NCBI GenBank assembly: GCA_958295645.1
Contig: OY282361.1
Location: 2,818,501-2,882,500 of the forward strand
Source of the DNA: Longimicrobiales bacterium
Lineage (GTDB): Bacteria > Gemmatimonadota > Gemmatimonadetes > Longimicrobiales > Gaopeijiaceae
Reading direction: 5' to 3'
DNA length: 64,000 nucleotides
The notes beneath the pieces are model-generated. The model had not been told where the DNA came from. It worked only from the letters and a program-made list of their open reading frames with translations, and did no database searches. The translations under genes and the position numbers were made by a program. Shown here piece by piece: positions 1 through 64,000 of the stretch; within the stretch, counting starts at the first letter, position 1, and the number at the start of each line of letters is the position of its first letter.

Positions 1-1979
1 GTCCAAAACGCGACGCCGTTGACGGGCCGTCCCTGGAATCGCGCGTTGGCGCGCAGGCCGTGGTCGGGGCCGAGACCCTGGGTCAGCACGATGGCGTCCG
101 CCACGGAGACGCGGTAGTAGTCCGCCGTCAGCAGCAGGCCGCGGGCGTGGGAATAGACGAATCCGCCGGTCAGGCTCACCGAGGTCTCGTGCTTCAGGGC
201 GCAGGCGCCGAAGTCCTCGCAGGCTATGACGTCGCCCTCGGGAAGGAAGCCGGTGCTGGTGAGTCCGCCCCCGCCGCCTTGGAAGACGACCGTGTTGAAC
301 CCGCGCTGGGGCAGGCCCGGAGCGCGGAATCCCGTGGACACTGCCGCGCGCAGGGCCGCGCCCGACTCGCCCAGCTTCAGCCGGCCCGCCATCTTGCCGG
401 CCAGCGAGTTGCCCGCGTCGCTGTAGTAGAACCGAAGCGCACCGCCGATGGACACCGGGGACTCGGGCGAACGGAACTCCAGGTCGGCGTAGGCGTCCAT
501 GCTCGTCCGGTCGCGCTTGCTTGCTTCGGCGCTCTGCGGGCTGTAGCCGGGATAGCCCTGGATGCCGCAGCTCGCGAAGGCGCTGCCGTCGTTCTGGTGA
601 TGCGCGGCCGGAAAGTTGCCCGGCGTGTTGCTGGGCCCGCAGGCGTAGGAGGCCAGTTCGCCGGCCTCCATCCAGAAGTTCTCTCGCCGGAAGGCCGCGC
701 CGAGCGCCAGGACGCCGTCCCGTCCCGCCAGCTCCAAGTCGCGCGCCAAGTCGACGTTCCCCTCCATCTGCCGCAGATTGAGAGCGCCGCTGAAGACGTC
801 GCGCGGCCCGGCGTTGGACGCGATCGCGGCTTCGCTCGCCGACGGATTGCGTGCCAAGTACTCTGCGGCGTACGAAGGATTGATCGAGTTGACCGCATCG
901 AAGGCGAACTGGCCCTGACCGAAACGGAAGCTCACGTCCGCCGACCAGCTCGACAGATCGCCACGGAGCCCGATGACGGCGGAACCGTCGGCCAGCGTGG
1001 ACTCCTCCTTGGGGAAGAACCCGTCCGGATACACGTAGGAAACGTTGCGAGGCGTCCAATCCGCCTTGCTGTACGGCCCGTCGCTGACGGCCTGCCGCTC
1101 GGAATAGCCGCCGAACGCATAGAATTCCGCAGACTCGCCCGCTGGCATCGCCGCGTTGAACATCAGCGCCGCGCCTTCGTAGTCGGGTTCGCCGACTCGC
1201 TGCAGCTGCTCGACCTTTCCGCCCCCGGCGCAGGGCGCATAGTCGGCGTCGGCGTCGAAGCAAGTGGGCGCCGTGCCGGCCCGGCTCGTGGGTTCCTGCT
1301 TGGAGAACTCCATCGTCAGGTTGAAGAAGCCGTCGTCGCCCAGCCGAATGCCTGTGTTGCCGGAGGCCAGCAAGCGAGCGCCGTCCCCCCACGACGTGCG
1401 GCCGAGATAGGTCGAAGCGGCGACGCCGTCGGCCGCGTCCTTGAGCACGATGTTGATCACGCCCGCGATGGCGCCCGACCCGTACTGGGAGGCCGCTCCC
1501 TCCCGAAGCACCTCGATCCGCTTGATGGACTGCACGGGAATGGCGCGCAGATCCGTGCCCGTCGTGCCGAGTCCCAGCGACGCGATCACCTTGGGAAACG
1601 CGGCCCCATGGCGGCGCTTGCCGTTGACCAGGACGAGCACCTGGTCCGGACTCATCCCCCGGAGCGTGGCGACGTGAAGCGCGGCTCCGTCTCCGAGGCT
1701 CAGCCGATGCGAGTTGAAGGACGGGGCGATGCTCCCGAGGATTTCCGCCAACTCGATCTCGCCGAGACGCGCCAACTCTTCCGAACCGTACACGTCGACC
1801 GGAACCGAGAGCTCGGCCGGGTTCTCCGTGCCGGCCCGGGAGCCGACCACCACGACGAGCGCGCCGGGCGCGAATGCGCTGTCGGCCTCCTCTTGCGCTG
1901 ACGACGGCGCGGCCTGCGCCAAAGCCAGCGAGCCCGCCACCACGGCGCTCGACACGCTGCGCACCGACAAGAGTCCCAT
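1..1979 (-). CDS. TonB-dependent outer-membrane receptor, copy B (3' part beyond window)
   Basis: This is the N-terminal part of a TonB-dependent receptor, an outer-membrane barrel that imports a ligand using TonB energy. Its start ATG at 1979 is preceded by a clear GGAGG site and encodes a signal peptide ending near PSSAQ. The plug domain follows and matches the neighbouring receptor almost residue for residue. The barrel reading frame is still open at base 1, so the C-terminus lies outside the window. It sits 37 bases downstream of the stop of the other copy, so the two are probably co-transcribed. Base 1 aligns with base 2534 of the other copy, and the start codons differ by only three bases in offset. 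The ligand cannot be told from sequence. Confidence 0.9.
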   Translation of the reverse strand, partial: MGLLSVRSVSSAVVAGSLALAQAAPSSAQEEADSAFAPGALVVVVGSRAGTENPAELSVPVDVYGSEELARLGEIELAEILGSIAPSFNSHRLSLGDGAALHVATLRGMSPDQVLVLVNGKRRHGAAFPKVIASLGLGTTGTDLRAIPVQSIKRIEVLREGAASQYGSGAIAGVINIVLKDAADGVAASTYLGRTSWGDGARLLASGNTGIRLGDDGFFNLTMEFSKQEPTSRAGTAPTCFDADADYAPCAGGGKVEQLQRVGEPDYEGAALMFNAAMPAGESAEFYAFGGYSERQAVSDGPYSKADWTPRNVSYVYPDGFFPKEESTLADGSAVIGLRGDLSSWSADVSFRFGQGQFAFDAVNSINPSYAAEYLARNPSASEAAIASNAGPRDVFSGALNLRQMEGNVDLARDLELAGRDGVLALGAAFRRENFWMEAGELASYACGPSNTPGNFPAAHHQNDGSAFASCGIQGYPGYSPQSAEASKRDRTSMDAYADLEFRSPESPVSIGGALRFYYSDAGNSLAGKMAGRLKLGESGAALRAAVSTGFRAPGLPQRGFNTVVFQGGGGGLTSTGFLPEGDVIACEDFGACALKHETSVSLTGGFVYSHARGLLLTADYYRVSVADAIVLTQGLGPDHGLRANARFQGRPVNGVAFW

Positions 1980-2016
1980 GTCGCCTCCAGCGAAGAGGCT
2001 CACTAGACGATGTGCA

Positions 2017-4515
2017 CTACGACCCCACGATGTCCATCTTCACGAACACGATTCGGCCCAGGATTCCGTAAGGCGACTCCGTGGGGTAGTCGAACGCCCA
2101 CAGTTGCCCCACATGGCCGGCAGGCAGCTTGCCGGGCAGCTTGTCGAACAGGTTGTTGGCGCCGACGGTCAAGCGGATCCTGTCGGCGAGCGCGACGTTG
2201 GCCTCGAGGTCGGCGATGGCGGCCGCCGCGACTTCGACCGGCTCCTCAAAGACGGTCGGCGACATGATCGAGCCGATGTGGTTCAGGCGGAACCGGACGC
2301 CGAAGCCCCGGGCGGACCGGACATCGACGCTGGCTCCGATGCGCTGCTTGGGCTGCGCTTCCGTGATGAGCGTGGTCTGGGTCTCGCGGACGAACGCCGG
2401 ATTGCGGTTGTTGGTGATGGCCGTCTCGTTGCGATGGTAGCTGGCGGACAGATCGGCGGCGCCCCATGACATGCCTCTGAACCGCCAGGTGCCGACCAGG
2501 TCGAATCCCGAGGTGCGCGTGTCCACGGCGTTGGTCCAAAACGCGACGCCGTTGACGGGCCGTCCCTGGAATCGCGCGTTGGCGCGGAGGCCGTGGTCGG
2601 GGCCGAGACCCTGGGTCAGCACGATGGCGTCGGTGACGGAGACGCGGTAGTAGTCCGCCGTCAGCAGCAGGCCGCGGGCGTGGGAATAGACGAATCCGCC
2701 GGTCAGGCTCACCGAGGTCTCGTGCTTCAAGGCGCAGGCGCCGAAGTCCTCGCAGGCTATGACGTCGCCCTCGGGGAGGAAGCCGGTGCTCGTAAGCCCA
2801 CCCCCGCCGCCTTGGAAGATGACCGTGTTGAACCCGCGCTGGGGTAGGCCCGGAGCGCGGAATCCCGTGGACACGGCCGCCCGCAAGGCCGCGCCCGACT
2901 CGCCCAGCTCCAGCCGGCCCGCCACCTTGCCGGTCAGCGAGTTGCCCGCGTCGCTGTAGTTCTCGAAGCGAACCGCGCCCCCGATGGACACCGGAGACTC
3001 GGGCGAACGGAATTCCAGGTCGGCGTAGGCACCCATGCTCGTCCGGTCGCGCTTGCTTGCTTCGGCGCTCTGCGGACTGTAGCCGGGATAGCCCTGAATG
3101 CCGCAGCTCGCGAAGGCGCTGCCGTCGTTCTGGTGATGCGCGGCCGGAAAGCTGCCCGGCGTGTTGCTGGGCCCGCAGGCGTAGGAGGCCAGTTCGCCGG
3201 CCTCCATCCAGAAGTTCTCCCGCCGGAAGGCCGCGCCGAGCGCCAGGACGCCGTCCCGTCCCGCCAGCCGCAAGCTACGCGCAAAGTCGGCGTTGCCCTC
3301 CATCTGCCGCAGATTGAGCGAGCCGCTGAAGACGTCTCGCGGCCCGGCGTTGGAGGCGATCGCGGCGCCGCTCGCCGACGGGTTGCGCGACAAGTACTCG
3401 GCGGCGTACGAGGGGTTGATCGAGTTGACCGCATCAAAGGCGAACTGGCCCTGGCCGAAACGGAAGCTCACGTCCGCGGACCAGCTCGAGACGTCACCGC
3501 GGAGCCCGACGACGGCGGAACCATCGGCCAGCGTGGACTCCTCCTTGGGGAAGAACCCGTCCGGATACACGTAGGAAACGCTGCGCGGCGTCCAATCCGC
3601 CTTGCGATAGAGCCCGTCGCTGACGGCTTGGCGCCCGGAATAGCCGCCGAACGCATAGAATTCCGCGGATTCGCCGGCCGGCATCGCCGCGTTGAACATC
3701 AGCCCGACGCCTTCGTAGTCCGGCTCGCCGATTCGCTGAAGCTGCTCGACCCGCCCGCCCCCGGCGCAGGGCGCATAGTCGGGATCGGCGCCGAAGCAGG
3801 TGGGCGCGGCGCTGGCTCGGCTTGTCGGCTCCTGCTTGGAGAATTCCATCGTCAGGTTGAAGAAGCCGTCGTCGCCCAGCCGAATTCCCGTGTTGCCGGA
3901 GGCCAGCAACCGAGCGCCGTCCCCCCACGACGTGCGGCCGAGATAGGTTGAAGCGGCGACGCCGGCGTCCGCGTCCTTGAGCACGATGTTGATCACGCCC
4001 GCGATGGCGTCCGACCCGTACTGGGAGGCCGCCCCTTCCCGCAACACCTCGATCCGCTTGATGGACTGCACGGGAATGGCGCGCAGATCCGTGCCCGTCG
4101 TGCCGAATCCCAGCGACGCGATCACCTTGGGGAAGGCGGCGGAGTGGCGGCGCTTGCCGTTGACGAGGACAAGCACCTGATCCGGGTTCATGCCCCGGAG
4201 AGTCGCTACGTGAAGGGCCGCTCCGTCTCCCACGTTCAGCCGCTGGGAGTTGAAGGACGGGGCGATGCTGCCCAGGACTTCGGCCAAGTCGATCTCGCCG
4301 AGACGCGCCAACTCTTCCGAGCCGTACACGTCGACCGGAACCGAGAGCTCGGCCGGATTCTCCGTGCCGGCCCGGGAGCCGACGACCACCACCAGTCCCC
4401 CGAGCGCGTACGCGGTGTCGGCCTCCTCTTGCGCGGACGACGGCGCGGCTTGTGCCAGTGCCAGCGAGCCTGCCACCACGACGCTCACCGCGTGGCGAAT
4501 CGATACGTATCTCAT
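2017..4515 (-). CDS. TonB-dependent outer-membrane receptor, copy A (complete)
   Basis: This encodes an 832-residue TonB-dependent receptor. The start is set by GGAGG just before ATG 4515; a longer reading begins 27 bases upstream but has no ribosome site. Residues 1 to about 28 form a signal peptide. The plug domain covers roughly 40-170, with the typical segments LRGMNPDQVLVLVNGKRRH and EVLREGAASQYGSDAIAGVI. A large barrel follows and ends near FVKMDIVGS; it does not finish in an aromatic residue, which is slightly unusual for a barrel. It is the upstream member of a tandem pair. No dedicated partner such as a SusD-like lipoprotein lies beside it, so the substrate is unknown. Confidence 0.92.
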   Translation of the reverse strand: MRYVSIRHAVSVVVAGSLALAQAAPSSAQEEADTAYALGGLVVVVGSRAGTENPAELSVPVDVYGSEELARLGEIDLAEVLGSIAPSFNSQRLNVGDGAALHVATLRGMNPDQVLVLVNGKRRHSAAFPKVIASLGFGTTGTDLRAIPVQSIKRIEVLREGAASQYGSDAIAGVINIVLKDADAGVAASTYLGRTSWGDGARLLASGNTGIRLGDDGFFNLTMEFSKQEPTSRASAAPTCFGADPDYAPCAGGGRVEQLQRIGEPDYEGVGLMFNAAMPAGESAEFYAFGGYSGRQAVSDGLYRKADWTPRSVSYVYPDGFFPKEESTLADGSAVVGLRGDVSSWSADVSFRFGQGQFAFDAVNSINPSYAAEYLSRNPSASGAAIASNAGPRDVFSGSLNLRQMEGNADFARSLRLAGRDGVLALGAAFRRENFWMEAGELASYACGPSNTPGSFPAAHHQNDGSAFASCGIQGYPGYSPQSAEASKRDRTSMGAYADLEFRSPESPVSIGGAVRFENYSDAGNSLTGKVAGRLELGESGAALRAAVSTGFRAPGLPQRGFNTVIFQGGGGGLTSTGFLPEGDVIACEDFGACALKHETSVSLTGGFVYSHARGLLLTADYYRVSVTDAIVLTQGLGPDHGLRANARFQGRPVNGVAFWTNAVDTRTSGFDLVGTWRFRGMSWGAADLSASYHRNETAITNNRNPAFVRETQTTLITEAQPKQRIGASVDVRSARGFGVRFRLNHIGSIMSPTVFEEPVEVAAAAIADLEANVALADRIRLTVGANNLFDKLPGKLPAGHVGQLWAFDYPTESPYGILGRIVFVKMDIVGS

Positions 4516-4589
4516 GTTGCCTCCAGTAACTGTAGATTGCATTGACCAGCACCGACAAGTCTATGCAAGAGAAAAGAATTTGGGAATAG

Positions 4590-4690
4590 CGGTCGTCACG
4601 AACCCCGGCCTTTTCGAAGCCGCCGCGGACATGGTGGTCGCGGGCGAGCGGGACGCCTGCGTCAACGCGCTGACGGACGCCTACGGGGGA
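4590..4690 (+). pseudogene. Possible coding remnant between ATPase and receptor
   Basis: The plus strand reads as a protein-like fragment containing NPGLFEAAADMVVAGERDA and then NALTDAYGG. It has no recognisable start or end and no family I can name. It abuts the point where the opposite-strand ATPase loses its C-terminus, so it may be debris from the same rearrangement. It may equally be chance open frame in GC-rich DNA. Confidence 0.2.
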
Positions 4691-5496
4691 GGCCCGGGCT
4701 CCACGCCGTTGGACTCCACCGCGTCCGGTGCGTACGAGACGCCCAGCGCTTCGGCTGGACGCTCAATGGCCCTCGCCGCGGCCTCCGAGTCCAAGGGTCC
4801 GATTTCGCGGAAGGAGAACATCCTCTCTGCATAGGTTCGCGCCTTGCCGGCGTTGGCGACCGTCTGGGGAAGCCCCGCGCCGACCATTGTGACAGGCAGC
4901 TGGCGCTGGGCGGCCTGATGAAGCGCGGCGATCAGGGCGCCCAACTCCAACTGCGCCAAGTATTGGAGTTCGTCCACGAACAGGACGACGGCCGTGTCGT
5001 GCGCTTGCGCCGCCTCGCCGGAAGCGCGCAACAGATCGCCAAGGTCGTGCTCCAGGCTTCCGCTGTCCGCAATCCCCGGTTCGCGTTCCGAGTCGAAGCC
5101 GATTTCCATGTCTCCGTAGCGTAGGCGCGTTGCACGAACGAACGAGCCCAGGACCCTCAGAGCGCGTCTCGCCATGTCGCCTGCGGCCGCACGCCGACTC
5201 ATCGCCAGTAGCCGACTGCGCAAAGGCGCCGCGAGCAGTACGGCGAGGCGGCCACCCTCCTTCGCCTCGACTTGCACGGTGGACATCCCCCGAGCCTCGG
5301 CGTCCATGGCGATGCGACCCAGCAAGACCGTCTTGCCAACTCCGCGCAACCCGATCATTGTCATGCACTTGGCCGAGAGTCCGTTGCGGATTCGGTCGAG
5401 CGCCACGGCGGCGTCCTCGATCACGGAGTCCCGGCCAGCCAATTCCGGCGGCGGCGTGCCCGCTCCGGGCGCATATGGGTTGGTTCGCGTGTCCAT
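4681..5496 (-). CDS. AAA ATPase, C-terminally truncated
   Basis: This is a P-loop ATPase of 271 residues resembling the bacterial AAA/ORC-like 'ATP-binding protein' family found near mobile DNA. The Walker A motif GLRGVGKT is at about residues 49-56. The Walker B motif VVLFVDELQYL is near 170, and a sensor-like VGAGLPQ follows. Family members usually continue for another 100 or more residues with a winged-helix part. Here the typical text stops after SYAPDAVE and ends in a short proline-rich tail, so the gene looks broken by a deletion or frameshift. The first residues overlap a TATAAA-like box, and a perfect AT-rich palindrome lies just upstream. Its cellular role is unknown and it may be inactive. 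Confidence 0.7.
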   Translation of the reverse strand: MDTRTNPYAPGAGTPPPELAGRDSVIEDAAVALDRIRNGLSAKCMTMIGLRGVGKTVLLGRIAMDAEARGMSTVQVEAKEGGRLAVLLAAPLRSRLLAMSRRAAAGDMARRALRVLGSFVRATRLRYGDMEIGFDSEREPGIADSGSLEHDLGDLLRASGEAAQAHDTAVVLFVDELQYLAQLELGALIAALHQAAQRQLPVTMVGAGLPQTVANAGKARTYAERMFSFREIGPLDSEAAARAIERPAEALGVSYAPDAVESNGVEPGPPP

Positions 5497-5514
5497 TTAT
5501 AGCAAAGTTAACCT

Positions 5515-5537
5515 AGTTTATCGAAAAAAGATAAACT
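5515..5537. promoter_or_regulatory. AT-rich palindrome upstream of the AAA ATPase
   Basis: AGTTTATC and GATAAACT form a perfect 8-base inverted repeat separated by GAAAAAA. It stands in an AT-rich island inside very GC-rich DNA, 18 bases upstream of the ATPase start at 5496. A -35-like TCGATA on the minus strand falls inside one arm, 17 bases before TATAAA, so a repressor bound here would block transcription. A plus-strand TATAAT at 5551-5556 could serve the opposite direction. An operator function is inferred. Confidence 0.5.
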
Positions 5538-5628
5538 GGGGTAAATTCGTTATAATCTCAAGCGGCATCGCTGATCCGTTGCCGCCCGTGTCCCATTGCC
5601 GCCCGTTGTCACAGGGGGAGCAGAGAAC

Positions 5629-6033
5629 ATGCGAAACGTTTCGAGAGGCCATGCCGTCCGGCGAGCTGGTGTCCGAGACGCCGCTTCCGCTTCTCTTCGG
5701 GCCGGACGGTCCTTTGCGCGCCACGCCACCGCCGCCGCCGTTGACGCCTTCCGCCAGGAGCCGAAGCGCTGGCTCCTTCGAGCCCCCAAGGCTGACGACG
5801 CCGGCAGGCTATGGATACTCACGAGCCGGGATCACGACGAGTTCTCGTACCTCGAGTTCTTTGTCGACGCTGCATACGCCGGGACGGTGCGTGTAGCGGA
5901 TCGCGCGGTCGGCTTCGACGTTCTGGGCGCCACGCTCGCCGTCCTCGTGCAACGCCCGCTGGCCTCCGGCGACCCCGACGGCGTCGAGGATCGCATGGTG
6001 CTGTGGTACGACATCTCCGGACTGCCTGGCTAG
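5629..6033 (+). pseudogene. C-terminal remnant of a 6-bladed beta-propeller protein
   Basis: From about base 5760 the frame reads as the last blade of the 6-bladed beta-propeller family: DDAGRLWILT, then DEFSYLEFF, then GFDVLGATLAVLV, ending MVLWYDISGL. The same DDDGRLW pattern occurs in the full-length propeller genes at 41.4 and 44.2 kb. The N-terminal blades and the signal peptide are missing. The upstream part up to ATG 5629, which does have a GGGGGAG site, shows no family resemblance. This is therefore most likely a decayed fragment placed behind unrelated sequence. It converges on the peptidase gene with a four-base overlap. Confidence 0.6.
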
Positions 6034-8291
6034 TCCATCAGGAGCGTCGCTTCCTCCATGGCCGTCGCCGCGCGCAAGATTGTTGCGGCGAGACGCTCCA
6101 TCTGCACGGGCACCAAGTCCCACTCGCGCTGTTCGATCGCTTCGCGGATTCCCGGCAGCGTCTTCACACCGTAGCCGGTGTAGAAGCCGGGCGCATAGAT
6201 CTGATGCTTGAACCAGGGGCGCTTGGGCAGGCCGCGCTCGTCGGTGAGGAGCTGCTCGATCCTTCGCAGGCGATTGTTGAGGGACTCCATCGCGGCTTGG
6301 CTCGGCCCAGCGTCGCCGCTCGCCAGCGCTTGCGCCACGGCCGCGTCGTACTCCCCGGCCGCCTTGTCCAACAACGCCACCGCATTCCGCACCGGCGCGA
6401 AGTTCAGGTACGGAACGGGTTCCTTTGCCTCCGGCGGCACGTAGGTCCGCGTGGGGTCGGCAGCTAGCTGGTAGGCGTCGGCCTCGATCAACCGGTTCTC
6501 GCGCTCCGTGCGGCGCCGCAGCTCCTCGGCCAGCTTTTCCACCTCTTCCAGGTAGCGCTTCACGTTGTCGGCGAGCCCGCCGAAGCGGTACGGAAGCACG
6601 TCGGCGTTCGCCATGCGCAGCGTGGTTCGCCCGGCCACCTTGGCCAGAGCCACGCCGTACTCGAAGCCGGGGTCGCCGAAGCGGGTGTAGTGGTCGAACG
6701 AGTCGTACTGGGAGTGGTACGATCCGCCGCCGCCTTCGCCGCCGAAGTTCAGGTTGAGCGACGGCAGGCCCAGATGTTGCAGGAACGGCGTGTAGTCGGA
6801 GCCGGAGCCGAGCGGCGAGATGCGCAGGTCCGCCCGCTCCAGCGCCTCCGAGTCCCCGCGCACGGCCCGCGCGGCGCGCAACCGCTCGAACACGCTCACG
6901 CCCGTCTGCGGGTCGGTCACGTCTCGGGCCACGCCGTTGATCATGGCTTCGAGGCTGTGCGAGCCGCCCATGCCCAGGAATCCCCGGTTGTTGCCGTCGG
7001 TGTTGATGTAGACGACCGCATGCTCCTTGAGATCGGCGGCGTGGTGCTCGGCCCATTCGGTGGATCCCAGAAGCGCCGGCTCCTCGGCGTCCCAACCTGC
7101 GTACACGATGCTGCGGCGCGGGCGCCAACCCGTCTCCATGAGCTGCCCGATGGAACGCGCCTCCTCCATGAGCGCCACCATGCCGCTGGTCGGGTCGGCG
7201 GCGCCCATGGCCCATCCGTCCCGGTGATTCCCGCGCACCACCCACTCGTCCGGAAACTCTGCGCCTCGGATCTTGGCCACAACGTTGTACGCGGGCGTGA
7301 TCGTCCAGTCGAACTCGAGCTTGATGCGGACGCGGGCCGGGCCGGGTCCCAGATGATAGGTCAGCGGCAGCGCCCCTCTCCATGCCGCGGGAGCGACCGG
7401 TCCGCCCATCGCCTCCAAGAGCGGCTTCGCGTCGCCCCACGAGACGGGCAGCACGGGAATCTTCATGATCGTGGGCGCTTCCATCCGGTCCAAGCGCTCG
7501 GCGTCCTGCGTCGCCCCGTAGCCGGGCGTCAGCGGATCGCCCGGATACTGCGGCATGTCCAGAACCGAGCCGCGCTGGACGCCGTGCTCTTGTCGAAACG
7601 CTCCTTCGGGGTACGTGTCGCCTTGGTAGTAGCCGTCGTCGCGGGGGTCCGAGTACAAGATTGCGCCGATCGCGCCGTTCTCGTGCGCGACCTTCGGCTT
7701 GATGCCGCGCCAGGAGCCGCCATAGCGGGCAATGACGATCTTGCCTCTGACGTCTATGCCCCGGCGCTCGAGTTCCTCGTAGTCGGCCGGGATGCCGTAG
7801 TTGACATAGACGAGTTCGGCTTCGACTTCGCCGTCCGCCGAGTATGCGTTGTAGGGCGGCAGCCGGTTCTCCGTGATGCCGGAGGTGCGATCCTCGGCCA
7901 GGGCGGGTTCCCGAAGCTGGGCCTTGTAGCTCCGGGGAGACAGCATTTCGAGTTCGCGGATGCGCGGCGTGGGAAACAGCACGTCGTAGCGTTCCAGCTC
8001 CGCCTCGTAGCCCCAGGAGCGGAACTGCTCGACCATCCAGTCGGCGGTCTCCTTGTTGTGCGGCGAGCCGACGTAGATGGGCTTGGAGACGATGTACTCC
8101 ATCCAGTTCCGGAGATTTTCCGCGCTCAAGGCTTGGTCGTAGCGGGCTTCGACGTCGCGCTGGGCGGCGGACGACTCGGGAGTGAAGCCGAGGATGGACT
8201 CGGGGGCTTGGGGCGCGGCGGCGGCCAGCAGGCCGATTGCGGCGAGGAGTGCGAATGCGCCTGCGGGACGGCGCGAGAGGGGCGTTTTCAT
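6030..8291 (-). CDS. M28 family zinc metallopeptidase (glutamate carboxypeptidase II-like)
   Basis: This 753-residue secreted protein has the layout of glutamate carboxypeptidase II / transferrin-receptor-like peptidases: signal peptide, PA domain (about 120-340), M28 catalytic domain, and C-terminal dimerisation helices. Di-zinc ligands are visible as H356 and D366 in HRDGWAMGAADPTSG, the catalytic pair E403-E404 in DAEEPALLG, D432 in NTDGN, and a histidine in the later SYHSQYDSF. It should cleave C-terminal residues from small peptides in the periplasm. ATG 8291 is chosen because it gives a clean signal peptide; another ATG twelve bases upstream is possible. The length matches the family. 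The next gene upstream on this strand lies 55 bases away. Confidence 0.9.
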   Translation of the reverse strand: MKTPLSRRPAGAFALLAAIGLLAAAAPQAPESILGFTPESSAAQRDVEARYDQALSAENLRNWMEYIVSKPIYVGSPHNKETADWMVEQFRSWGYEAELERYDVLFPTPRIRELEMLSPRSYKAQLREPALAEDRTSGITENRLPPYNAYSADGEVEAELVYVNYGIPADYEELERRGIDVRGKIVIARYGGSWRGIKPKVAHENGAIGAILYSDPRDDGYYQGDTYPEGAFRQEHGVQRGSVLDMPQYPGDPLTPGYGATQDAERLDRMEAPTIMKIPVLPVSWGDAKPLLEAMGGPVAPAAWRGALPLTYHLGPGPARVRIKLEFDWTITPAYNVVAKIRGAEFPDEWVVRGNHRDGWAMGAADPTSGMVALMEEARSIGQLMETGWRPRRSIVYAGWDAEEPALLGSTEWAEHHAADLKEHAVVYINTDGNNRGFLGMGGSHSLEAMINGVARDVTDPQTGVSVFERLRAARAVRGDSEALERADLRISPLGSGSDYTPFLQHLGLPSLNLNFGGEGGGGSYHSQYDSFDHYTRFGDPGFEYGVALAKVAGRTTLRMANADVLPYRFGGLADNVKRYLEEVEKLAEELRRRTERENRLIEADAYQLAADPTRTYVPPEAKEPVPYLNFAPVRNAVALLDKAAGEYDAAVAQALASGDAGPSQAAMESLNNRLRRIEQLLTDERGLPKRPWFKHQIYAPGFYTGYGVKTLPGIREAIEQREWDLVPVQMERLAATILRAATAMEEATLLMD

Positions 8292-8346
8292 GTCTGATGG
8301 CATTTGGTGTGCGATGGAATGAACAAGGTCTGGCACGCTCGCCGTC

Positions 8347-10281
8347 CTAGTTCGGCAGCGAAGTGCGCCCGGATCTGCCCGGGCGTCCGAGCGTGCGCCA
8401 CAGTTGCCGAACCTCTTCGGCGAGCTTCCTGAACCTCGGGTGATCGCGCAACGGGTCCCACAGGGGGCTGCCGCGCAGGCTGCCCAACATAGGCTCGCGC
8501 GCGGCGACGGCCTCCTCCAAGTAGTCCAGGGCTTCGTCTTCGTTGCCGAGGCCCAGGGCCGCGGCTGCCCGGTCCACGTAGAGGACGTGCTCGCCAAGGG
8601 CTTCCCGGGCTTGGTCGTCGCGTTCGCGGGCGCGCCAATAGCTGGCTGGGTCGCCGGGCGCCGAGATGGCCTGGAACTCCCGAGCGCGCTGTTCGTGCAT
8701 GGCTTCGCCCACATGCTCCTCGAGTATGGCCAAGGCCCTCGTTTGCGCCGCCTGGCCGTAGTCTTCAAGCAGCACGGACATCTCTTCGAGACCCCGCCAA
8801 GCGGCCCAGTTGGCGGGGTCTTGCATCAAGATTTCCCGGAACAACACGGCCGCGCTGGCGTATCGGCCTGCCTCGGCCAAGCGCCGGGCCGCAAAATGCT
8901 TTGCGTAGCGGACGCCGCCGGCCTCCGGATCGAGGTCCCCGGCGGCATGTTCCTCCAACATGCGAGCGGCCTGCTGTCCGATCCACGTGAAGTCGCGGAC
9001 ATACAGACTGACTTGCGAGAAGGGTCCGTTCGCCGAGTCGAGCCTGTTCAGCGAGTCGAGATCGTCCGGAAGCGGCACTTCTTGAAAGTCGTCGAACACC
9101 ACTCGGATTGCCGCCAAGTCTTCCTCGTATCCGCCCAGCTCTTCCGCCCGGCGCAGCGACTGGCGGACCTGCCCGCTCAGCTCCTCTTCCTCGGTCCCGC
9201 TGGGATTGGTCTCCAACATCGTCATCAGCCCGGCCTCCGCCACGCCCGTCCACGCTCCGGCGAAGGAAGAGTCGGCCGCGATCGCTTTAGTGAAGTAGTC
9301 CAGCGCCTCGGAGGCTCGTGGACGGTCCCGTCGCAGCGCGTCGCGTCCTTGGAAGTACGCCTCGAGGGCCGCGGGATGAACCTCCCGAACACGCGCAAGG
9401 GCGCTGCCCGTTCTCGGGGCGGGCGTCTGGTCCACTTCGCCCCGGACGGCCGAAGCGATCTCGCCGGCGATCTCGGTCTGAAGGCGCAGCACGTCCCTCA
9501 TTTCGCGCTGAAACGTCTTCGTCATGAGGTGCGTGTCGGAGGCGGCGTGCAGCAGCTGAACGCTGATCCGCACGCTGTCGCTCTCCGCGGTCATGGCGAC
9601 GGAACCGGTGACGACGGCCTGCACGCGGAGGTCGCGGGCGATTTCGGGGAGCAGCTTGTCGGTGTCCGCGTACCGTTCGGCGGAGGCGCGCGAGACGACG
9701 CGCAGGGTCGTCGTTCGGCTCAGCTCGTTGATGATCTCGTCGTGGAGCTGGCGCGCGAAGAGGTCGTCGCCTTCGGCCAAGTCGGCGAGCGGCAGCACCG
9801 CGATGGCGGTGACGGGTTCCTCCGGATCGAGTTCGGCAAAGGAGGCGCCTGCCGCCAGTTCGTTCTGCGGGCCTAGGGCGGTCGCTTCCTCGCGGTAACC
9901 CGGGTCCGGTCCGGCGGGCGGGCTCAGCATTCTTCCCAGCCAGAAGGCGGCGAGCGTGGCCGATCCCGCCGTCACGGCGAGCAACGCCAGGCGCGGCGCA
10001 ATCGTACCGGCGTCTTCGCCGGCGAGGCTTCGAGTGCGCCGCAAGCCTGTCCCCGGCGCCAGGTCGTACACCCAGGCGAAACACAAGACGACCGGAAGCC
10101 CGACGAACGCGCCGATCACCAAGGACTGCAACGCCCAAGCCGGAGTGCCAAACGCGGGCAGCACGATCTCACCGAGCTGCAGAACCGCAAACGCCGCGAC
10201 CGCATACACGCCCCCGGCCTTCAGCACGTGCCGGCGCCGCAGCTCCAACCACAATCCGCCGACCGCCGATTTCCGCTCCAT
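8347..10281 (-). CDS. Membrane-anchored TolB/FlgO-like and TPR protein
   Basis: This 644-residue protein begins with a cytoplasmic stub, two hydrophobic segments at about 20-45 and 50-70, and a third near 95-115. A periplasmic domain follows, beginning PVTAIAVLPLADL. That domain resembles the TolB-N/FlgO-like fold often seen in adenylate-cyclase-type TPR proteins. The rest is alpha-solenoid TPR repeats rich in AL-x-Y and W-x-A patterns. No cyclase or kinase domain is present, so it looks like a stand-alone scaffold or sensor. A GGAGAGGAC ribosome site precedes ATG 10281. It is divergent from the Tsx-like porin gene, with a 219-base gap that should hold both promoters. Confidence 0.75.
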   Translation of the reverse strand: MERKSAVGGLWLELRRRHVLKAGGVYAVAAFAVLQLGEIVLPAFGTPAWALQSLVIGAFVGLPVVLCFAWVYDLAPGTGLRRTRSLAGEDAGTIAPRLALLAVTAGSATLAAFWLGRMLSPPAGPDPGYREEATALGPQNELAAGASFAELDPEEPVTAIAVLPLADLAEGDDLFARQLHDEIINELSRTTTLRVVSRASAERYADTDKLLPEIARDLRVQAVVTGSVAMTAESDSVRISVQLLHAASDTHLMTKTFQREMRDVLRLQTEIAGEIASAVRGEVDQTPAPRTGSALARVREVHPAALEAYFQGRDALRRDRPRASEALDYFTKAIAADSSFAGAWTGVAEAGLMTMLETNPSGTEEEELSGQVRQSLRRAEELGGYEEDLAAIRVVFDDFQEVPLPDDLDSLNRLDSANGPFSQVSLYVRDFTWIGQQAARMLEEHAAGDLDPEAGGVRYAKHFAARRLAEAGRYASAAVLFREILMQDPANWAAWRGLEEMSVLLEDYGQAAQTRALAILEEHVGEAMHEQRAREFQAISAPGDPASYWRARERDDQAREALGEHVLYVDRAAAALGLGNEDEALDYLEEAVAAREPMLGSLRGSPLWDPLRDHPRFRKLAEEVRQLWRTLGRPGRSGRTSLPN

Positions 10282-10500
10282 GTCCTCTCCCTCTTCGGCC
10301 TCCCGCCTGATGTAGACACGTCAGGGTCCGTGCGCGTTGCCCGGCCCGCGCTCCCCGCCCGCCCAAACTTGCCGCAATGCCGCCGCTCTGTCCAATGCGA
10401 CAAGCGTTGCCGCCTAGCCGGGGCCGTGCTATCGTCCACGAAAGCGGCCCGCGAGCGCCCGTTCGGGGGTGCGCCAGCCCCGAGACCCGGGAGACCGCCA

Positions 10501-11316
10501 ATGAAGCGAAGAGCCCATTTCCGAGCCTTCTTCGGCTACCGATCCTTCCTCGCCTGCCTGGCGTTGGCCGGGCTTCTGGCCGTGGCCTCCCTGTCGTCGG
10601 CTTCCGCCCAGCTCGAGTTCCACTTCCAGTACGGGCGGCTCGTCAACCCGTTCTCCGGCGACATTCGCGGCACGCCCATCGTGACGATCCAGCATGCCAG
10701 CCCGTGGCGCCTCGGCGACAGCTTCTTCTTCCTCGACTATCTCGACGACGGCATGGACGACGGCTTCAACGACAGGACCTTCTACGGCGAGTGGTACCCG
10801 ACGCTGAGCCTCGGCAAGCTGGCGAACCGGAAGATTGGCGTGGGACGACTTCGAGACATCGGCTTCATCGCAGGCGTCAACCTCGAGACCGACGCGAACG
10901 TGCTCAAGTACCTGCCCGGCGTGCGATTCTCGTGGGACGTCCCCGGATTCTATTTCGTGAACACCGACTTCATGATGATCGTGGACGCCAACCGCGGCAC
11001 CGAGCGAGGCGGTGCGCCTTCGACCGACAACGGCTTTGGGGCCGACATCAACTGGGGCGCCGGCTTCTCAATCGGGTCGCAGTGGTTCAGGTTCTCCGGT
11101 CATGCGGAATGCGGCGGCGCCGTCACCAATGAACTCGGCGAGGAAGTGAAGGGTTGGATACTGGCTCAGCCGCAGTTGGCATGGGACGCGAGCAGGCTCG
11201 CCGGCGGCGACGGCAACAAACTGTTCGTGGGCGTCGAGTACCTTTATTGGCGCAACAAGCTGGGCACCAGCGCCAACGACAACGTCCTGCAGCTGCTGGT
11301 GATTTGGGCGCTGTGA
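10501..11316 (+). CDS. Tsx-like / DUF5020 outer-membrane channel
   Basis: This 271-residue protein has a signal peptide ending ASAQLEFHFQYG and then alternating aromatic beta strands typical of Tsx-like (DUF5020) barrels. Signature stretches include SFFFLDYLDD, FYGEWYPTLSLG and the C-terminal FVGVEYLYWRNKLG. The family includes nucleoside channels in proteobacteria, although the substrate here is unknown. ATG 10501 follows GGGAG at good spacing. The stop TGA overlaps the GTG of the creatininase gene by four bases, so the two are translationally coupled. That coupling hints that the channel admits the creatininase substrate. Confidence 0.8.
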   Translation: MKRRAHFRAFFGYRSFLACLALAGLLAVASLSSASAQLEFHFQYGRLVNPFSGDIRGTPIVTIQHASPWRLGDSFFFLDYLDDGMDDGFNDRTFYGEWYPTLSLGKLANRKIGVGRLRDIGFIAGVNLETDANVLKYLPGVRFSWDVPGFYFVNTDFMMIVDANRGTERGGAPSTDNGFGADINWGAGFSIGSQWFRFSGHAECGGAVTNELGEEVKGWILAQPQLAWDASRLAGGDGNKLFVGVEYLYWRNKLGTSANDNVLQLLVIWAL

Positions 11317-12098
11317 GCCGAGGGCGGACTTTGCGTAGCTTGCTTCTCGAGGAGATGACGTGGCCTGAAGTGCGAGAGGCGCTTCGGGACGGGTTCGACA
11401 CGGTGGTGACGGCGGTGGGCGCGGTGGAGCAGCACGGCCCGCACCTTCCGCTTCTTGTGGATGCCGTGCGCGGGGACCGATTGGCGCTGGAAGTGGCTCG
11501 GCGCTTGGATCGCGCCTTGGTCGCGCCCACGATTCGAGTCGGCTGCTCGGAGCACCACATGGCTTTTCCGGGCACTCTCTCGTTGCGCCCGGCTACGCTG
11601 GAGGCCGTCTGCGCCGACTACGCCGCCAGCTTGGCCCGGCACGGCTTTCGCAGGGTGTGCTTCGTGCCTTCGCACGGGGGCAACTTCGCTCCGCTGGCCG
11701 ACATGACGGGCCGCCTGCAAACCGCCGCCGGACCGGATTGCGAGGTGCGCGCCTACACGGATCTGCAGTCCTTCGTCGCCCTGTGGAAACGTGCCGTCGC
11801 AGAGGTCGCGCCCCAAATGGCGCATCGCGTCGGGGGACACGCGGACATCGCCGAGAGTTCCGAAATGCTGTGCATCCGCCCCGATCTGGTGCGCCGAGGC
11901 CAAGCCGAGTGCGGCCATGTCGAGGACTTCGGCCCGGCGCTGGCGGAGCGCCTCTTCGACGAAGGCTTCGCCGCCGTCACGCCCAACGGCGTCCTGGGAG
12001 ACCCGACGGGAATGAGCCGCGAGATCGGCGAACGGTGCATCGCGGCCGTCGCGGACGGCATGGCAGTGGCGTTGCGGGAAGAGGGAGAGCGGCGTTAG
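11313..12098 (+). CDS. Creatininase family amidohydrolase
   Basis: This is a 261-residue member of the creatininase/MftE superfamily of zinc-dependent cyclic amide or amide hydrolases. The metal-binding signature AVEQHGPHLPLLVDA is near residues 32-46. A second conserved site SHGGNF is at about 115-120, and HADIAESSEML supplies further ligands. I chose GTG 11313 because it forms a GTGA overlap with the upstream porin stop; an internal ATG at 11355 would remove the first conserved strand region. The precise substrate cannot be read from sequence. Related enzymes act on creatinine, formamidopyrimidines or the mycofactocin precursor peptide, and no mycofactocin genes are nearby. Confidence 0.85.
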   Translation: MSRGRTLRSLLLEEMTWPEVREALRDGFDTVVTAVGAVEQHGPHLPLLVDAVRGDRLALEVARRLDRALVAPTIRVGCSEHHMAFPGTLSLRPATLEAVCADYAASLARHGFRRVCFVPSHGGNFAPLADMTGRLQTAAGPDCEVRAYTDLQSFVALWKRAVAEVAPQMAHRVGGHADIAESSEMLCIRPDLVRRGQAECGHVEDFGPALAERLFDEGFAAVTPNGVLGDPTGMSREIGERCIAAVADGMAVALREEGERR

Positions 12099-12134
12099 GT
12101 CCGCGCGACCGCCGAAGTCGGCCGCACCCCGCCG

Positions 12135-13079
12135 CTACCGAATCCGCACCCCCAGCGTCAACGCGAAGTGCGAATCCGCGCCCAGCTTCACGTCGCTGGT
12201 GAAGGGCGTCGCGCCGTCGGCATGGACGGGTTCGTGGCTGCGGATCAGCGTCCAGAGAAGATTCTTTTCCTCGACGACGCCCGACCAAGCCCAGCGGAGC
12301 TTGGCGGTGAGCGAAATTCGGTCGTCGAGGGCGTAGTCGAGCCCGGCCACGGCCTGGGCGCCGAAAGCGATGCCGTTGATCCCCGCGTCGAGCGTGCTCA
12401 CGGTGCCTTCGGCGGCCTGCTGCCACTCGAGGTCGCCCAAGTCCCGGCGACGGACGAAGCGGTTGCTGTACCTGGCCAAGATTTGCGTCGCCCCCAACCC
12501 CGCTCCGGCATAGGGGGTCCAGGTCGAGTTGTTGGCAATGTCGTAGTAGACGTTTGCGAACAGTTGCCGGGCCACGAAGTTGGACACGGTTTCCGACGGC
12601 CGATCGATCGGGGTCCACTCGGAGTCCTTGCTCAGCAGCGTGGCGTGTCCTCCGGCCAGTCGAACAGGCGCGCTCGACAGGGGGCGGCGCCGTTGGAGGA
12701 ACTCCGCTTCGACGCGCAGGTTGCCCATCGCATACCCGACGGCGACCGCTCCGGCGAAACCGTTTCGCGCGGCAAACGAATTCGTCAGCAGGACGCTGGG
12801 CGTGTAGTTCGTGCAGGCGTCGTCGGTCGGAGCGTCTGCCGGAGCGGCGTACAAGAGCCGGTCGCATCTCGTGGGATGGCTGACCCCGGAGACGACGGCG
12901 TCGAGGGCCGCATCCCGGGAGGCGCCGAGTTCCAAGGCGGCATAGAATCCGTCGCGACTCTGCGCGGTGGTTGCGCCCAGGGCCGATGCTCCCAGCGCGA
13001 ACAGTGCGGCCGCGACGATGGAGAAGGCCGCGGAGGCGCCGCCGGACGGAATCCACCCAAGGAAAGAAGACTTGTTCAT
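12135..13079 (-). CDS. Outer-membrane beta-barrel protein (Omp25/OprF-like barrel)
   Basis: This 314-residue protein has a long signal sequence ending near ATTAQSRDGFYAALELGAS, which is the usual first strand of small porin-like barrels. Further strands include VAVGYAMGNLRVEAEF, FANVYYDIAN and AGLDYALDDRISLTAKLRW. It finishes LTLGVRIR. Two cysteines within C-D-R-L-L to D-A-C-T-N may form a disulfide. ATG 13079 has a GGAGGA site slightly far upstream. It points away from the D-aminoacylase gene, sharing a 118-base divergent promoter region. It may be the surface channel or a structural barrel for the neighbouring catabolic set, but nothing in the sequence fixes that. Confidence 0.75.
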   Translation of the reverse strand: MNKSSFLGWIPSGGASAAFSIVAAALFALGASALGATTAQSRDGFYAALELGASRDAALDAVVSGVSHPTRCDRLLYAAPADAPTDDACTNYTPSVLLTNSFAARNGFAGAVAVGYAMGNLRVEAEFLQRRRPLSSAPVRLAGGHATLLSKDSEWTPIDRPSETVSNFVARQLFANVYYDIANNSTWTPYAGAGLGATQILARYSNRFVRRRDLGDLEWQQAAEGTVSTLDAGINGIAFGAQAVAGLDYALDDRISLTAKLRWAWSGVVEEKNLLWTLIRSHEPVHADGATPFTSDVKLGADSHFALTLGVRIR

Positions 13080-13197
13080 GGCGACTGCGAGTCCTCCATG
13101 TTGTAGGTTCTTGGTTCCGCCACAGGGTTGGGCTGTCGAAAACATAACCCACCGCCACCGGGAGCCCGGGCTTCCGCACCGAGAAAGGCTGACTCGC

Positions 13198-15036
13198 ATG
13201 ACCCCCCTCGCCACGCAATCGCCGCTAGCGAACCTGGACGGCACCGAGCAGACCCGCGCCCGGCGGATCCGGTTCCAGCATCCCGCCTGCCGAACAAAGC
13301 GCAGCCGCCGTGCGGATTGGGCGCCCGTCCTCGTGCTGACGACAGCGGTTGTCGCCTGCCAGCCTGAGGCCCCCGATACGGAAACGGCGCAAGGGCTCAT
13401 GGACGTGGTCGTCGAAGGAGGACGAGTTGTGGACGGCACGGGAGCCGCCTGGTTCCACGGCGACGTGGGCATCGTCGGCGACCGAATCGCGGCCGTCGTG
13501 CCCGCGGGCGGCTTGGCGAACCACGAGGCGAACCTCCGCATCGACGCAGCCGGCAAAGTCGTCTCGCCGGGCTTCATCGACATCCAGTCCCACTCCCGGG
13601 GCTCGTTGCTGGCGGGCGACGGGCGCGTGCTGAGCAAGATCACCCAAGGCATCACCACCGAGATTCTCGGCGAAGGGTCCACCAACGCACCGGCCAACCA
13701 TCACACGGACGAAGCGGCCGGCATCGACCGAGAAGAGGGAGAGGCGCCCGACTTCACCGGCCCGCGCGGCTTCGACCGCTGGCTCCGCGCCATGCAGGAG
13801 AACGGCGTCTCGCCCAACGTCGGCTCCTTCGTCGGCGCCACCACGATCCGCGTGTACGGAAAGGGCGAGGAGGCGGGGCCGGCCACCGAGGCGGAGCTCG
13901 ACACCATGCGTGTAGCCGTTCGCCGCGCCATGGAAGACGGCGCGTTCGGCGTCGCCAGCGCGCTCATCTACCCGCCCGGCAACTTCGCCTCCACCGACGA
14001 GCTGGTCGAAGTCGTGGCCGCCTCGGCTCCCTACGGCGGCGTCTACATCACGCACATGCGCTCGGAGGCCGACCGCTTGCTCGAGGCGATGGACGAGGCG
14101 ATCGAGATCGGCGTTCGCGCCGGCGCTCCCGTCGAGATATATCATCTGAAGGCGGCGGGCCTGCGCAACCACTACAAGGCTCGCTTGGCCATTTCGAAGA
14201 TCGACTCGGCCCGAGCGGCCGGGATCGACGTGCAGGCCAACATGTACCCGTACCCGGCCGGCAGCACGGGGTTGCCTGCGCTTCTCCCGCCCTGGGCCTC
14301 CGAGGGCGGAAACCTGCTCGACAACTTGGCCGACCCCGAGACCCGCCAGCGCATCCACGACGAAGTGATCGGCGGCGGCGGCGATTGGGAAAACCTGGGC
14401 GCGCTTGCCACTCCACAGGGGGTCTTGGTCACCTATGCGGCTTCGACCGGCCCCGACGGCGAGCCAAGCGGCATGGATCAGTACGCGGGCATGCGCCTTT
14501 CGGAGATTGCCGAGGCTATGGGCGTGGACTGGGCGGACGCCGCCATCGAACTCGTGCGCGCGACGGGCGGCCGGGTGGGAATGGTGATATTCATGATGGC
14601 GGAAGAGAACGTCGCGCTTCAGTTGCAGCAGCCGTGGATCAAGATCGGCACGGACGCGGGGGGATTCGATCCCGAGACGGCCGTGGGCATGACGCATCCG
14701 CGCGCCTACGGCACGTATCCACGCATACTCGGCAAGTACGTGCGGGAGGAGGGCGTCGTCGGCCTGGAGGATGCGGTTCGCAAGATGAGTTCGGCCGTTG
14801 CGGCTCGTCTGGCCATTGCGGAGCGCGGCCTGCTCAAGCCGGGGATGTACGCGGACGTGGTCGTCTTCGATCCGAACACGATCGGCGACCGGGCCACGTT
14901 CCAGGAGCCGCACCAGCTGTCGGTGGGCGTCGAGGAGGTGTTCGTCAACGGCGTCCACGTGGTGAGCGGCGGAGAGCACACGGGCGCGAAGCCTGGGCGC
15001 ATCGTGCGGGGCCCGGGCTACGCGGGGTCGAAGTAG
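13198..15036 (+). CDS. N-acyl-D-amino-acid deacylase family amidohydrolase, probable lipoprotein
   Basis: This 612-residue amidohydrolase resembles D-aminoacylases, which release free D-amino acids from N-acyl forms. After a lipobox-like TTAVVAC with C54, the domain opens with VVVEGGRVVDGTGAAW. It reaches the metal site at PGFIDIQSHSRG (about 124-135). The first histidine of the usual HxH is replaced by Q130, leaving H132. Later ligands are in YHLKAAG and TDAGGF. The C-terminal strand GMYADVVVFDPNTI is typical. The 50 residues before the lipobox are unusually long, so a downstream start is possible, although AAAGG precedes ATG 13198. The following gene is a D-amino-acid dehydrogenase. Confidence 0.85.
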   Translation: MTPLATQSPLANLDGTEQTRARRIRFQHPACRTKRSRRADWAPVLVLTTAVVACQPEAPDTETAQGLMDVVVEGGRVVDGTGAAWFHGDVGIVGDRIAAVVPAGGLANHEANLRIDAAGKVVSPGFIDIQSHSRGSLLAGDGRVLSKITQGITTEILGEGSTNAPANHHTDEAAGIDREEGEAPDFTGPRGFDRWLRAMQENGVSPNVGSFVGATTIRVYGKGEEAGPATEAELDTMRVAVRRAMEDGAFGVASALIYPPGNFASTDELVEVVAASAPYGGVYITHMRSEADRLLEAMDEAIEIGVRAGAPVEIYHLKAAGLRNHYKARLAISKIDSARAAGIDVQANMYPYPAGSTGLPALLPPWASEGGNLLDNLADPETRQRIHDEVIGGGGDWENLGALATPQGVLVTYAASTGPDGEPSGMDQYAGMRLSEIAEAMGVDWADAAIELVRATGGRVGMVIFMMAEENVALQLQQPWIKIGTDAGGFDPETAVGMTHPRAYGTYPRILGKYVREEGVVGLEDAVRKMSSAVAARLAIAERGLLKPGMYADVVVFDPNTIGDRATFQEPHQLSVGVEEVFVNGVHVVSGGEHTGAKPGRIVRGPGYAGSK

Positions 15037-15076
15037 GGCATTCGTCCAGCGATGCTCGTCGGGACGTAGCGGCGCC

Positions 15077-16312
15077 GTGCGCGTAGCGGTTGTCGGCGGC
15101 GGCGCGGTGGGGCTGGCCACGGCGTTCTTTCTCGAGAAGGCCGGCGCCGATCCGGTCGTCTTGGAGGCCGGACGGGTGGGCGGGGGTTGCTCGCTGGGCA
15201 ACGGAGGATGGATTTGCCCGTCGCTCGCGGTGCCGGTGGCCGCGCCGGGGCTGACTTGGCGGGCGTTGCTGCGGGCGAGGCGGCTCGAGGACTCGTTGTT
15301 CGTGAAGCTCTTCGCGCCGGGCGTCTTCCGCTGGCTGGTCTCGATGCGGCGCCATTGCCGGCCGGTTGCGTACGAACGCGGGCTGCGGGCGCTGGTCTCG
15401 TTCGCCGAAGGCGCCAACGATCGCTACGAAGCGCTCGCTTCGGACGGCGTGGTCTTCGAGAGAGGACGCTCCGGGCTGCTCTTCGTCTCGCGCACCTCGA
15501 ATCCGAACGACGGCCCGTTGCGACCCAAGATGGACGCCCTCGCGCGGTCCGGCGGGGCCTGTCGAATCATTGCCGCGGACGAACTCCGCGAGGTCGAACC
15601 CCTGCTTCGCCCCGGCTTCGGCGCCGGCCTGCTCGCCGAATCGGAGGGCCATGTCCGCCCCGAAACGGTGACGCAAGGGCTGGCTGGCGCGTTGCGGAGC
15701 CGCGGCGCGGAAGTCCGGGAGAACGCGGCCGTGGAAGCGTTCGTCACCCGATCCGCCGAGGTACGCGCTGTGGCGATGCGGGACGACCCGGTGAAGGTGG
15801 ACGCCGTCGTGCTCGCCGCCGGCGTCGAGACGGGACGATTGGCCCAGCAGCTCGGCGCGACGATTCCCATGACCGCCGGCAAAGGCTGCTCCCTCACCAT
15901 CGATCAACCACGCGAACGGCTCCGCCGCCCCCTCTACTTCGCCGACGCGATGATCGGATGTTCGCCCTACAGCGCCGCCCTGCGGTTCTTCGGGGGCATG
16001 GAGTTCTCGGGCGTCAACCGCCGCTTGGACGAACGCCGCATCCAGGCCATGCGCCGCGGGGTCGCCGAATCGCTTGAAGTGTCCGGCCTCGACCGCGCCA
16101 AGGCCTGGGTGGGAATGCGTCCCATGGTTCCCGACACCCTCCCGATAATCGGCCGGCTGCCCGGCTACAGAAATGCCTACGTGGCCACGGGCCACCAAAT
16201 GCTGGGCATGACGCTGGCCCCGGCCACGGGGGCGGCCCTAGCCCACCTGATCCTCGGAACCAAGCCCGACGTGGATCTGGAGCCGTTCTCGCCGATGCGG
16301 ACACTGCGGTAG
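15077..16312 (+). CDS. FAD-dependent D-amino-acid dehydrogenase (DadA-like)
   Basis: This 411-residue flavoprotein oxidises an amine, most likely a D-amino acid to the 2-oxo acid, passing electrons to the membrane. The dinucleotide fold VAVVGGGAVGLATAFFLEKAG starts at residue 3. A GMRPMVPDTLPIIGR stretch near 355 and the final GHQMLGMTLAPATG bind flavin, as in DadA and glycine oxidase. The start is GTG 15077, immediately before the fold; the ribosome site is weak. The gene lies 40 bases after the deacylase on the same strand. A path N-acyl-D-amino acid to D-amino acid to keto acid is therefore plausible. Confidence 0.85.
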   Translation: MRVAVVGGGAVGLATAFFLEKAGADPVVLEAGRVGGGCSLGNGGWICPSLAVPVAAPGLTWRALLRARRLEDSLFVKLFAPGVFRWLVSMRRHCRPVAYERGLRALVSFAEGANDRYEALASDGVVFERGRSGLLFVSRTSNPNDGPLRPKMDALARSGGACRIIAADELREVEPLLRPGFGAGLLAESEGHVRPETVTQGLAGALRSRGAEVRENAAVEAFVTRSAEVRAVAMRDDPVKVDAVVLAAGVETGRLAQQLGATIPMTAGKGCSLTIDQPRERLRRPLYFADAMIGCSPYSAALRFFGGMEFSGVNRRLDERRIQAMRRGVAESLEVSGLDRAKAWVGMRPMVPDTLPIIGRLPGYRNAYVATGHQMLGMTLAPATGAALAHLILGTKPDVDLEPFSPMRTLR

Positions 16313-16382
16313 CGCTCGGGGGCTCACGGCGGCCGTGCGTCGCGATGCACGCATCAAGTCGTCCCGCCGGCCGCGCCTGCGC

Positions 16383-17627
16383 CTACTGCCGAAGCATGGA
16401 CACGGCGAGTCGCACGCCCTCCGCTAGGCGGTCCACTTCGTCCGGGGTGTTGTAGAGGTAGAAGGAAGCCCGCACGGTAGCGGGCAGTCCGAAGCGGTCG
16501 AGCACGAGTTGGGCGCAGTGATGGCCGGCCCGCACGGCGATGCCTTCGGCGTCCAGGATGGTGGCGATGTCCTGGGCCGGCGCGTCGTCCACCACGAACG
16601 GGATCACGCCCGCACGATCCTCCGGGGCCGTCGGCCCCAGGATGCGCAGGCCGTCGACTTCGGACAACAGGGCCAGTGCGCGGCCGACTAGCGACGATTC
16701 GTGCCGGTGCACGGCGGCCATGCCGAGATCGTCCAGGTACTCTGCGGCCGCTTGCATCCCGACGGCTCCGGCGATGTTCGGAGTGCCCGCCTCGAACTTG
16801 TGCGGCGGCGTGGTCCAGGTGCTGTGGTCGCGATAGACGTGCGCGATCATCTCGCCGCCGCCCTGGTACGGCGGCAGCTCGGCGAGCAGGGCGCTTCTGC
16901 CCCAGAGCGCGCCGATGCCGGTGGGGCCGCACATCTTGTGGGCGGAGAAGGCGTAGAGATCGCAACCCAGCTCGGCCATGTCCAGGGGCAGGTGGGGTGC
17001 GCCTTGGGCGCCGTCCAGCACGTAGGCGGCGCTGCTCTTCTCGCGCACCATGCGTCCGATCCGGGCAACGGGGTTGATCGTGCCCAGCGCGTTCGACACG
17101 TGCGGCAGGGCGACCACCCGCGTCCGCGGCCCCAGCAGCGAAGCCAAGCTGTCCAAGTCGAGCCGCCCGTCGCTGGTCAGCTCCACGTGCCGCAGGACGG
17201 CGCCGTTGCGCGCGGCCAGCAGTTGCCACGGGACCAAGTTGGAGTGGTGCTCCATGTCGGACACGACGATCTCGTCGCCCGCGCCCACGCGGCTCTGGCC
17301 AAGCGTGAACGCAGCCAAGTTGAGGGCTTCGCTGGCGCCCCGCGTCCACACGATCTCGTCGGCGCTTTCCGCGTTCGCCCATCGCGCAATTCGTTCGCGC
17401 GCTCCCTCGTACGCCTCGGTCGCCCGTCGCGCCAGCTCGTGCACGCCGCGGTGGACGTTGGCGTGATCCGTCATGTAATAGGCTGAAATCGCCTCGATCA
17501 CCTGCCTAGGCTTCTGAGACGAGGCCGCATTGTCGAGGTAGACCAACGGCTTGCCGTCCACCCGCTGGTCCAGGATGGGGAAGTCCGCGCGAACCGCGGC
17601 GACGTCCAAAGCAGCGACGGTGTCCAT
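16383..17627 (-). CDS. sufS: Cysteine desulfurase SufS
   Basis: This 414-residue PLP enzyme removes sulfur from cysteine for Fe-S assembly. The PLP lysine is in FSAHKMCGPTGIG. The substrate-binding segment DMEHHSNLVPWQ and the active-site cysteine in RAGHHCAQLVLDRFG mark it as SufS/CsdA type rather than IscS. ATG 17627 follows a GGGGGAGG site. It is the last gene of the suf operon, 20 bases after the Rieske gene. No SufE or SufU partner is encoded in the operon, so the sulfur acceptor must be elsewhere or be direct. Confidence 0.95.
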   Translation of the reverse strand: MDTVAALDVAAVRADFPILDQRVDGKPLVYLDNAASSQKPRQVIEAISAYYMTDHANVHRGVHELARRATEAYEGARERIARWANAESADEIVWTRGASEALNLAAFTLGQSRVGAGDEIVVSDMEHHSNLVPWQLLAARNGAVLRHVELTSDGRLDLDSLASLLGPRTRVVALPHVSNALGTINPVARIGRMVREKSSAAYVLDGAQGAPHLPLDMAELGCDLYAFSAHKMCGPTGIGALWGRSALLAELPPYQGGGEMIAHVYRDHSTWTTPPHKFEAGTPNIAGAVGMQAAAEYLDDLGMAAVHRHESSLVGRALALLSEVDGLRILGPTAPEDRAGVIPFVVDDAPAQDIATILDAEGIAVRAGHHCAQLVLDRFGLPATVRASFYLYNTPDEVDRLAEGVRLAVSMLRQ

Positions 17628-17647
17628 GCGACGCCTCCCCCGGACGG

Positions 17648-18007
17648 TTAGGTCGCCTTCACGTAGACATGGCCGTCGTGCACGGCGACCTCGAAGCAGC
17701 GGACGGACCGCACCGCCGGCAACTGCAAGGCCCGCCCCGTGCGCACGTCGAACTTGGCGCCGTGGAACGGACACTCCAGCTCCGCGCCTTCCAACTCGCC
17801 CGAAGCCAATGGATAGTCTTGGTGAGAGCAACGATCCTCAAGCGCGTAGAAGTCCCCCTCGACATTCGCCAAGACGATTCTGTCGCCTTCGGTCTGCACA
17901 GCCAGGAGCGTCCCAGGCGGCAGTTCGCCGGTCGCGGCCACGCGGCTCCACTCCGGCCCAGGCGAACTGTGCTTGGCCATCAGCCGAATCTTCAGCGCGT
18001 CAGCCAT
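17648..18007 (-). CDS. Rieske-type [2Fe-2S] ferredoxin of the suf operon
   Basis: This 119-residue protein has a single Rieske domain. The cluster ligands are in CSHQDYPL and ECPFHGAKFD, giving the C-x-H and C-x2-H pattern. This resembles the ferredoxin subunits often found inside suf operons of Actinobacteria and related phyla. Its first eight bases overlap the end of sufD, so translation is coupled. It probably supplies electrons during cluster assembly or is itself a client. A second ATG at residue 10 could be the true start and would remove the overlap. Confidence 0.9.
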   Translation of the reverse strand: MADALKIRLMAKHSSPGPEWSRVAATGELPPGTLLAVQTEGDRIVLANVEGDFYALEDRCSHQDYPLASGELEGAELECPFHGAKFDVRTGRALQLPAVRSVRCFEVAVHDGHVYVKAT

Positions 18008-19418
18008 GCCGCAACTTGGCTTCGATGGCCTTCGTCACCTTCTCCACGACGCCTCCCATGGGCAATCGCGACAGCACCTCGCCCAGGAATCCCAAGACCA
18101 CGAGCCGCTCGGCCCGCCGTCGGCCGATCCCCCGGCTCATCAAGTAGAACAGCGCCTCGGCGTCCAGCTGTCCGACCGTCGCTCCGTGCGAACAACGAAC
18201 GTCGTCCGCTTCGATCTCCAAGTTGGGCAAGGAAGTGGCGACCGCCCGCTCCGACATGAGCAGGTTGCGGTTGGTCTGGTAGGCGTCGGTCTGCTGGGCG
18301 CCTTCGTGAACGCGGATGATGCCGCGGAAGACTCCGCGGGAATCGCCGTCGAGCGCACCCTTGTAGAGCAAGTCGCTGTGCGCGTTGGGCGCGACGTGAT
18401 CCTGACTCGTGTTGAAGTCGAAGTGCTGGTCGCCGTCGCCGAAGTAGAGGCCCAGCATGTCGCTGTTGGCGCCGGAGCCAAGAAGCCGCGCGTTGAGGTC
18501 CACCCGGCCCACCGACCCGCCCAACGCCACGTTCAGCGTGTCCAGCGTGGCGTCGCGTTCGGCCAGCGTGCGCTGCTGGGCCAAGTACGCCCCGCCACGT
18601 CCCATGCGCTGAAGCGACACGTACTGCACCTGCGCTCCGCCCCGGGCGAAGATTTCGACCGTGGTCCCCGCCAGAGCCGTCCCGTCCATGTCCGGCGACA
18701 GGATCTCGTCCACGAAGGAGACGCGGCTGCCCTCTTCCGCCACGACGAGGATGCGGGTGAACGCCGCCGTCCCCGCGCTCGACACCCAGCGGGCCAAGCG
18801 CACTGGCAGATCCAGGCTTACGCCGCGGGGAACGCGCAGGAACACCCCGTCGCTCCACAACGCCGCGTTCAGCGCCGGAAACTTTCCGTCGGAGGCGGGC
18901 ACGGCTTCGGTGGCCAGCAGCGATTCCACTCCCTCCAAGCCCTGCCGCGCCGCGTCCCGCAAAGAGGCCAACACGACGCCCCGCCGGGCGAGTTCGCCGT
19001 CCAACTCGGCCAAGACCACGCAACCGTCCACGTCCACCACGCGCCCGGCCCCCTCCCGGTCCTGGGCCATCGCGTCCCGCAACTCTGCCGGAAGCCCCGT
19101 GGCGGCGCCGACGTGCGAAACCGGCGCCTCCTCCGAAGCGAGCGCCTCCTCCGACGCCAATCCCGAGCGACGACCCGGCCCTCCGCCGGGAGCCTGCGCT
19201 ACCGCCAAGCCGTCGAAGTCCAGCAACCGTCCGACGTCCGTGTACCGCCACTCCTCGGAGCGCGTCGAAGGCATGGGCATCGCCTCGTAGAGCGCCCAGG
19301 CCTCTTCCCGCCGCGCTCTCAGCCAGCTCGGGTCGCCCGCGCCCGCCTCCGCCGCTGCCGCCGGACCGACTGCCCTGCGCTCCACCTTCTCCGCTGTCGC
19401 CACCCCGCCGTTCGCCAC
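18000..19418 (-). CDS. sufD: Fe-S assembly scaffold subunit SufD
   Basis: This 472-residue beta-helix protein pairs with SufB in the SufBC2D scaffold. The conserved histidine region near the C-terminus is present as RCSHGATVGQLDAEALFYLM, matching the ligand histidine of SufD. The N-terminal half is variable and rich in alanine and glutamate, as is usual. Translation starts at GTG 19418, four bases after the sufB stop. Its end overlaps the Rieske start. Confidence 0.93.
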   Translation of the reverse strand: MANGGVATAEKVERRAVGPAAAAEAGAGDPSWLRARREEAWALYEAMPMPSTRSEEWRYTDVGRLLDFDGLAVAQAPGGGPGRRSGLASEEALASEEAPVSHVGAATGLPAELRDAMAQDREGAGRVVDVDGCVVLAELDGELARRGVVLASLRDAARQGLEGVESLLATEAVPASDGKFPALNAALWSDGVFLRVPRGVSLDLPVRLARWVSSAGTAAFTRILVVAEEGSRVSFVDEILSPDMDGTALAGTTVEIFARGGAQVQYVSLQRMGRGGAYLAQQRTLAERDATLDTLNVALGGSVGRVDLNARLLGSGANSDMLGLYFGDGDQHFDFNTSQDHVAPNAHSDLLYKGALDGDSRGVFRGIIRVHEGAQQTDAYQTNRNLLMSERAVATSLPNLEIEADDVRCSHGATVGQLDAEALFYLMSRGIGRRRAERLVVLGFLGEVLSRLPMGGVVEKVTKAIEAKLRHG

Positions 19419-19422
19419 TCGT

Positions 19423-20838
19423 CTACCCCACGCTTCCTTCCATCTCCAACTCGATCAGCCGGTTGAGCTCGACGGCGTACTCCAGCGGCAGCTCCTTCGC
19501 AATCGGCTCGATGAAGCCGCGCACGATCAGCGCCATCGCTTCGGCCTCGTCCATGCCCCGGCTCATCAGATAGAACAACTGCTCGTCGCCCACCTTGGAG
19601 ACCGTCGCTTCGTGGCCCACGGAGGCGCTCCGCTCGTCGATCTCTATGTAAGGAAAAGTGTCGGTGCGCGAAGTCTCGTTGATGAGCAGCGCGTCGCATT
19701 CCACGTTCGACTTGGCGTTGGACGCCCCGTCGTAGACCTTGCACAAGCCCCGGTACGACGCTCTGCCCGTACCCTTGGAAATGGACTTGGATACGATGCT
19801 CGAACTCGTGTTGGGCGCCACGTGAATCACTTTGCCGCCCGTGTCCTGGTGCTGGCCGTCGCCCGCGTATGCGATGGACAGGATCTCGCCGTGCGCGCCT
19901 TCGCCCATCAAGTAGCAGGAGGGATACTTCATGGTCAGCTTGGAACCCAGGTTTCCGTCCAGCCATTCCATGTGCCCACCTTGTTGCACCAGCGCCCGTT
20001 GCGTCACCAAGTTGTACATGTTGGTGGACCAGTTCTGGATCGTCGTGTAGCGGAAGAACGCGTCGCGCCCGACCACGATCTCTATGACGCCCGAGTGGAA
20101 CGAGTCCGACGAATACACCGGTGCCGTGCAGCCTTCGATGTAGTGCGCCCGCGAGCCTTCGCCCGCGATGATCAGCGTGCGCTCGAACTGGCCGAGTCGC
20201 TCTTGATTGACGCGGAAATACGCTTGCAGCGGCGTCTCCAAGTGGACGCCCGGCGGGATGTACACGAACGAGCCGCCCGACCACACCGCCGAGTTGAGCG
20301 CCGCGAACTTGTTGTCGGCGGCGGGAATCACGGTGCCGAAGTGCTTGCGGAACAACTCGGGGTGATTCTTGAGCCCGTCCTCGATCGAGTCGAAGATGAC
20401 GCCCTTCGATTCCCATTCCTCCTTGAGCGAATGGTACACCATCTCGGAATCGTACTGCGCGCCCACGCCCGCGAGAATCTTGCGCTCGGCTTCGGGAATC
20501 CCCAGGCGCTCGAAGGTCTGCTTGATGTTCTCGGGCACGTCGTCCCAGGAGCGCTCCATCTTCTCCTGGGGCTTCACGTAGAAGTAGGTCTCGCTCAGCG
20601 TGTCCTCCAGCTCGGACAAGTCGCCGCCCCAGTCGGGCATCGGCTTGGACTCGTAGATGTCCAGCGCCTTGAGACGGCGCTTGAGCATCCATTCGGGTTC
20701 GTCCTTGCGCGCCGAAATCTGGCGCACGATGTCCGAGTCCAGGCCCGGGCGCGTCCGAAACACGGGCTCCGAGTCGGTTACGAAGCCGAACTTGTAGTCG
20801 TCTAGGTCCAGCCCTTGTATGACTTCGTTCTGCGGCAT
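19423..20838 (-). CDS. sufB: Fe-S assembly scaffold subunit SufB
   Basis: This 471-residue core scaffold of the SUF complex is strongly conserved. It shows [20 protein letters not shown], the segment [19 protein letters not shown] and [18 protein letters not shown], which carries the key cysteine, followed by [25 protein letters not shown] lies eight bases before ATG 20838. It is 23 bases downstream of sufC. Confidence 0.96.
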
Positions 20839-20861
20839 GATGTTCTCCTGGGGTCGAGCCG

Positions 20862-21635
20862 TCAGCCGGCCGTGACGGCCCGGTACTCTTCGTAGCCCTG
20901 CGCTTCGAGCTCCAGGGCGACTTCCGGTCCCCCGGACTGCACGATGGCTCCGCCGACCATGACGTGAACCGCGTCCGGGGCGATGTGGTCTAGGATGCGC
21001 TGGTAGTGCGTGATGAGAAGCACGGACATGCCGGGCATCTCCTTCTTGAGCGTGTTGACGCCGTGGGCGACGATCTTGAGCGCGTCGATGTCGAGCCCCG
21101 AATCCGTCTCGTCCATCACCGCCAGCGTCGGCTTGAGCACCGCCATCTGAAGAATCTCGTTGCGCTTCTTCTCGCCGCCGCTGAAGCCCTCGTTCACATG
21201 CCGCTCGGCGAAGGCCGGGTCCATGTCCAGAAGCTCCATCCGCTCCACCAGCAGCTCCTGAAAGTCGAAGAGGTCCAGCTCCTCGCCGTCGGCCAGCCGG
21301 GCCTGCAGGGCGGTGCGGAGGAAGTTGGCGATCGAGACGCCGGGAATCTCCACCGGATACTGGAAGGCCATGAAGACGCCCGTCTGGGCGCGCTCGTCCG
21401 GCTCCATCTCCAGCAGGTCCTGGCCGCGAAACGCAACCGACCCGCCCGTGACCTCGTACCCCGGGTGGCCCGCCAGCACCTTGGCCAGCGTGCTCTTGCC
21501 CGACCCGTTCGGCCCCATGATGGCGTGCGTCTCGCCGGGCCGAACCGCAAGATCCACCCCCTTGAGGATGTCGATGGGCTCGCCCGCAACGCGCGCGGTC
21601 AGCCCGGAAATAGAGAGAATCGGCGAGTCGTCCAT
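20862..21635 (-). CDS. sufC: Fe-S assembly ATPase SufC
   Basis: This 257-residue ABC-type ATPase powers the SufBCD scaffold. Walker A is [20 protein letters not shown]. The Q-loop is [13 protein letters not shown]. The ABC signature is [16 protein letters not shown], and Walker B is [17 protein letters not shown]. Two in-frame ATG codons seven residues apart are possible; 21635 is chosen because GGAAGGA lies just upstream, while 21656 has none. It is the first gene of the operon, so its promoter should be within the 285-base gap up to the next gene at 21921. I see no SufR-type regulator in the window. Confidence 0.95.
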
Positions 21636-21920
21636 CTGTCCTTCCGGCTGGTTCATCAGGGAAACATGGCCGTCATGGCCATCACGCCAAGGCACGTGAA
21701 GACGGCCCGTCGCCCGCCTGTGACGCTCCAGCGCCCTCGCAACGCGTGCGCACCGCGGGTTGCTGAAGCCGAACCACAAGCGGACCGTCCCGAGCCCGTG
21801 AAGGCAAGAAAGCTATCGCAACGCCTCCAGGGCGGTCAAGTTGGGCCAGTCCCTTCAAGCGAGCAAAGGGGACGGCTCCATGGGCCTCAAGCCTGGCGCC
21901 TCCGCTTCGGTCGCCCGCCC

Positions 21921-22949
21921 TTACGCGCCGCCCTCCCTCCGCTCTCCCTCCGCCCGGTGCTCGCGCACGAAGTCCTTCGCCCCCTCCGGGAGAAGCAGGT
22001 CGTCCGAGATGGCGGCCACCACCTCGGCGTCCTTCCATGCTTCTTCCAGCAGCCACAGCTCGCCTTCGAGCGCGCGGCGCTCCTGCTCTTCGTGCAGGGA
22101 CATTTCCAGGGCGAGCTTGGTGGGGCCGGGCATCTTGATGATGTAGCCCGGGACGCCCTTCTTGTTGTTGAACCGGTTGCTCGTGGCGAGGGCGGCGATC
22201 AGCTGGCTCGGGTGTCCGGCCGCTTCGATCGCCCCGACCGCGTGTCGCACGGTGTCGCGTTTGCCCCCGAAGGCGTTCAGCTTCGGCAGGATGGCCGCGG
22301 CGAACCGGCGCGCTTCGTCGCCCTCGTGCCACGTCTTGTTCTTGCGCCACATCTTGGCCTTCGCCAGTTCGAGCTTGAAGCCCGGTTCCTCTTCGGCGGG
22401 ACGAATGCGGGTCGACAACAGTTCTTCGTAGGAGAGCTTGATTTCGGCGCCGTCGTCCGTGCGCAGCTTGGCCGAACCGCGGGCATGGATCAATTGGTGC
22501 CAGAAGGCGCCGCTTTGGGCGAGAAGGGCTCCGCCGATGCCTACCGCGGCCCCGCCGACCACGACGCCGCCGACCAGGACGCCGACGCCGACTCCGTAGA
22601 GGATGTGCCTCCTCCGGCGCCGTCCAAACTGGTCGCCGTAGCGCCAGGCGGCGAACTCGGGCCGGAGCGGCCGGCCGATGCGCACGAGCTCGAGCCCCTC
22701 GGGGTGCCGCGCGAGCCCGATGTGCTCGGAGGACACCCGCACGCGGGTCGAGCGGAAGAGGCGTTCGCAGTCTTCGACGGCCTCCCACCGCTCCTCGAGA
22801 GGGCTCAGGTTCCACCGCTCGCACTTGCGGCAGACGACCCACAGACGCCCGCGCGCCTCGTCGAACGCGAGCCTGCGCCCGACGGGAAAGGTCTCGACGA
22901 CCTCGTTCGAGCCCAGCGGCTTGGCGCAGAACATGCAGGTGGAGTACAC
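21921..22949 (-). CDS. Zinc-ribbon membrane protein of unknown function
   Basis: I do not recognise a named family. The 342-residue protein starts with a C-x2-C zinc ribbon (C5, C8, C40, C43). A 60-residue charged region follows, and then a run of arginines and a glycine/valine-rich hydrophobic segment at about 118-145 that could span the membrane. The C-terminal 180 residues are soluble, charged and probably helical, with a lysine-rich AKAKMWRKNKTW stretch. The N-terminal ribbon would be cytoplasmic by the positive-inside rule. It lies upstream of sufC on the same strand but 285 bases away, so a shared operon is unlikely. Confidence 0.7.
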   Translation of the reverse strand: MYSTCMFCAKPLGSNEVVETFPVGRRLAFDEARGRLWVVCRKCERWNLSPLEERWEAVEDCERLFRSTRVRVSSEHIGLARHPEGLELVRIGRPLRPEFAAWRYGDQFGRRRRRHILYGVGVGVLVGGVVVGGAAVGIGGALLAQSGAFWHQLIHARGSAKLRTDDGAEIKLSYEELLSTRIRPAEEEPGFKLELAKAKMWRKNKTWHEGDEARRFAAAILPKLNAFGGKRDTVRHAVGAIEAAGHPSQLIAALATSNRFNNKKGVPGYIIKMPGPTKLALEMSLHEEQERRALEGELWLLEEAWKDAEVVAAISDDLLLPEGAKDFVREHRAEGERREGGA

Positions 22950-23001
22950 CGAACCCTCTCTGGTCGTCGCAGCCGGCCGCGCCCAGGCGGACGCGGTCCT
23001 C

Positions 23002-23706
23002 TCAACCCGTTACGCAGAACTCCCGAAAACGCTTCGCCAACGCCGGCCCGGCCCCCGCGTCTTCGTGCTTGAAGAACACGAACGCCTCGGCCCAGCCCGC
23101 GTCGCGCAGCTGCTCCGCCCAAGCCGCCAGCTCGGCCTCGCCGTACCCGGGCCGGCGCAAGCGGGCGTATCCGAAGCCGGCCGTTGCCACGACGGGCGCG
23201 TCGCCGTCGCCGGTATCCGCCGCGACCAGGGCCGCCCCGCCGTCCGAGAGCGCCGCGTACACGTCGTCGCCGAACCAGCTGTCGTGGCGAAACTCGAAGG
23301 CGGCGCGAACCCTGGTCGGCACGATCGCCAGAAAGTCCTTCAACCTCTCCACGTCCTTCTTGAGATACGGCGGCAGCTGGAAGAGCACCGGCCCCAACCG
23401 GTCCCCCAGGCCCTCGACGGCCGCCTTGGCCAGGTAGCCGAGCGGCTCGTCCGCGTCCTTGAGCCGCTTCATGTGGGTGATGCGCCGGCTCGCCTTGAGG
23501 ACGAACGCGAAGTCCTCGGGCACCTGCGTCGTCCACTTGGCGAGCATCTCCGTGCGGGGAAGCCGGTAGAAGGTGTTGTTGATCTCGACGGCGTCGAGCC
23601 GCTGGGCGTAGTACTCCAGCATCCGGGCCGCGGGCAGGTCCTCCGGATAGAAGTTGCCCTTCCACTCCTTGTAGGAGAATCCGCTGGTGCCCGTCCAGAG
23701 CTTCAT
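23002..23706 (-). CDS. DUF72 (YecE-like) domain protein
   Basis: This 234-residue TIM-barrel-like protein belongs to the DUF72/YecE family, widespread but of unknown biochemical function. Family marks are the N-terminal GTSGFSYKEWKGNFYP, the segment VEINNTFYRLP, and FAFVLKASRRITHMKRL. The end GWAEAFVFFKHED is also typical. ATG 23706 is fixed by a GGGAGG site and the usual short N-terminus. It is divergent from the hydrolase gene with only 64 bases between starts. Confidence 0.92.
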   Translation of the reverse strand: MKLWTGTSGFSYKEWKGNFYPEDLPAARMLEYYAQRLDAVEINNTFYRLPRTEMLAKWTTQVPEDFAFVLKASRRITHMKRLKDADEPLGYLAKAAVEGLGDRLGPVLFQLPPYLKKDVERLKDFLAIVPTRVRAAFEFRHDSWFGDDVYAALSDGGAALVAADTGDGDAPVVATAGFGYARLRRPGYGEAELAAWAEQLRDAGWAEAFVFFKHEDAGAGPALAKRFREFCVTG

Positions 23707-23770
23707 GTGAGCCTCCCGTGCCCGCCCTGCCCCCCTTGCGGCCCGCCCCTCTCGGCATGACAGTAGCGAC

Positions 23771-25765
23771 ATGAACGCCCGTTTGCGAACGATGCTGGTC
23801 GCGGCGGCCGGCGTTGCGGCGCCGACGGCCTGCGGCACCGCGCTGGACCTCGTTCCCTCCGACGCCTCCAGCGTGCTGGCCTCCCACGTCCTGGACGCCG
23901 AGAACCCGGCGCGCCCCGGCCCGCACGGCGTCCGCACCCTCTACTACGGCAGCGGAACGGACAAGAATCGCCCCGAGTATCGCGACTCCGTGTCCATTGT
24001 CACCCGCCCCGTGGACGCCTCGAAGCTGGTGAGCCTGGGCGAATCGGCCAAGTCGCGCAACCGCTATTGGGGATTCTCGCCGGACAGCTTCCCGCTCAAC
24101 GCCCGCGTCTGGTACCCCGACGCGCCGGGGCCGCACCCGCTGGCGCTGGTCGTCCACGGCAACCACAACATGCGCGACTTCTCGGACCCCGGCTACGACT
24201 GGCTGGGCGAACTGCTGGCGAGCCGGGGCTACGTCCTGGCGTCGGTGGACATGAACTTCGTCAACGGCGGCATTCGCGGCGAGAACGATGCCCGGGGGTG
24301 GTTGCTGCTCAAGCATCTCGAGGCATGGCGGGGATTCACGGAGGACGAAGACGGGCCCTTGGGCGGGCGGGCCGACATGAGCCGCATTGGGCTGATCGGC
24401 CATTCGCGGGGAGGCGAAGCGGTCGGCCACGCGGCGGCGTTCAATCGGCTCCGCCGTTACCCGGACGACGCCTCCTTCGAGTTCGACTTCGGATTCTCGA
24501 TTCGCGCGGTCCTGGCAATAGCTCCCGTGGACGGCCAGTACCTCCCGGCCAACCAGCGCGTGCCGGTGGAGAACGTCAACTATCTGGTGTTCCACGGCTC
24601 GCACGACGGCGACGTGACCAGCTTCCACGGACTCCGCCAGTTCAACCGCGTGCGCTTTACCGACGGCGGCGACTGGTTCAAGTCCGCCGTCTACGTGTAC
24701 CGCGCCAACCACGGCCAGTGGAACACGGTCTGGGGCGCCCACGACAACGGCCCCCGTAGCGGGCGCATCCTCGAGTTGTCGGGCCTGCTTCCGCCCGAGG
24801 ACCAGCGCGAGTTCGGGCGCGTGTTCGTGTCGGCCTTCCTGGACGTCGCGCTGAAGGGCGACGACCGCTACCGGCCGCTCTTTCGCGACCACCGCGTCGC
24901 AGGCGGCTGGTTGCCGAAGACGATGTACGTCACCCGGTTCAAGGACGCCTCGTTTCGGCCGCTCGCCGACTTCGAGGAAGACATAGACGTCACGACGGGG
25001 ACGGCCGAGGGCGTGTCGTTGCTGGGCGAGGGCTTCAGCACGTGGAAGGAGGATCGGCTGGAGCTGCGTTCCGCCAATCGCAGCAACACGTCGTCGTCGC
25101 AGCTCGACCAGGCGGTCTGGCTGGGATGGAACAACGCGTACGAGGACGCGGCCGACGAGCCGGCGCCGCCTGCCGTGTTCACGATCGCGCTGCCGCCGGG
25201 ACTGGCGGAGCGCTGGGAGGCCGGGTCCGAGAGCACGCTGGAAATGCACGTGGCCGGACTGGACGAAGAGCCGGGGCCGCGGGAGCGCCGGGACTCGGCC
25301 CAGGGAGACGGCCGACAACTTGGCGAGGCTGGGCGAGGCGAACCACGGCCGCGAGAGGAGGACGATCGCGACGCCGGCGTCGGCGACGAAGCTTCGCCCG
25401 ACGACGAGAGGCCGCCGCTGGATCTGACCGTCGAGGCCGAGGACGCCGACGGCGACGCGGCGCGGGTCGCTCTGTCCAGCTACGGCCCGTTGCGCAGGCC
25501 GCTCACCATCCGCGTCTATCGCCGCCGCGACCGGGAGGCCGCTCGGTTCGCGAACCGCTGGGAGACCATCAAGCAGCATTTCTCGATTCCGCTCTCGGAC
25601 TTCGTGTTGGCCAACCCCGCCTTCGATCCCGAATCCCTGCGCTCCGTCCGGCTGGTGTTCGACCGCGCTCCGTCCGGAACCGTGGTGGTCGACGACATCG
25701 GCCTGTCGCGGATGCACCCGGGATTCCTCGCCGCCCGGCTTCCGTCGCCGGAGCCGCCCGGCTAG
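23771..25765 (+). CDS. Secreted alpha/beta hydrolase with C-terminal beta domain
   Basis: This 664-residue exported protein begins with a short hydrophobic signal ending near APTACG, possibly a lipobox. The alpha/beta-hydrolase domain is at about 85-370. It has the oxyanion strand LALVVHGNHNMRD, the nucleophile elbow GLIGHSRGGEAVGHAA and a catalytic histidine likely in RANHGQWNTVWG. The acid residue may be in FHGSHDGDVTS. The C-terminal third is beta-rich with a charged, low-complexity insertion at about 500-555. It resembles acetylxylan-esterase or dienelactone-hydrolase-like lipases, so ester hydrolysis in the periplasm is likely. The substrate is unknown. Confidence 0.8.
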   Translation: MNARLRTMLVAAAGVAAPTACGTALDLVPSDASSVLASHVLDAENPARPGPHGVRTLYYGSGTDKNRPEYRDSVSIVTRPVDASKLVSLGESAKSRNRYWGFSPDSFPLNARVWYPDAPGPHPLALVVHGNHNMRDFSDPGYDWLGELLASRGYVLASVDMNFVNGGIRGENDARGWLLLKHLEAWRGFTEDEDGPLGGRADMSRIGLIGHSRGGEAVGHAAAFNRLRRYPDDASFEFDFGFSIRAVLAIAPVDGQYLPANQRVPVENVNYLVFHGSHDGDVTSFHGLRQFNRVRFTDGGDWFKSAVYVYRANHGQWNTVWGAHDNGPRSGRILELSGLLPPEDQREFGRVFVSAFLDVALKGDDRYRPLFRDHRVAGGWLPKTMYVTRFKDASFRPLADFEEDIDVTTGTAEGVSLLGEGFSTWKEDRLELRSANRSNTSSSQLDQAVWLGWNNAYEDAADEPAPPAVFTIALPPGLAERWEAGSESTLEMHVAGLDEEPGPRERRDSAQGDGRQLGEAGRGEPRPREEDDRDAGVGDEASPDDERPPLDLTVEAEDADGDAARVALSSYGPLRRPLTIRVYRRRDREAARFANRWETIKQHFSIPLSDFVLANPAFDPESLRSVRLVFDRAPSGTVVVDDIGLSRMHPGFLAARLPSPEPPG

Positions 25766-25836
25766 GCAATTGGTTGCCCGAGGACGAGGTAGCGGCACTT
25801 CGTGCGGAGCGGCAGTCGCCCGCCCGTGCCGACCTG

Positions 25837-26802
25837 CTAGCGGAAAGCCAGCCCTAACGCATGCCTGCTTTCGCGGCCGGCGCCTTGGTAGGCGTAGTCC
25901 AGCCGAAGGCGGTCGCCCGCGAAGCCGCCGCCGAACGTGAACGGCGAGGCGTGGTCCTCCGAGACGTGGACGGCCCCGAAGCGCAGGATGAACACGCGGC
26001 CCACGACCGGCCACCACGCAATCTCGACGCCTCCGCCTGGCACGATCTCGCCGTCTCCGTCGCGAGCCAGCTGCACCGCGCCGCCGATGTCCAGCGGCCC
26101 GACCGGCTTGCGGTCCATCCCCGCGCCCAGCGCCACCCGTGTGGCGAGCGGCAGCGTCTCGCCCTTCCCGGCCAGCCCGGGACCCAGGTTCTGCGCGGTC
26201 AGCGCCACCGTCACCGGCCCGGCCTCCATGGCGGCGCCGACGTCCGCCGCCAACGTCCGGCTCCGCGTCGTCCCGTCGTCCTGACCGACGACCTTCGCCG
26301 CCCCTCCAACGCGCAGCCCCAGCACTTCGCCCGCGAACCCGGCCGCCACCGCGAAGCTCGACCCCCGCCAGCGCTCCGCACGACCCGGCCCCTCCCCGTC
26401 CCGGTCCTCCGGATGGCCTCGCGCTTCCCCGGTTCCGCCCACGAACACCACCCCGATCCCTGCGAAGCCGCCGAACCACTCGCCGCTGGCCGTCGTCGCC
26501 ACAAGGCTCCCTCCGTCTTCCAAGCGGTGGAACGCCGCGCCGAATCCGCTGCCTTCGAGGAGCGCAGGATGGTGAAGGAGCGCCGCGTCGGAGCCGTCGG
26601 CAGCAAAGAAGGCGCCGCCCAGCCCCATGGCTCTCGCGCCGGGCGCGAAGGTCAGAACGGGGGGTCCGGCACGGCGGGAATCGCGGTCGTGCCGCTCCTG
26701 CGCCGCAAGGCCGGGCGACGCTCCCAAGATGTTCAACGCCAGCCCCAAGCAGGCCAGGGCGGCTCCGCAGGCCCCGCGTTCCGTCCTCGCCCGCCGTCTC
26801 AT
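25837..26802 (-). CDS. PorV/PorQ-like outer-membrane protein
   Basis: This 321-residue protein has a signal peptide ending GLAAQE. The opening motif LTFAPGARAMGLGGAFFAAD and the LHHPALLEG turn are hallmarks of the PorV/PorQ (UPF0164) barrel family. Alternating glycine-rich strands follow to the end HALGLAFR. Proteins of this family serve as outer-membrane components, including type IX secretion accessory barrels. No other type IX genes are in the window, so that role is not implied. ATG 26802 overlaps the TGA of the small zinc-ribbon gene in an ATGA, so translation is coupled. Confidence 0.75.
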   Translation of the reverse strand: MRRRARTERGACGAALACLGLALNILGASPGLAAQERHDRDSRRAGPPVLTFAPGARAMGLGGAFFAADGSDAALLHHPALLEGSGFGAAFHRLEDGGSLVATTASGEWFGGFAGIGVVFVGGTGEARGHPEDRDGEGPGRAERWRGSSFAVAAGFAGEVLGLRVGGAAKVVGQDDGTTRSRTLAADVGAAMEAGPVTVALTAQNLGPGLAGKGETLPLATRVALGAGMDRKPVGPLDIGGAVQLARDGDGEIVPGGGVEIAWWPVVGRVFILRFGAVHVSEDHASPFTFGGGFAGDRLRLDYAYQGAGRESRHALGLAFR

Positions 26803-27065
26803 CCTCGCCCGCTTGCTCCGGTCGCGGACATCGCCCGGTCCACGGCCAAGCTCGCGAGACAAGCCGGACAACGGATCACGATCCGGTTCCGAACGTAGGA
26901 GACGTCCTTCCTGGGCGGCGCGCGCAGGCTTCCGCAGGGGCTGTCGCAACGGGGACAGCAAAGAGGTTGCGCCCCGCTCGCGAGTTGCGCCAGCAGCTTG
27001 CGCCTCTCGTCGGCCGAGTAGGAACTGCCGCCCTTGCCCCTCCGAAGATCCGCGTTCTCCCGAAT
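26799..27065 (-). CDS. Small zinc-ribbon protein, possible ATT start
   Basis: This short frame encodes a compact zinc ribbon: CCPRCDSPCGS, about 20 residues, then VIRCPACLASLAV. It ends in TGA, which overlaps the ATG of the PorV-like gene by four bases, strong support for a real gene. No ATG, GTG or TTG fits. GGGAGG stands at ideal spacing before an ATT codon at 27065, which would give 88 residues. A rare non-canonical start is therefore possible, as known for infC. The region before the first cysteines is polar and variable. It would be a cytoplasmic regulator or nucleic-acid binder coupled to an envelope protein; this is inference. Confidence 0.6.
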   Translation of the reverse strand: MRENADLRRGKGGSSYSADERRKLLAQLASGAQPLCCPRCDSPCGSLRAPPRKDVSYVRNRIVIRCPACLASLAVDRAMSATGASGRG

Positions 27066-27179
27066 GGTGCCGCCTCCCAGCTCGTTAGCCTTTACTGCGA
27101 ACTGCGAACGCAAACGCGCGCTCCGCCCGGAACATAACTTTCGTTCAACGAAACGACCCGCGAGGGTGTCCTTCGGTAG

Positions 27180-29660
27180 ATGACCAACGTATTCGCTGGA
27201 TTGACGGCCGTGGCCGCGCTTGCGGGCGCCCCGGCGACCCCAGGCGGCAAGGCGCTTCCCGACGACCCGCCCTCGCCCGCGCTCGGCTTGGCGCAGGAGG
27301 CGCAGCTCCAGGCCTCCAGCGCCAGACCCCGCCCGCATCCCGCCCGTCCCGACCCCGTGGTCTACGACGGCGCCGCCGGCCAGCTCGCGGTTCCCAGCCC
27401 TTGGGTCGCCGAGGCAGGCATCGACGTCGACGGCGCGCTGGACGAAGCCGCCTGGGCGAGCGCCCCGCTGCTGACCGGCTTCACCCAGTTCGATCCCGTC
27501 GAAGGCGTGCCCGCCACGCAGCGCACCGAAGCGAGAATCCTTGTCACGGACGACGCCATCTACTTCGGCGTCAAAGCGTACGACGACGTGCCCGGCGGCG
27601 TCCGGGCCACGCTGGGCGACCGCGACTCCTTCGCGCGCTCGGACGACTACGTGCGCATCGTCCTCGACACCTTCGACGACCGCAGGCGCGGCTACGTCGT
27701 CATGGCCAACCCCTACGGCGTCCAGCAGGACGGGCTCTGGGTGGTCGGCGGGGGCGGACGGCGCCGCTTCGGTCCCCCCATCGACTGGAATCCCGACTTC
27801 GTCTGGGACTCGGACGGACGGATGTTCGACGGGGGCTACTCGGTGGAGATCCGCCTGCCGTTCAAGAGCATTCGCTTCCCCGACGCGCCCATGCAGGACT
27901 GGGGACTGCAGATCGAGCGCCGGATTGCGCGAAACGGCTATTCCGAGTCGTGGGCGCCCGTGACCGCCAACACGTCCAACCGGATGGAGCAGTTCGGCAG
28001 CCTTACGGGTCTCGAGGACTTGGACCCGGGCCTCTTTCTGGAGATCAACCCGGTGCAGACGGTCACCAGCCAAGGGACGTTCGACGAAGACGCCGGCAAG
28101 CTCCAAAGGGGACCCGTCGTCGGCGACTTCGGCTTGAACGTGGCCTACGGCATCACCTCCAACCTCACGCTCGACGGCACGTTCAATCCCGACTTCTCCC
28201 AAGTCGAGGCGGATGCGGGCCAGATCGCCGTGAACGAACGCTTCGCCCTGTTTCTGCGGGAGAAGCGGCCGTTCTTCCTGGAGGGGGCCGAAGTCTTCAG
28301 CCTGCCGCAGCAGCTCGTCTACACGCGGTCGATCGTGAACCCGGTGGGCGGCGCCAAGGTGACGGGCAAGATCGGCGGCTACACGGTGGGCTACATGGGC
28401 GCGGTCGACGAAGTGGGCGACCCCGCGGGCGGAGACGGCGAGGCCCATCCGGTCGTCAACATCGTGCGCCTGCGCAGAGATGTCGGGAGCAACTCGAACG
28501 CGGGCTTGGTCTACACCGACCGGACCTACGGGACGGACCGCTACAATCGCGTGGCGGGGATGGACGGGCGGTTCGAGCTCACGCCGCGCTACACGCTGAC
28601 GGTGCTGGCGGCGGCCAGCCGTACGGCCGAAGGCGGCTCGGAAGTCACGGGCGGCTCGCTTGCCTCCGCGAGGCTGGAGCGCTCGGGGCGCACCTTCGAG
28701 TTCAACGCGGCAATCGAGGACGCGGGGGACGACTTCGTCGCGGGCAGCGGCTTCATCCGCCGGACGGGCGTCACGCAGGTCAGTTCGCGCCTCAACTACA
28801 ACTTCCGGGGACGACCCGGCGACGCGGTGGAACGCTGGGGGCCCAGCTTGGAGGTCGAAGGGCTCTGGGACCACGACGACTTCTGGCGCGGCCGGGGCGT
28901 GAAGGAGGCGCGGATTCAGCTCGGCGGCAGCGCTTCCTTTCGGGGCAACATCACGATGTGGGCCAACTACAGCCGCCGCTACTTCGAGTTCGGCCAGGGC
29001 GAGTACGACGGGCTCGTGTTCGCCGGGCCGGATGGTTCGGCTCTGCCGTTCTTCCCCGACCAATCCCGCTTCCAAGGACTTCAGTCGGGCACGTTCTTCA
29101 TGTGGATCAACGCGTTCGACCGAGCGCGGGGAAACATCCGCGCGACATGGTCGGAGACGCCGCTCTTCGAGTTCGTCACGGACACGCCGGCCGACGTGGC
29201 CCACTCCTGGTCCGGCGAGGTCAGCTTGAACGTCTTTCCGACTACGCGGATGCGCGGCGAGATCGGCGTTCGGCACACCACCTTGCGCCGCAAGCGGGAC
29301 GGATCGCTCTACTCGCGGGCCACGATCCCGCGCCTGCGCGTCCAGTACCAGTTCACGCGGGCGCTGTTCCTGCGCACCATCGCGGAGTACGGCAGCCAGC
29401 GCAGGAATCCGCTGCTGACGCCGGACGGAGGCGCTCGCTTGTCGTACTGCTCCAGCGCCGAAGACTGCAGCCAACTCGGCGGATCGGAGTCCTACGACTT
29501 CTCGGTGGAGGCGTTGCTGGGATACGAGCCGACCCCCGGAACCGTCTTCTTCCTCGGCTACACTCGGTTGATGGAAGACGTGGCGGCGTTTCGCTTTCGC
29601 GATGTGCGGCCGGAGGCGGATGGCGTGTTCGTGAAGATGTCGTATAGGTTCAGGAGATAG
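27180..29660 (+). CDS. DUF5916 barrel with N-terminal CBM9-like domain
   Basis: This 826-residue secreted protein has a signal peptide, then a carbohydrate-binding family-9-like domain at about 75-255. That domain opens AGIDVDGALDEAAWASAPLL and contains FDDRRRGYVVMANPYGVQQD. The remaining 550 residues form a DUF5916 outer-membrane barrel with the typical segment ERFALFLREKRPFFLEGAEVF. It ends in the strand GVFVKMSYRFRR. Such proteins are common in Gemmatimonadota and Bacteroidota, with binding or hydrolytic roles suspected but not shown. It is divergent from the zinc-ribbon/PorV pair, with about 115 bases between starts. Confidence 0.85.
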   Translation: MTNVFAGLTAVAALAGAPATPGGKALPDDPPSPALGLAQEAQLQASSARPRPHPARPDPVVYDGAAGQLAVPSPWVAEAGIDVDGALDEAAWASAPLLTGFTQFDPVEGVPATQRTEARILVTDDAIYFGVKAYDDVPGGVRATLGDRDSFARSDDYVRIVLDTFDDRRRGYVVMANPYGVQQDGLWVVGGGGRRRFGPPIDWNPDFVWDSDGRMFDGGYSVEIRLPFKSIRFPDAPMQDWGLQIERRIARNGYSESWAPVTANTSNRMEQFGSLTGLEDLDPGLFLEINPVQTVTSQGTFDEDAGKLQRGPVVGDFGLNVAYGITSNLTLDGTFNPDFSQVEADAGQIAVNERFALFLREKRPFFLEGAEVFSLPQQLVYTRSIVNPVGGAKVTGKIGGYTVGYMGAVDEVGDPAGGDGEAHPVVNIVRLRRDVGSNSNAGLVYTDRTYGTDRYNRVAGMDGRFELTPRYTLTVLAAASRTAEGGSEVTGGSLASARLERSGRTFEFNAAIEDAGDDFVAGSGFIRRTGVTQVSSRLNYNFRGRPGDAVERWGPSLEVEGLWDHDDFWRGRGVKEARIQLGGSASFRGNITMWANYSRRYFEFGQGEYDGLVFAGPDGSALPFFPDQSRFQGLQSGTFFMWINAFDRARGNIRATWSETPLFEFVTDTPADVAHSWSGEVSLNVFPTTRMRGEIGVRHTTLRRKRDGSLYSRATIPRLRVQYQFTRALFLRTIAEYGSQRRNPLLTPDGGARLSYCSSAEDCSQLGGSESYDFSVEALLGYEPTPGTVFFLGYTRLMEDVAAFRFRDVRPEADGVFVKMSYRFRR

Positions 29661-29683
29661 GGCGGCGTAGGGAGACGTGCCGC

Positions 29684-29713
29684 CTGCGCGAGGGGGCGTG
29701 CCCTCGTGCAGGA
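29684..29713 (+). terminator. Strong hairpin after the DUF5916 gene
   Basis: CCTGCGCGAGGG and CCCTCGTGCAGG pair over 12 positions with one G-T wobble around a GGCGTG loop. It begins 23 bases after the stop at 29660. No run of T follows, so it would be a T-less terminator or an mRNA 3' protective structure rather than a textbook intrinsic terminator. Confidence 0.5.
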
Positions 29714-29862
29714 GACGGGCGGCGTCGAGGGAGGCCGCCGGGACGTGCCGCGAAACGCAAGCCGAGCGGGAGCCGTATTATGTTGGCGTGGCCCGTGCGC
29801 CGGGGCCGGGAGGCCGCCGGGGGTCCAACTAGTCGAAGGAACGAACAACCAAGGAGTCGAAA

Positions 29863-30081
29863 ATGCAGGCCATGAGAGCTCTTGCCGTTACCGCTGCCGC
29901 CGGTTTCGCCGGAATCTTCGTGCTGAAGCTGCTGGCCTCGGTGCTGATGCCGGTGCTGGGCGTGTTCTTCGGGTTCGCCATGATGGCGCTCAAGATCGGA
30001 TTGATCGCGATGCTGGCGCTGTTCGCGTACCGGATGTACCGGAGGTGCAGGAACGGCGCCTGCGGAGAAGCCGCGGTCTGA
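29863..30081 (+). CDS. Small two-segment membrane protein
   Basis: This 72-residue protein has two hydrophobic stretches: about 6-30 (LAVTAAAGFAGIFVLKLLAS) and about 32-56. A basic RMYRRCRNGAC end follows, placing the C-terminus in the cytoplasm. AAGGAG precedes ATG 29863 at good spacing. A TATTAT box at 29776-29781 could be part of its promoter. I do not recognise the family. Its two cysteines lie in the C-terminal tail. Confidence 0.65.
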   Translation: MQAMRALAVTAAAGFAGIFVLKLLASVLMPVLGVFFGFAMMALKIGLIAMLALFAYRMYRRCRNGACGEAAV

Positions 30082-30167
30082 CGCCCTAGGGGGGAGCGGC
30101 GCGGCGACGGCGCGACGCAGCCTCGCCGGAGGGCAGCCGCGGTGGTCGGTCGGTTGCCGCGGTCGGG

Positions 30168-31925
30168 TCAGTTGCGTGGTCGGCGGGCTGGCGGCCCCTG
30201 TCCAGGACGTGCTCCCTTGCGGGGTCCTCCCTTTCCGCCACCGCGTCCGTCGCCGTCGCGTCCTCTCCCGCCTTCGCGCGGCGCGCGGCGGTCCCCGCGT
30301 CCTCTGGCGTCCCCGCGTCCTCTCGCGTCCCCATGCCCTCTCGCGTCTCCGCGTCCTCTCGCGTCCCCACGCCTTGGCGGTCCCGGGCCGGGGCGATCCT
30401 GTCGGCGTCCCTTTGGGGGTCCCGAGTCGCGCGGGCGGTCGTAGTCCACGCGCAGACTGCGTTCGCCCAGGGTGGTGCCGTTCAGGGCCTTGATCACCTT
30501 CTTGGCCTCCTCCGCCGCCACCTCGACGACGGAGTGGGACTCGCGAACCTCGATCTTGCCGATCCGGTTTCCCGCGATGTCCGCTTGGCTGGCGATGGCG
30601 CCGACGAGTTCGCGCGGACCGACCGAGTCCCGCTCTCCGGCCGACACGAACAGCCTGATCCAAGCCACGGGCGCCGCCGCGTCGGCCTGCGTCTCTCTCT
30701 CGGCGGCCTTCTCGCGGTCCAGTAGGGCCAGCGCTCCGGCGGCCAGCTCGGCAGCGGTGAACCTGTCCAGCAAAGACTCGACCAGAAGCGAATAGGGCAG
30801 CGCTTCCGGAGCGGCGGCGGCCGCGGCGACCCGCTCGGCCAACTCGTCGAGCTGCTGCGACACGCGAGGCGGCCGTTCGGGGCGCGCCTGCTTCACCGCG
30901 AATCCCGCCTGTGCCGCCGCCGACTGCAGATGGCGCAGCTCCCTGGGCGCGGCCACCGTCCAGGCGGCTCCGCCCGCCCCGTGCCGGGCAGCCAGGACCT
31001 CCGCCCCCGCGGGCACGGCGGACGAAAACGTCGCCACTTCGCCGGCGCCGGGAAGATCGTCGAGGACGGCCCGGGCCGCCTTCTCCTCCCCTGGGCAGAG
31101 CCACACGGGCGCGCTCGCGTCGCCGGGCGGGCCGGAGGCGTATCCGTGCAGGTCCAGAAAGTCCCCCAGATCGGCCGCTTGATCGGCCGAGGCGCAATAG
31201 ACGAGGATGTGGCGAACCGCCGCGGCGTCCTGGAGCAGCTCGGCCACCACGCCCAATGCGGCCTCGGCCAAGTCGCCGCCGGAGACGACGCAGTTCAGGG
31301 CACGCGCGGGGCGGGGGGCGTCCTCTTCGGAAGGCGGCGGCACGGTCGCCGCGCGGTGCGTGAACCGGCGGGCCAGCGACTGGAGGGGCGCACCGAACGG
31401 GAGGCCGAAGAAGATGCGCTGGCAGTCCTTGGAGAGGCTGGACAACAGCGTCTCCAGGTGGTCGCCCGGCGCGGTGGCGACCACGCCGTCGCCGTCGTGG
31501 AAGACCACCGCGCGCACCGCCTCGGTGGCCACGGTGCCGTCGAAGAGGGCCCGGACGCGGCTCGCCGGCACGAAGAGGAAGTCGGCCCGTTCCGGAAGGT
31601 TCCACGTCTGGGCCAGGGCGGCGGCGCGGAGTCCGGCAGCTTGGCAGAGACCGCCCAGAGAGCGCGCCAGAGAGGTCGCCTGCTCGCTGCCGGTGCAGAG
31701 GATCAAGCAGACGGGCGATCCGGCCCCGCCCTCCAGCCGGTCGACGAGCGGAGCGCCGTAGGCCACCAGCGCGCCCCCGCCGGGGCCGACCCGGCCGAGC
31801 AGGTGCCGGCCCCGCGCAATGACCGGGACGGCCGCCTCCTGGAACGGCGTCGGCGTCTCCACGCCCTCGGCCGCGAGAGCCGCCACCGTCTCCGGGCCGA
31901 GCCGGAGTTCGTCGAACGACGTCAC
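30168..31925 (-). CDS. Degenerate DEAD-box protein with DbpA RNA-binding domain and RGD-rich tail
   Basis: This 585-residue protein has the architecture of a DEAD-box RNA helicase of the DbpA/CsdA type but has lost its catalytic motifs. The Q motif survives (FDELRLG and then PTPFQEAAVPVIARGRHLLG). The Walker A position (about 44-52) reads GRVGPGGGAL instead of a GKT loop. The DEAD position (about 142-147) reads FHDGDG, and SAT is FGLPF. A second RecA-like domain covers about 205-345. The DbpA RNA-binding domain is intact at about 421-497 (WIRLFVSAGERDSVGPRELV to RVDY). The tail is a repeated Arg-Gly-Asp/Ala low-complexity RNA-binding region. It should bind RNA without ATP-driven unwinding. 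Confidence 0.8.
   Translation of the reverse strand: MTSFDELRLGPETVAALAAEGVETPTPFQEAAVPVIARGRHLLGRVGPGGGALVAYGAPLVDRLEGGAGSPVCLILCTGSEQATSLARSLGGLCQAAGLRAAALAQTWNLPERADFLFVPASRVRALFDGTVATEAVRAVVFHDGDGVVATAPGDHLETLLSSLSKDCQRIFFGLPFGAPLQSLARRFTHRAATVPPPSEEDAPRPARALNCVVSGGDLAEAALGVVAELLQDAAAVRHILVYCASADQAADLGDFLDLHGYASGPPGDASAPVWLCPGEEKAARAVLDDLPGAGEVATFSSAVPAGAEVLAARHGAGGAAWTVAAPRELRHLQSAAAQAGFAVKQARPERPPRVSQQLDELAERVAAAAAAPEALPYSLLVESLLDRFTAAELAAGALALLDREKAAERETQADAAAPVAWIRLFVSAGERDSVGPRELVGAIASQADIAGNRIGKIEVRESHSVVEVAAEEAKKVIKALNGTTLGERSLRVDYDRPRDSGPPKGRRQDRPGPGPPRRGDARGRGDARGHGDARGRGDARGRGDRRAPREGGRGRDGDGRGGGKGGPRKGARPGQGPPARRPRN
30297..30368. repeat. Four 18-base tandem repeats in the helicase-like tail
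   Basis: The unit GCGTCCTCTCGCGTCCCC (plus strand) occurs four times in a row with a few substitutions, at 30297, 30315, 30333 and 30351. In frame on the minus strand each unit encodes GDARGR. Copy number could change by slippage without breaking the frame, altering tail length. Confidence 0.75.
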
Positions 31926-31941
31926 TCGCCGCCGCCCGGCG

Positions 31942-32244
31942 TCAACTGGGGTCTCCGGCCCCGGGTCCGCCGACGTCTCCCGGTTCGTACGGAAGCAGGT
32001 TGAGGAAGCGCTGAATCTCGTAGTCCATGCGCGAGGTGCGGAGCCGATCCGTCTGGGCGACGACTTCCGTGTACGGACCGTGCCGGTGGGCCGTCAGGAC
32101 GACGGTGCCCTCGTCGCCGGCGTAGGTGGCCCCGTGCGCGGACGTGCGCGACCTCTTCAGTCCGATCAGCGCGGGGATGTGCTGCTCCGCGTGCTCCAGC
32201 ACCTCGCTCGGGCCGAGAGCCGTCTTCCGTTCGTATCCCGCCAT
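31942..32244 (-). CDS. Small conserved-looking protein of unknown function
   Basis: This 100-residue protein has no domain I recognise. It alternates beta-like segments (GATYAGDEGTVVLTAHRH, TEVVAQTDRL) with a helix at the start, and ends proline/glycine-rich. It has no signal peptide, so it should be cytoplasmic. ATG 32244 has a GAGGAGA site about ten bases upstream. It lies 16 bases upstream of the degenerate helicase gene on the same strand, so the two are likely co-transcribed. Confidence 0.6.
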   Translation of the reverse strand: MAGYERKTALGPSEVLEHAEQHIPALIGLKRSRTSAHGATYAGDEGTVVLTAHRHGPYTEVVAQTDRLRTSRMDYEIQRFLNLLPYEPGDVGGPGAGDPS

Positions 32245-32329
32245 GTTCCGTCTCGTCTCCTCTTCCGTCAGCGTCGCGTCGCGAGAAACGCCGCAAGCGC
32301 ACCGTGAAGCGTCGCGCCGGCCGCCGCCG

Positions 32330-32920
32330 CTAACCAGGTCGTCCCGCCGCCGCGTCTCGAATCCATCGCACAATTTCGCCCGGCGACCGAAAACCTTCCA
32401 GACGTCCCCCGTCCGCAACGAACGCCGGAACAGCCTCGACGCCCCGCTCGCCGGCCTCCGCCCGGTTGCTGGCCACGGCGTCCGTGAAGGCGTCCACGTC
32501 GAGCGCGGCCTTGGCTTCGGTGGCGTCCATCCCCTCGGCGCGGGCGATCGCGACCAACTGATCGATGCGGCCGATGTCCTTTCCTTCCACGAAGTGAGCT
32601 CGAAAGATCGCCCGTATCACGCGGGCATGGCAGTTCCTGGCCCGGGCCAGCTCCGTCATCTCGTGAGCCTTGCGCGTCCAAGGCGTCAGCAGCGGCGCGC
32701 GCATGGGAATCTCGAGCGCCTCCGCGTAGGCGGACATGCGGCTCTGATGCCGGCGCCAAGCTTCGTCCTCCGCTGCCAGGGGCGGCTCCGGGGGCGGACG
32801 AATCTCGAAGCCGCGCCAGTCCAGCGCCGCCTCCAGCCCTTCGCCGCCGACGACGCAGCTGGCCAAGTAGGAGCCCGGATCGACAAAGTCGTAGAAGATG
32901 GTCGGCCCGGTCGTGAACAT
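32330..32920 (-). CDS. DsbA-family thioredoxin-fold oxidoreductase / isomerase-like protein
   Basis: This 196-residue protein matches the DsbA/FrnE/2-hydroxychromene-2-carboxylate isomerase family. It begins TIFYDFVDPGSYLAS, then has a long helical insertion, and ends GVEAVPAFVADGGRLEGFRS with the cis-proline loop. The usual CPxC active site is replaced by DPGS, as in glutathione-dependent isomerase-type members. Disulfide exchange through a CxxC is therefore not expected. ATG 32920 or a TTG two codons earlier may be the start. It is cytoplasmic and divergent from the aminotransferase gene, with 109 bases between. Confidence 0.8.
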   Translation of the reverse strand: MFTTGPTIFYDFVDPGSYLASCVVGGEGLEAALDWRGFEIRPPPEPPLAAEDEAWRRHQSRMSAYAEALEIPMRAPLLTPWTRKAHEMTELARARNCHARVIRAIFRAHFVEGKDIGRIDQLVAIARAEGMDATEAKAALDVDAFTDAVASNRAEAGERGVEAVPAFVADGGRLEGFRSPGEIVRWIRDAAAGRPG

Positions 32921-33029
32921 GCCCAAAGTTGCGATTGCGGCCCGGACGGGGCAACGTCACGTCTTGTTCGGCGCGGCGCACCGGCCGCGACCAACCGCAC
33001 AGGAACCCAGCAAAGGCACAAGACGACCC

Positions 33030-34217
33030 ATGAACTACTCGCAGAACATCGCGAAGCTGCAACCCTCGGCGACGATCGCCGTAAGCACGCTGGCCAAGAA
33101 GCTCGCCGCCGAAGGGCGCGACATCATCAACCTCAGCGCCGGGGAGCCCGACTTCGACACGCCCGCGTGGATTTCCGAAGCCGCCACCGAAGGGATCGCG
33201 AAGGGCCGCACCCGGTACACCGCCTCTTCCGGGATGCCGGAACTGCGGCGTCTGGCCGCCGAGTACATGACCGAAGGAACTGCGCACGAGGCCGATCCGG
33301 CCCGCGTCGTGGTCTCCGCCGGCGCCAAGCAGTCCCTCTTCAACGCCTGCTTCTGCTTGTTCGGGCCGGGGGACGAAGTGCTGATCGGATCGCCGTACTG
33401 GACCTCGTACCCCGAGATGGTGACGCTGGCGCGAGCCGCACCGACCCCCGTCGCGGGCAACGAGAGCCGCCAGTTCCTGCTCACGCCCGCCGACCTGGAG
33501 CGCGCAGCGTCGCCTGCAGCCCGCGGACTCGTCATCTCGACGCCGTCCAACCCCACGGGCGCAGTCTACTCCACCGCGCAGCTGGCCGACCTGGCCGCCT
33601 GGGCCAAGGAAAGAGGCGTCACGCTGATCTGCGACGAGATCTACCGGGAGATCTACTTCGGCCCCGGCGCTCGCGCTCCCGGCGTGCTCGACCTCGACCC
33701 GGAGGCCGTCGGACACGTGGTGGCGGTCAACGGCATGTCGAAGGCCTTTGCGATGACCGGATGGCGCGTGGGCTTCTCGTACACGACGATCGAGCTCGCC
33801 ATGAAGATGGGCGCGCTTCAGAGTCACGTGTCGCTCAATGCGGCGACGCCTTCGCAGGTGGCTTCGGTGGAGGGACTTCGGCGGGCCCAGCCGGACGGCG
33901 GCGACCGGAAGAGGATGCTGGAGGCGTTTCGGAGGCGGCGGGACTTGGTGTCGCGGCTGTTCGACGAGTTGCTGCCCGGCTTCCCCTACGTCAAGCCGGA
34001 CGGGGCGTTCTACCTGTACTTCCGGGTGGACGCGGCCTTCGACGACGAGGTGAAGACGGCCGGTGCCTTGTGTTCGCGACTGCTCGAAGAGGCCGGCGTG
34101 GCCATCGTCCCGGGAGAGGCGTTCGGCGACGCGCGCTACGCCAGAATGAGCACGGCCTCCTCGGACGAGGACGTCGAGGCGGGCGTGCGGCGCATGGCGG
34201 CGACGCTGGCGAGCTGA
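33030..34217 (+). CDS. Class I/II pyridoxal-phosphate aminotransferase (aspartate-type)
   Basis: This 395-residue enzyme is a subgroup I-beta aspartate/prephenate-type aminotransferase. It has the N-terminal INLSAGEPDFDTP and the PLP contacts STPSNPTGAVYS and CDEIYREIYFG. The Schiff-base lysine is in NGMSKAFAMTGWRVGF. The conserved late DGAFYLYF stretch binds substrate carboxylate. It should transfer amino groups between aspartate or aromatic amino acids and 2-oxoglutarate. ATG 33030 is placed so that the protein opens in the family manner, NYSQNIAKLQPSATIAVS. Confidence 0.92.
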   Translation: MNYSQNIAKLQPSATIAVSTLAKKLAAEGRDIINLSAGEPDFDTPAWISEAATEGIAKGRTRYTASSGMPELRRLAAEYMTEGTAHEADPARVVVSAGAKQSLFNACFCLFGPGDEVLIGSPYWTSYPEMVTLARAAPTPVAGNESRQFLLTPADLERAASPAARGLVISTPSNPTGAVYSTAQLADLAAWAKERGVTLICDEIYREIYFGPGARAPGVLDLDPEAVGHVVAVNGMSKAFAMTGWRVGFSYTTIELAMKMGALQSHVSLNAATPSQVASVEGLRRAQPDGGDRKRMLEAFRRRRDLVSRLFDELLPGFPYVKPDGAFYLYFRVDAAFDDEVKTAGALCSRLLEEAGVAIVPGEAFGDARYARMSTASSDEDVEAGVRRMAATLAS

Positions 34218-34266
34218 GCGCGACGGCGCATGGCCGCTGTGGCCGAAGCGGCGGCGGCCTGCGGCG

Positions 34267-34932
34267 TCAGTCGAGAAGCGGAGCGACGATTTCGGCGAAG
34301 CGCGCGCGTCCCCGGTTCAGCCGGCTCCTGACCGATCCCAAGGGCCATCCCGTGATCTCGGAGATCTCTCGGTAGGTCTTGCCTTGCAGCTCCCGCAGAA
34401 CCAGCACGGACCGGTAGCGCTCGGGCAACTGCTGAAGCGCCTCCTGCACCTGCGCCTTGAGGGCGCGGCGGCGGTACAGGTCGTCCGGACGGCTCGTGGG
34501 GTCCTCGACTTCCAGCGGCCAAGCCGTGCCGTCGGATTGGTCGCACAGGTCGCTGGCCGTCCACTCGGGCTGGCGCGCCCGCCTTCTCAGCTCGTCCTTG
34601 GCCAAGTTGTTGGCAATGGAGTATATCCAGCTCGAGAACGCCCTCCGCTGGTCGAAGCGGCGGATGTGGCGATAGACGCGAAGGAAGGTGTCTTGCACCA
34701 AGTCCTCCGCGCGCTCTCTGTCGTCGATCATGCGGTTGAGGTAGTTCAGGATCTGCTTGTTGTAGCGGCGGTGCAGTTCGGCGAAGGCGCTCTCGTCCCC
34801 GCCGATGCAGCGCCTCACCAAGCCCAAGCTGCTCTCGTTGCCGGGTTCGGCGCGGCCGGCGCGGGGGCTGCCCAGGCCGGTGCCGGGACTGGCGTGCCCG
34901 TCCTCGATTCGAAGCGTTGCGACGTTGGCCAT
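34267..34932 (-). CDS. ECF-type RNA polymerase sigma factor (RpoE-like)
   Basis: This 221-residue sigma factor has region 2 at about 45-110 (FAELHRRYNKQILNYLNRMI, then EDLVQDTFLRVYRHI). Region 4 is at about 165-215 (LPERYRSVLVLRELQGKTY, then GWPLGSVRSRLNRGR). A 35-residue acidic, low-complexity N-terminus precedes region 2. AAGGA lies nine bases before ATG 34932. No anti-sigma gene follows, since the downstream gene converges, so its control is not evident here. It faces away from the aminotransferase and downstream of the M16 pair, 203 bases off. Confidence 0.92.
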   Translation of the reverse strand: MANVATLRIEDGHASPGTGLGSPRAGRAEPGNESSLGLVRRCIGGDESAFAELHRRYNKQILNYLNRMIDDRERAEDLVQDTFLRVYRHIRRFDQRRAFSSWIYSIANNLAKDELRRRARQPEWTASDLCDQSDGTAWPLEVEDPTSRPDDLYRRRALKAQVQEALQQLPERYRSVLVLRELQGKTYREISEITGWPLGSVRSRLNRGRARFAEIVAPLLD

Positions 34933-35135
34933 CTTCGTGTCCTTGTCGTGGTTTGCGACGCCGTTTGCGTTGCGCACGGTCGTCTGCCCCTGCATCCCTA
35001 GCATGAACCGTGCCAGCCACGATTCCCATGCCCAGGGCCGTTTACCGGGGTGGGACTGTCCTCCAGCGAGGACAGGCTGCGCCACAACCGGGAGACGGCA
35101 TCCGAGGAGCGCGCAGTCGGAGCCGGGGGCGGCCC

Positions 35136-36563
35136 TCATCCATCGAAAGCGGACGGCGCAAAGTCCTCGTGCACGGTCAGGCGGGCTGCGCCGCCAGGGA
35201 GGACGAGATCGCATTCCGAGAGGGCGGGGACGACCTTCCCGGCGTCGCCGACTACGACGGTGCACAGTTCGTCCGGCCGCACGTGCGCTCTGCCCGCGTG
35301 GTGCGCTTGCTCCTGCGTGACCGCGCGAACGCTTTCCTGGAAGCGCCGGTAATAGGCGCCGGGCAGGTCGTAGACGAACTGGCGCGCGATCGCTCCAGCC
35401 AGCTGTCCGAGGCTTTGGAACTTGAGCGGGAACACTCCGGCGAGATAACCCGTGGCGGTTTCCACGTCGCGGATCGTGGGGCCGCCGCGGGCCATCTCTT
35501 CGACCTCGCGGAAGACTTCGCGCAGGGCGGGGCCCGTGACGGCGGTCTCGACGGAGGTGGAGACGAAGAACGGCCCCGGGCTTCGGCGCGCGGCGAAGCC
35601 GGACCGGGCGCCGTAGGTGAAGCCGCGCCGCTCCCGCAGGTTGAGGTTGAGGCGTGAGGAGAAGGCGCCTCCGAGGATCAAGTTGAACACCTGAAGGGGG
35701 ATGTAGTCCGGTGCCGCCCTGGACACGCCCACATGTCCGGTTCGGATTTCCGACTGCACCGAGCCGGGGCGGTGAACCACGTGAATCCTGCGGCCGTCCG
35801 CCGCCGGGGGGCCGCCGGACAGTTCCGGCGGAGATGCCGAGGAACGCCAGTCTCCCCAAGCGCGTTCGGCTGCCTCCAGCGTCTCCTCGGCCTCGATGTC
35901 GCCGACTACGACCAGGGCCGCGTGGCCGGGACCGTAGCACGACTCGGCGAAGGCGCGGGCGTCGGCCGGTGCGAGCGCGGCCAGCGTCTCAGCGACGCCG
36001 CCCAGGGGACGGCCGTACGGGAAGCGCCGGCCGAACACGAAGTGCGCGTGAGCGTCCGCCGCCAGGGCCGCGGGATCCATGGCGCGTTGCCGCACCGCCG
36101 CCAGCCGGCGGGCCTTGAAGCGATCGAATTCGTCGTCGTCGAAGACCGGCTCCCTGACCAGTTGCGCAAGCAGCGACATGGCGCGGGGCAGGTGTTCGGC
36201 CAGGCAGGAGACGGACAGGGACGTGGCGTCCCAGGTGGTGGCGACGGCGAAGGCGGCGCCGATGTTCTCGAAGCCGAGCGCGAGCTGCCGGGCCGAAAGA
36301 GAGGTCGTGCCGCCCTCGAGCGCGTTGGCGCACAGGGAAGGCAGGCCGTCCTTGTCGGCGGGCGCGGCCGCCTCTCCCGCCTTGACGACCAGGACGGCCG
36401 TCGCCAGCGGGAAGGCGGCCTTGGAGGCCACGTGCACCGCCATGCCGTTCGCGAGACGGGCTTCGGTCGCCTCGGGGAACCGGAAGGGGCGCACCCGGCC
36501 GGAGGGCGGCGGGTCGGTGCGCGCGACGGGGCCGGACGCCGAATTCGCCGGGCCGCCCGTCAC
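35136..36563 (-). CDS. M16 family peptidase-like subunit lacking the zinc motif
   Basis: This 475-residue protein has the M16 fold of the non-catalytic partner: AVLVVKAGEAAAPADKDGLP stands where the HxxEH region should be, and the residues are missing. Later family marks are present, such as GHAALVVVGDIEAEE and LGGAFSSRLNLNLRERRGFTYGA. The start GTG 36563 overlaps the stop of the catalytic subunit in a GTGA, so the two are made together. Such pairs form heterodimeric peptidases that degrade small peptides. No clear signal peptide is seen. Confidence 0.88.
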   Translation of the reverse strand: MTGGPANSASGPVARTDPPPSGRVRPFRFPEATEARLANGMAVHVASKAAFPLATAVLVVKAGEAAAPADKDGLPSLCANALEGGTTSLSARQLALGFENIGAAFAVATTWDATSLSVSCLAEHLPRAMSLLAQLVREPVFDDDEFDRFKARRLAAVRQRAMDPAALAADAHAHFVFGRRFPYGRPLGGVAETLAALAPADARAFAESCYGPGHAALVVVGDIEAEETLEAAERAWGDWRSSASPPELSGGPPAADGRRIHVVHRPGSVQSEIRTGHVGVSRAAPDYIPLQVFNLILGGAFSSRLNLNLRERRGFTYGARSGFAARRSPGPFFVSTSVETAVTGPALREVFREVEEMARGGPTIRDVETATGYLAGVFPLKFQSLGQLAGAIARQFVYDLPGAYYRRFQESVRAVTQEQAHHAGRAHVRPDELCTVVVGDAGKVVPALSECDLVLPGGAARLTVHEDFAPSAFDG

Positions 36564-37837
36564 GCCGCCCCCGCGGGCTCGTACCGGACCACCGCCCGGT
36601 TCGCCTCGTGCAGATATGTCTTCGCCCATGCCTGAACGTCGTCCGTCCCGACCTGCCGGAGCCAGGCCAAGTCCTCGCGCGCCCGCCCCGCGTCGCCGAA
36701 GCAGGTCGCGTACATCGACAGCAGATCGGCCCGCTCGCCCACCGCTTGCAGGCTGCGCAACGCCCGCGTTTCCATGCCCGTCACCGAGCGCGCCACCTCG
36801 CCGTCGTCCAAGGAGGCCGCGTCGTCCAGCTCGCGCCCGGCCGCCTCTTCCAGTTCGGCCGCCGTCGTCCCGGGCAGCCCCGTAACGACCACCACGAGCA
36901 TGGTCGCGCCCGCCGTCAACGGAAGAAGATGGCAGACCGCCGACTTGGCGATGCGAGCTCCGCGCACCAGGCGGTCGTGCAGCCTGGAGCACCGTCCCGC
37001 GCCCAAGCAGGCCGACGCCACTTGGCCCGCGTAGAACTCCTCGCTTGTGAACGGGGGAACCTTTGCGGCCATGTACACCCTCGGCAGCGGCACCCTCGCC
37101 CGAACTTCCACGCGCATCGTCTCCCCCGTGCTGAAGCCGGCCTCTGCCTTGCCCTGCGCGGGACTCCGCGACTGGCCCGGCGGAATCGCGCCGAAGTAGC
37201 GGCGAACGCCTGCGCGGGCATCCTCCGGAGCGAAGTCGCCGCACAGGGTCAGGACGGCGTTGTCGGGAACGTAGAAAGCGCGGAAGAACGCTCGGACGTC
37301 GTCCAAAGTGGCCGCCTCGATGTCTTCCGCGGCGCCGATCACGGTGTGGTGGTAGGGATGTTCCGGCGCAAAGAGAAGGGCCTGAAGACGCTCGTCCCAG
37401 TTGCCGTAGGGTTGGTTCTCGTAGCGCTCGCGCCGCTCGTTCAGCACGACGTTGCGCTGGTTCTGCAGCTTCTCCTCGGTCAGCGCGGGCAGCATCCAGC
37501 CCATGCGGTCGGACTCGAGCCAGAGAGCCAAGTCCAGATGATGGGACGGCAGGGTTTGGAAATAGTTGGTTCGGTCGAACCAGGTGGTGGCGTTCGCCGA
37601 TCCGCCCACGCGCTCGAGATGCTCGAAGTGTCCGTTCTTGGGCACGTGGGCGGAGCCCTGAAACATCATGTGCTCGAACAAGTGGGCGAAGCCCGTGCTG
37701 CCCGGCGGCTCGTCTCGCGAGCCCACCGCGTACCAGAGGTTCACCGCCACGACCGGCGCTCCCGCGTCCGGCGCCATCACCAGGCGGAGCCCGTTGTCCA
37801 ACTGGTCTTGCGAGATGTTCGCAAGTGCGGCGCCCAT
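36560..37837 (-). CDS. M16 family zinc peptidase, catalytic subunit
   Basis: This 425-residue insulinase-type peptidase has the inverted zinc motif in STGFAHLFEHMMFQGSA (HxxEH). The third ligand, glutamate, lies about 75 residues later in QRNVVLNERRERYENQPYG. GAGGG precedes ATG 37837. It is followed by the inactive-motif subunit in a four-base overlap, giving a classic two-gene M16 peptidase. Neither subunit shows a convincing signal peptide at the chosen starts. It is divergent from the second aminotransferase. Confidence 0.92.
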   Translation of the reverse strand: MGAALANISQDQLDNGLRLVMAPDAGAPVVAVNLWYAVGSRDEPPGSTGFAHLFEHMMFQGSAHVPKNGHFEHLERVGGSANATTWFDRTNYFQTLPSHHLDLALWLESDRMGWMLPALTEEKLQNQRNVVLNERRERYENQPYGNWDERLQALLFAPEHPYHHTVIGAAEDIEAATLDDVRAFFRAFYVPDNAVLTLCGDFAPEDARAGVRRYFGAIPPGQSRSPAQGKAEAGFSTGETMRVEVRARVPLPRVYMAAKVPPFTSEEFYAGQVASACLGAGRCSRLHDRLVRGARIAKSAVCHLLPLTAGATMLVVVVTGLPGTTAAELEEAAGRELDDAASLDDGEVARSVTGMETRALRSLQAVGERADLLSMYATCFGDAGRAREDLAWLRQVGTDDVQAWAKTYLHEANRAVVRYEPAGAA

Positions 37838-38039
37838 GTCCCTCAAAAGCGTGCTTCTCCTTGGAGCGGCGGCTTTCCCGATTGTCGCGGGTGCGCCATC
37901 TTGCTCCTGCGTCCCGGGCGGCTTCGACGTTCCGCCCGGGCGGCCTCGACCTGCCGGGCTTCGCTTGCACGCGGGGCGCTTCGACCGGCTCCCCGCGACG
38001 CCCAAGTTAACCCCCCACGACAACTCAGGAGACGATCTC

Positions 38040-39158
38040 GTGAAGTTCTCGCCCTTCCACATGGAACGCTGGCAGTCCACCTTCGAGCACAGGGTGGACT
38101 TCAACCTGACCGAGAGCGGAGTCCACCCGCTAACCGCGGCCGAACTCCTCTCCTACGCCGCCGCGCCGCCGGACTTGGGCGCCGTCCAGCTCGGCTACGG
38201 GCAGTCGAACGGCTCCGACGAGCTTCGAGCGCTGATCGCCTCCCAGTACGAGGGCGCGACGGATCGTTCGGTCGTGGTCACGACGGGCGGCAGCGAGGCG
38301 AACTTCGCGTCGTTCTGGCAGCGGGCGGGTGCCGGCCAACCCCTTGCCGCGATGATGCCGAACTACATGCAGGTGCCCGGACTGGAGGCCACGCTCGGAG
38401 CGAAGGTGATGCCGTTCTCGTTGCGGGAGGACGCCGGCTGGCGACTCGACTTGGACGAACTCGCCCAGGCGCTCGACGCCGGCGCGCGGACCATTCTGGT
38501 GACCAATCCCAACAATCCCACGGGCCGCGTCTTGACGCCCTCCGAGATGACCGAGATCGTCGCGCTGGCCGACCGCTGCGGCGCGTGGATCCTGGCGGAC
38601 GAAGTCTACCAAGGCGCCGAGGTCGGGGACGAGGCCACGCCCACGTTCTGGGGCCTGTACGACAAGGTCGTGGTCACCAACTCCCTGTCGAAGGCGTACG
38701 GACTTCCCGGCGTGCGGATCGGGTGGATCGTCGCGCCGGACGACGTGGCCGACGAGCTGTGGGCGCGTACCGACTACACCACGATCGCGCCCGCGTCGCT
38801 TTCGGACGCGATGGCCCGCGTTGCGCTGTCGCCGGAAGCCCGGCCGCGCATTCTGGAGCGGACGCGAGGCATCATCCGAAACAACCTGGGCGTCCTGGCG
38901 GACTGGCTGGACGCGCGCGGCGAGTTGTTCGGCTATGCGCCGCCGGACGCGGGCGCAATCTGCATGGTCCGGTACCGCGAGGGCCCCGACTCCCTGGATC
39001 TGGCCGAACGACTGCGAATCGAACAGAGCCTGCTGGTGGTGCCCGGCGCCCACTTCGGCGTGGAGTCGTGCATCCGCCTGGGCTTCGGCATTCCCGAGAG
39101 CGACCTGAACAGCGCGTTGGAGCGGCTGGACATGGCGTTCGCAGCGGTGGCTTGCTAG
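38040..39158 (+). CDS. Class I/II aminotransferase
   Basis: This 372-residue PLP enzyme shows VTNPNNPTGRVLTPSEM, ADEVYQGAEV and the lysine in TNSLSKAYGLPGVRIGW. The glycine-rich GGSEANFASFW contacts the phosphate, and RLGFG near the end supplies the carboxylate-binding arginine. The N-terminus is unusual in opening FSPFHMERWQSTFEHRVDFN, a pattern seen in a clade including capreomycidine-synthase-like and alanine/valine-type aminotransferases. GTG 38040 follows AGGAG at good spacing. The substrate is not determined. Confidence 0.88.
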   Translation: MKFSPFHMERWQSTFEHRVDFNLTESGVHPLTAAELLSYAAAPPDLGAVQLGYGQSNGSDELRALIASQYEGATDRSVVVTTGGSEANFASFWQRAGAGQPLAAMMPNYMQVPGLEATLGAKVMPFSLREDAGWRLDLDELAQALDAGARTILVTNPNNPTGRVLTPSEMTEIVALADRCGAWILADEVYQGAEVGDEATPTFWGLYDKVVVTNSLSKAYGLPGVRIGWIVAPDDVADELWARTDYTTIAPASLSDAMARVALSPEARPRILERTRGIIRNNLGVLADWLDARGELFGYAPPDAGAICMVRYREGPDSLDLAERLRIEQSLLVVPGAHFGVESCIRLGFGIPESDLNSALERLDMAFAAVAC

Positions 39159-39250
39159 GCGCATTTCGGCAAGTGCCCGCGAGGAGCGCGGCGATACATT
39201 GAAAGACAGTTCGCCGTCGCGGCCGCGACGGCGAACCCCGAGGAGGACTG

Positions 39251-39820
39251 ATGGGCAACCTGCCCCACCTCGATGTCGACGTGACGCTTCTCCATGCCCG
39301 CGACGCCGGCTTGCTCGCGGAGATCGTTCGCATGTACGGTCCTGTGCTGGCCGCCGTCTTGAGGCCGACGGCCGTCGACCGTCACCACCTCGACGACTTG
39401 ATCCAGGGCTTCTGGGCTCACCTGCTGCCCCGGCTGGACCGCTACACCGGCAGAACTCCGTTCGGGCCGTGGTTCGTCCATGTGGCCAAGAACTATCGCA
39501 ACTCCTGCGCTCGCCGGGAAGCCAAGACGGCGGCCAGGACGGCGGACCTCGAAGAAGCGCTAGACCTGCTCGCCGACCCCGACGCCTTGGACGACGAGGC
39601 GCAGCGCCGATCCCTGGAAGAGGCCACCTACGAGGCGCTGGACCGGTTGCCGGATCGGCAGCGCGAGGCGGTAATTCTGACGGTGGTGGACGACAGGAGC
39701 GACGTGGAAGCGGGCAAGATCATGGGCGTTGGGGCGGCTACGGTGGCGAACTTGGTGCGCCGGGCGTTGTTCACGCTCCACGGCGAAGGGCGGTTGCGGA
39801 AGTTCCACGAGGATCTGTAG
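39251..39820 (+). CDS. ECF-like sigma factor at the head of the peptide/propeller locus
   Basis: This 189-residue protein has sigma region 2 at about 20-90 (HHLDDLIQGFWAHLLPRLDR and PFGPWFVHVAKNYRNSC) and region 4 at about 125-180 (ALDRLPDRQREAVILTVVDD). The helix-turn-helix is in GKIMGVGAATVANLVRRAL. GAGGAGGA precedes ATG 39251. Its TAG shares a base with the GTG of the next regulator gene, so both are made together. It precedes the unusual cysteine-rich peptide locus and could direct its transcription; this is inferred from position. Confidence 0.85.
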   Translation: MGNLPHLDVDVTLLHARDAGLLAEIVRMYGPVLAAVLRPTAVDRHHLDDLIQGFWAHLLPRLDRYTGRTPFGPWFVHVAKNYRNSCARREAKTAARTADLEEALDLLADPDALDDEAQRRSLEEATYEALDRLPDRQREAVILTVVDDRSDVEAGKIMGVGAATVANLVRRALFTLHGEGRLRKFHEDL

Positions 39821-40569
39821 TGGCACGGCCGTTGCTTGCCCTGCGCGGCGGCCCGGCGTTTCGTCGGCTGGTGCGGATGGCCGTTGAAGCGGGGCCGGTT
39901 TCAAGGATCGTCGGACCGGTCGTGTTTGCGGGGAGCTGGGACGAGCTTGGCGAGCTTGTCCGGCGACATCCCAAGTCGCCCGCGGTCGTCGATGCTTCCT
40001 CTTCCGGCGACCTGCCGTCCAACCGGTTGGCGGACAGGGACGCGTGGTTCACGGTCATGCCGCCTCTCCAAAGCGGCGGCGACGCGCTGGGCGTGACGGG
40101 AGATGCGATCCTGCGGGCCATCGACCCGGAACGACCTCGCCGGTTGCAGGCTCGGATCCGCGAGCAGGCCGCCCCCGAGGCCGGCCGCATCATGGCTCGC
40201 GTCCTCGATCGCTCCTTTGGCCCGAACACCGTGCCGGCCCTGGCTGCCGGCCTGGGGCTGCGCCATTGGACCCTGCTCCGCCGTTGCGCGGCGCTTGGCA
40301 TTCCGACTCCCAAGAAGCTGATCAACCTAGGGCGGGTCTACACCGTCGAACGACTGGCGGAGTGGAGCGGCGAGCCGTCGGGAGTCGCGGCGTCCGCGCT
40401 GGGCTTCCTTGACCCGAGCACCTACCGGCGAACGGTGCGCTGGGCATTGCGGGCGCCGCCGTCGGTGATCCGCCAGAAGGGAGGCGCGGATCACGTGGCC
40501 CGAGTCATCGTGAAGTCGATGGCGCCGTCGGCGAGCGCTTCGGCGAGCGCCCCTCCCAGCCACGTGTAA
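39820..40569 (+). CDS. AraC-like helix-turn-helix regulator
   Basis: This 249-residue protein has a C-terminal HTH segment, VPALAAGLGLRHWTLLRRCA followed by GIPTPKKLINLGRVYTVERL. That matches the AraC-type double-helix pattern common in Gemmatimonadota regulators. The N-terminal 130 residues show no clear effector domain, although GDALGVTGDAILRAIDPER suggests a receiver-like or novel sensor region. GTG 39820 overlaps the sigma stop as TAGTG, with GAGG eight bases upstream. The stop is four bases before a leader hairpin of the peptide operon. Regulation of the sigma factor or the peptide genes is inferred. Confidence 0.7.
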   Translation: MARPLLALRGGPAFRRLVRMAVEAGPVSRIVGPVVFAGSWDELGELVRRHPKSPAVVDASSSGDLPSNRLADRDAWFTVMPPLQSGGDALGVTGDAILRAIDPERPRRLQARIREQAAPEAGRIMARVLDRSFGPNTVPALAAGLGLRHWTLLRRCAALGIPTPKKLINLGRVYTVERLAEWSGEPSGVAASALGFLDPSTYRRTVRWALRAPPSVIRQKGGADHVARVIVKSMAPSASASASAPPSHV

Positions 40570-40572
40570 AAA

Positions 40573-40653
40573 ACTGCCCTACAGAATTGGGAGGCTCAGA
40601 GCGTTCATCAAGTGTAGGGCAGTGCGACCGATGGGCGTTGCTTGGTGAGCAAC
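40573..40653 (+). promoter_or_regulatory. Structured leader with two stem-loops
   Basis: ACTGCCCTACA at 40573-40583 and TGTAGGGCAGT at 40613-40623 form a perfect 11-base inverted repeat with a 29-base loop. Directly after it, GTTGCT/AGCAAC (40637-40653) forms a second hairpin with a five-base loop. Both lie between the regulator stop and the first cysteine-rich peptide gene. There is no T-run, so intrinsic termination is unlikely. A processing site, protein-binding operator or attenuator is possible. Confidence 0.6.
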
Positions 40654-40693
40654 CCTTAGGAGAATCGACCATTCCAGCTTCGGAGGAATCACC

Positions 40694-40870
40694 ATGTACC
40701 ACCTGATGAGGCGCGTCTTAGTAGTGGCTACCTGGACATTTGCCCTGGGTGCCCTGTTCCTGTCGCCGGCTGTGTTTGGTAGCGGAGATTGCGAGATCCC
40801 GTGCGAAGAGTGCGAGGTCGATCTCGTTGCCGGCACAGTCAAGTGCAACAGCTGCACCATTGGTGAATGA
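40694..40870 (+). CDS. Secreted cysteine-rich peptide, 58 residues
   Basis: This small gene encodes a basic N-terminus (MYHLMRRV) and a hydrophobic stretch to about residue 29 that should act as a signal peptide or anchor. The short acidic end carries five cysteines (C33, C37, C40, C51, C54). The spacing C-x3-C-x2-C-x10-C-x2-C resembles a small metal-binding or disulfide-bonded core; an odd cysteine leaves one free for cross-linking. GGAGGA lies six bases before ATG 40694. The TGA overlaps the ATG of the thioredoxin-like gene in an ATGA, supporting reality. I recognise no family. Gene position recalls the NVEALA peptides that accompany beta-propeller genes in Bacteroidota, but that motif is absent. 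Confidence 0.7.
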   Translation: MYHLMRRVLVVATWTFALGALFLSPAVFGSGDCEIPCEECEVDLVAGTVKCNSCTIGE

Positions 40871-41397
40871 AACGTGCTAGGCCATGGACCACTCTGGCCG
40901 TGACGGTTGCCGTCGCCGCCATGGCGGTCCAACTGGTCAGCGTCAAGCGCGACAACGGCGTCCTGCGAACCGCCGTGCGAGCTGGCCTAGCGGACTTCAT
41001 GAGTGGCCGACCGCTGCCCCCAGTCCCTGTCGCCGCGCCGCCGGACGCGGATGAGTCTTCAAGGGAGCGCGACCTGTCGGGAGAGTGTCGAGCGGACTCG
41101 GGGCTGGCGATCTTCTTCGTACGTTCGGACTGTCGGTTCTGCCAAGACTTGATGCCGCAGTGGCGTCGTTGGGCGACGGCTGCGCCCGACAAGACGCTCG
41201 TTGCTCATGTCGGCAAGTCTTCGTCCTCCGGTCGCTCTATACCGCATGATTTCACGGTATCGGGCGCAGATGTCGCGAAGCATCTTCATGTCAGCCGACT
41301 GCCGGCTATTGTCCAAGCCGACAAGGCTTGTCGCATCGTTGCAGCTGCGGCCGGTGCGTCGGCGGCGAAGGCTTTCTTGGAGGAGGTGGACCGATGA
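40867..41397 (+). CDS. Membrane-anchored thioredoxin-like protein
   Basis: This 176-residue protein has an N-terminal hydrophobic anchor (about 8-24), a variable linker, and a thioredoxin-like domain from about 78. The C-x2-C pair C89/C92 lies in AIFFVRSDCRFCQDLMPQW, which matches TlpA/redoxin-type active sites better than classical WCGPC. The cis-proline is in HVSRLPAIV near 150. It would face the periplasm and oxidise, reduce or isomerise disulfides, plausibly in the cysteine-rich peptides next to it. ATGA overlaps at both ends tie it to the peptide and the propeller genes. Confidence 0.75.
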   Translation: MKRARPWTTLAVTVAVAAMAVQLVSVKRDNGVLRTAVRAGLADFMSGRPLPPVPVAAPPDADESSRERDLSGECRADSGLAIFFVRSDCRFCQDLMPQWRRWATAAPDKTLVAHVGKSSSSGRSIPHDFTVSGADVAKHLHVSRLPAIVQADKACRIVAAAAGASAAKAFLEEVDR

Positions 41398-42605
41398 CTG
41401 GGCGTGGCTTGGTGCTTGTAAGCATCGTGCTGCTGCACTCGGCGGCGTGCGGCACGGACGACGTTTCGCGTGGTGGATTCACGGCCGAGGACAGCGCCGG
41501 CGTGCGCGTCGCGCAGAACTTCGGCGACTTCGGCGCCGATCCGCGGGTCGTCGCGACGACGCCGACGACGAAGATCACGACCATCATGCGAGATGGACAA
41601 GAGGAACGCCTGTACGGCGTGACCGACGTCGCGCCGCTGGCCGGCGGCGGGATTGTGGTGGCGCAGGCTGCCACCGTCTCTTTTTTCGACGCAGAGGGCC
41701 GGTTCGAGAGTTCGGTGGGCACCGAAGGAGACGGGCCCGGCGACTTTCGCCAAATTCAGCGCGTAATGCCCTTTGGGTTGGACTCCGTGGGAGTCTGGGA
41801 CACTGGGAATAAGCGCCTGACCATCTTGAGCCCCGGCGGTGGCATGGTGCGTACCGTGCAACCGTACCCAACCTACGGCCACCTGATTCCCGTCGTCGGC
41901 ATGCCGGGGGATGGTACGATCGTGCTTACCAACGGACTGGATCTTGCCTCGGTCTACGGCGGCGGATCCGGCGTTCAGCAGCATCCGTTGATCGCCTTGC
42001 GTTACTCTGCTCGGTCGGGCGAACTGTTGGACACGATAGCCGAATTGCCCGGCAGCGAGCTGGTCGCGTAGGTAGGCGGCGGCACGTTCTCGTTCCGGGC
42101 ACGGCCATTCGGCAGAATTTCGACGTTCGCTCTCCTGCTAGGGCGCCTCTACGGCGGCTCCGGAGATTCGCCCGGCGTCTGGGCTTGGGATGTCGCCTCC
42201 GGCGAAGCCTTACTCGCGATCCGATGGGAGAGCGCGGCTGCGCCCGTGACTCCGGAAGACCGAGCCGCCTACGAGGAAGAGCGTCTTGAGGAAGCAGGCG
42301 ACGCCGGGCGGGACGCGGAAGCAGACATGCTCGCAGCCATCGAGTATCCCCAGTACAAGGCCCCGTATACCGGACTTCTGGCGGACGACGACGGCCGCCT
42401 TTGGATACGCGAGAGCGCCGGCCCGAACAACCTGTCCAGTGCGTGGATCGTGTTTGGGCCGGACGGCAAACGTGTGGGACGGGTGACCCTGCCGAGAGTC
42501 TTTGCCCTTCGCGCCGTGCTGGACAACACCGCTTTCGGAGTCCAGGAGGAAGAGCAGGGATTCCAGAGCGTTCAAGCATACGCCATCGAACCAAGCGGAC
42601 TCTAG
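41394..42605 (+). pseudogene. 6-bladed beta-propeller lipoprotein interrupted by one amber codon
   Basis: The frame begins at ATG 41394, in an ATGA overlap with the thioredoxin-like gene. It has a lipobox LLHSAAC (C19) and propeller blades such as TVSFFDAEGRFESSVGTEGD and GPGDFRQIQRVMP. It meets TAG at 42069-42071. The same frame continues without any other break through VGGGTFSFRARPFGR and the last blade DDDGRLWIRES to a stop at 42605, giving about 403 residues in total, the family length. This is therefore a single nonsense codon, a readthrough site or a base-call error. The product would be an envelope lipoprotein of unknown ligand. Confidence 0.75.
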
Positions 42606-42670
42606 TTCGCATCACAACAGGCATTGCGGCTTCTCGAACAACGCACCATCCCTACGATGAGGTACTGACA

Positions 42671-42895
42671 ATGAAGATCATCACGAAGTGGATCATCGCC
42701 GCCATCGTTGCCAACATTCTGCTGTTGCCCGCAACGTTCGCGCCGGCCCAGAAAGCGGCCGTCACTCCCCAGGGTCGCCCATTCCTGCACGATTGTTGCC
42801 GAGAATCAGAGAGCCGCGCACCTTACTGTTGCGAGCAGTGTTGCTGGGAGCAAGATAATTGCAACGACTGTCTCGGTGCTCCACACCGCTACTAG
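42671..42895 (+). CDS. Secreted cysteine-rich peptide, 74 residues
   Basis: This 74-residue peptide has a classic signal (MKIITKWIIAAIVANILLLP to about FAPA, 25) and a mature part with eight cysteines: DCC, YCC, QCC and NCNDC within 27 residues. Paired CC motifs and an even count suggest four disulfides, as in toxins, or a metal cluster. GAGG precedes ATG 42671. It is unrelated in sequence to the 58-residue peptide but alike in design. The 65-base gap after the propeller gene and the 22-base gap before the membrane protein gene suggest one operon. Confidence 0.7.
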   Translation: MKIITKWIIAAIVANILLLPATFAPAQKAAVTPQGRPFLHDCCRESESRAPYCCEQCCWEQDNCNDCLGAPHRY

Positions 42896-42917
42896 CAGAC
42901 AGGATGTAGGTGTTCAA

Positions 42918-44060
42918 ATGCTCAACAGCCGTTTTGCCCGCCGGGCCGGGGCCCACTTCGCGAAGCTGGCCGGGCTGTACGCTCTGTACGCGTGTTGGAG
43001 GTTCTTTGCCGATTTTGAAGCCACTCCCTACCTAGTGCGGGCCATCATGATCGGCAGCTCGTCCGCGTTCGGGTTGGCGGTGCTGGCCCCTCCGGCCGCC
43101 TTCGCCGCCGCCGTCAATCATTTCGACCTCTTCGGCGAGACCGCGCCCGAGACTCGGAAGCGCGACTGGAAGTGGCTGGCGTTGCTTGGGCTCGGCGCCT
43201 GCCTGCTGATCCAGTTGGGGATTCCGTTTTGGGAGTACCTTCTCCTTCTGGCGGCTCCGGAACACGTGCGTGAATGGCCCATCATCGACTCGATCCGCTT
43301 GTTGCTGCCGGTCGCCGTCGGAACCTTCGTCGTGATCGCCGGAATTGCGGGCGCCGCGATCAGCCACGCCACCCAAAGGTGGAGCCCGTTGCGCCGCATC
43401 GCCGGACGGTGGTTGGGGGCCACGGCGCTCATGGTGTCGTTTGCAGTGCCGCTGCACTTTTTCGGCTGGCTGGCGCGCATGGAAGGCTACCCTGCCGTCT
43501 TGATCCCGCTGGGCGCGCCGCTCTTGCCCTTGATCGCGGCTTGCGCGTTGGTGCGCTCGCGCGGCTATGGTCTGCGCGAGATTGTGGGCCTGGACCGGCG
43601 CTTCGCCAGTTGGCTGGACACGGCGACCGTGGGCCGGCTGGTGACGGCCGTGATCCAAGAAGACAGAGGGGACGGCCCCAGCCTCGAGGAGGTGGCGCAG
43701 ACCCAAGCCGAACTGGATGCCGCCAGGTTCCTGCGAGGGCTGAGGCGCGTGGCCGGGCCAGTGGCGAGGGTTACCGAAGCCGAGGCGCGGGAGACGATCG
43801 CAAAGGCCTTGGCCGAGGTGCCGGCTCAAGCTTCGCGGCCCCGTGCCTCGGAGGTACGGCCGCTGAACGCGGAACGTCTCGGCGAGTTCGGCATAGCGTG
43901 GGCGGTATTGTCGGCGGGGCTGATGTTGCTCGGCCTGTTGCAGGGCGTGTCCCCGCAGTTTGGCACGGCCGTGGCCGTCGGACTGGTGGGTGCTGCTGCT
44001 CACATCTACATGTACAGGCACTCCCGGAACGCCACCCCGGTTGCGCTGGTCTCGGCTTAA
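42918..44060 (+). CDS. Polytopic membrane protein of the peptide locus
   Basis: This 380-residue protein has about seven hydrophobic segments. These lie near 12-30, 40-65, 82-105, 120-145, 155-175, 185-205 and, after a soluble helical domain at about 215-320, two near the C-terminus (330-370). The soluble part is charged and coiled-coil-like (ARVTEAEARETIAKALAEVP). It has no ATP-binding or protease motif that I can see. Its place right after a secreted peptide gene makes a role in export, processing or immunity worth testing. I do not recognise the family. Confidence 0.65.
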   Translation: MLNSRFARRAGAHFAKLAGLYALYACWRFFADFEATPYLVRAIMIGSSSAFGLAVLAPPAAFAAAVNHFDLFGETAPETRKRDWKWLALLGLGACLLIQLGIPFWEYLLLLAAPEHVREWPIIDSIRLLLPVAVGTFVVIAGIAGAAISHATQRWSPLRRIAGRWLGATALMVSFAVPLHFFGWLARMEGYPAVLIPLGAPLLPLIAACALVRSRGYGLREIVGLDRRFASWLDTATVGRLVTAVIQEDRGDGPSLEEVAQTQAELDAARFLRGLRRVAGPVARVTEAEARETIAKALAEVPAQASRPRASEVRPLNAERLGEFGIAWAVLSAGLMLLGLLQGVSPQFGTAVAVGLVGAAAHIYMYRHSRNATPVALVSA

Positions 44061-44246
44061 GCGGTGACGCTGCGACGCCTCCAGGACCGGCAAGCAAGGC
44101 CCGGCCCCGCCAAGCCGCGTGTTGAGCATCAGGACGGCACGAATCGACCCTGTAGACGCATATGGTGATCACGTCTTGTTGCGCACAAGAAGCTCAGCAG
44201 GACAAGATCGATTAGTCGTCGCTTCGATAATCCAAGGATTGTGACC

Positions 44247-45479
44247 ATGAAGAAACGCATAAAACTGATCGTCAGCATCGCGATACTGGCGATGATCGCT
44301 TTCTTGCTCCTAGGTCCGTCCGGCTCGCTTGGGCGGACGATCGGACGCGCCTACGGCGGCTGGGCGGAACGCCACCAGACAGCGTCGCAAGATCCAGGCC
44401 CGCCACTGCTGCACGTCCAAGAAGCCGACGTCTTCGATTCTTCGGTGCATCCCAGTTCGGCCATGTCCGAGCTGGGTCGGCTGGCTACTGCGTTTTTCGT
44501 GGGTGATCAACGGCTGTTGATTGCCGACGGGCTGAACGCCGAAATTCATCTAGTCGACTTGCAGAACGACAGCGTGAGGTCGGTTGGACGACGGGGAGAT
44601 GGTCCCGGCGAGTTCCGCTTGCTTATGGGCGTATTGCGAACGCCCAACGGGTTTGCGACCTGGGACGTCGAGCTGGCGCGAATCACGATGTTTTCCGCGG
44701 CTGGGGACCTCGTCGACAGTTGGGCGTACAGCCGCCTGTGGTTCAATAAGCCTGTTGCTATGCCTGTCGCCGTACTGTCGGATGGTTTGGTGATCTTTCG
44801 AGACGGCGAAGGGCCGGGAAACTGGCGCGGACGCCACAGAGGAGAAGCACGATACGTGAAGGTCACAAGCGACGGAGTCGCCGGTGTAGTGGCCGAGGCC
44901 AAGGGCGCAGAATACTGGTGGCACGCTAGTGGTGGCGTTCAGCAGGTAATGCTGGGACATCTTCTCCTCGAGGCGCAGATCGGCGACGAAGTCGCGATTT
45001 CGCAAACCGATCTCGGCGCGATCAGAATCGTGAACCGCGACGGCGAGACCAGCGCTGAACTCCCGCTGGCTCCGGGAACAAGGGCGTCCAAGAGGCAAGT
45101 TGAGATGGTGCGAGAAGGAGCGCGTGAGCGTTGGCGCCGCCAGATGGAACGGCCGGCTGGCGGGGTGTTTCGGGAAAGCGCAAGAATGAAACTAGAGAGC
45201 GTGGCTGAAGTCCCCGCCAACGACGTATCGCCGCCGATCGACCGATTGTTCGTGGACCTGGACGGGCGGCTTTGGCTGCGTTCCTACGCGATGCCGGACG
45301 ATGCCGACGTCCGCTGGGAGGCGTGGGACCCCAGCGACTTGAGTGGTCCCCGGTTCGTCGTGGCCGTCCATCCGACGGCGAAACTTCTTGATGCCAGCGG
45401 CTCCCATGTCTTGTTGTACGAGACGGACGAGATGGGCGTCGTTCGCGTCTTCGTGGCGGCGCTGGCAAACGAGGACTGA
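44247..45479 (+). CDS. 6-bladed beta-propeller protein, membrane-anchored
   Basis: This 410-residue protein carries an uncleaved-looking anchor (IKLIVSIAILAMIAFLLLGP), then propeller blades. Typical elements are RSVGRRGDGPGEFRLLMGVL, IHLVDLQNDSVRS and the last blade DLDGRLWLRSYAMPDDADV. It is the intact paralogue of the amber-interrupted propeller. AAGGA lies nine bases before ATG 44247. A 186-base gap separates it from the membrane protein, so it may have its own promoter. The family's ligand is unknown; in Bacteroidota relatives sit beside secreted peptide genes. Confidence 0.8.
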   Translation: MKKRIKLIVSIAILAMIAFLLLGPSGSLGRTIGRAYGGWAERHQTASQDPGPPLLHVQEADVFDSSVHPSSAMSELGRLATAFFVGDQRLLIADGLNAEIHLVDLQNDSVRSVGRRGDGPGEFRLLMGVLRTPNGFATWDVELARITMFSAAGDLVDSWAYSRLWFNKPVAMPVAVLSDGLVIFRDGEGPGNWRGRHRGEARYVKVTSDGVAGVVAEAKGAEYWWHASGGVQQVMLGHLLLEAQIGDEVAISQTDLGAIRIVNRDGETSAELPLAPGTRASKRQVEMVREGARERWRRQMERPAGGVFRESARMKLESVAEVPANDVSPPIDRLFVDLDGRLWLRSYAMPDDADVRWEAWDPSDLSGPRFVVAVHPTAKLLDASGSHVLLYETDEMGVVRVFVAALANED

Positions 45480-45521
45480 CGCTCTGGCCCGCACGCAACG
45501 CCGATTGACGAGACTCGCGGA

Positions 45522-46235
45522 TCAGAACAGCGACGGCGGCTCGGGGGGCGGGACGGACTCGTCCAGGCAGGCGGGGTCGTCGAAGCGCGCGTTGTTCACG
45601 GCGGGAGAGACGGGCCGCGCCAGGAGATTCGGGGACGCCGCCGAACCCAGTACGGTGCGGAGCGTGGTCTCGCGCGTGGTCGCGGAGAGCCAAGCGTCCC
45701 AAGCATCGCTGGGCAGGACGAGGGGAACGCGGTCGTGCAGCCAGGCCAGTTCGCTCGGTGCGGCCCGCGTGAGGACGGCGAGCGAGCTGGTTGGCGACGG
45801 CGGTTGCGTGATCGAGGGGCCGCGTTCGTCCGTCCATATCCCCGCCATCGCGAGCAGGCCCGGCGTTCGCGGGTGCAGCCAGTAGGGGCGTCGCGAGGAC
45901 GACCGCGCTTCCCACTCGAAGAAGCCGTCGGCGGGCACGAGACAGCGCCGCGACAAGAAGGACTCGCGGAACGCGGGCCGCACGGCGACCGTCTCGGCGC
46001 GGGCGTTGATCCATGGGCCCCGGCGGCGCGGCGTAGCCGTCACCAGTCCGGCGGGAAATCCCCAGCGCATGAATCTGGCCCGTCGGCGTCCGTCGGCCCC
46101 CGTCACCGCGAGGACGTCCTGCCCGGGAGCCACGTTGTAGCGCGGGCGGTATTTCCCGGCGGCATCGCCCGCGTCAGCCTCGAAGACCTTCGCGACGGCC
46201 TCGAGCTCCGCGGCGAGCGTGTAGCGGCCGCACAC
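45522..46235 (-). CDS. SRAP (YedK/HMCES-type) abasic-site protein
   Basis: This 237-residue SOS-response-associated peptidase fold protein cross-links to abasic sites in single-stranded DNA and protects them. GTG 46235 puts the catalytic cysteine at position 2 (VCGRYTL). The other family marks follow: YNVAPGQDVLAV, PWINARAET, RRCLVPADGFFEW and the histidine in WLHDRVPLVLP. It lies five bases downstream of the deacylase gene on the same strand, so it is the last gene of that operon. Confidence 0.93.
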   Translation of the reverse strand: MCGRYTLAAELEAVAKVFEADAGDAAGKYRPRYNVAPGQDVLAVTGADGRRRARFMRWGFPAGLVTATPRRRGPWINARAETVAVRPAFRESFLSRRCLVPADGFFEWEARSSSRRPYWLHPRTPGLLAMAGIWTDERGPSITQPPSPTSSLAVLTRAAPSELAWLHDRVPLVLPSDAWDAWLSATTRETTLRTVLGSAASPNLLARPVSPAVNNARFDDPACLDESVPPPEPPSLF

Positions 46236-46240
46236 GAGCG

Positions 46241-47377
46241 TCAGTCCGTCTTGCGCGGCCCCGCGACGGCCTCCGCCGTCTCCACCACGCCCCCTGCCGC
46301 TTCGACCATGGCCCGCGCCGTCTCGACCGCGGCCCCCGCCACCCGGGGCGCACCACCGCCCTCGCCCTCCTTCACCTCGACCACGAAGAAGCCGTCTTCG
46401 CCCTGCTCCTGGTACAGCGGCATGAGCAGGCGGCCGTCCACCGGCGCCGCCACGTCGCCCCGGCGGTCGTTGCCGACGATGTCTCCGGCGCGCACGGGCT
46501 GAAAGTTCCGAAGCCCGGGCCGCGATTGGTAGGCGTCGGACTCCGTCACGGCGTGCCGGTGCGTCATCTCCATGACCGGAGGCAGGCCGCGGCCGTCCGC
46601 TTGCAACGTCAAGAATCCCCTCGCGGCTTCGGGCACGTCCTCTTCCCGCAGCAGTCCCGCGGCGCGCACGGCCAGCCAGACCGCCGCCGCCGCCCGCGCC
46701 CGCGCCGCAGCCTCCTCGTGCTGGCCGCACTCGAAGACGGCCGTGGTCCACCCGAACTGGTCGAGATGCGTGATCAGGGTGCCTTCGACGTGCTTTCCGA
46801 GTCCCAGGACCAGCGGCACGGGGATCACCTGCGCGAAGCGTCGGTTGGCCGGCAGCCCGGCCGTCGTGGTGAACGCGCCGCCGCCGCTCGAAGTGGTGTG
46901 GATGTCGAGCACGTACACCGGCCCGCGCCGCCGCTCCTGAACCTGCTTCAGGAGCCTGGCGAGGCGGGCCGTCTCGCGATCTTCGGGAGCGCTCCGGCCG
47001 CGCCGCGCCGCCAGACGCGAGCGCGTCCAGACGCGATTCAGATCGTAGGCGAGGAACCGGCGCCCAGCCTCCAGCGCGGCGATGTTTCCCACCGCAGCCA
47101 CGAAGTCGCCCGCCATCTTGCCGCTCTGCCCGGCCAGCCGCCCGGCAACCTCCTCGAGAGCCCGCACGCCGGCGGGCTCGTTGCCGTGCAGGCCCCCAAC
47201 GCACAGCAACAGCGGCCCGTCCGAGGCCCCCTCGATCCAGCGAACCGCCGCATCCGCCTCCGCGCCGCCTCCCGCTTCCGGGACCGCGCGCTTGACCTGC
47301 CCGCGACGCTCGCCGCCGACCGCCTCTTCGCTCGCCTCCGCGCCGCCTCCCGTCCCCGGCCGACCCATCCCCCCCAA
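46241..47377 (-). CDS. Succinylglutamate desuccinylase/aspartoacylase-like zinc deacylase
   Basis: This 378-residue M14-type zinc enzyme belongs to the AstE/AspA family. The metal site HxxE is in CVGGLHGNEPAGVRALEE and the third ligand histidine is in YVLDIHTTSSGGG. The catalytic glutamate is likely in TAVFECGQHEEA. The C-terminal region is a beta/low-complexity extension. TTG 47377 is taken as start because AGGAGAGG lies seven bases upstream; ATG three codons on is closer than ideal to any site. It is 13 bases downstream of the GCS2-CBS gene. It would cleave an N-acyl amino acid or gamma-glutamyl-type amide. Confidence 0.82.
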   Translation of the reverse strand: MGGMGRPGTGGGAEASEEAVGGERRGQVKRAVPEAGGGAEADAAVRWIEGASDGPLLLCVGGLHGNEPAGVRALEEVAGRLAGQSGKMAGDFVAAVGNIAALEAGRRFLAYDLNRVWTRSRLAARRGRSAPEDRETARLARLLKQVQERRRGPVYVLDIHTTSSGGGAFTTTAGLPANRRFAQVIPVPLVLGLGKHVEGTLITHLDQFGWTTAVFECGQHEEAAARARAAAAVWLAVRAAGLLREEDVPEAARGFLTLQADGRGLPPVMEMTHRHAVTESDAYQSRPGLRNFQPVRAGDIVGNDRRGDVAAPVDGRLLMPLYQEQGEDGFFVVEVKEGEGGGAPRVAGAAVETARAMVEAAGGVVETAEAVAGPRKTD

Positions 47378-47390
47378 GGCTTCGCCTCTC

Positions 47391-49304
47391 CTATTCTTCC
47401 CGAAGACGGTTCTCGAGGAGATGGTAGGCCATCGGCATGAAGTCCGTCTCGCTCACCAGCCCCACCAGCTGGCCGTCGCTGACGACCGGCAAGGCCGACA
47501 CGCCGTTGCTGCGCATCTGGTCGATGGCCTCGAGCGTGGGCGTTTCCGGCGCCACCGACACGGGATCGCGCTCCATCACCTCGCTCACCGGCAGGTTCTC
47601 CGCCTCCGCCTGGGTCCGGCCCTCCGCGAAGAGGCGCAGAATCGAACGGTAGGACACGATGCCGACCAGCCGGTGGTCGCTGTCCTCGATGAGCACGTGG
47701 CGGATCTGCCTCACGTGCATCAGGTACGCGGCCAACTGCACCAGCTCGTTCTCGTTGACCGTCGTCAGCGACGTCGTCATGTACTGCTCGACGCGCAGGT
47801 AGTTGTGCTTCCAGCCGCCTGCCTCCTGAATCTCCGCAAGGCCCCACTTCGCGATCGGCGTCCCCTCGCCTTGCTGGCGCACCGTCGCGGCCGTGAGCGC
47901 CGCCAGCTGCTCGCCGCGGGTGCCCGCCTCCTTCAGGTTGGCGAGCGAACGAAGCGCCCAGCTCGACCCCGTGACCCCCGCCTCCACCCGCTCCCGGACG
48001 ATGCCGAGGTAGTGGTCCACTTCGCTGGAGTCGACCGGGTACGCCCGCAGACCCTCTTCCGCGAACGGCAGCAGGCGCTCCAGGATCAGGCGGTCCGCCG
48101 GGCCGGAGTCGCCGTCGAGCCAAGTCAAGCCCGCGCGCAGTCCCAGCCGGGAGGCCGCCAAGAAGTTGCCCTTCGCGTCGTCGAAGTCCATCCGCTCCGT
48201 GAGGTCGGGGACCGCGGCGGCAACGCCCAGAACCGCGCCGATCCAGAAGGCGGCGTTCGCCATCTCGTCCTGGGTGGTCGGCCCGGCGGGCAAGGCCCGG
48301 CATTCGATGCGCAGGTGCGGCTTGCCCTTGGAGACGCCGTAGCAGGGCCGGTTCCAGCGGTAGACCGTCCCGTTGTAGAGTTGCAGGGCCTGGAGCTCCG
48401 GGACGCCGCCCGCGTCCACCACGGCCATGGGATCTTCGTCCACCCGCCGCGCCAGCAGCACGGGATAGCGGGCGATGTCGTCCTGAAAGATCTCCGTCAC
48501 CGAACGCTTGAGCCAGCTGCCGCCGAACCGGACGCGGGGGCTCATTTCGCGCATGTGAAGCCGCGACCCGCGCGTGTCCATCGACTGCTGAAAGAGCGCG
48601 ATTCGCGTCTCCGCCCAGAGCCGCCGCCCGAAGAGCAGGGGGGAGTTGACCGACGCCGCCAGCACGGGTCCCGTCACTGCCTGCGCGACGTTGTAGAAGT
48701 GCGCGAACTCCTCCGCCGAGACCTGCAAGTGCACTTGGCAGCTCGTGTTGCAGGACTCCAGCATCACCGAGTCGTGCTCGATGATGAGTTCGTCGGTGCC
48801 CCGCATGCGTAGCCGAAACGCGCCCCCGCCGGCCTTTCGCATGGCTTCGTTGAGGGCGTAGTAGCGGGCTCTAGGCGTGATGTTGTCGAGCGTGAGGTCG
48901 TTCTTGGTCAGGGTGGGGAGGATGCCGGTGAGGGCCACCTCGCAACCACGCCGCCGCGCCGCGTCGCGGACGCGCTCCACCAAGCCGTCGAGTTCGCCGA
49001 GCATCGCCGTGAAGCACGCTCCTTCGAGGACGCGCGGGCTCAGGTTGGCTTCGAGGTTGAAGCGAGCCAGCTCCGTCGTGAAGAGTTCGTCGGCCAGCTC
49101 TTCCAAGACTTCGACGGCCACGGAAGCGGGGCGCCAAGCCTCGTCCACGAGGAACATCTCCTGCTCGGCTCCGAAGCGGCGCACGCCGGATTCGATCCTG
49201 CCTTCGGCGAGGAGTCTTTCCATCGCGTGCAGATCCCTCAGCAATGCGCGCGTGAAGGCGCGGATGGCCTCGGGCGAAGTCTCCGGTACTAGGTCGACGC
49301 CCAT
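47391..49304 (-). CDS. Glutamate-cysteine ligase-like enzyme fused to a CBS pair
   Basis: This 637-residue protein combines a GCS2 (YbdK-type) carboxylate-amine ligase domain at about 15-420 with two CBS domains at about 490-630. The ligase part shows FGAEQEMFLVDE, the ATP-site segment EHDSVMLESCNTSCQVHLQV and PHLRIECRALPAGPT. The CBS part shows YMTTSLTTVNENELVQLAAY and VMERDPVSVAPETPTLEAID. The ligase joins glutamate to an amine using ATP. The CBS pair likely senses adenosine nucleotides and regulates it. GGGAAGAG precedes ATG 49304. The deacylase next to it could reverse or trim the product. Confidence 0.88.
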   Translation of the reverse strand: MGVDLVPETSPEAIRAFTRALLRDLHAMERLLAEGRIESGVRRFGAEQEMFLVDEAWRPASVAVEVLEELADELFTTELARFNLEANLSPRVLEGACFTAMLGELDGLVERVRDAARRRGCEVALTGILPTLTKNDLTLDNITPRARYYALNEAMRKAGGGAFRLRMRGTDELIIEHDSVMLESCNTSCQVHLQVSAEEFAHFYNVAQAVTGPVLAASVNSPLLFGRRLWAETRIALFQQSMDTRGSRLHMREMSPRVRFGGSWLKRSVTEIFQDDIARYPVLLARRVDEDPMAVVDAGGVPELQALQLYNGTVYRWNRPCYGVSKGKPHLRIECRALPAGPTTQDEMANAAFWIGAVLGVAAAVPDLTERMDFDDAKGNFLAASRLGLRAGLTWLDGDSGPADRLILERLLPFAEEGLRAYPVDSSEVDHYLGIVRERVEAGVTGSSWALRSLANLKEAGTRGEQLAALTAATVRQQGEGTPIAKWGLAEIQEAGGWKHNYLRVEQYMTTSLTTVNENELVQLAAYLMHVRQIRHVLIEDSDHRLVGIVSYRSILRLFAEGRTQAEAENLPVSEVMERDPVSVAPETPTLEAIDQMRSNGVSALPVVSDGQLVGLVSETDFMPMAYHLLENRLREE

Positions 49305-49377
49305 GTGTCTCTTCCCGTGGTTGAGGATATGCGATTCGCAGCGCCGGCGAGGCGAGGCGCCCGTTCGTGCGGTGCGG

Positions 49378-50043
49378 TCAAATGAAGGTGGCGATCGATT
49401 CGAGAGGCTTGCGGCCGATGTCCGGAACGCAGGCGCTCTCGGCGGCGTAGCCCGTCACCAGAAGAAGATAGGGACGTTCGTTCTCGGGCCTCTGCAGAAT
49501 CTCGTTCAGGAACGCCATCGGGGACGGCGTGTGGGTCAGCGTGGCCAAGCCGGCGTGGTGAAGCGCCGTGATCAGGATGCCGGTGGCGATGCCGACGCTC
49601 TCCTGCACGTAGTAGTTCTTGATCTTGGTGCCGTCGGGACGCACCTCGTAGCGCTCGGCGAAGACGGCGATCAAGTACGGCGCGGCCTCGAGAAACGGCT
49701 TGTGCTCGTCGGTGCCGAGCGCGGCCAGCGCATCCAGCCATTCCGGCGGGGCGCCGCCGCGGTAGAAGGCGCGTTCCTCCGCCTCCGCCGCGATCCGTAT
49801 GCGGGCCTTCACGGCGGGGTCGGAGACGACCACGAACCGCCAGGGCTGGTGGTTGGCCCCGCTGGGCGCAGTGCCCGCGGCACGGACGCATTCTTCGATG
49901 ATCGACCGTGGCACGGCGCGGTCGCTGAAGTCCCGCACGGTGCGGCGGCGGGCGGCCTCCCGGCGGAAGTTGGCCGCGCGCTCGGCCATTTCGTCCACCC
50001 GACGCTTGCGGACGTCGAGGGGGACGAAACGCGGCTCGCTCAA
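49378..50043 (-). CDS. Nitroreductase family flavoprotein (BluB-like)
   Basis: This protein of about 221 residues is an FMN-dependent nitroreductase/BluB-type enzyme. The FMN site is in [17 protein letters not shown] and [19 protein letters not shown]. Later marks are [20 protein letters not shown] and [16 protein letters not shown] at 50043, just after the stop of the upstream gene, gives the usual N-terminus ([12 protein letters not shown]). An ATG at 50142 is possible but would overlap that gene. It reduces a quinone-like or flavin substrate; true BluB activity in cobalamin lower-ligand synthesis cannot be claimed. Confidence 0.85.
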
Positions 50044-50065
50044 CGGCGGTGCCAGGAAGATGCCG

Positions 50066-50689
50066 TCAAGGCTCGCCCGGGCCCCCGGCCTCGTGGCTCG
50101 ACCGGCTCCCGGCCTCGGGCCCCGTGCTCCCTCCGGCCTCATGCCCGCCCCCGCCCCGCAGCCGAGCGAATCCTTCCACCATGTCGCCGCCTGCGCCCAG
50201 GCCCCGGACGACTTCGCCCGCCGGCATTCCCAGGGACCGCGACAGGAAGCGGACATTGACTAGGCCCACCACTTCCGGATCCGTGAGCCGCACGCCGCTC
50301 CAGGCGGAGGCGGCCACCTCGCCGAACCGCTGGTAGGCGGCCGACAAGAACCCTGCCGGGCCGTCGATGCGCACATGGAAGTCGCCGGCGTGGACCGACA
50401 GCCCGCGGGCGATCTCCATCCACTCGGTGCCCCGTCTTCTCTGTGCGACCACCACGTCCGGCGATACGCCCGCACGGTCGGCCAAGTACAAGACCACCGG
50501 AATCTCTTCCGCCGACAGCCCCCACCGGGCCAGCACCGACACTTCCCTCTCGGAGGCGCCGAAGTGGTCGGCCACCGCCCGCAAGTACGTCTCCCGGGAG
50601 GCCTCGCCGCCCGGCTGGCCCGAGAGGCCGGAGGGCAATCCCGCCAGCGCCAGCGTGGCCGCGGTCAAGAATCCCCTGCGAGTTCGCAT
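50066..50689 (-). CDS. Tat-exported protein of unknown function
   Basis: This 207-residue protein starts with a twin-arginine signal ([16 protein letters not shown]). The mature part reads as three helical units with patterns [20 protein letters not shown] and [20 protein letters not shown]. It ends in a glycine-rich low-complexity tail. No known domain is recognised. ATG 50689 is preceded by GGAG. It is directly upstream of the nitroreductase gene, 22 bases between, so both are probably one transcript. It would fold in the cytoplasm before export. Confidence 0.65.
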
Positions 50690-50936
50690 TGCCACTCCAT
50701 CCTCTTTCGCTCGGTCGCGAGCCGGGCTGCTCGCCGCCGCCGACGTTCACGGCTTCATGGAACTTCGCTCCCGCAAGGCGAGGCCGCCATGGTCGCCGCC
50801 GGCCGCGAGCCTTCGGCGTCGGCCCCCGCTGGCGGGCCGGGCGGCGGACAGTGATAAGTTACACACGGCTCCCGAGAGGGACGGCTCCCCGGCCTGGCGA
50901 GCACGATCCTTTGTCCTGCGAAGCGAGCGCCGCCCG

Positions 50937-51680
50937 ATGGAATGGATTTCGAGCCCCGAAGCGTGGATCGCGCTGGCCACGCTGACGATCCTGGAAATAG
51001 TGCTTGGGATCGACAACATCGTCTTCATCTCCATCCTCGCCGACAAGCTGCCGGAACACCGCCAAGCCCGCGCGAGGCGCACGGGCCTGCTGCTGGCGAT
51101 GGCGACGCGAATCGGATTGCTGGGGGCGATTTCGGCGATCATGGGACTCACGTCTCCCATGATCACCGTGTTGGGCCATGCGTTCTCGGGCCGCGATCTG
51201 ATCCTGGCGCTCGGCGGCATGTTCCTTCTCACCAAGTCCACCCGGGAGATTCACCACCGGCTGGAGGGCGACGAGGCGGCGAAGCGAAAGGCCGGAGCCG
51301 CCAGCTACGGGGCCGTGCTGGCCCAGATCGCCGTCATGGACATCGTCTTCTCGTTCGATTCCGTCATCACCGCCGTGGGGCTCGCGGACGACTTGATGGT
51401 GATGGTCATCGCGATCGTGCTGGCGGTGGCGATGATGATGCTGGCCGCGAACGCGGTCTCGGAGTTCGTCAACCGGCATCCGACGGTGAAGATGCTGGCC
51501 CTCAGCTTCCTGCTGCTGCTCGGCATGACGCTCGTCGCCGAGGGCTTCGGCCAGCACATCCCCAAGGGCTACATCTACTTCGCGATGGCGTTCTCCGTAT
51601 TCGTCGAGGCGCTCAACCTGCGCGCGAGCGGAAAACCGGTGCGCCTTCGCGAATCGCCGAAGCGACCTTCCACGGACTGA
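50937..51680 (+). CDS. TerC family membrane protein
   Basis: This 247-residue protein has about seven membrane segments. It has the TerC marks ILEIVLGIDNIVFISIL and VMDIVFSFDSVITAVG, each carrying the conserved acidic residue in the membrane. These proteins export Mn2+ or protect envelope proteins from metal misloading. ATG 50937 begins immediately before the first conserved helix. The 247-base gap to the divergent Tat-protein gene should hold both promoters. Confidence 0.92.
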   Translation: MEWISSPEAWIALATLTILEIVLGIDNIVFISILADKLPEHRQARARRTGLLLAMATRIGLLGAISAIMGLTSPMITVLGHAFSGRDLILALGGMFLLTKSTREIHHRLEGDEAAKRKAGAASYGAVLAQIAVMDIVFSFDSVITAVGLADDLMVMVIAIVLAVAMMMLAANAVSEFVNRHPTVKMLALSFLLLLGMTLVAEGFGQHIPKGYIYFAMAFSVFVEALNLRASGKPVRLRESPKRPSTD

Positions 51681-51693
51681 GGCGGCTGCAAAG

Positions 51694-51767
<74 letters not shown>

Positions 51768-51835
51768 GGTCGCCTAGAATGATCCGCGCAGGACGGTTCC
51801 CGGTCAAGTCCAGGGGCTATCGGGGCGGTCTCGGG

Positions 51836-51910
51836 CGCTTGGCGCGAAGGCGTCTGGGGCGTTGGGCGCTCGGCGCTCGGCGCTCGCTTGGCGCGAGGAC
51901 ATCTGGGGCG
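51836..51910. repeat. Imperfect 26-base direct repeat and GGCGCTC triplet
   Basis: CGCTTGGCGCGAAGGCGTCTGG at 51836 recurs at 51885 with three changes and the same trailing GGCG. Between them GGCGCTC or CGGCGCT occurs three times in tandem. The region lies between tRNA-Arg and rnpB and has no gene. Function unknown. Confidence 0.55.
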
Positions 51911-51951
51911 TCAGGGCATCGCGCGCTCGGCGCAGTCTGCGACGCCGGAGA

Positions 51952-52346
<395 letters not shown>

Positions 52347-52383
52347 AACTTCACAAATAACGAAGCGGACGGTTGCCGCAAAG

Positions 52384-52409
52384 GGCGGCGGTCGGCGCCG
52401 ACCGCCGCC
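52384..52409. terminator. Perfect 26-base GC palindrome upstream of rnpB
   Basis: GGCGGCGGTCGGC and GCCGACCGCCGCC meet as a perfect palindrome. It lies 17 bases past the end of the Rpn-family gene (minus) and 38 bases before the rnpB 5' end. It is most likely the terminator hairpin of the Rpn gene. A TTATTT box just downstream at 52357-52362 could be the rnpB -10. Confidence 0.5.
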
Positions 52410-52426
52410 GGCCGTGCGCCGCCGCC

Positions 52427-53248
52427 CTAGGGAAACCGAGCCAGCAGGTCCTCGCCGGTCTTGCTCTGCATGATCCACAACCCGGCAGTCCGCGTCCGGC
52501 TCGGCTCGCAAACCGGCTGGAGCAACCGCGCCAACTCGGCCGCCACTTCGGCGCCGAACTTCTCCTCCGCCATGCATCGCAACAACTCCTTTTGCTCGGC
52601 CAGAGCCTGCTCGGCGCCTTCGGCCAGCCCCTCGCGGCGTCCGCGCTCCAGCCCCTTGGCCGCTCCCTGCTCCAGCCACTCGTCCGTCCACCGCTTCATC
52701 GTCTCCGCGATCATCGATTCTCCCTCCGTCAGAAGCCGTGCCAAGGACCCCGCCACGCCTCCGCCTTCAAGACGGTACTTGCGCGCTCGCACCAAGTCAA
52801 CCAACCGATAGCTCGGATCCGGCTTCCCACTTTCCGCCGCCGCCCACTTGGCTGTCGCAGCGATGTCGGCCGTCCAGCGTTGCGATCCGTTGTAGACCAC
52901 CACCGGCAAGATGCGAATCACGTTGGGCGGCCGCCCCCACTCGCGGCGCGAAGCGGCTTCCATGCACAGCGAGGCGTACACCTCGACCCGTTGCGCCATC
53001 CGCTTGTCCACCGAGGATTGGAACTCCAGGAGGACGATGACGGTGACGGACGGATCCACCGCGACGCGGACGCGCCAGATCGTGTCGGCCGCTCGGCGGG
53101 CGCCCACGTCGGCAACGAAGGGCGCTGGCACCGGTTCGAGGCTCGGCCAGTCCAGTCCGGCCGCCTCGGTCGGCAGAAAGGATTCGAGGAGGCTCCGCAC
53201 CATGCGAGTGCTGGCGAGCCACTTGGCGAGCCGCCTTGCCAGGCGCAA
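52427..53248 (-). CDS. Rpn family PD-(D/E)XK nuclease / putative transposase
   Basis: This 273-residue protein matches the Rpn (recombination-promoting nuclease) family. It has the start region TRMVRSLLESFLP and the catalytic core VTVIVLLEFQSSVDKRMAQR with the E-x-Q motif. The middle is RILPVVVYNGSQRW. The C-terminus is charged and helical with the typical EGMAEGREQ-like GRREGLAEGAEQALAE stretch. The conserved K-x-LFS opening is missing or degenerate. The predicted start is TTG 53248, so the first residues may be lost. Rpn proteins cut DNA and stimulate recombination in E. coli. A second, broken relative lies 1.5 kb away. Confidence 0.8.
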   Translation of the reverse strand: MRLARRLAKWLASTRMVRSLLESFLPTEAAGLDWPSLEPVPAPFVADVGARRAADTIWRVRVAVDPSVTVIVLLEFQSSVDKRMAQRVEVYASLCMEAASRREWGRPPNVIRILPVVVYNGSQRWTADIAATAKWAAAESGKPDPSYRLVDLVRARKYRLEGGGVAGSLARLLTEGESMIAETMKRWTDEWLEQGAAKGLERGRREGLAEGAEQALAEQKELLRCMAEEKFGAEVAAELARLLQPVCEPSRTRTAGLWIMQSKTGEDLLARFP

Positions 53249-53316
53249 ACAAATGTTTTATTGTGAAAGTCCTAAACCCGCTCACGCGAGTTCAAGCTTC
53301 CACCCCGACGGTTCGC

Positions 53317-53958
53317 ATGCCAGCCGCCCACTCGTCCTCCTCGCCTTCCACGCGCATCCTCCCCACGGCTCTCTCCCTTCTGATCCCGGTCGTCTTCCTG
53401 GCGACCGCCCCGGCGCAGGTTGCCGCGACAGCGACCCAGACCGCCTCCGAAGAGACCGTCGCGCCGGGCGACCCGGTCGTGGTCTACTTGGTTCGCCACG
53501 CCGAGAAGGCCGACGACGGCACCGACGACCCGCCCCTGGCGCTGGCCGGCCAGATCCGAGTCCGCATCCTGCAGGGCCTGCTCGCCGACGCCCGGCTCAC
53601 CCACGTCTACACCACGGACTGGCGGCGCACCCGCGAAACGGCCCAGCCCATCGCCGAGTCCGCGGGCCTGGAGACCGTCGTCTACGACCCCCGCGCACCG
53701 GACAGCTTGGCGCGGCTGATCCGAGCCACTCCCGGGCGCCACCTCGTGGTGGGCCACAGCAACACGACGCCCGCGCTCGTCTCCGCCCTCGGGGGCGACC
53801 CGTCCGGCCCGATCCACGAGATGGAGTACAACCGGCTCTACATCGTCGCCATCCTCCCCGGCGCCTCCCCGGTCGTCTCGCTCCTCCGCTTCGGCGAGCC
53901 CTACGTGAAGGGGGACGACTTCAGCCTCCGCGCCACGAGAGGTCCAAGAACTCGCTGA
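53317..53958 (+). CDS. Secreted histidine phosphatase (SixA/PGAM-like)
   Basis: This 213-residue protein has a signal peptide (LSLLIPVVFLATAPAQVA) and a compact histidine phosphatase domain. The phosphate site is VYLVRHAEKADDG. The second is HVYTTDWRRTRETAQPIAES, and the late histidine is in RHLVVGHSNTTPALV. It would hydrolyse a small phosphate ester in the periplasm. ATG 53317 is used; a longer frame upstream overlaps the divergent Rpn gene and is unlikely. It lies ten bases before the channel gene. Confidence 0.85.
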   Translation: MPAAHSSSSPSTRILPTALSLLIPVVFLATAPAQVAATATQTASEETVAPGDPVVVYLVRHAEKADDGTDDPPLALAGQIRVRILQGLLADARLTHVYTTDWRRTRETAQPIAESAGLETVVYDPRAPDSLARLIRATPGRHLVVGHSNTTPALVSALGGDPSGPIHEMEYNRLYIVAILPGASPVVSLLRFGEPYVKGDDFSLRATRGPRTR

Positions 53959-53968
53959 GGGCGACGCA

Positions 53969-54604
53969 ATGGCCAAGTACGTCACCGAGTTCACCGGCGC
54001 CTTCTTTCTCGTCCTGACGATCGGCCTCACGGTCGTCCAAGAGGTTCCCCTCGCCCCGCTCGCCATCGGCTCGGCGCTGATGGTGATGGTCTACATGGGC
54101 GGCCACGTGTCCGGCGCGCACTACAATCCGGCCGTGAGCGTGGCGCTGACGCTGGCGGGGAAGCTGAAGCGCCGGGAGCTGCTGCCCTACGCGGCCTCCC
54201 AGATCGCGGGCTCGTTGGTGGCGGCGTTCGTGGTGCGGGCGCTGGTCGGCGACTACTTGGTGGTCTCGCCGGGCGCCGGCGTCTCGCCGGGCGTCGCGCT
54301 GCTGGCCGAAGCGCTGTTCACGGCCGCGTTGGCATTGGTGGTGCTGAACGTGGCGACGGACGCGCGCACGGAGGGCAATTCGTTCTACGGACTGGCCATC
54401 GGCTTGACGGTGATGACGGGCGCGTTCGCGGTCGGGGGGATTTCGGGAGGCGTCTTCAATCCGGCCGTGGGGACGGGGCCGATCTTGGTGGGGCTGGGCG
54501 GCGGCGGCTCGGTGGGCGATTTGTGGCTGTACTGGGTCGGGCCGGTGGTTGGGGCTGTGGGGGCTGTGGGGGTGTATCGGGTGCAGGGGCGAGGAGGAGC
54601 GTGA
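53969..54604 (+). CDS. Aquaporin/MIP-family channel lacking the selectivity arginine
   Basis: This 211-residue protein has six membrane helices and two half-helix NPA motifs, SGAHYNPAV (about 48-56) and SGGVFNPAV (about 158-166). In classical MIP channels the second motif reads NPAR, with arginine in the selectivity filter; here it is NPAVGTGP. It is shorter than most aquaporins but complete. Water or small neutral solutes are the likely cargo. It is co-transcribed with the phosphatase gene, ten bases upstream. Confidence 0.88.
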   Translation: MAKYVTEFTGAFFLVLTIGLTVVQEVPLAPLAIGSALMVMVYMGGHVSGAHYNPAVSVALTLAGKLKRRELLPYAASQIAGSLVAAFVVRALVGDYLVVSPGAGVSPGVALLAEALFTAALALVVLNVATDARTEGNSFYGLAIGLTVMTGAFAVGGISGGVFNPAVGTGPILVGLGGGGSVGDLWLYWVGPVVGAVGAVGVYRVQGRGGA

Positions 54605-54707
54605 GGGGTGCTGTTGCTCGTTGGCGCGCAGTGTCGCGCCCGCACCTAACTATCGGCTCTTAGACGCCGCCAAGATCTGACAAGAACGGCGACAAAGGCG
54701 TCGAAGT

Positions 54708-55184
54708 CTACGCCGCGTTGTCGCCGGAGACTCTGGCCAGGAACTCCTCGCTCGTGTGACATTCCAGGAGCATCTCGGCCGCTACGGCAACCTGCTCCGG
54801 AACAGCCGACGTCAGAATGTCCCGCAACTGGACGGCCGTCTCCGTTCCGAACTTCTTCGCCGCCAAGCGGACGGCCAGCTCGACGCGCTCCTCCATGCGC
54901 CCCTGCCTGTGCCCTTCCTGGCGCAGTGCTTCGGTCGCCTCGACGATTTGCGAGAACACGGCGTCAAGCACGCCGCACACGTGGGCCGTCTGCATCCTGG
55001 CGACCTGGGCCGACGAGGCGGGGGCCTTCTCGGCGATGCTGGCCGGGGTGCGCCAAGGCGCCGAGCCGCTGTAGAGGACGAAGGAGAGCACGGGCGGGAA
55101 CTTGCCGCCGGGGTCGCGCCATTCGCGGTTGCGGGCCATGTAGAGGTACATCTTGGCGACGTATTCGAGGCTGCGGAAGACCAT
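54708..55184 (-). pseudogene. C-terminal remnant of an Rpn-family nuclease
   Basis: The 158-residue frame starts mid-domain (LMVFRSLEYVAKMYLYMARN). It contains the Rpn middle PPVLSFVLYSGSAPW and the usual C-terminal helices ending in SEEFLARVSG. The frame also runs upstream without a start as EADALMVF. The N-terminal half with the catalytic residues is absent, cut off by the divergent DUF4143 ATPase gene 93 bases away. It is therefore a broken gene. Confidence 0.65.
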
Positions 55185-55226
55185 GAGCGCGTCTGCTTCG
55201 GGGCCTGTTCGCTCACAGTGTCGTGA

Positions 55227-55271
55227 CCTTGAAAACCCACAGTTGACATCGCGATTTTCAAGGAATACAAT
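55227..55271 (+). promoter_or_regulatory. Near-consensus sigma70 promoter with operator-like inverted repeat
   Basis: TTGACA at 55243-55248 and TACAAT at 55266-55271 are 17 bases apart. CCTTGAAAA at 55227-55235 and TTTTCAAGG at 55255-55263 form a perfect 9-base inverted repeat flanking the -35. The ATG of the ATPase follows only five bases after the -10, so the transcript should be leaderless. A repressor bound to the repeat would cover the promoter. Confidence 0.75.
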
Positions 55272-55276
55272 TCAGC

Positions 55277-56431
55277 ATGATCGTCGACCGGCCCGTTCCC
55301 CTAAGGCGCATCCGCGAAGCCTATTCGGTTCACCCGGTTGCCGCGCTGACCGGTCCGCGCCAGTGCGGAAAGACGACCCTCGCCCGAGAAATCGTCGCAG
55401 CCGCGCCCCGGAGCACCTACTTCGATCTCGAATCCGCGGTCGACCGTCGCCGGCTTGCGACGCCGGAGCACGCGCTGCGACCGCTGAAGGGCCTCGTGGT
55501 CGTCGACGAAGTGCAACGTGCGCCTGCGCTGTACGAAGCGACACGCGTGCTAGTGGACCGGCCGGACAACGCCGCCCGATTCCTCCTCCTGGGGAGCGCG
55601 TCGCCGACGCTGGTGAAGGGCGTCTCCGAGTCGCTGGCGGGACGGGTCGGCCTAGTGGACCTGAGCGGCTTCGACATCGCCGAAGTGGGCGCGACGAACT
55701 GGCGCGCGCTGTGGACGCGCGGCGGCTTTCCACGTTCCTTCCTGGCCGAGGACGACTCGGTGTCCGCGCTCTGGCGGCGCAACTTCGTCCGCACATTCCT
55801 GGAGCGCGATCTGCCCCAGCTGGGCATCCGCGTTCCCGCCGAGACCTTGCGGCGCTTCTGGACGATGATCGCCCACTACCACGGGCAAGTCTGGAACGCG
55901 GCCGAGTTCGCGCGCGCCCTTGGGGCCAACCAGGGCACGGCGCGCCGCTACCTCGACATCCTCTCCGGCGCGTTCATGGTACGGATCCTGCCGCCGTGGT
56001 TCGAGAATCTGAAGAAGCGCCAGGTCAAGTCGCCCAAAGTCTACCTCCGGGATTCGGGACTCCTCCACACGTTGCTGGGCTTGGCCAATGCCGACGCCTT
56101 GGCGGGCCATCCCAAGGTTGGCGCGTCCTTCGAGGGATTCGCGATCGAGCAGGTTCTGGCCGCCTTCGACGACGCCGACGCCTATTTCTGGGCCACTCAC
56201 GCCGGTGCCGAGCTCGACCTGTTCATGCGCCACGAAGGGAAGCGGTACGGCTTCGAATGCAAGCTGGCCGACGCGCCCGGCCCGACCCGCTCCATGCGCA
56301 CCGCCGTCGCCGACCTTCGCCTCGACCACCTCTGGGTCCTCTACCCCGGAGACGAGGCGTACTCCATCGACGACGCGATCACGGCGCTGCCGGTCGCCCA
56401 CGTCGTCGAGTTGCCGCGCCAACTGGAGTAG
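55277..56431 (+). CDS. AAA ATPase with DUF4143 nuclease-like C-terminus
   Basis: This 384-residue protein has an AAA_14 ATPase domain: Walker A ALTGPRQCGKTTLAREI near 23-39, Walker B LVVVDEVQRAP and sensor LLLGSASPTL. The DUF4143 domain includes the typical GGFPRSFLAEDD, a helix-turn-helix-like middle and YLRDSGLLHTLLGL. It ends in a nuclease-like site ELDLFMRHEGKRYGFECKLAD. Such proteins are widespread, often near mobile DNA, and their function is unsettled. A strong promoter with an inverted repeat lies directly before it. It faces a truncated Rpn gene. Confidence 0.9.
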   Translation: MIVDRPVPLRRIREAYSVHPVAALTGPRQCGKTTLAREIVAAAPRSTYFDLESAVDRRRLATPEHALRPLKGLVVVDEVQRAPALYEATRVLVDRPDNAARFLLLGSASPTLVKGVSESLAGRVGLVDLSGFDIAEVGATNWRALWTRGGFPRSFLAEDDSVSALWRRNFVRTFLERDLPQLGIRVPAETLRRFWTMIAHYHGQVWNAAEFARALGANQGTARRYLDILSGAFMVRILPPWFENLKKRQVKSPKVYLRDSGLLHTLLGLANADALAGHPKVGASFEGFAIEQVLAAFDDADAYFWATHAGAELDLFMRHEGKRYGFECKLADAPGPTRSMRTAVADLRLDHLWVLYPGDEAYSIDDAITALPVAHVVELPRQLE

Positions 56432-56507
56432 CGCCGGACGCGGTTCCCGGCGGGACGAAAAGGTGATTTGCGGCCCGGGACGTGTCCATGCCTCGACGCC
56501 CATCCCC

Positions 56508-57362
56508 TCACAGCGTCACGACCACCGCAATCGTCGTCACCCGATCGAGCCGCGCTCGTGGCACGCGCACCTTGCCGAGACGCTCGCCGGCCGCGGATCG
56601 CAGCGGCGCCTCGATCAAGGACGGCTCGTTGTCGAACATGAGGCGCAGCGTCGTCTTCAGCGCCAGCCGGCCGCTCAGTGCCACGGCCACGGAGTTGGTC
56701 CAGTCGGCTCGCAGGTCCACCAGCTCCTTGCCGTTCTCGTCCACGATCAATGCGCTGGTCCACTCGGCCTTGCCGATTTGGCGGCGGTACTCGGCGGAGA
56801 CCTGCAAGCCGAGGAAGCGGTCGACGCCGGCGGTCGAGACGACGTCGTACTGCGTCGTGTGGGTGAGGGCGTAGCGGGTGTTGAAGCGTTGCCGCTCCTC
56901 GTCGATCCAGCGGTTGGAGATGCCGCTGCCGTTCACGATGCGGCCCTCGATGCCCGAGAACGTGTTGCGGACCCATTCCGAGCGGAAGAAGATGGCGGTG
57001 CGGTCGGACACGGAGCGGTCCAGGGTCAGGCGGGCTTGGTAGTTCTCGGCGGAGACTCGCGTCTCCGAGGCCGTTTCGATGCGGTAGTCGTCCACGGTGC
57101 CGACGGCGGTGCGGGTGCGGCGCGTGGTTTGCGTCCGGATGCTTCCCACCTCGAAGCGGAGTTCCGTGCGCGACCACGAGCGAACCAGGGTTCCCGCGAG
57201 CCCCACGGTGGACGACTCGGCGTTGCCGCCGGTTTGGACCAGGCTGAGTTCCGCCGACGTCTTCCACGGCGGATTCGAGTCCTGGGCGGCCGTTTCCGGC
57301 GGCGGGACCAGCGCCACTAGGAGGGCCGGGGCCGCTAGGGACGCTAGGCGGGACAGCGCCAT
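56508..57362 (-). CDS. DUF481 outer-membrane barrel protein (YdiY-like)
   Basis: This 284-residue protein has a signal peptide ending ETAAQD and the DUF481 opening WKTSAELSLVQTGGNAESST. It continues with alternating strands (TELRFEVGSIRTQTT, LQVSAEYRRQIGKAEWTSAL) and ends LDRVTTIAVVVTL. DUF481 proteins are acid-inducible or uncharacterised outer-membrane barrels. ATG 57362 is preferred over a GTG eight codons earlier since it begins the signal sequence directly. It lies 78 bases downstream of the MBL/rhodanese gene, on the same strand. Confidence 0.8.
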   Translation of the reverse strand: MALSRLASLAAPALLVALVPPPETAAQDSNPPWKTSAELSLVQTGGNAESSTVGLAGTLVRSWSRTELRFEVGSIRTQTTRRTRTAVGTVDDYRIETASETRVSAENYQARLTLDRSVSDRTAIFFRSEWVRNTFSGIEGRIVNGSGISNRWIDEERQRFNTRYALTHTTQYDVVSTAGVDRFLGLQVSAEYRRQIGKAEWTSALIVDENGKELVDLRADWTNSVAVALSGRLALKTTLRLMFDNEPSLIEAPLRSAAGERLGKVRVPRARLDRVTTIAVVVTL

Positions 57363-57440
57363 GGCCGGCTCAACGATGCCGCGCACCGGCGTCCGTCCGC
57401 TCGTCGGCCCCGCTACAGATGGCGTCGGCGGACCAGCGCC

Positions 57441-58901
57441 TCACAGCCGCAGCAGGTCGTCGACGGCGGTGACGCGGTAGCCGAGGCGGGCCAAGAAAGA
57501 GGAGGCGGCCGACGCGCGCGCGCCGCTCAGGCAGTGGACGAGGAGCTCCTTGTCCTTGGGCAGTTCGGCCAGCCGCACGGCGAGGCGCGTGTGGGCGATG
57601 TTGCACGCGCCCTCGACGGCGCCGCGGGCGTGCTCCGCCGCGCCGCGGACGTCCAGCACCTGGGCATCGGCGTCGCGGCTTCGGAGGAGGAGGTCTTGGA
57701 ACCCGATCGAGTCCGTTCTGGCCATTGCGCCGCCCGCGTCCGCGTAGTCCTGCAAGTCCTCGGGCGAGCACCAGCCCGACACGTCCTCGAGCCCGATGCG
57801 CACCAGGACGCGGAGGGCCTCTTCCATGTCCTCGGGCGGGCACACCAAGGCGATCGCGCGACCGCCCAACCGACCGTTCGCACTCTTGACGTTCTCGGCG
57901 CCGGGAGGGCCGCCTGCCCGTTCGCTTCCCAGAGGGACGGCGTAGGAGCCGGCGACCGCGGCGAAGGACTTGTTCAGGGGCGCGTAGATCGAGCCGGGCA
58001 GGTGCCCCGCGTAGAACGCGCGCCGGTCCGGACGAAGGTCGAGCGCCATCGGCTCCCGAGCTTCGGCGATCTCCGCCAAGTCGGAGGAGCCCAGGCGGCG
58101 CGGCCGGGGCAACCGGCCGAGAATCGCGGGTCCGGCCCTGTTCTCGCGCTTCATCCGCCCGAAATACAAAGGAGGCTCCGGCTGGCCGTCGAGGATGAAC
58201 GACACGAAGGCCTCTTCGCCCCGCCGGGCCGCTCCCAGAGCCGGGCTGCCCGCCCGCTCGTTCTCCACGGTCGTCGAAGGCGCCGAGCCCAGCGCCTTGC
58301 CGCAGGCGCTGCCCGCACCGTGACCCGGCCAGATCCGCAGATCCCCCGGCATCCCGAACAAGCCAAGAGCCGATCCGTAGAGCCGCTTCGCCGAGGGCTC
58401 CATCGCCCCTGCCTGGCCGGCGGCCGACTCGAGAAGGTCGGGGCGCCCCAGGTCACCGACGAACACGAAGTCGCCCGACAGCATGTCCGACTCGTCCGCG
58501 CCGCCGTCCGAGATCGCGAAGCTGAGGTGCTCGGGCGTGTGTCCGGGCGTGTGCATCGCGCGCACGCGCACGCGACCCAAGGAGAAAGTGTCGCCGTCGC
58601 GAAGCAACGTCACGTCCGCGCGTCCCCCGGCCCACTCGTACTGCCAGTCCTCCCCCCCTTCCGCCGACAGGTACCCGGTGCATCCGTGCCGCTCCACCAG
58701 CTCCCGGCAACCCGACAGGAAGTCCGCGTGAATATGGGTCTCCGCCGCCGCCACGATCCGAAGCCCGGCCTCGCACGCGATTTCCAAATAGCGGTCCACG
58801 TCCCGCTCCGGATCGACCACCATGGCCTCGCCGGTGTCCTCGCACCCCACCAGATAGGCGCGTTGCGCCAGCACGTCGTCGACGACTTGCCTAAAAAACA
58901 C
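57441..58901 (-). CDS. Metallo-beta-lactamase fold hydrolase fused to two rhodanese domains
   Basis: This 486-residue protein starts with a persulfide-dioxygenase-like MBL domain at about 1-240. The metal motif is AETHIHADFLSG, with F in place of the last H of the HxHxDH motif, then MHTPGHTPEHLSF and IWPGHGAGSACG. A first rhodanese repeat (ALDLRPDRRAFYAGHLPGSI) lacks the cysteine. The second (VLDVRGAAEHARGAVEGACN) has the active-site cysteine in LLVHCLSGARA. It handles sulfane sulfur, forming or consuming persulfides. GTG 58901 has GGAG directly upstream and gives the family's VFFRQ start. No sulfide:quinone reductase is nearby. Confidence 0.88.
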   Translation of the reverse strand: MFFRQVVDDVLAQRAYLVGCEDTGEAMVVDPERDVDRYLEIACEAGLRIVAAAETHIHADFLSGCRELVERHGCTGYLSAEGGEDWQYEWAGGRADVTLLRDGDTFSLGRVRVRAMHTPGHTPEHLSFAISDGGADESDMLSGDFVFVGDLGRPDLLESAAGQAGAMEPSAKRLYGSALGLFGMPGDLRIWPGHGAGSACGKALGSAPSTTVENERAGSPALGAARRGEEAFVSFILDGQPEPPLYFGRMKRENRAGPAILGRLPRPRRLGSSDLAEIAEAREPMALDLRPDRRAFYAGHLPGSIYAPLNKSFAAVAGSYAVPLGSERAGGPPGAENVKSANGRLGGRAIALVCPPEDMEEALRVLVRIGLEDVSGWCSPEDLQDYADAGGAMARTDSIGFQDLLLRSRDADAQVLDVRGAAEHARGAVEGACNIAHTRLAVRLAELPKDKELLVHCLSGARASAASSFLARLGYRVTAVDDLLRL

Positions 58902-59094
58902 GTTCTCCGTCCTCTCGTTCTTCCGCAGTGAGGGAATACCCGGGCGCACCGTCAGCTTAACGAACCGGCGCCCAACCCTGTCCATGACCCACGGGGACGG
59001 CGCGTTCGCCGCAACGATGCGTTCGCCGCAAACGGTGCGTCCGTCGCAACGTCGCCCGCAAGATCAATCCTTCGAATCTCAAAGGGAGACTGGA

Positions 59095-59763
59095 ATGAGT
59101 ACGATACGTGGAAGCGCAGTTCAAGCGGCGGCCCGGCGCGCAGTTCGGTCGGTGGCGTTGCTGGTGGCAGGTCTGGGACTGGCGAGCGAGGCGTTGTCGG
59201 CCCAGCCGCGGATGCAGCGGACGCAGGCCCGCCCCGCCCCGTTCATGGAGCGGGCGGTTGCCGGACGGGCGATGGCCGAGTCGTCGTTCGTCGAGCGGAT
59301 TCTTCGGGCGGGCGACCGCTTGAACCTGTCGGCGGAGCAGAGGGAGCAGCTGAACGCCATGCGCATCGAGGCGGTGGAGCGACGGACCGCCCGCGCCGCC
59401 CGGTGGATGAAGATGGCCTCCGAAGTCAGGGCCGGCCTTCGCGAGCCCGCCGAATTGCGCGAGACCGCGGGCGAGGGCCGCGAGGAGATGGCGAGCCAGC
59501 GCCAAGCCGTGCGGAGCAGCCTCGAGGAAGTCCTAACGGACGAGCAGCGCCGACTCCTGCGCCAGCGTTACCGCCGCGCCGGCCTCGACGGCATCGAGGA
59601 AATCCTCACCGACGAGCAGCGCCGGCAGCTCAGGGAGTTCAGGGTTCGCTCGGCGTTGCGGCAACGCGAGATGCCGGGCCGCGCGTGGCGGGGCTGGCGG
59701 GGAGGCCGCGGGCGGGAGATGGAACGCGGCCGGCGGGGCCGTGGCGGGAGGTGGGAGCGGTAG
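59095..59763 (+). CDS. Spy/CpxP-like periplasmic LTxxQ protein
   Basis: This 222-residue exported protein has a signal peptide ending EALSAQP and a helical, charged mature part with three LTxxQ-like repeats: LNLSAEQREQL, EVLTDEQRRLL and EILTDEQRRQL. A very basic arginine/glycine-rich tail follows. Spy-like proteins act as ATP-independent chaperones or metal sensors in the periplasm. AAAGGGAG precedes ATG 59095. It is divergent from the MBL/rhodanese gene. Confidence 0.8.
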   Translation: MSTIRGSAVQAAARRAVRSVALLVAGLGLASEALSAQPRMQRTQARPAPFMERAVAGRAMAESSFVERILRAGDRLNLSAEQREQLNAMRIEAVERRTARAARWMKMASEVRAGLREPAELRETAGEGREEMASQRQAVRSSLEEVLTDEQRRLLRQRYRRAGLDGIEEILTDEQRRQLREFRVRSALRQREMPGRAWRGWRGGRGREMERGRRGRGGRWER

Positions 59764-59993
59764 GTCGGGCCTGCCGCCATTGTTTCCCCGGCGTGCCGGT
59801 TTGGGAGGACTTGACCGGCGCGCCGGGGGAGCAGGAGCTTTGCTGGCCAGCGTTCCGTAGGTCGCGGTTGACCGGAGCAGACGCTATCGGCAGACTCCAC
59901 GTGTCCTCCCTGGCCAGCGAGCCATGAGAACGGTGTCGCCCGGCCCGCGGAGGATGGTTCCGCTCAGGCATCAACGAGGCTCCGTGAAGTACC

Positions 59994-61163
59994 ATGGACC
60001 CAAGCCAGAAGAATAAGTTGCATCTATCCAGCTTGTCCATAACCGGATTCCGCGGGATTAAGGATGTACGTATCCGCCGTCTTGGCCGGGTCACTTTGCT
60101 GGCAGGCAAGAATTCCTCGGGTAAGACGACAGTCCTGGAAGCGGTTCACGCTTTCGCGGCTCGCGGCCGGGAGGCTGTTCTGTCGTCGTTGTTGCGCGGA
60201 CGCGAAGAATTCTCGACGGCCGTGGACGCGGACGCTGACGAACGGCGCGTTCCGAAGCGCGTTCCCGATGCAGTAGCTCTTTTTCATCGCCGAAGAATTT
60301 CTTTGGGTTCTACGATCATGATTGGTCCGAACAATGGCGGCAAAGCACTGACCATAGCGATTGTTCTTCCTGATGAAGAACAAGCCGGCTTGTTTGACAA
60401 GCTCTTGCTTCAAGATACATCGGAATACTGGATGCTTCAGTCCGCGTATGGCGGTGGCACGAGGATTATGCCTTGGCTTGTTTCCCGAGATTCATTAGAG
60501 CCTCACGCTGTTGCTGACATTGATCGCTATAGCATGTATCGGCGACTGCGGCGAACGAAAGACGATGACGACTTGCCGCAGGCCTTGGAATGCCGGTTGC
60601 TCGATCCCAGCTTGACTGGCAATCACGAGTTGGCGGAATTATGGGATGGCGTCGTGCTTACCGATGATGAAGATCGCGCCGTCAATGCGATCAGGCTAGT
60701 TGTGGGCGATACTATGGAACGCTTGGCGCTCCGTGCCGGACATGACCACAGACGGCGTGTAGACCAACGGTCTGGTCTTGTGGCCAAGCTCAAAGGCCAC
60801 CGTGACCCGGTTCCGGTGAAGAGCCTCGGTAACGGAGTGGCACGCCTCTTGGGAGTATCATTGTCCTTGTCCAATATCAGAAATGGATTTCTTCTTATCG
60901 ACGAGGCTGAGAACGGCCTTCATCACTCGGTACACTACGATTTCTGGCGCATGGTATTGCATCTCGCAGAAGAAAATAATGTGCAGGTCGTTGCCACTAC
61001 GCATAGCTTTTCGTGTGTGCGCGGGTTTGCCAAGGCGGCCGTCGATTCGGACAGCGATGGCGTCTTGGTGCGCATGGAACGACGTGACGATGAGACCGGA
61101 GCGGTCACCTATGCCAAGGATGAACTTCAAGTTGCATCTGAACAAGGCATCGAGGTGAGATAG
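59994..61163 (+). CDS. OLD-like AAA ATPase, probably horizontally acquired
   Basis: This 389-residue ATPase belongs to the AAA_15/AAA_21 (OLD/RecF-like) group. Walker A is LLAGKNSSGKTTVLEAVHAF near 35-54. The ABC-like signature region is SLGNGVARLLG. Walker B is GFLLIDEAENGLHHSVHYD, and the switch histidine is in VVATTHSFSCV. Known relatives serve in phage defence, usually with a nuclease or TOPRIM partner; none follows here. The gene is visibly richer in A and T than its neighbours and uses codons such as TTA and ATA more often. It lies just before tRNA-Lys, a common integration site. Confidence 0.8.
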   Translation: MDPSQKNKLHLSSLSITGFRGIKDVRIRRLGRVTLLAGKNSSGKTTVLEAVHAFAARGREAVLSSLLRGREEFSTAVDADADERRVPKRVPDAVALFHRRRISLGSTIMIGPNNGGKALTIAIVLPDEEQAGLFDKLLLQDTSEYWMLQSAYGGGTRIMPWLVSRDSLEPHAVADIDRYSMYRRLRRTKDDDDLPQALECRLLDPSLTGNHELAELWDGVVLTDDEDRAVNAIRLVVGDTMERLALRAGHDHRRRVDQRSGLVAKLKGHRDPVPVKSLGNGVARLLGVSLSLSNIRNGFLLIDEAENGLHHSVHYDFWRMVLHLAEENNVQVVATTHSFSCVRGFAKAAVDSDSDGVLVRMERRDDETGAVTYAKDELQVASEQGIEVR

Positions 61164-61315
61164 ACGCGATGGTGTCCGCGACAAAGAGGCCGTTGGCTTG
61201 TCTTGGAGCGGGCACCGGATGGCCTGCCGGTGTCGCCGCGTCTTGGCGCCACTGGCCCTTCCATCCAAGACCGGCTATCTTCACCGCAGATGCTGGCGCC
61301 GAGATCGGCGCGGCA

Positions 61316-61388
61316 GCCCTGCTAGCTCAACTGGTAGAGCATCCGACTCTTAATCGGCAGGTTCGGGGTTCGAGTCCCTGGCGGGGCA
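61316..61388 (+). tRNA. tRNA-Lys (CTT)
   Basis: The acceptor GCCCTGC pairs with GCGGGGC, followed by discriminator A. The D-arm is AGCTCAACTGGTAGAGC. The anticodon loop CTCTTAA has anticodon CTT, and the T-arm is GGGGTTCGAGTCCC. CCA is not encoded. The 3' half is overlapped antisense by the end of the isomerase gene. Confidence 0.95.
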
Positions 61389-62501
61389 CTCGGGAGGCAC
61401 GTGGGCGCGGAAGGCGACGGCGCCCTCGGCCGTACGTAGCACGAAGCCGCCCATGACGGCGGGGAGCAGGGCGAAGCGAATCGCCGCGAGTTCCACGCTG
61501 GGCTCCTCGGTCTCCTTGGAGCTTGCGTCCTCTTCGTGCTCCGTGGCTCCGGGCGAGGACGCTTGAAACGGGGCCGAATCGGATGATCCGCCTTCCGACG
61601 GCAAGATCGCAACCGCCCCCTTCACGACGCCCCAAATCTCGCACGACCCCGGCTCGACCTGCCGCTCCAACACGGTCCCTCTGGCCAAGCTGAAGCGCTC
61701 GACGACGAAGGCGGCGCATTCGGCCACCACCTGGCGCAGGACGCTCCCCGCACGCAGGACGCCACCGGCATCTTCCACGGTGCGGGGCGGGCGCAGACCG
61801 GGCGCGATCCCGGCGAAGTCGATCACCTCCAGAGCCGATTCGACGTGCAGCCCGCGGGGCCGTCCGTCCGGGCCGGTGCGTCCCCAGTCGTGCAACCTGT
61901 AGGTTACGTTCGAGTTCTGCTGCACCTCGAGAATCACGGAGCCGCCCAGGATGGCGTGCACCGTGCCCGCGGGCACCAGCACGGAGTCCCCTGCCTTCAC
62001 TTGCAGACGGTTCAGGCAATCGCCCAGCCTGTCGTCCGCCAGCACCCGGCGCAGTGCCGGCTCGTCGGTCCCCGGGCTCAAGCCGCACACGATCTCGGCG
62101 CCGGGGGCGGCCTCCAGCACGTGCCACATCTCGGTCTTGCCTAGTTCGCCGTGGCGTGCCGAGGCGTGGGCGTCGCCGGGGTGAACTTGCACCGAGAGAG
62201 GCTCGGCGGCGTCCAGCAGCTTGACCAGCAGCGGGAACCTTCCGGGCCCGCTTGTCCGCACCGCGTTTCGGCCGACCAGCGCGGCCCCGTGCTCGGCCGC
62301 CAGTTCGAGGAGATTCCGTCCGCGCAGAGGGCCACTGTCCACCACAGTCGGCGCCGACGGATGCGCCGAGACCTCCCAGCTCTCGGCCACGATTCCAGGC
62401 GGCAGGTCGCGGCCCAGCAGGCGCGCCAAGTTGCGTCCGCCCCAGACGTAGTCGCGGTAGCGCGGCGCGAAGGTGATGGGCGCGGAAAGCGGTCCGCTCA
62501 C
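61350..62501 (-). CDS. manA: Class I mannose-6-phosphate isomerase-like cupin
   Basis: This 383-residue protein interconverts fructose- and mannose-6-phosphate. The N-terminal [20 protein letters not shown] is a family mark. The metal site has [13 protein letters not shown] with a histidine, [10 protein letters not shown], and the later [15 protein letters not shown] 62501 overlaps the stop of the M20 gene in a GTGA. A 40-residue polar insertion lies before the last cupin strands. The final residues [13 protein letters not shown] are read from the antisense of tRNA-Lys, so the natural end is slightly uncertain. Confidence 0.85.
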
Positions 62502-63862
62502 CAGTCGGCGTCTCCCGGCTCGCGATCCAAGGCCAGAATGGAGTGCAGCAGCACGTTCGCGCCCCGTTCCATGTCTTCGGGCGACGTGTACTCCATGGGC
62601 GAGTGGCTGATGCCGTCGCGGCTGGGCACGAAGATCATCCCGGCGGGGCCGATCTGGGCCATGCTCTGGGCGTCGTGTCCCGCGCCGGAGGGCATTCTGG
62701 CGTGGCTGTGGCCTAGCGTCTCCGCCGCCTGCTCGACGATGTCGCGGAAACGGGGAGCCGTGGGCGCCGCGAGGCTCTCGTAGAAGCGGGAGAAGGAGAT
62801 GGAGACGTCGTGCGCCTCCTCGACGGCGCGTGCCCGGCGCTCGACGGCCCGGAACACCGAGTCGATCTTCTCCATGCTCAAGTCCCTGATCTCCAGCGTA
62901 GCTCGAACGAGGCCGGGGACGACGTTCGGAGCTCCGGGGACCGCTTCGATCTTGCCGACCGTGGCGACCTGCCGTCCCTCCGTCGAAAGCGCCGTTTCGT
63001 CGACGGCTTGGATCAGGCTCGCGGCGGCGACCAGAGCGTCGCGTCGCTGGTCCATCGGCGTGGTTCCGGCGTGGTTGGCGGCGCCCTGGACCTCCACGTC
63101 CCAACGGCGAATGCCGACGATCCCTTCCACGACCCCGATCTGGGTTCCCGCCGCCTCCAAGCGGCCGCCCTGCTCGACGTGCAGCTCCAAGAAGCCATGC
63201 ACGCTGCCCGGCTCGCGACGCGCCTCCGCCAGTCTGGCCGGGTTTCCGCCCAAGCGGCCCGTGCCCTCGCGGATGGTGAACCCCGAGGCCGTGACGATGT
63301 CGAGCTCGGCTGGTTGCACGCGGCCCGCCAGCGCCCGGCTTCCGGTCTTGCCGCCTTCCTCGTTCTGGAAGACGACGACCTCCAAGGGGCGCAGCAGCTC
63401 CACGCCGTGGCCACGCAGCGAAAGAGCCGCTTCGAGCGCGCCCGCCACGCCCACCTGTCCGTCGTAGCTGCCGCCTCCCGGCACCGTGTCGATGTGCGAT
63501 CCGGTCACCAACGGACGCCCGTCCGAGCCGCCGCCGCCTCCTCCAGCCCCCTCGCGCCTGCCGACCAGATTGCCGGCCAAGTCCACCGAGACCGCAAGCC
63601 CGGCCCGCTCCATGACCTCGGCGACGTACTCCCGCGCCGCCAAGTCCTCGTCGCTGTAGGCGAGGCGCGTGGTTCCGCCGTCGCTGGTCCCGCCGAAGCG
63701 GCGCAGCGCCGCCCAGATGTCGCGCAACCTCCGGCCGTCCACGCCGAATTGCGGCGCATCATCAACCGGCCACGGCCCCAGCGCGCAGACGGCGGCTGCC
63801 GAAGAGGCGAGGAAGCGTCGGCGCGTCGGAGGCTGGCCCACGCGCAGCGGAGGACAAAGCAT
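62498..63862 (-). CDS. M20 family amidohydrolase (N-carbamoyl amino acid/allantoate type), Tat-exported
   Basis: This 454-residue enzyme of the hydantoinase/carbamoylase M20 branch has a twin-arginine signal (PPTRRRFLASSAAAVCALG). The metal ligands are in VTGSHIDTVPGGGSYDGQVG, FQNEEGGKTGSR, LELHVEQGGRLE and the late GAGHDAQSMA. It hydrolyses an N-carbamoyl amide or ureide, releasing an amino acid, in the periplasm. ATG 63862 is chosen because AGGA stands eight bases upstream; ATG 63868 and an open frame to 63997 are alternatives. It is coupled to the isomerase gene by a GTGA overlap. Confidence 0.85.
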   Translation of the reverse strand: MLCPPLRVGQPPTRRRFLASSAAAVCALGPWPVDDAPQFGVDGRRLRDIWAALRRFGGTSDGGTTRLAYSDEDLAAREYVAEVMERAGLAVSVDLAGNLVGRREGAGGGGGGSDGRPLVTGSHIDTVPGGGSYDGQVGVAGALEAALSLRGHGVELLRPLEVVVFQNEEGGKTGSRALAGRVQPAELDIVTASGFTIREGTGRLGGNPARLAEARREPGSVHGFLELHVEQGGRLEAAGTQIGVVEGIVGIRRWDVEVQGAANHAGTTPMDQRRDALVAAASLIQAVDETALSTEGRQVATVGKIEAVPGAPNVVPGLVRATLEIRDLSMEKIDSVFRAVERRARAVEEAHDVSISFSRFYESLAAPTAPRFRDIVEQAAETLGHSHARMPSGAGHDAQSMAQIGPAGMIFVPSRDGISHSPMEYTSPEDMERGANVLLHSILALDREPGDADW

Positions 63863-64000
63863 TCGCATATCCTGGGCGATTGCGAAGCCGTCCGCAAACG
63901 GCCAAGGACGGCCTGCCGCGACGTTGCCGACTGCCGGGTGTCGCGCCGCGGGGCTCTGCGCCGTATCTTGCTCCCAAAGTCCGCAACTGTCCATCAAAGC

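Follow-up and report, generated by a model that had tools for sequence, protein, structure and literature searches.

A DeaD/CsdA-like protein lacking the DEAD-box motor motifs is conserved in one class of Gemmatimonadota and is probably an RNA-binding pseudohelicase

The 64,000-nucleotide stretch of Longimicrobiales DNA analysed here (the window) encodes a protein that is homologous to DeaD/CsdA-like RNA helicases and has their domain architecture, and has lost their catalytic motifs. Its relatives share these losses, are conserved under purifying selection and are separate from the true helicase copies of the class. We consider it probable (about 0.6) that one copy of a duplicated DeaD/CsdA-like helicase lost its motor motifs and survived as a pseudohelicase that binds RNA independently of ATP. 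The features of the locus are listed in Table 1.

Table 1. Features of the pseudohelicase locus (window coordinates). The window's own family is called f1; f2 and f3 belong to the same order, and f4 to f7 are other families of the class.
Feature	Position	Strand	Remarks
DUF5916/CBM9-like protein gene	27180..29660	+	convergent with the pseudohelicase gene; adjoins many f1 loci
Pseudohelicase gene	30168..31925	-	585 aa, GTG start
Arg/Gly/Asp-rich low-complexity tail	30171..30437	-	varies among orthologues
DbpA RNA-binding domain (PF03880)	30447..30656	-	residues 424-493, E=1.1e-20
DeaD/CshA-type dimerisation domain	30705..30878	-	about residues 350-407; PF25399 in family, CshA alignment
Second RecA-like domain, strongly eroded	30891..31313	-	motifs V and VI gone
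Motif III site, GLP in place of SAT	31398..31406	-	
Degenerate motif II, HDGD	31488..31499	-	VVDGA or VVDQA in most orthologues
Degenerate P-loop, VGPGGGAL	31767..31790	-	K and T gone; G49 and G51 invariant in f1
Q motif PTPFQ, kept	31839..31853	-	P25 and Q29 invariant in f1
Conserved hypothetical gene, about 100 aa, directly upstream	31942..32244	-	also upstream in most f1 and several f2/f3 loci
DsbA-like thioredoxin gene, upstream	32330..32926	-	PF01323
Aspartate-aminotransferase-type gene, divergent	32898..34217	+	also a neighbour of many of the most eroded orthologues

Results

Catalytic motifs

Among the motifs expected of an active DEAD-box helicase, the Q motif is present. The Walker A site reads GRVGPGGGAL, as against xxATGTGKT in the true paralogues, and its lysine is absent from all f1 orthologues. 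Motif II is HDGD, SAT is lost, the motif V consensus is absent, and ARHGAG stands in place of the motif VI sequence HRIGRTGRAG, with a five-residue deletion, so that HRxGRxGR is missing as well. The preliminary description, made from the sequence alone, had read the Walker A, motif II, SAT and Q-motif sites in the same way, and motif comparison across orthologues agrees with its view that this is probably a dead DEAD-box derivative keeping a DbpA-type domain. The HDGD form of motif II is restricted to ten sequences, namely the window protein and L010, L060, L068, L076, L083, L088, L099, L100 and L111. A sequencing error or frameshift was ruled out as the cause of the changes by the open frame and by the same changes in L010, an orthologue which comes from a Gemmatimonadetes MAG and is 61% identical to the window protein.

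Domain architecture

Matches of the window protein to the DbpA, CshA and DeaD models of NCBIfam were weak and far under the cut-off. In the Pfam scan, PF00270 scored 23.2, below its gathering score of 26, and PF00271 gave no match; the assignment of the second RecA-like domain therefore rests on a profile-profile alignment and on a match to CshA. When the family was aligned with true DeaD-type helicases of the same class (hhalign), 519 columns covering both RecA-like domains, the dimerisation domain and the RNA-binding domain were matched with E=3e-63. CshA (5ivl) matched positions 1-407 of the 40-member family profile, dimerisation domain included (E=4e-48), while E. coli DbpA (7pli) matched it over the first RecA-like domain and the RNA-binding domain. 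The PF03880 domain typical of DbpA/YxiN is found in the window protein over profile positions 1-70 of 72 and in 40/40 family members, and PF25399, the DeaD dimerisation domain, in 25/40. The domain order is that of DeaD/CsdA (two RecA-like domains, dimerisation domain, DbpA-type domain), followed by an Arg-rich tail. On the strength of the hhalign, CshA and PF25399 results, the protein is thus of the DeaD/CsdA type and not of the DbpA/YxiN type.

Two RecA-like domains and a full DbpA domain had been recognised in the preliminary description, and both are confirmed by these comparisons. The dimerisation domain was missing from its list, and the RGD-rich tail that it reported exists as a low-complexity, poorly conserved segment. 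An AlphaFold model of the window protein (two-sequence input) was poor (pLDDT 48); a Foldseek search with it ranked DbpA first at a TM of just 0.24 and was given no weight.

Distribution and selection

A DbpA-domain protein was found in 58 of the 59 good-quality f1 genomes. The motif sites could be read in 96 f1 sequences, comprising 81 pseudohelicases and 15 true helicases, and the Walker lysine, DEAD and SAT were absent from all 81 pseudohelicases. A pseudohelicase copy was present in 81/84 f1 genomes read and a true copy (at least 380 aa) in 15/84, counts that depend on which matches were fetched. Open frames were seen in about 150 pseudohelicase loci. A few pseudohelicases contain GKT- or DEAD-like strings, which fall outside the motif sites. 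No DbpA domain was detected in six genomes listed under another class of the phylum. One genome contains, besides two other copies, a third DbpA-domain fragment (L113, G045:C23:12168-12338), which is broken and interrupted by a TAG.

The preliminary description had proposed a search for orthologues sharing the altered motifs, and had taken close relatives with intact GKT and DEAD as the sign of a lone decaying copy. In our search, no orthologue carried DEAD or SAT where these motifs belong, and GKT was found only in f3, without DEAD.

Between the closest pseudohelicase pairs, dN/dS was 0.10-0.32, and both RecA-like domains, the dimerisation domain and the RNA-binding domain were all constrained, the RNA-binding domain most tightly and the tail most loosely. 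For comparison, dN/dS was 0.08-0.21 for the adjoining aminotransferase gene and 0.19-0.52 for dsbA. Several core residues are conserved in the family and differ from those of true helicases (W108, A250/A251, S301, H315 and H332). At the level of sequence, this pattern is that of an altered core under maintenance, not of free decay. Helicase homology, loss of the catalytic motifs across orthologues and purifying selection, the sequence-level marks of a pseudohelicase, are thus all found. Nearly all the related Gemmatimonadota genomes that were examined keep a motorless copy in which the RNA-binding part is intact, so the protein is maintained for some function and the gene is not dying.

Graded erosion of the core

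In f3, a G-x-GKT Walker A was found in 13 of 14 sequences (the 14th ends at a contig end), together with a VDGAS-like sequence in place of DEAD and the loss of motif VI. The loci with an intact G-x-GKT that lack DEAD, SAT and motif VI are L212, L214-L224 and L226, and their products could possibly bind ATP without hydrolysing it. In f2, the Walker lysine was lost in all eight sequences. The 49 sequences from the four families f4-f7 have lost both the Q motif and the P-loop, and the DbpA domain was still significant in those that were scanned. With the RNA-binding domain removed, f4-f7 cores matched the pseudohelicase cores with E values from 1e-28 to 1e-37 (from 1e-37 to 2e-32 for the f2/f3 cores) and true helicases less well, whereas reversed and unrelated control profiles gave about 0.2 or worse.

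In a full-length tree of f1-f3 and the true copies, pseudohelicases and true helicases formed separate clades with 100/100 support. In the tree of the RNA-binding domain, built on 87 columns and with many forks open, a branch with an SH-aLRT of 91 has the pseudohelicase lineage as one of its two sides; one row of this tree, L129, carries the label pseudo_f5 but is a true copy that has been truncated.

Genomic context

Flanked by the DsbA-like and pseudohelicase genes, the small hypothetical gene lies 16 bases from the latter on the same strand; most f1 and several f2/f3 genomes have this arrangement. Its product had no significant Pfam match, and its dN/dS in close pairs was 0.06-0.56. Neither this gene nor the DsbA-like gene was found beside the f4/f5 orthologues, so they cannot explain a function shared by the family, and an operon-based function was rejected. 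The aminotransferase gene is a neighbour at most f4 and many f5 loci; the true-helicase loci are without it. At L166, L156 and other f4/f5 loci, genes resembling those for dephospho-CoA kinase and glycine cleavage were seen by eye downstream of the eroded orthologues. The adjoining DsbA-like, hypothetical and aminotransferase genes gave no pointer to the ribosome and no clear functional hint.

Discussion

Taken together, these observations suggest that the window protein likely acts as a scaffold or chaperone that binds RNA without ATP and is probably dimeric. The ATP-independent chaperone or anchor suggested in the preliminary description is a reasonable proposal. An ancestral DeaD/CsdA-like helicase with core, dimerisation and DbpA-type domains may have been duplicated within the class, one duplicate dropping DEAD and SAT first and the P-loop later. 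The eroded copy, presumably devoid of ATPase activity, would have been retained as an ATP-independent RNA-binding protein. A reservation is that motif loss is not strict proof that ATP binding has gone; f3 members retain GSGKT. It would dimerise through the DeaD-type domain, so that two DbpA domains and two Arg-rich tails could grip structured RNA bivalently, while the RecA shell, itself inert, would serve as a rigid spacer or a surface for docking. Such a dimer would stabilise or present RNA, plausibly rRNA, without unwinding it. Unwinding can come from elsewhere, because the strongest DEAD-box match in the window genome, an RhlE-like protein (L002), has intact motifs. We suggest, more tentatively, a wider reading in which a near-universal RNA-assembly factor of the class arose as a helicase was turned stepwise into an ATP-free dimeric clamp, the active paralogue being more dispensable. 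The surviving intermediates would be the forms with GKT and no DEAD, with the Q motif and no lysine, and with neither.

The protein could instead be a specific 50S assembly factor, bound to hairpin 92 of 23S rRNA and serving as a placeholder in the peptidyl transferase centre while the centre is immature, which we regard as rather doubtful. DbpA and YxiN domains are tied to this hairpin (PMC7973409), and the window protein carries the full domain. YxiN reads the hairpin loop partly through Lys427 and also by main-chain contacts of I436-G437-I439 (PMC3695512); in our alignment, the stretch used for backbone recognition of guanine is kept as I-G-K-I, but Lys427 is replaced by Ser. The latter is a weak point against, since E. 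coli DbpA itself has Gly at the aligned position. Hera, whose RNA-binding domain is similar, fails to recognise this loop (PMC3695512), so that the premise of the preliminary description, that DbpA domains target hairpin 92, was too general, and the DeaD/Hera layout does not imply this specificity. Ribosomal gene context is also missing at the locus. Ribosomal RNA is a plausible target.

A nucleotide-binding switch, in which ATP or another ligand held by the Q motif and the GxG loop gates RNA binding without hydrolysis, is improbable. In its favour, f3 members retain GSGKT without DEAD, and f1 shows no variation in the Q motif or in the two glycines of the P-loop. However, f1 and f2 no longer have the lysine and f4-f7 have lost the entire site, so the function common to these families cannot be nucleotide binding. 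It is very improbable that the protein is a regulatory partner which heterodimerises with an active DeaD-type helicase: pseudohelicases and true copies have the dimerisation domain in common and some genomes hold both, but most f1 genomes, the window's included, have no active DbpA-domain paralogue, and the best DEAD-box match in the window genome is of RhlE type. A functionless decaying duplicate is next to impossible, for although the core is eroded, its second RecA domain worst, a lone decaying copy is ruled out by shared motif losses, by near-universal presence in the family with open frames at so many loci, and by purifying selection.

Comparison with known systems

As a probable RNA-binding pseudohelicase, the window protein can be set beside both active helicases and inactive ones. 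It has the domain order, dimerisation domain, basic tail and Q motif of DeaD/CsdA, CshA and Hera, and shares an RRM-like RNA-binding domain with DeaD and Hera, CshA being without one. It differs from all of them in the loss of motifs I, II, III, V and VI and in a second RecA domain that is below Pfam detection. With DbpA/YxiN it has the C-terminal PF03880 domain and the first RecA domain in common; these are active helicases, however, and the layout with dimerisation domain and basic tail is that of DeaD/CsdA/Hera. We know of no dimerisation domain in DbpA/YxiN. A warning for annotation is that family members named as helicases because of a DbpA or DEAD domain probably do not work as such.

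Pseudohelicases as such are already known. Utp25/Def, a DEAD-box pseudohelicase that acts in eukaryotic ribosome assembly (PMC9539457), resembles the window protein in being conserved and DEAD-box-derived, with vestigial motifs and two RecA-like domains; it has other extensions and no DbpA domain, and orthology is not claimed. PriA of Deinococcus radiodurans (PMC4504706) is a bacterial pseudohelicase which, as presumed for the window protein, no longer has ATPase activity but still binds nucleic acid, and its motifs are poorly conserved across its phylum, but it belongs to a DNA replication-restart family and is not a DEAD-box protein. A full-text search of the open-licence literature for pseudohelicases gave one title with a bacterial case, PriA of D. 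radiodurans, and no bacterial DEAD-box protein. The same literature had no paper on a DbpA helicase of Gemmatimonadota, and the papers that name both Gemmatimonas and DEAD-box do so in passing and deal with other subjects, although the family may be mentioned elsewhere. The class-wide bacterial DEAD-box pseudohelicase family is therefore apparently undescribed so far. Bacterial pseudohelicases are barely documented, and here one bacterial class offers a natural series from cores that retain the ATP site to fully eroded ones, with the RNA-binding domain intact, which makes it testable which functions of a helicase need ATP and which need the scaffold alone.
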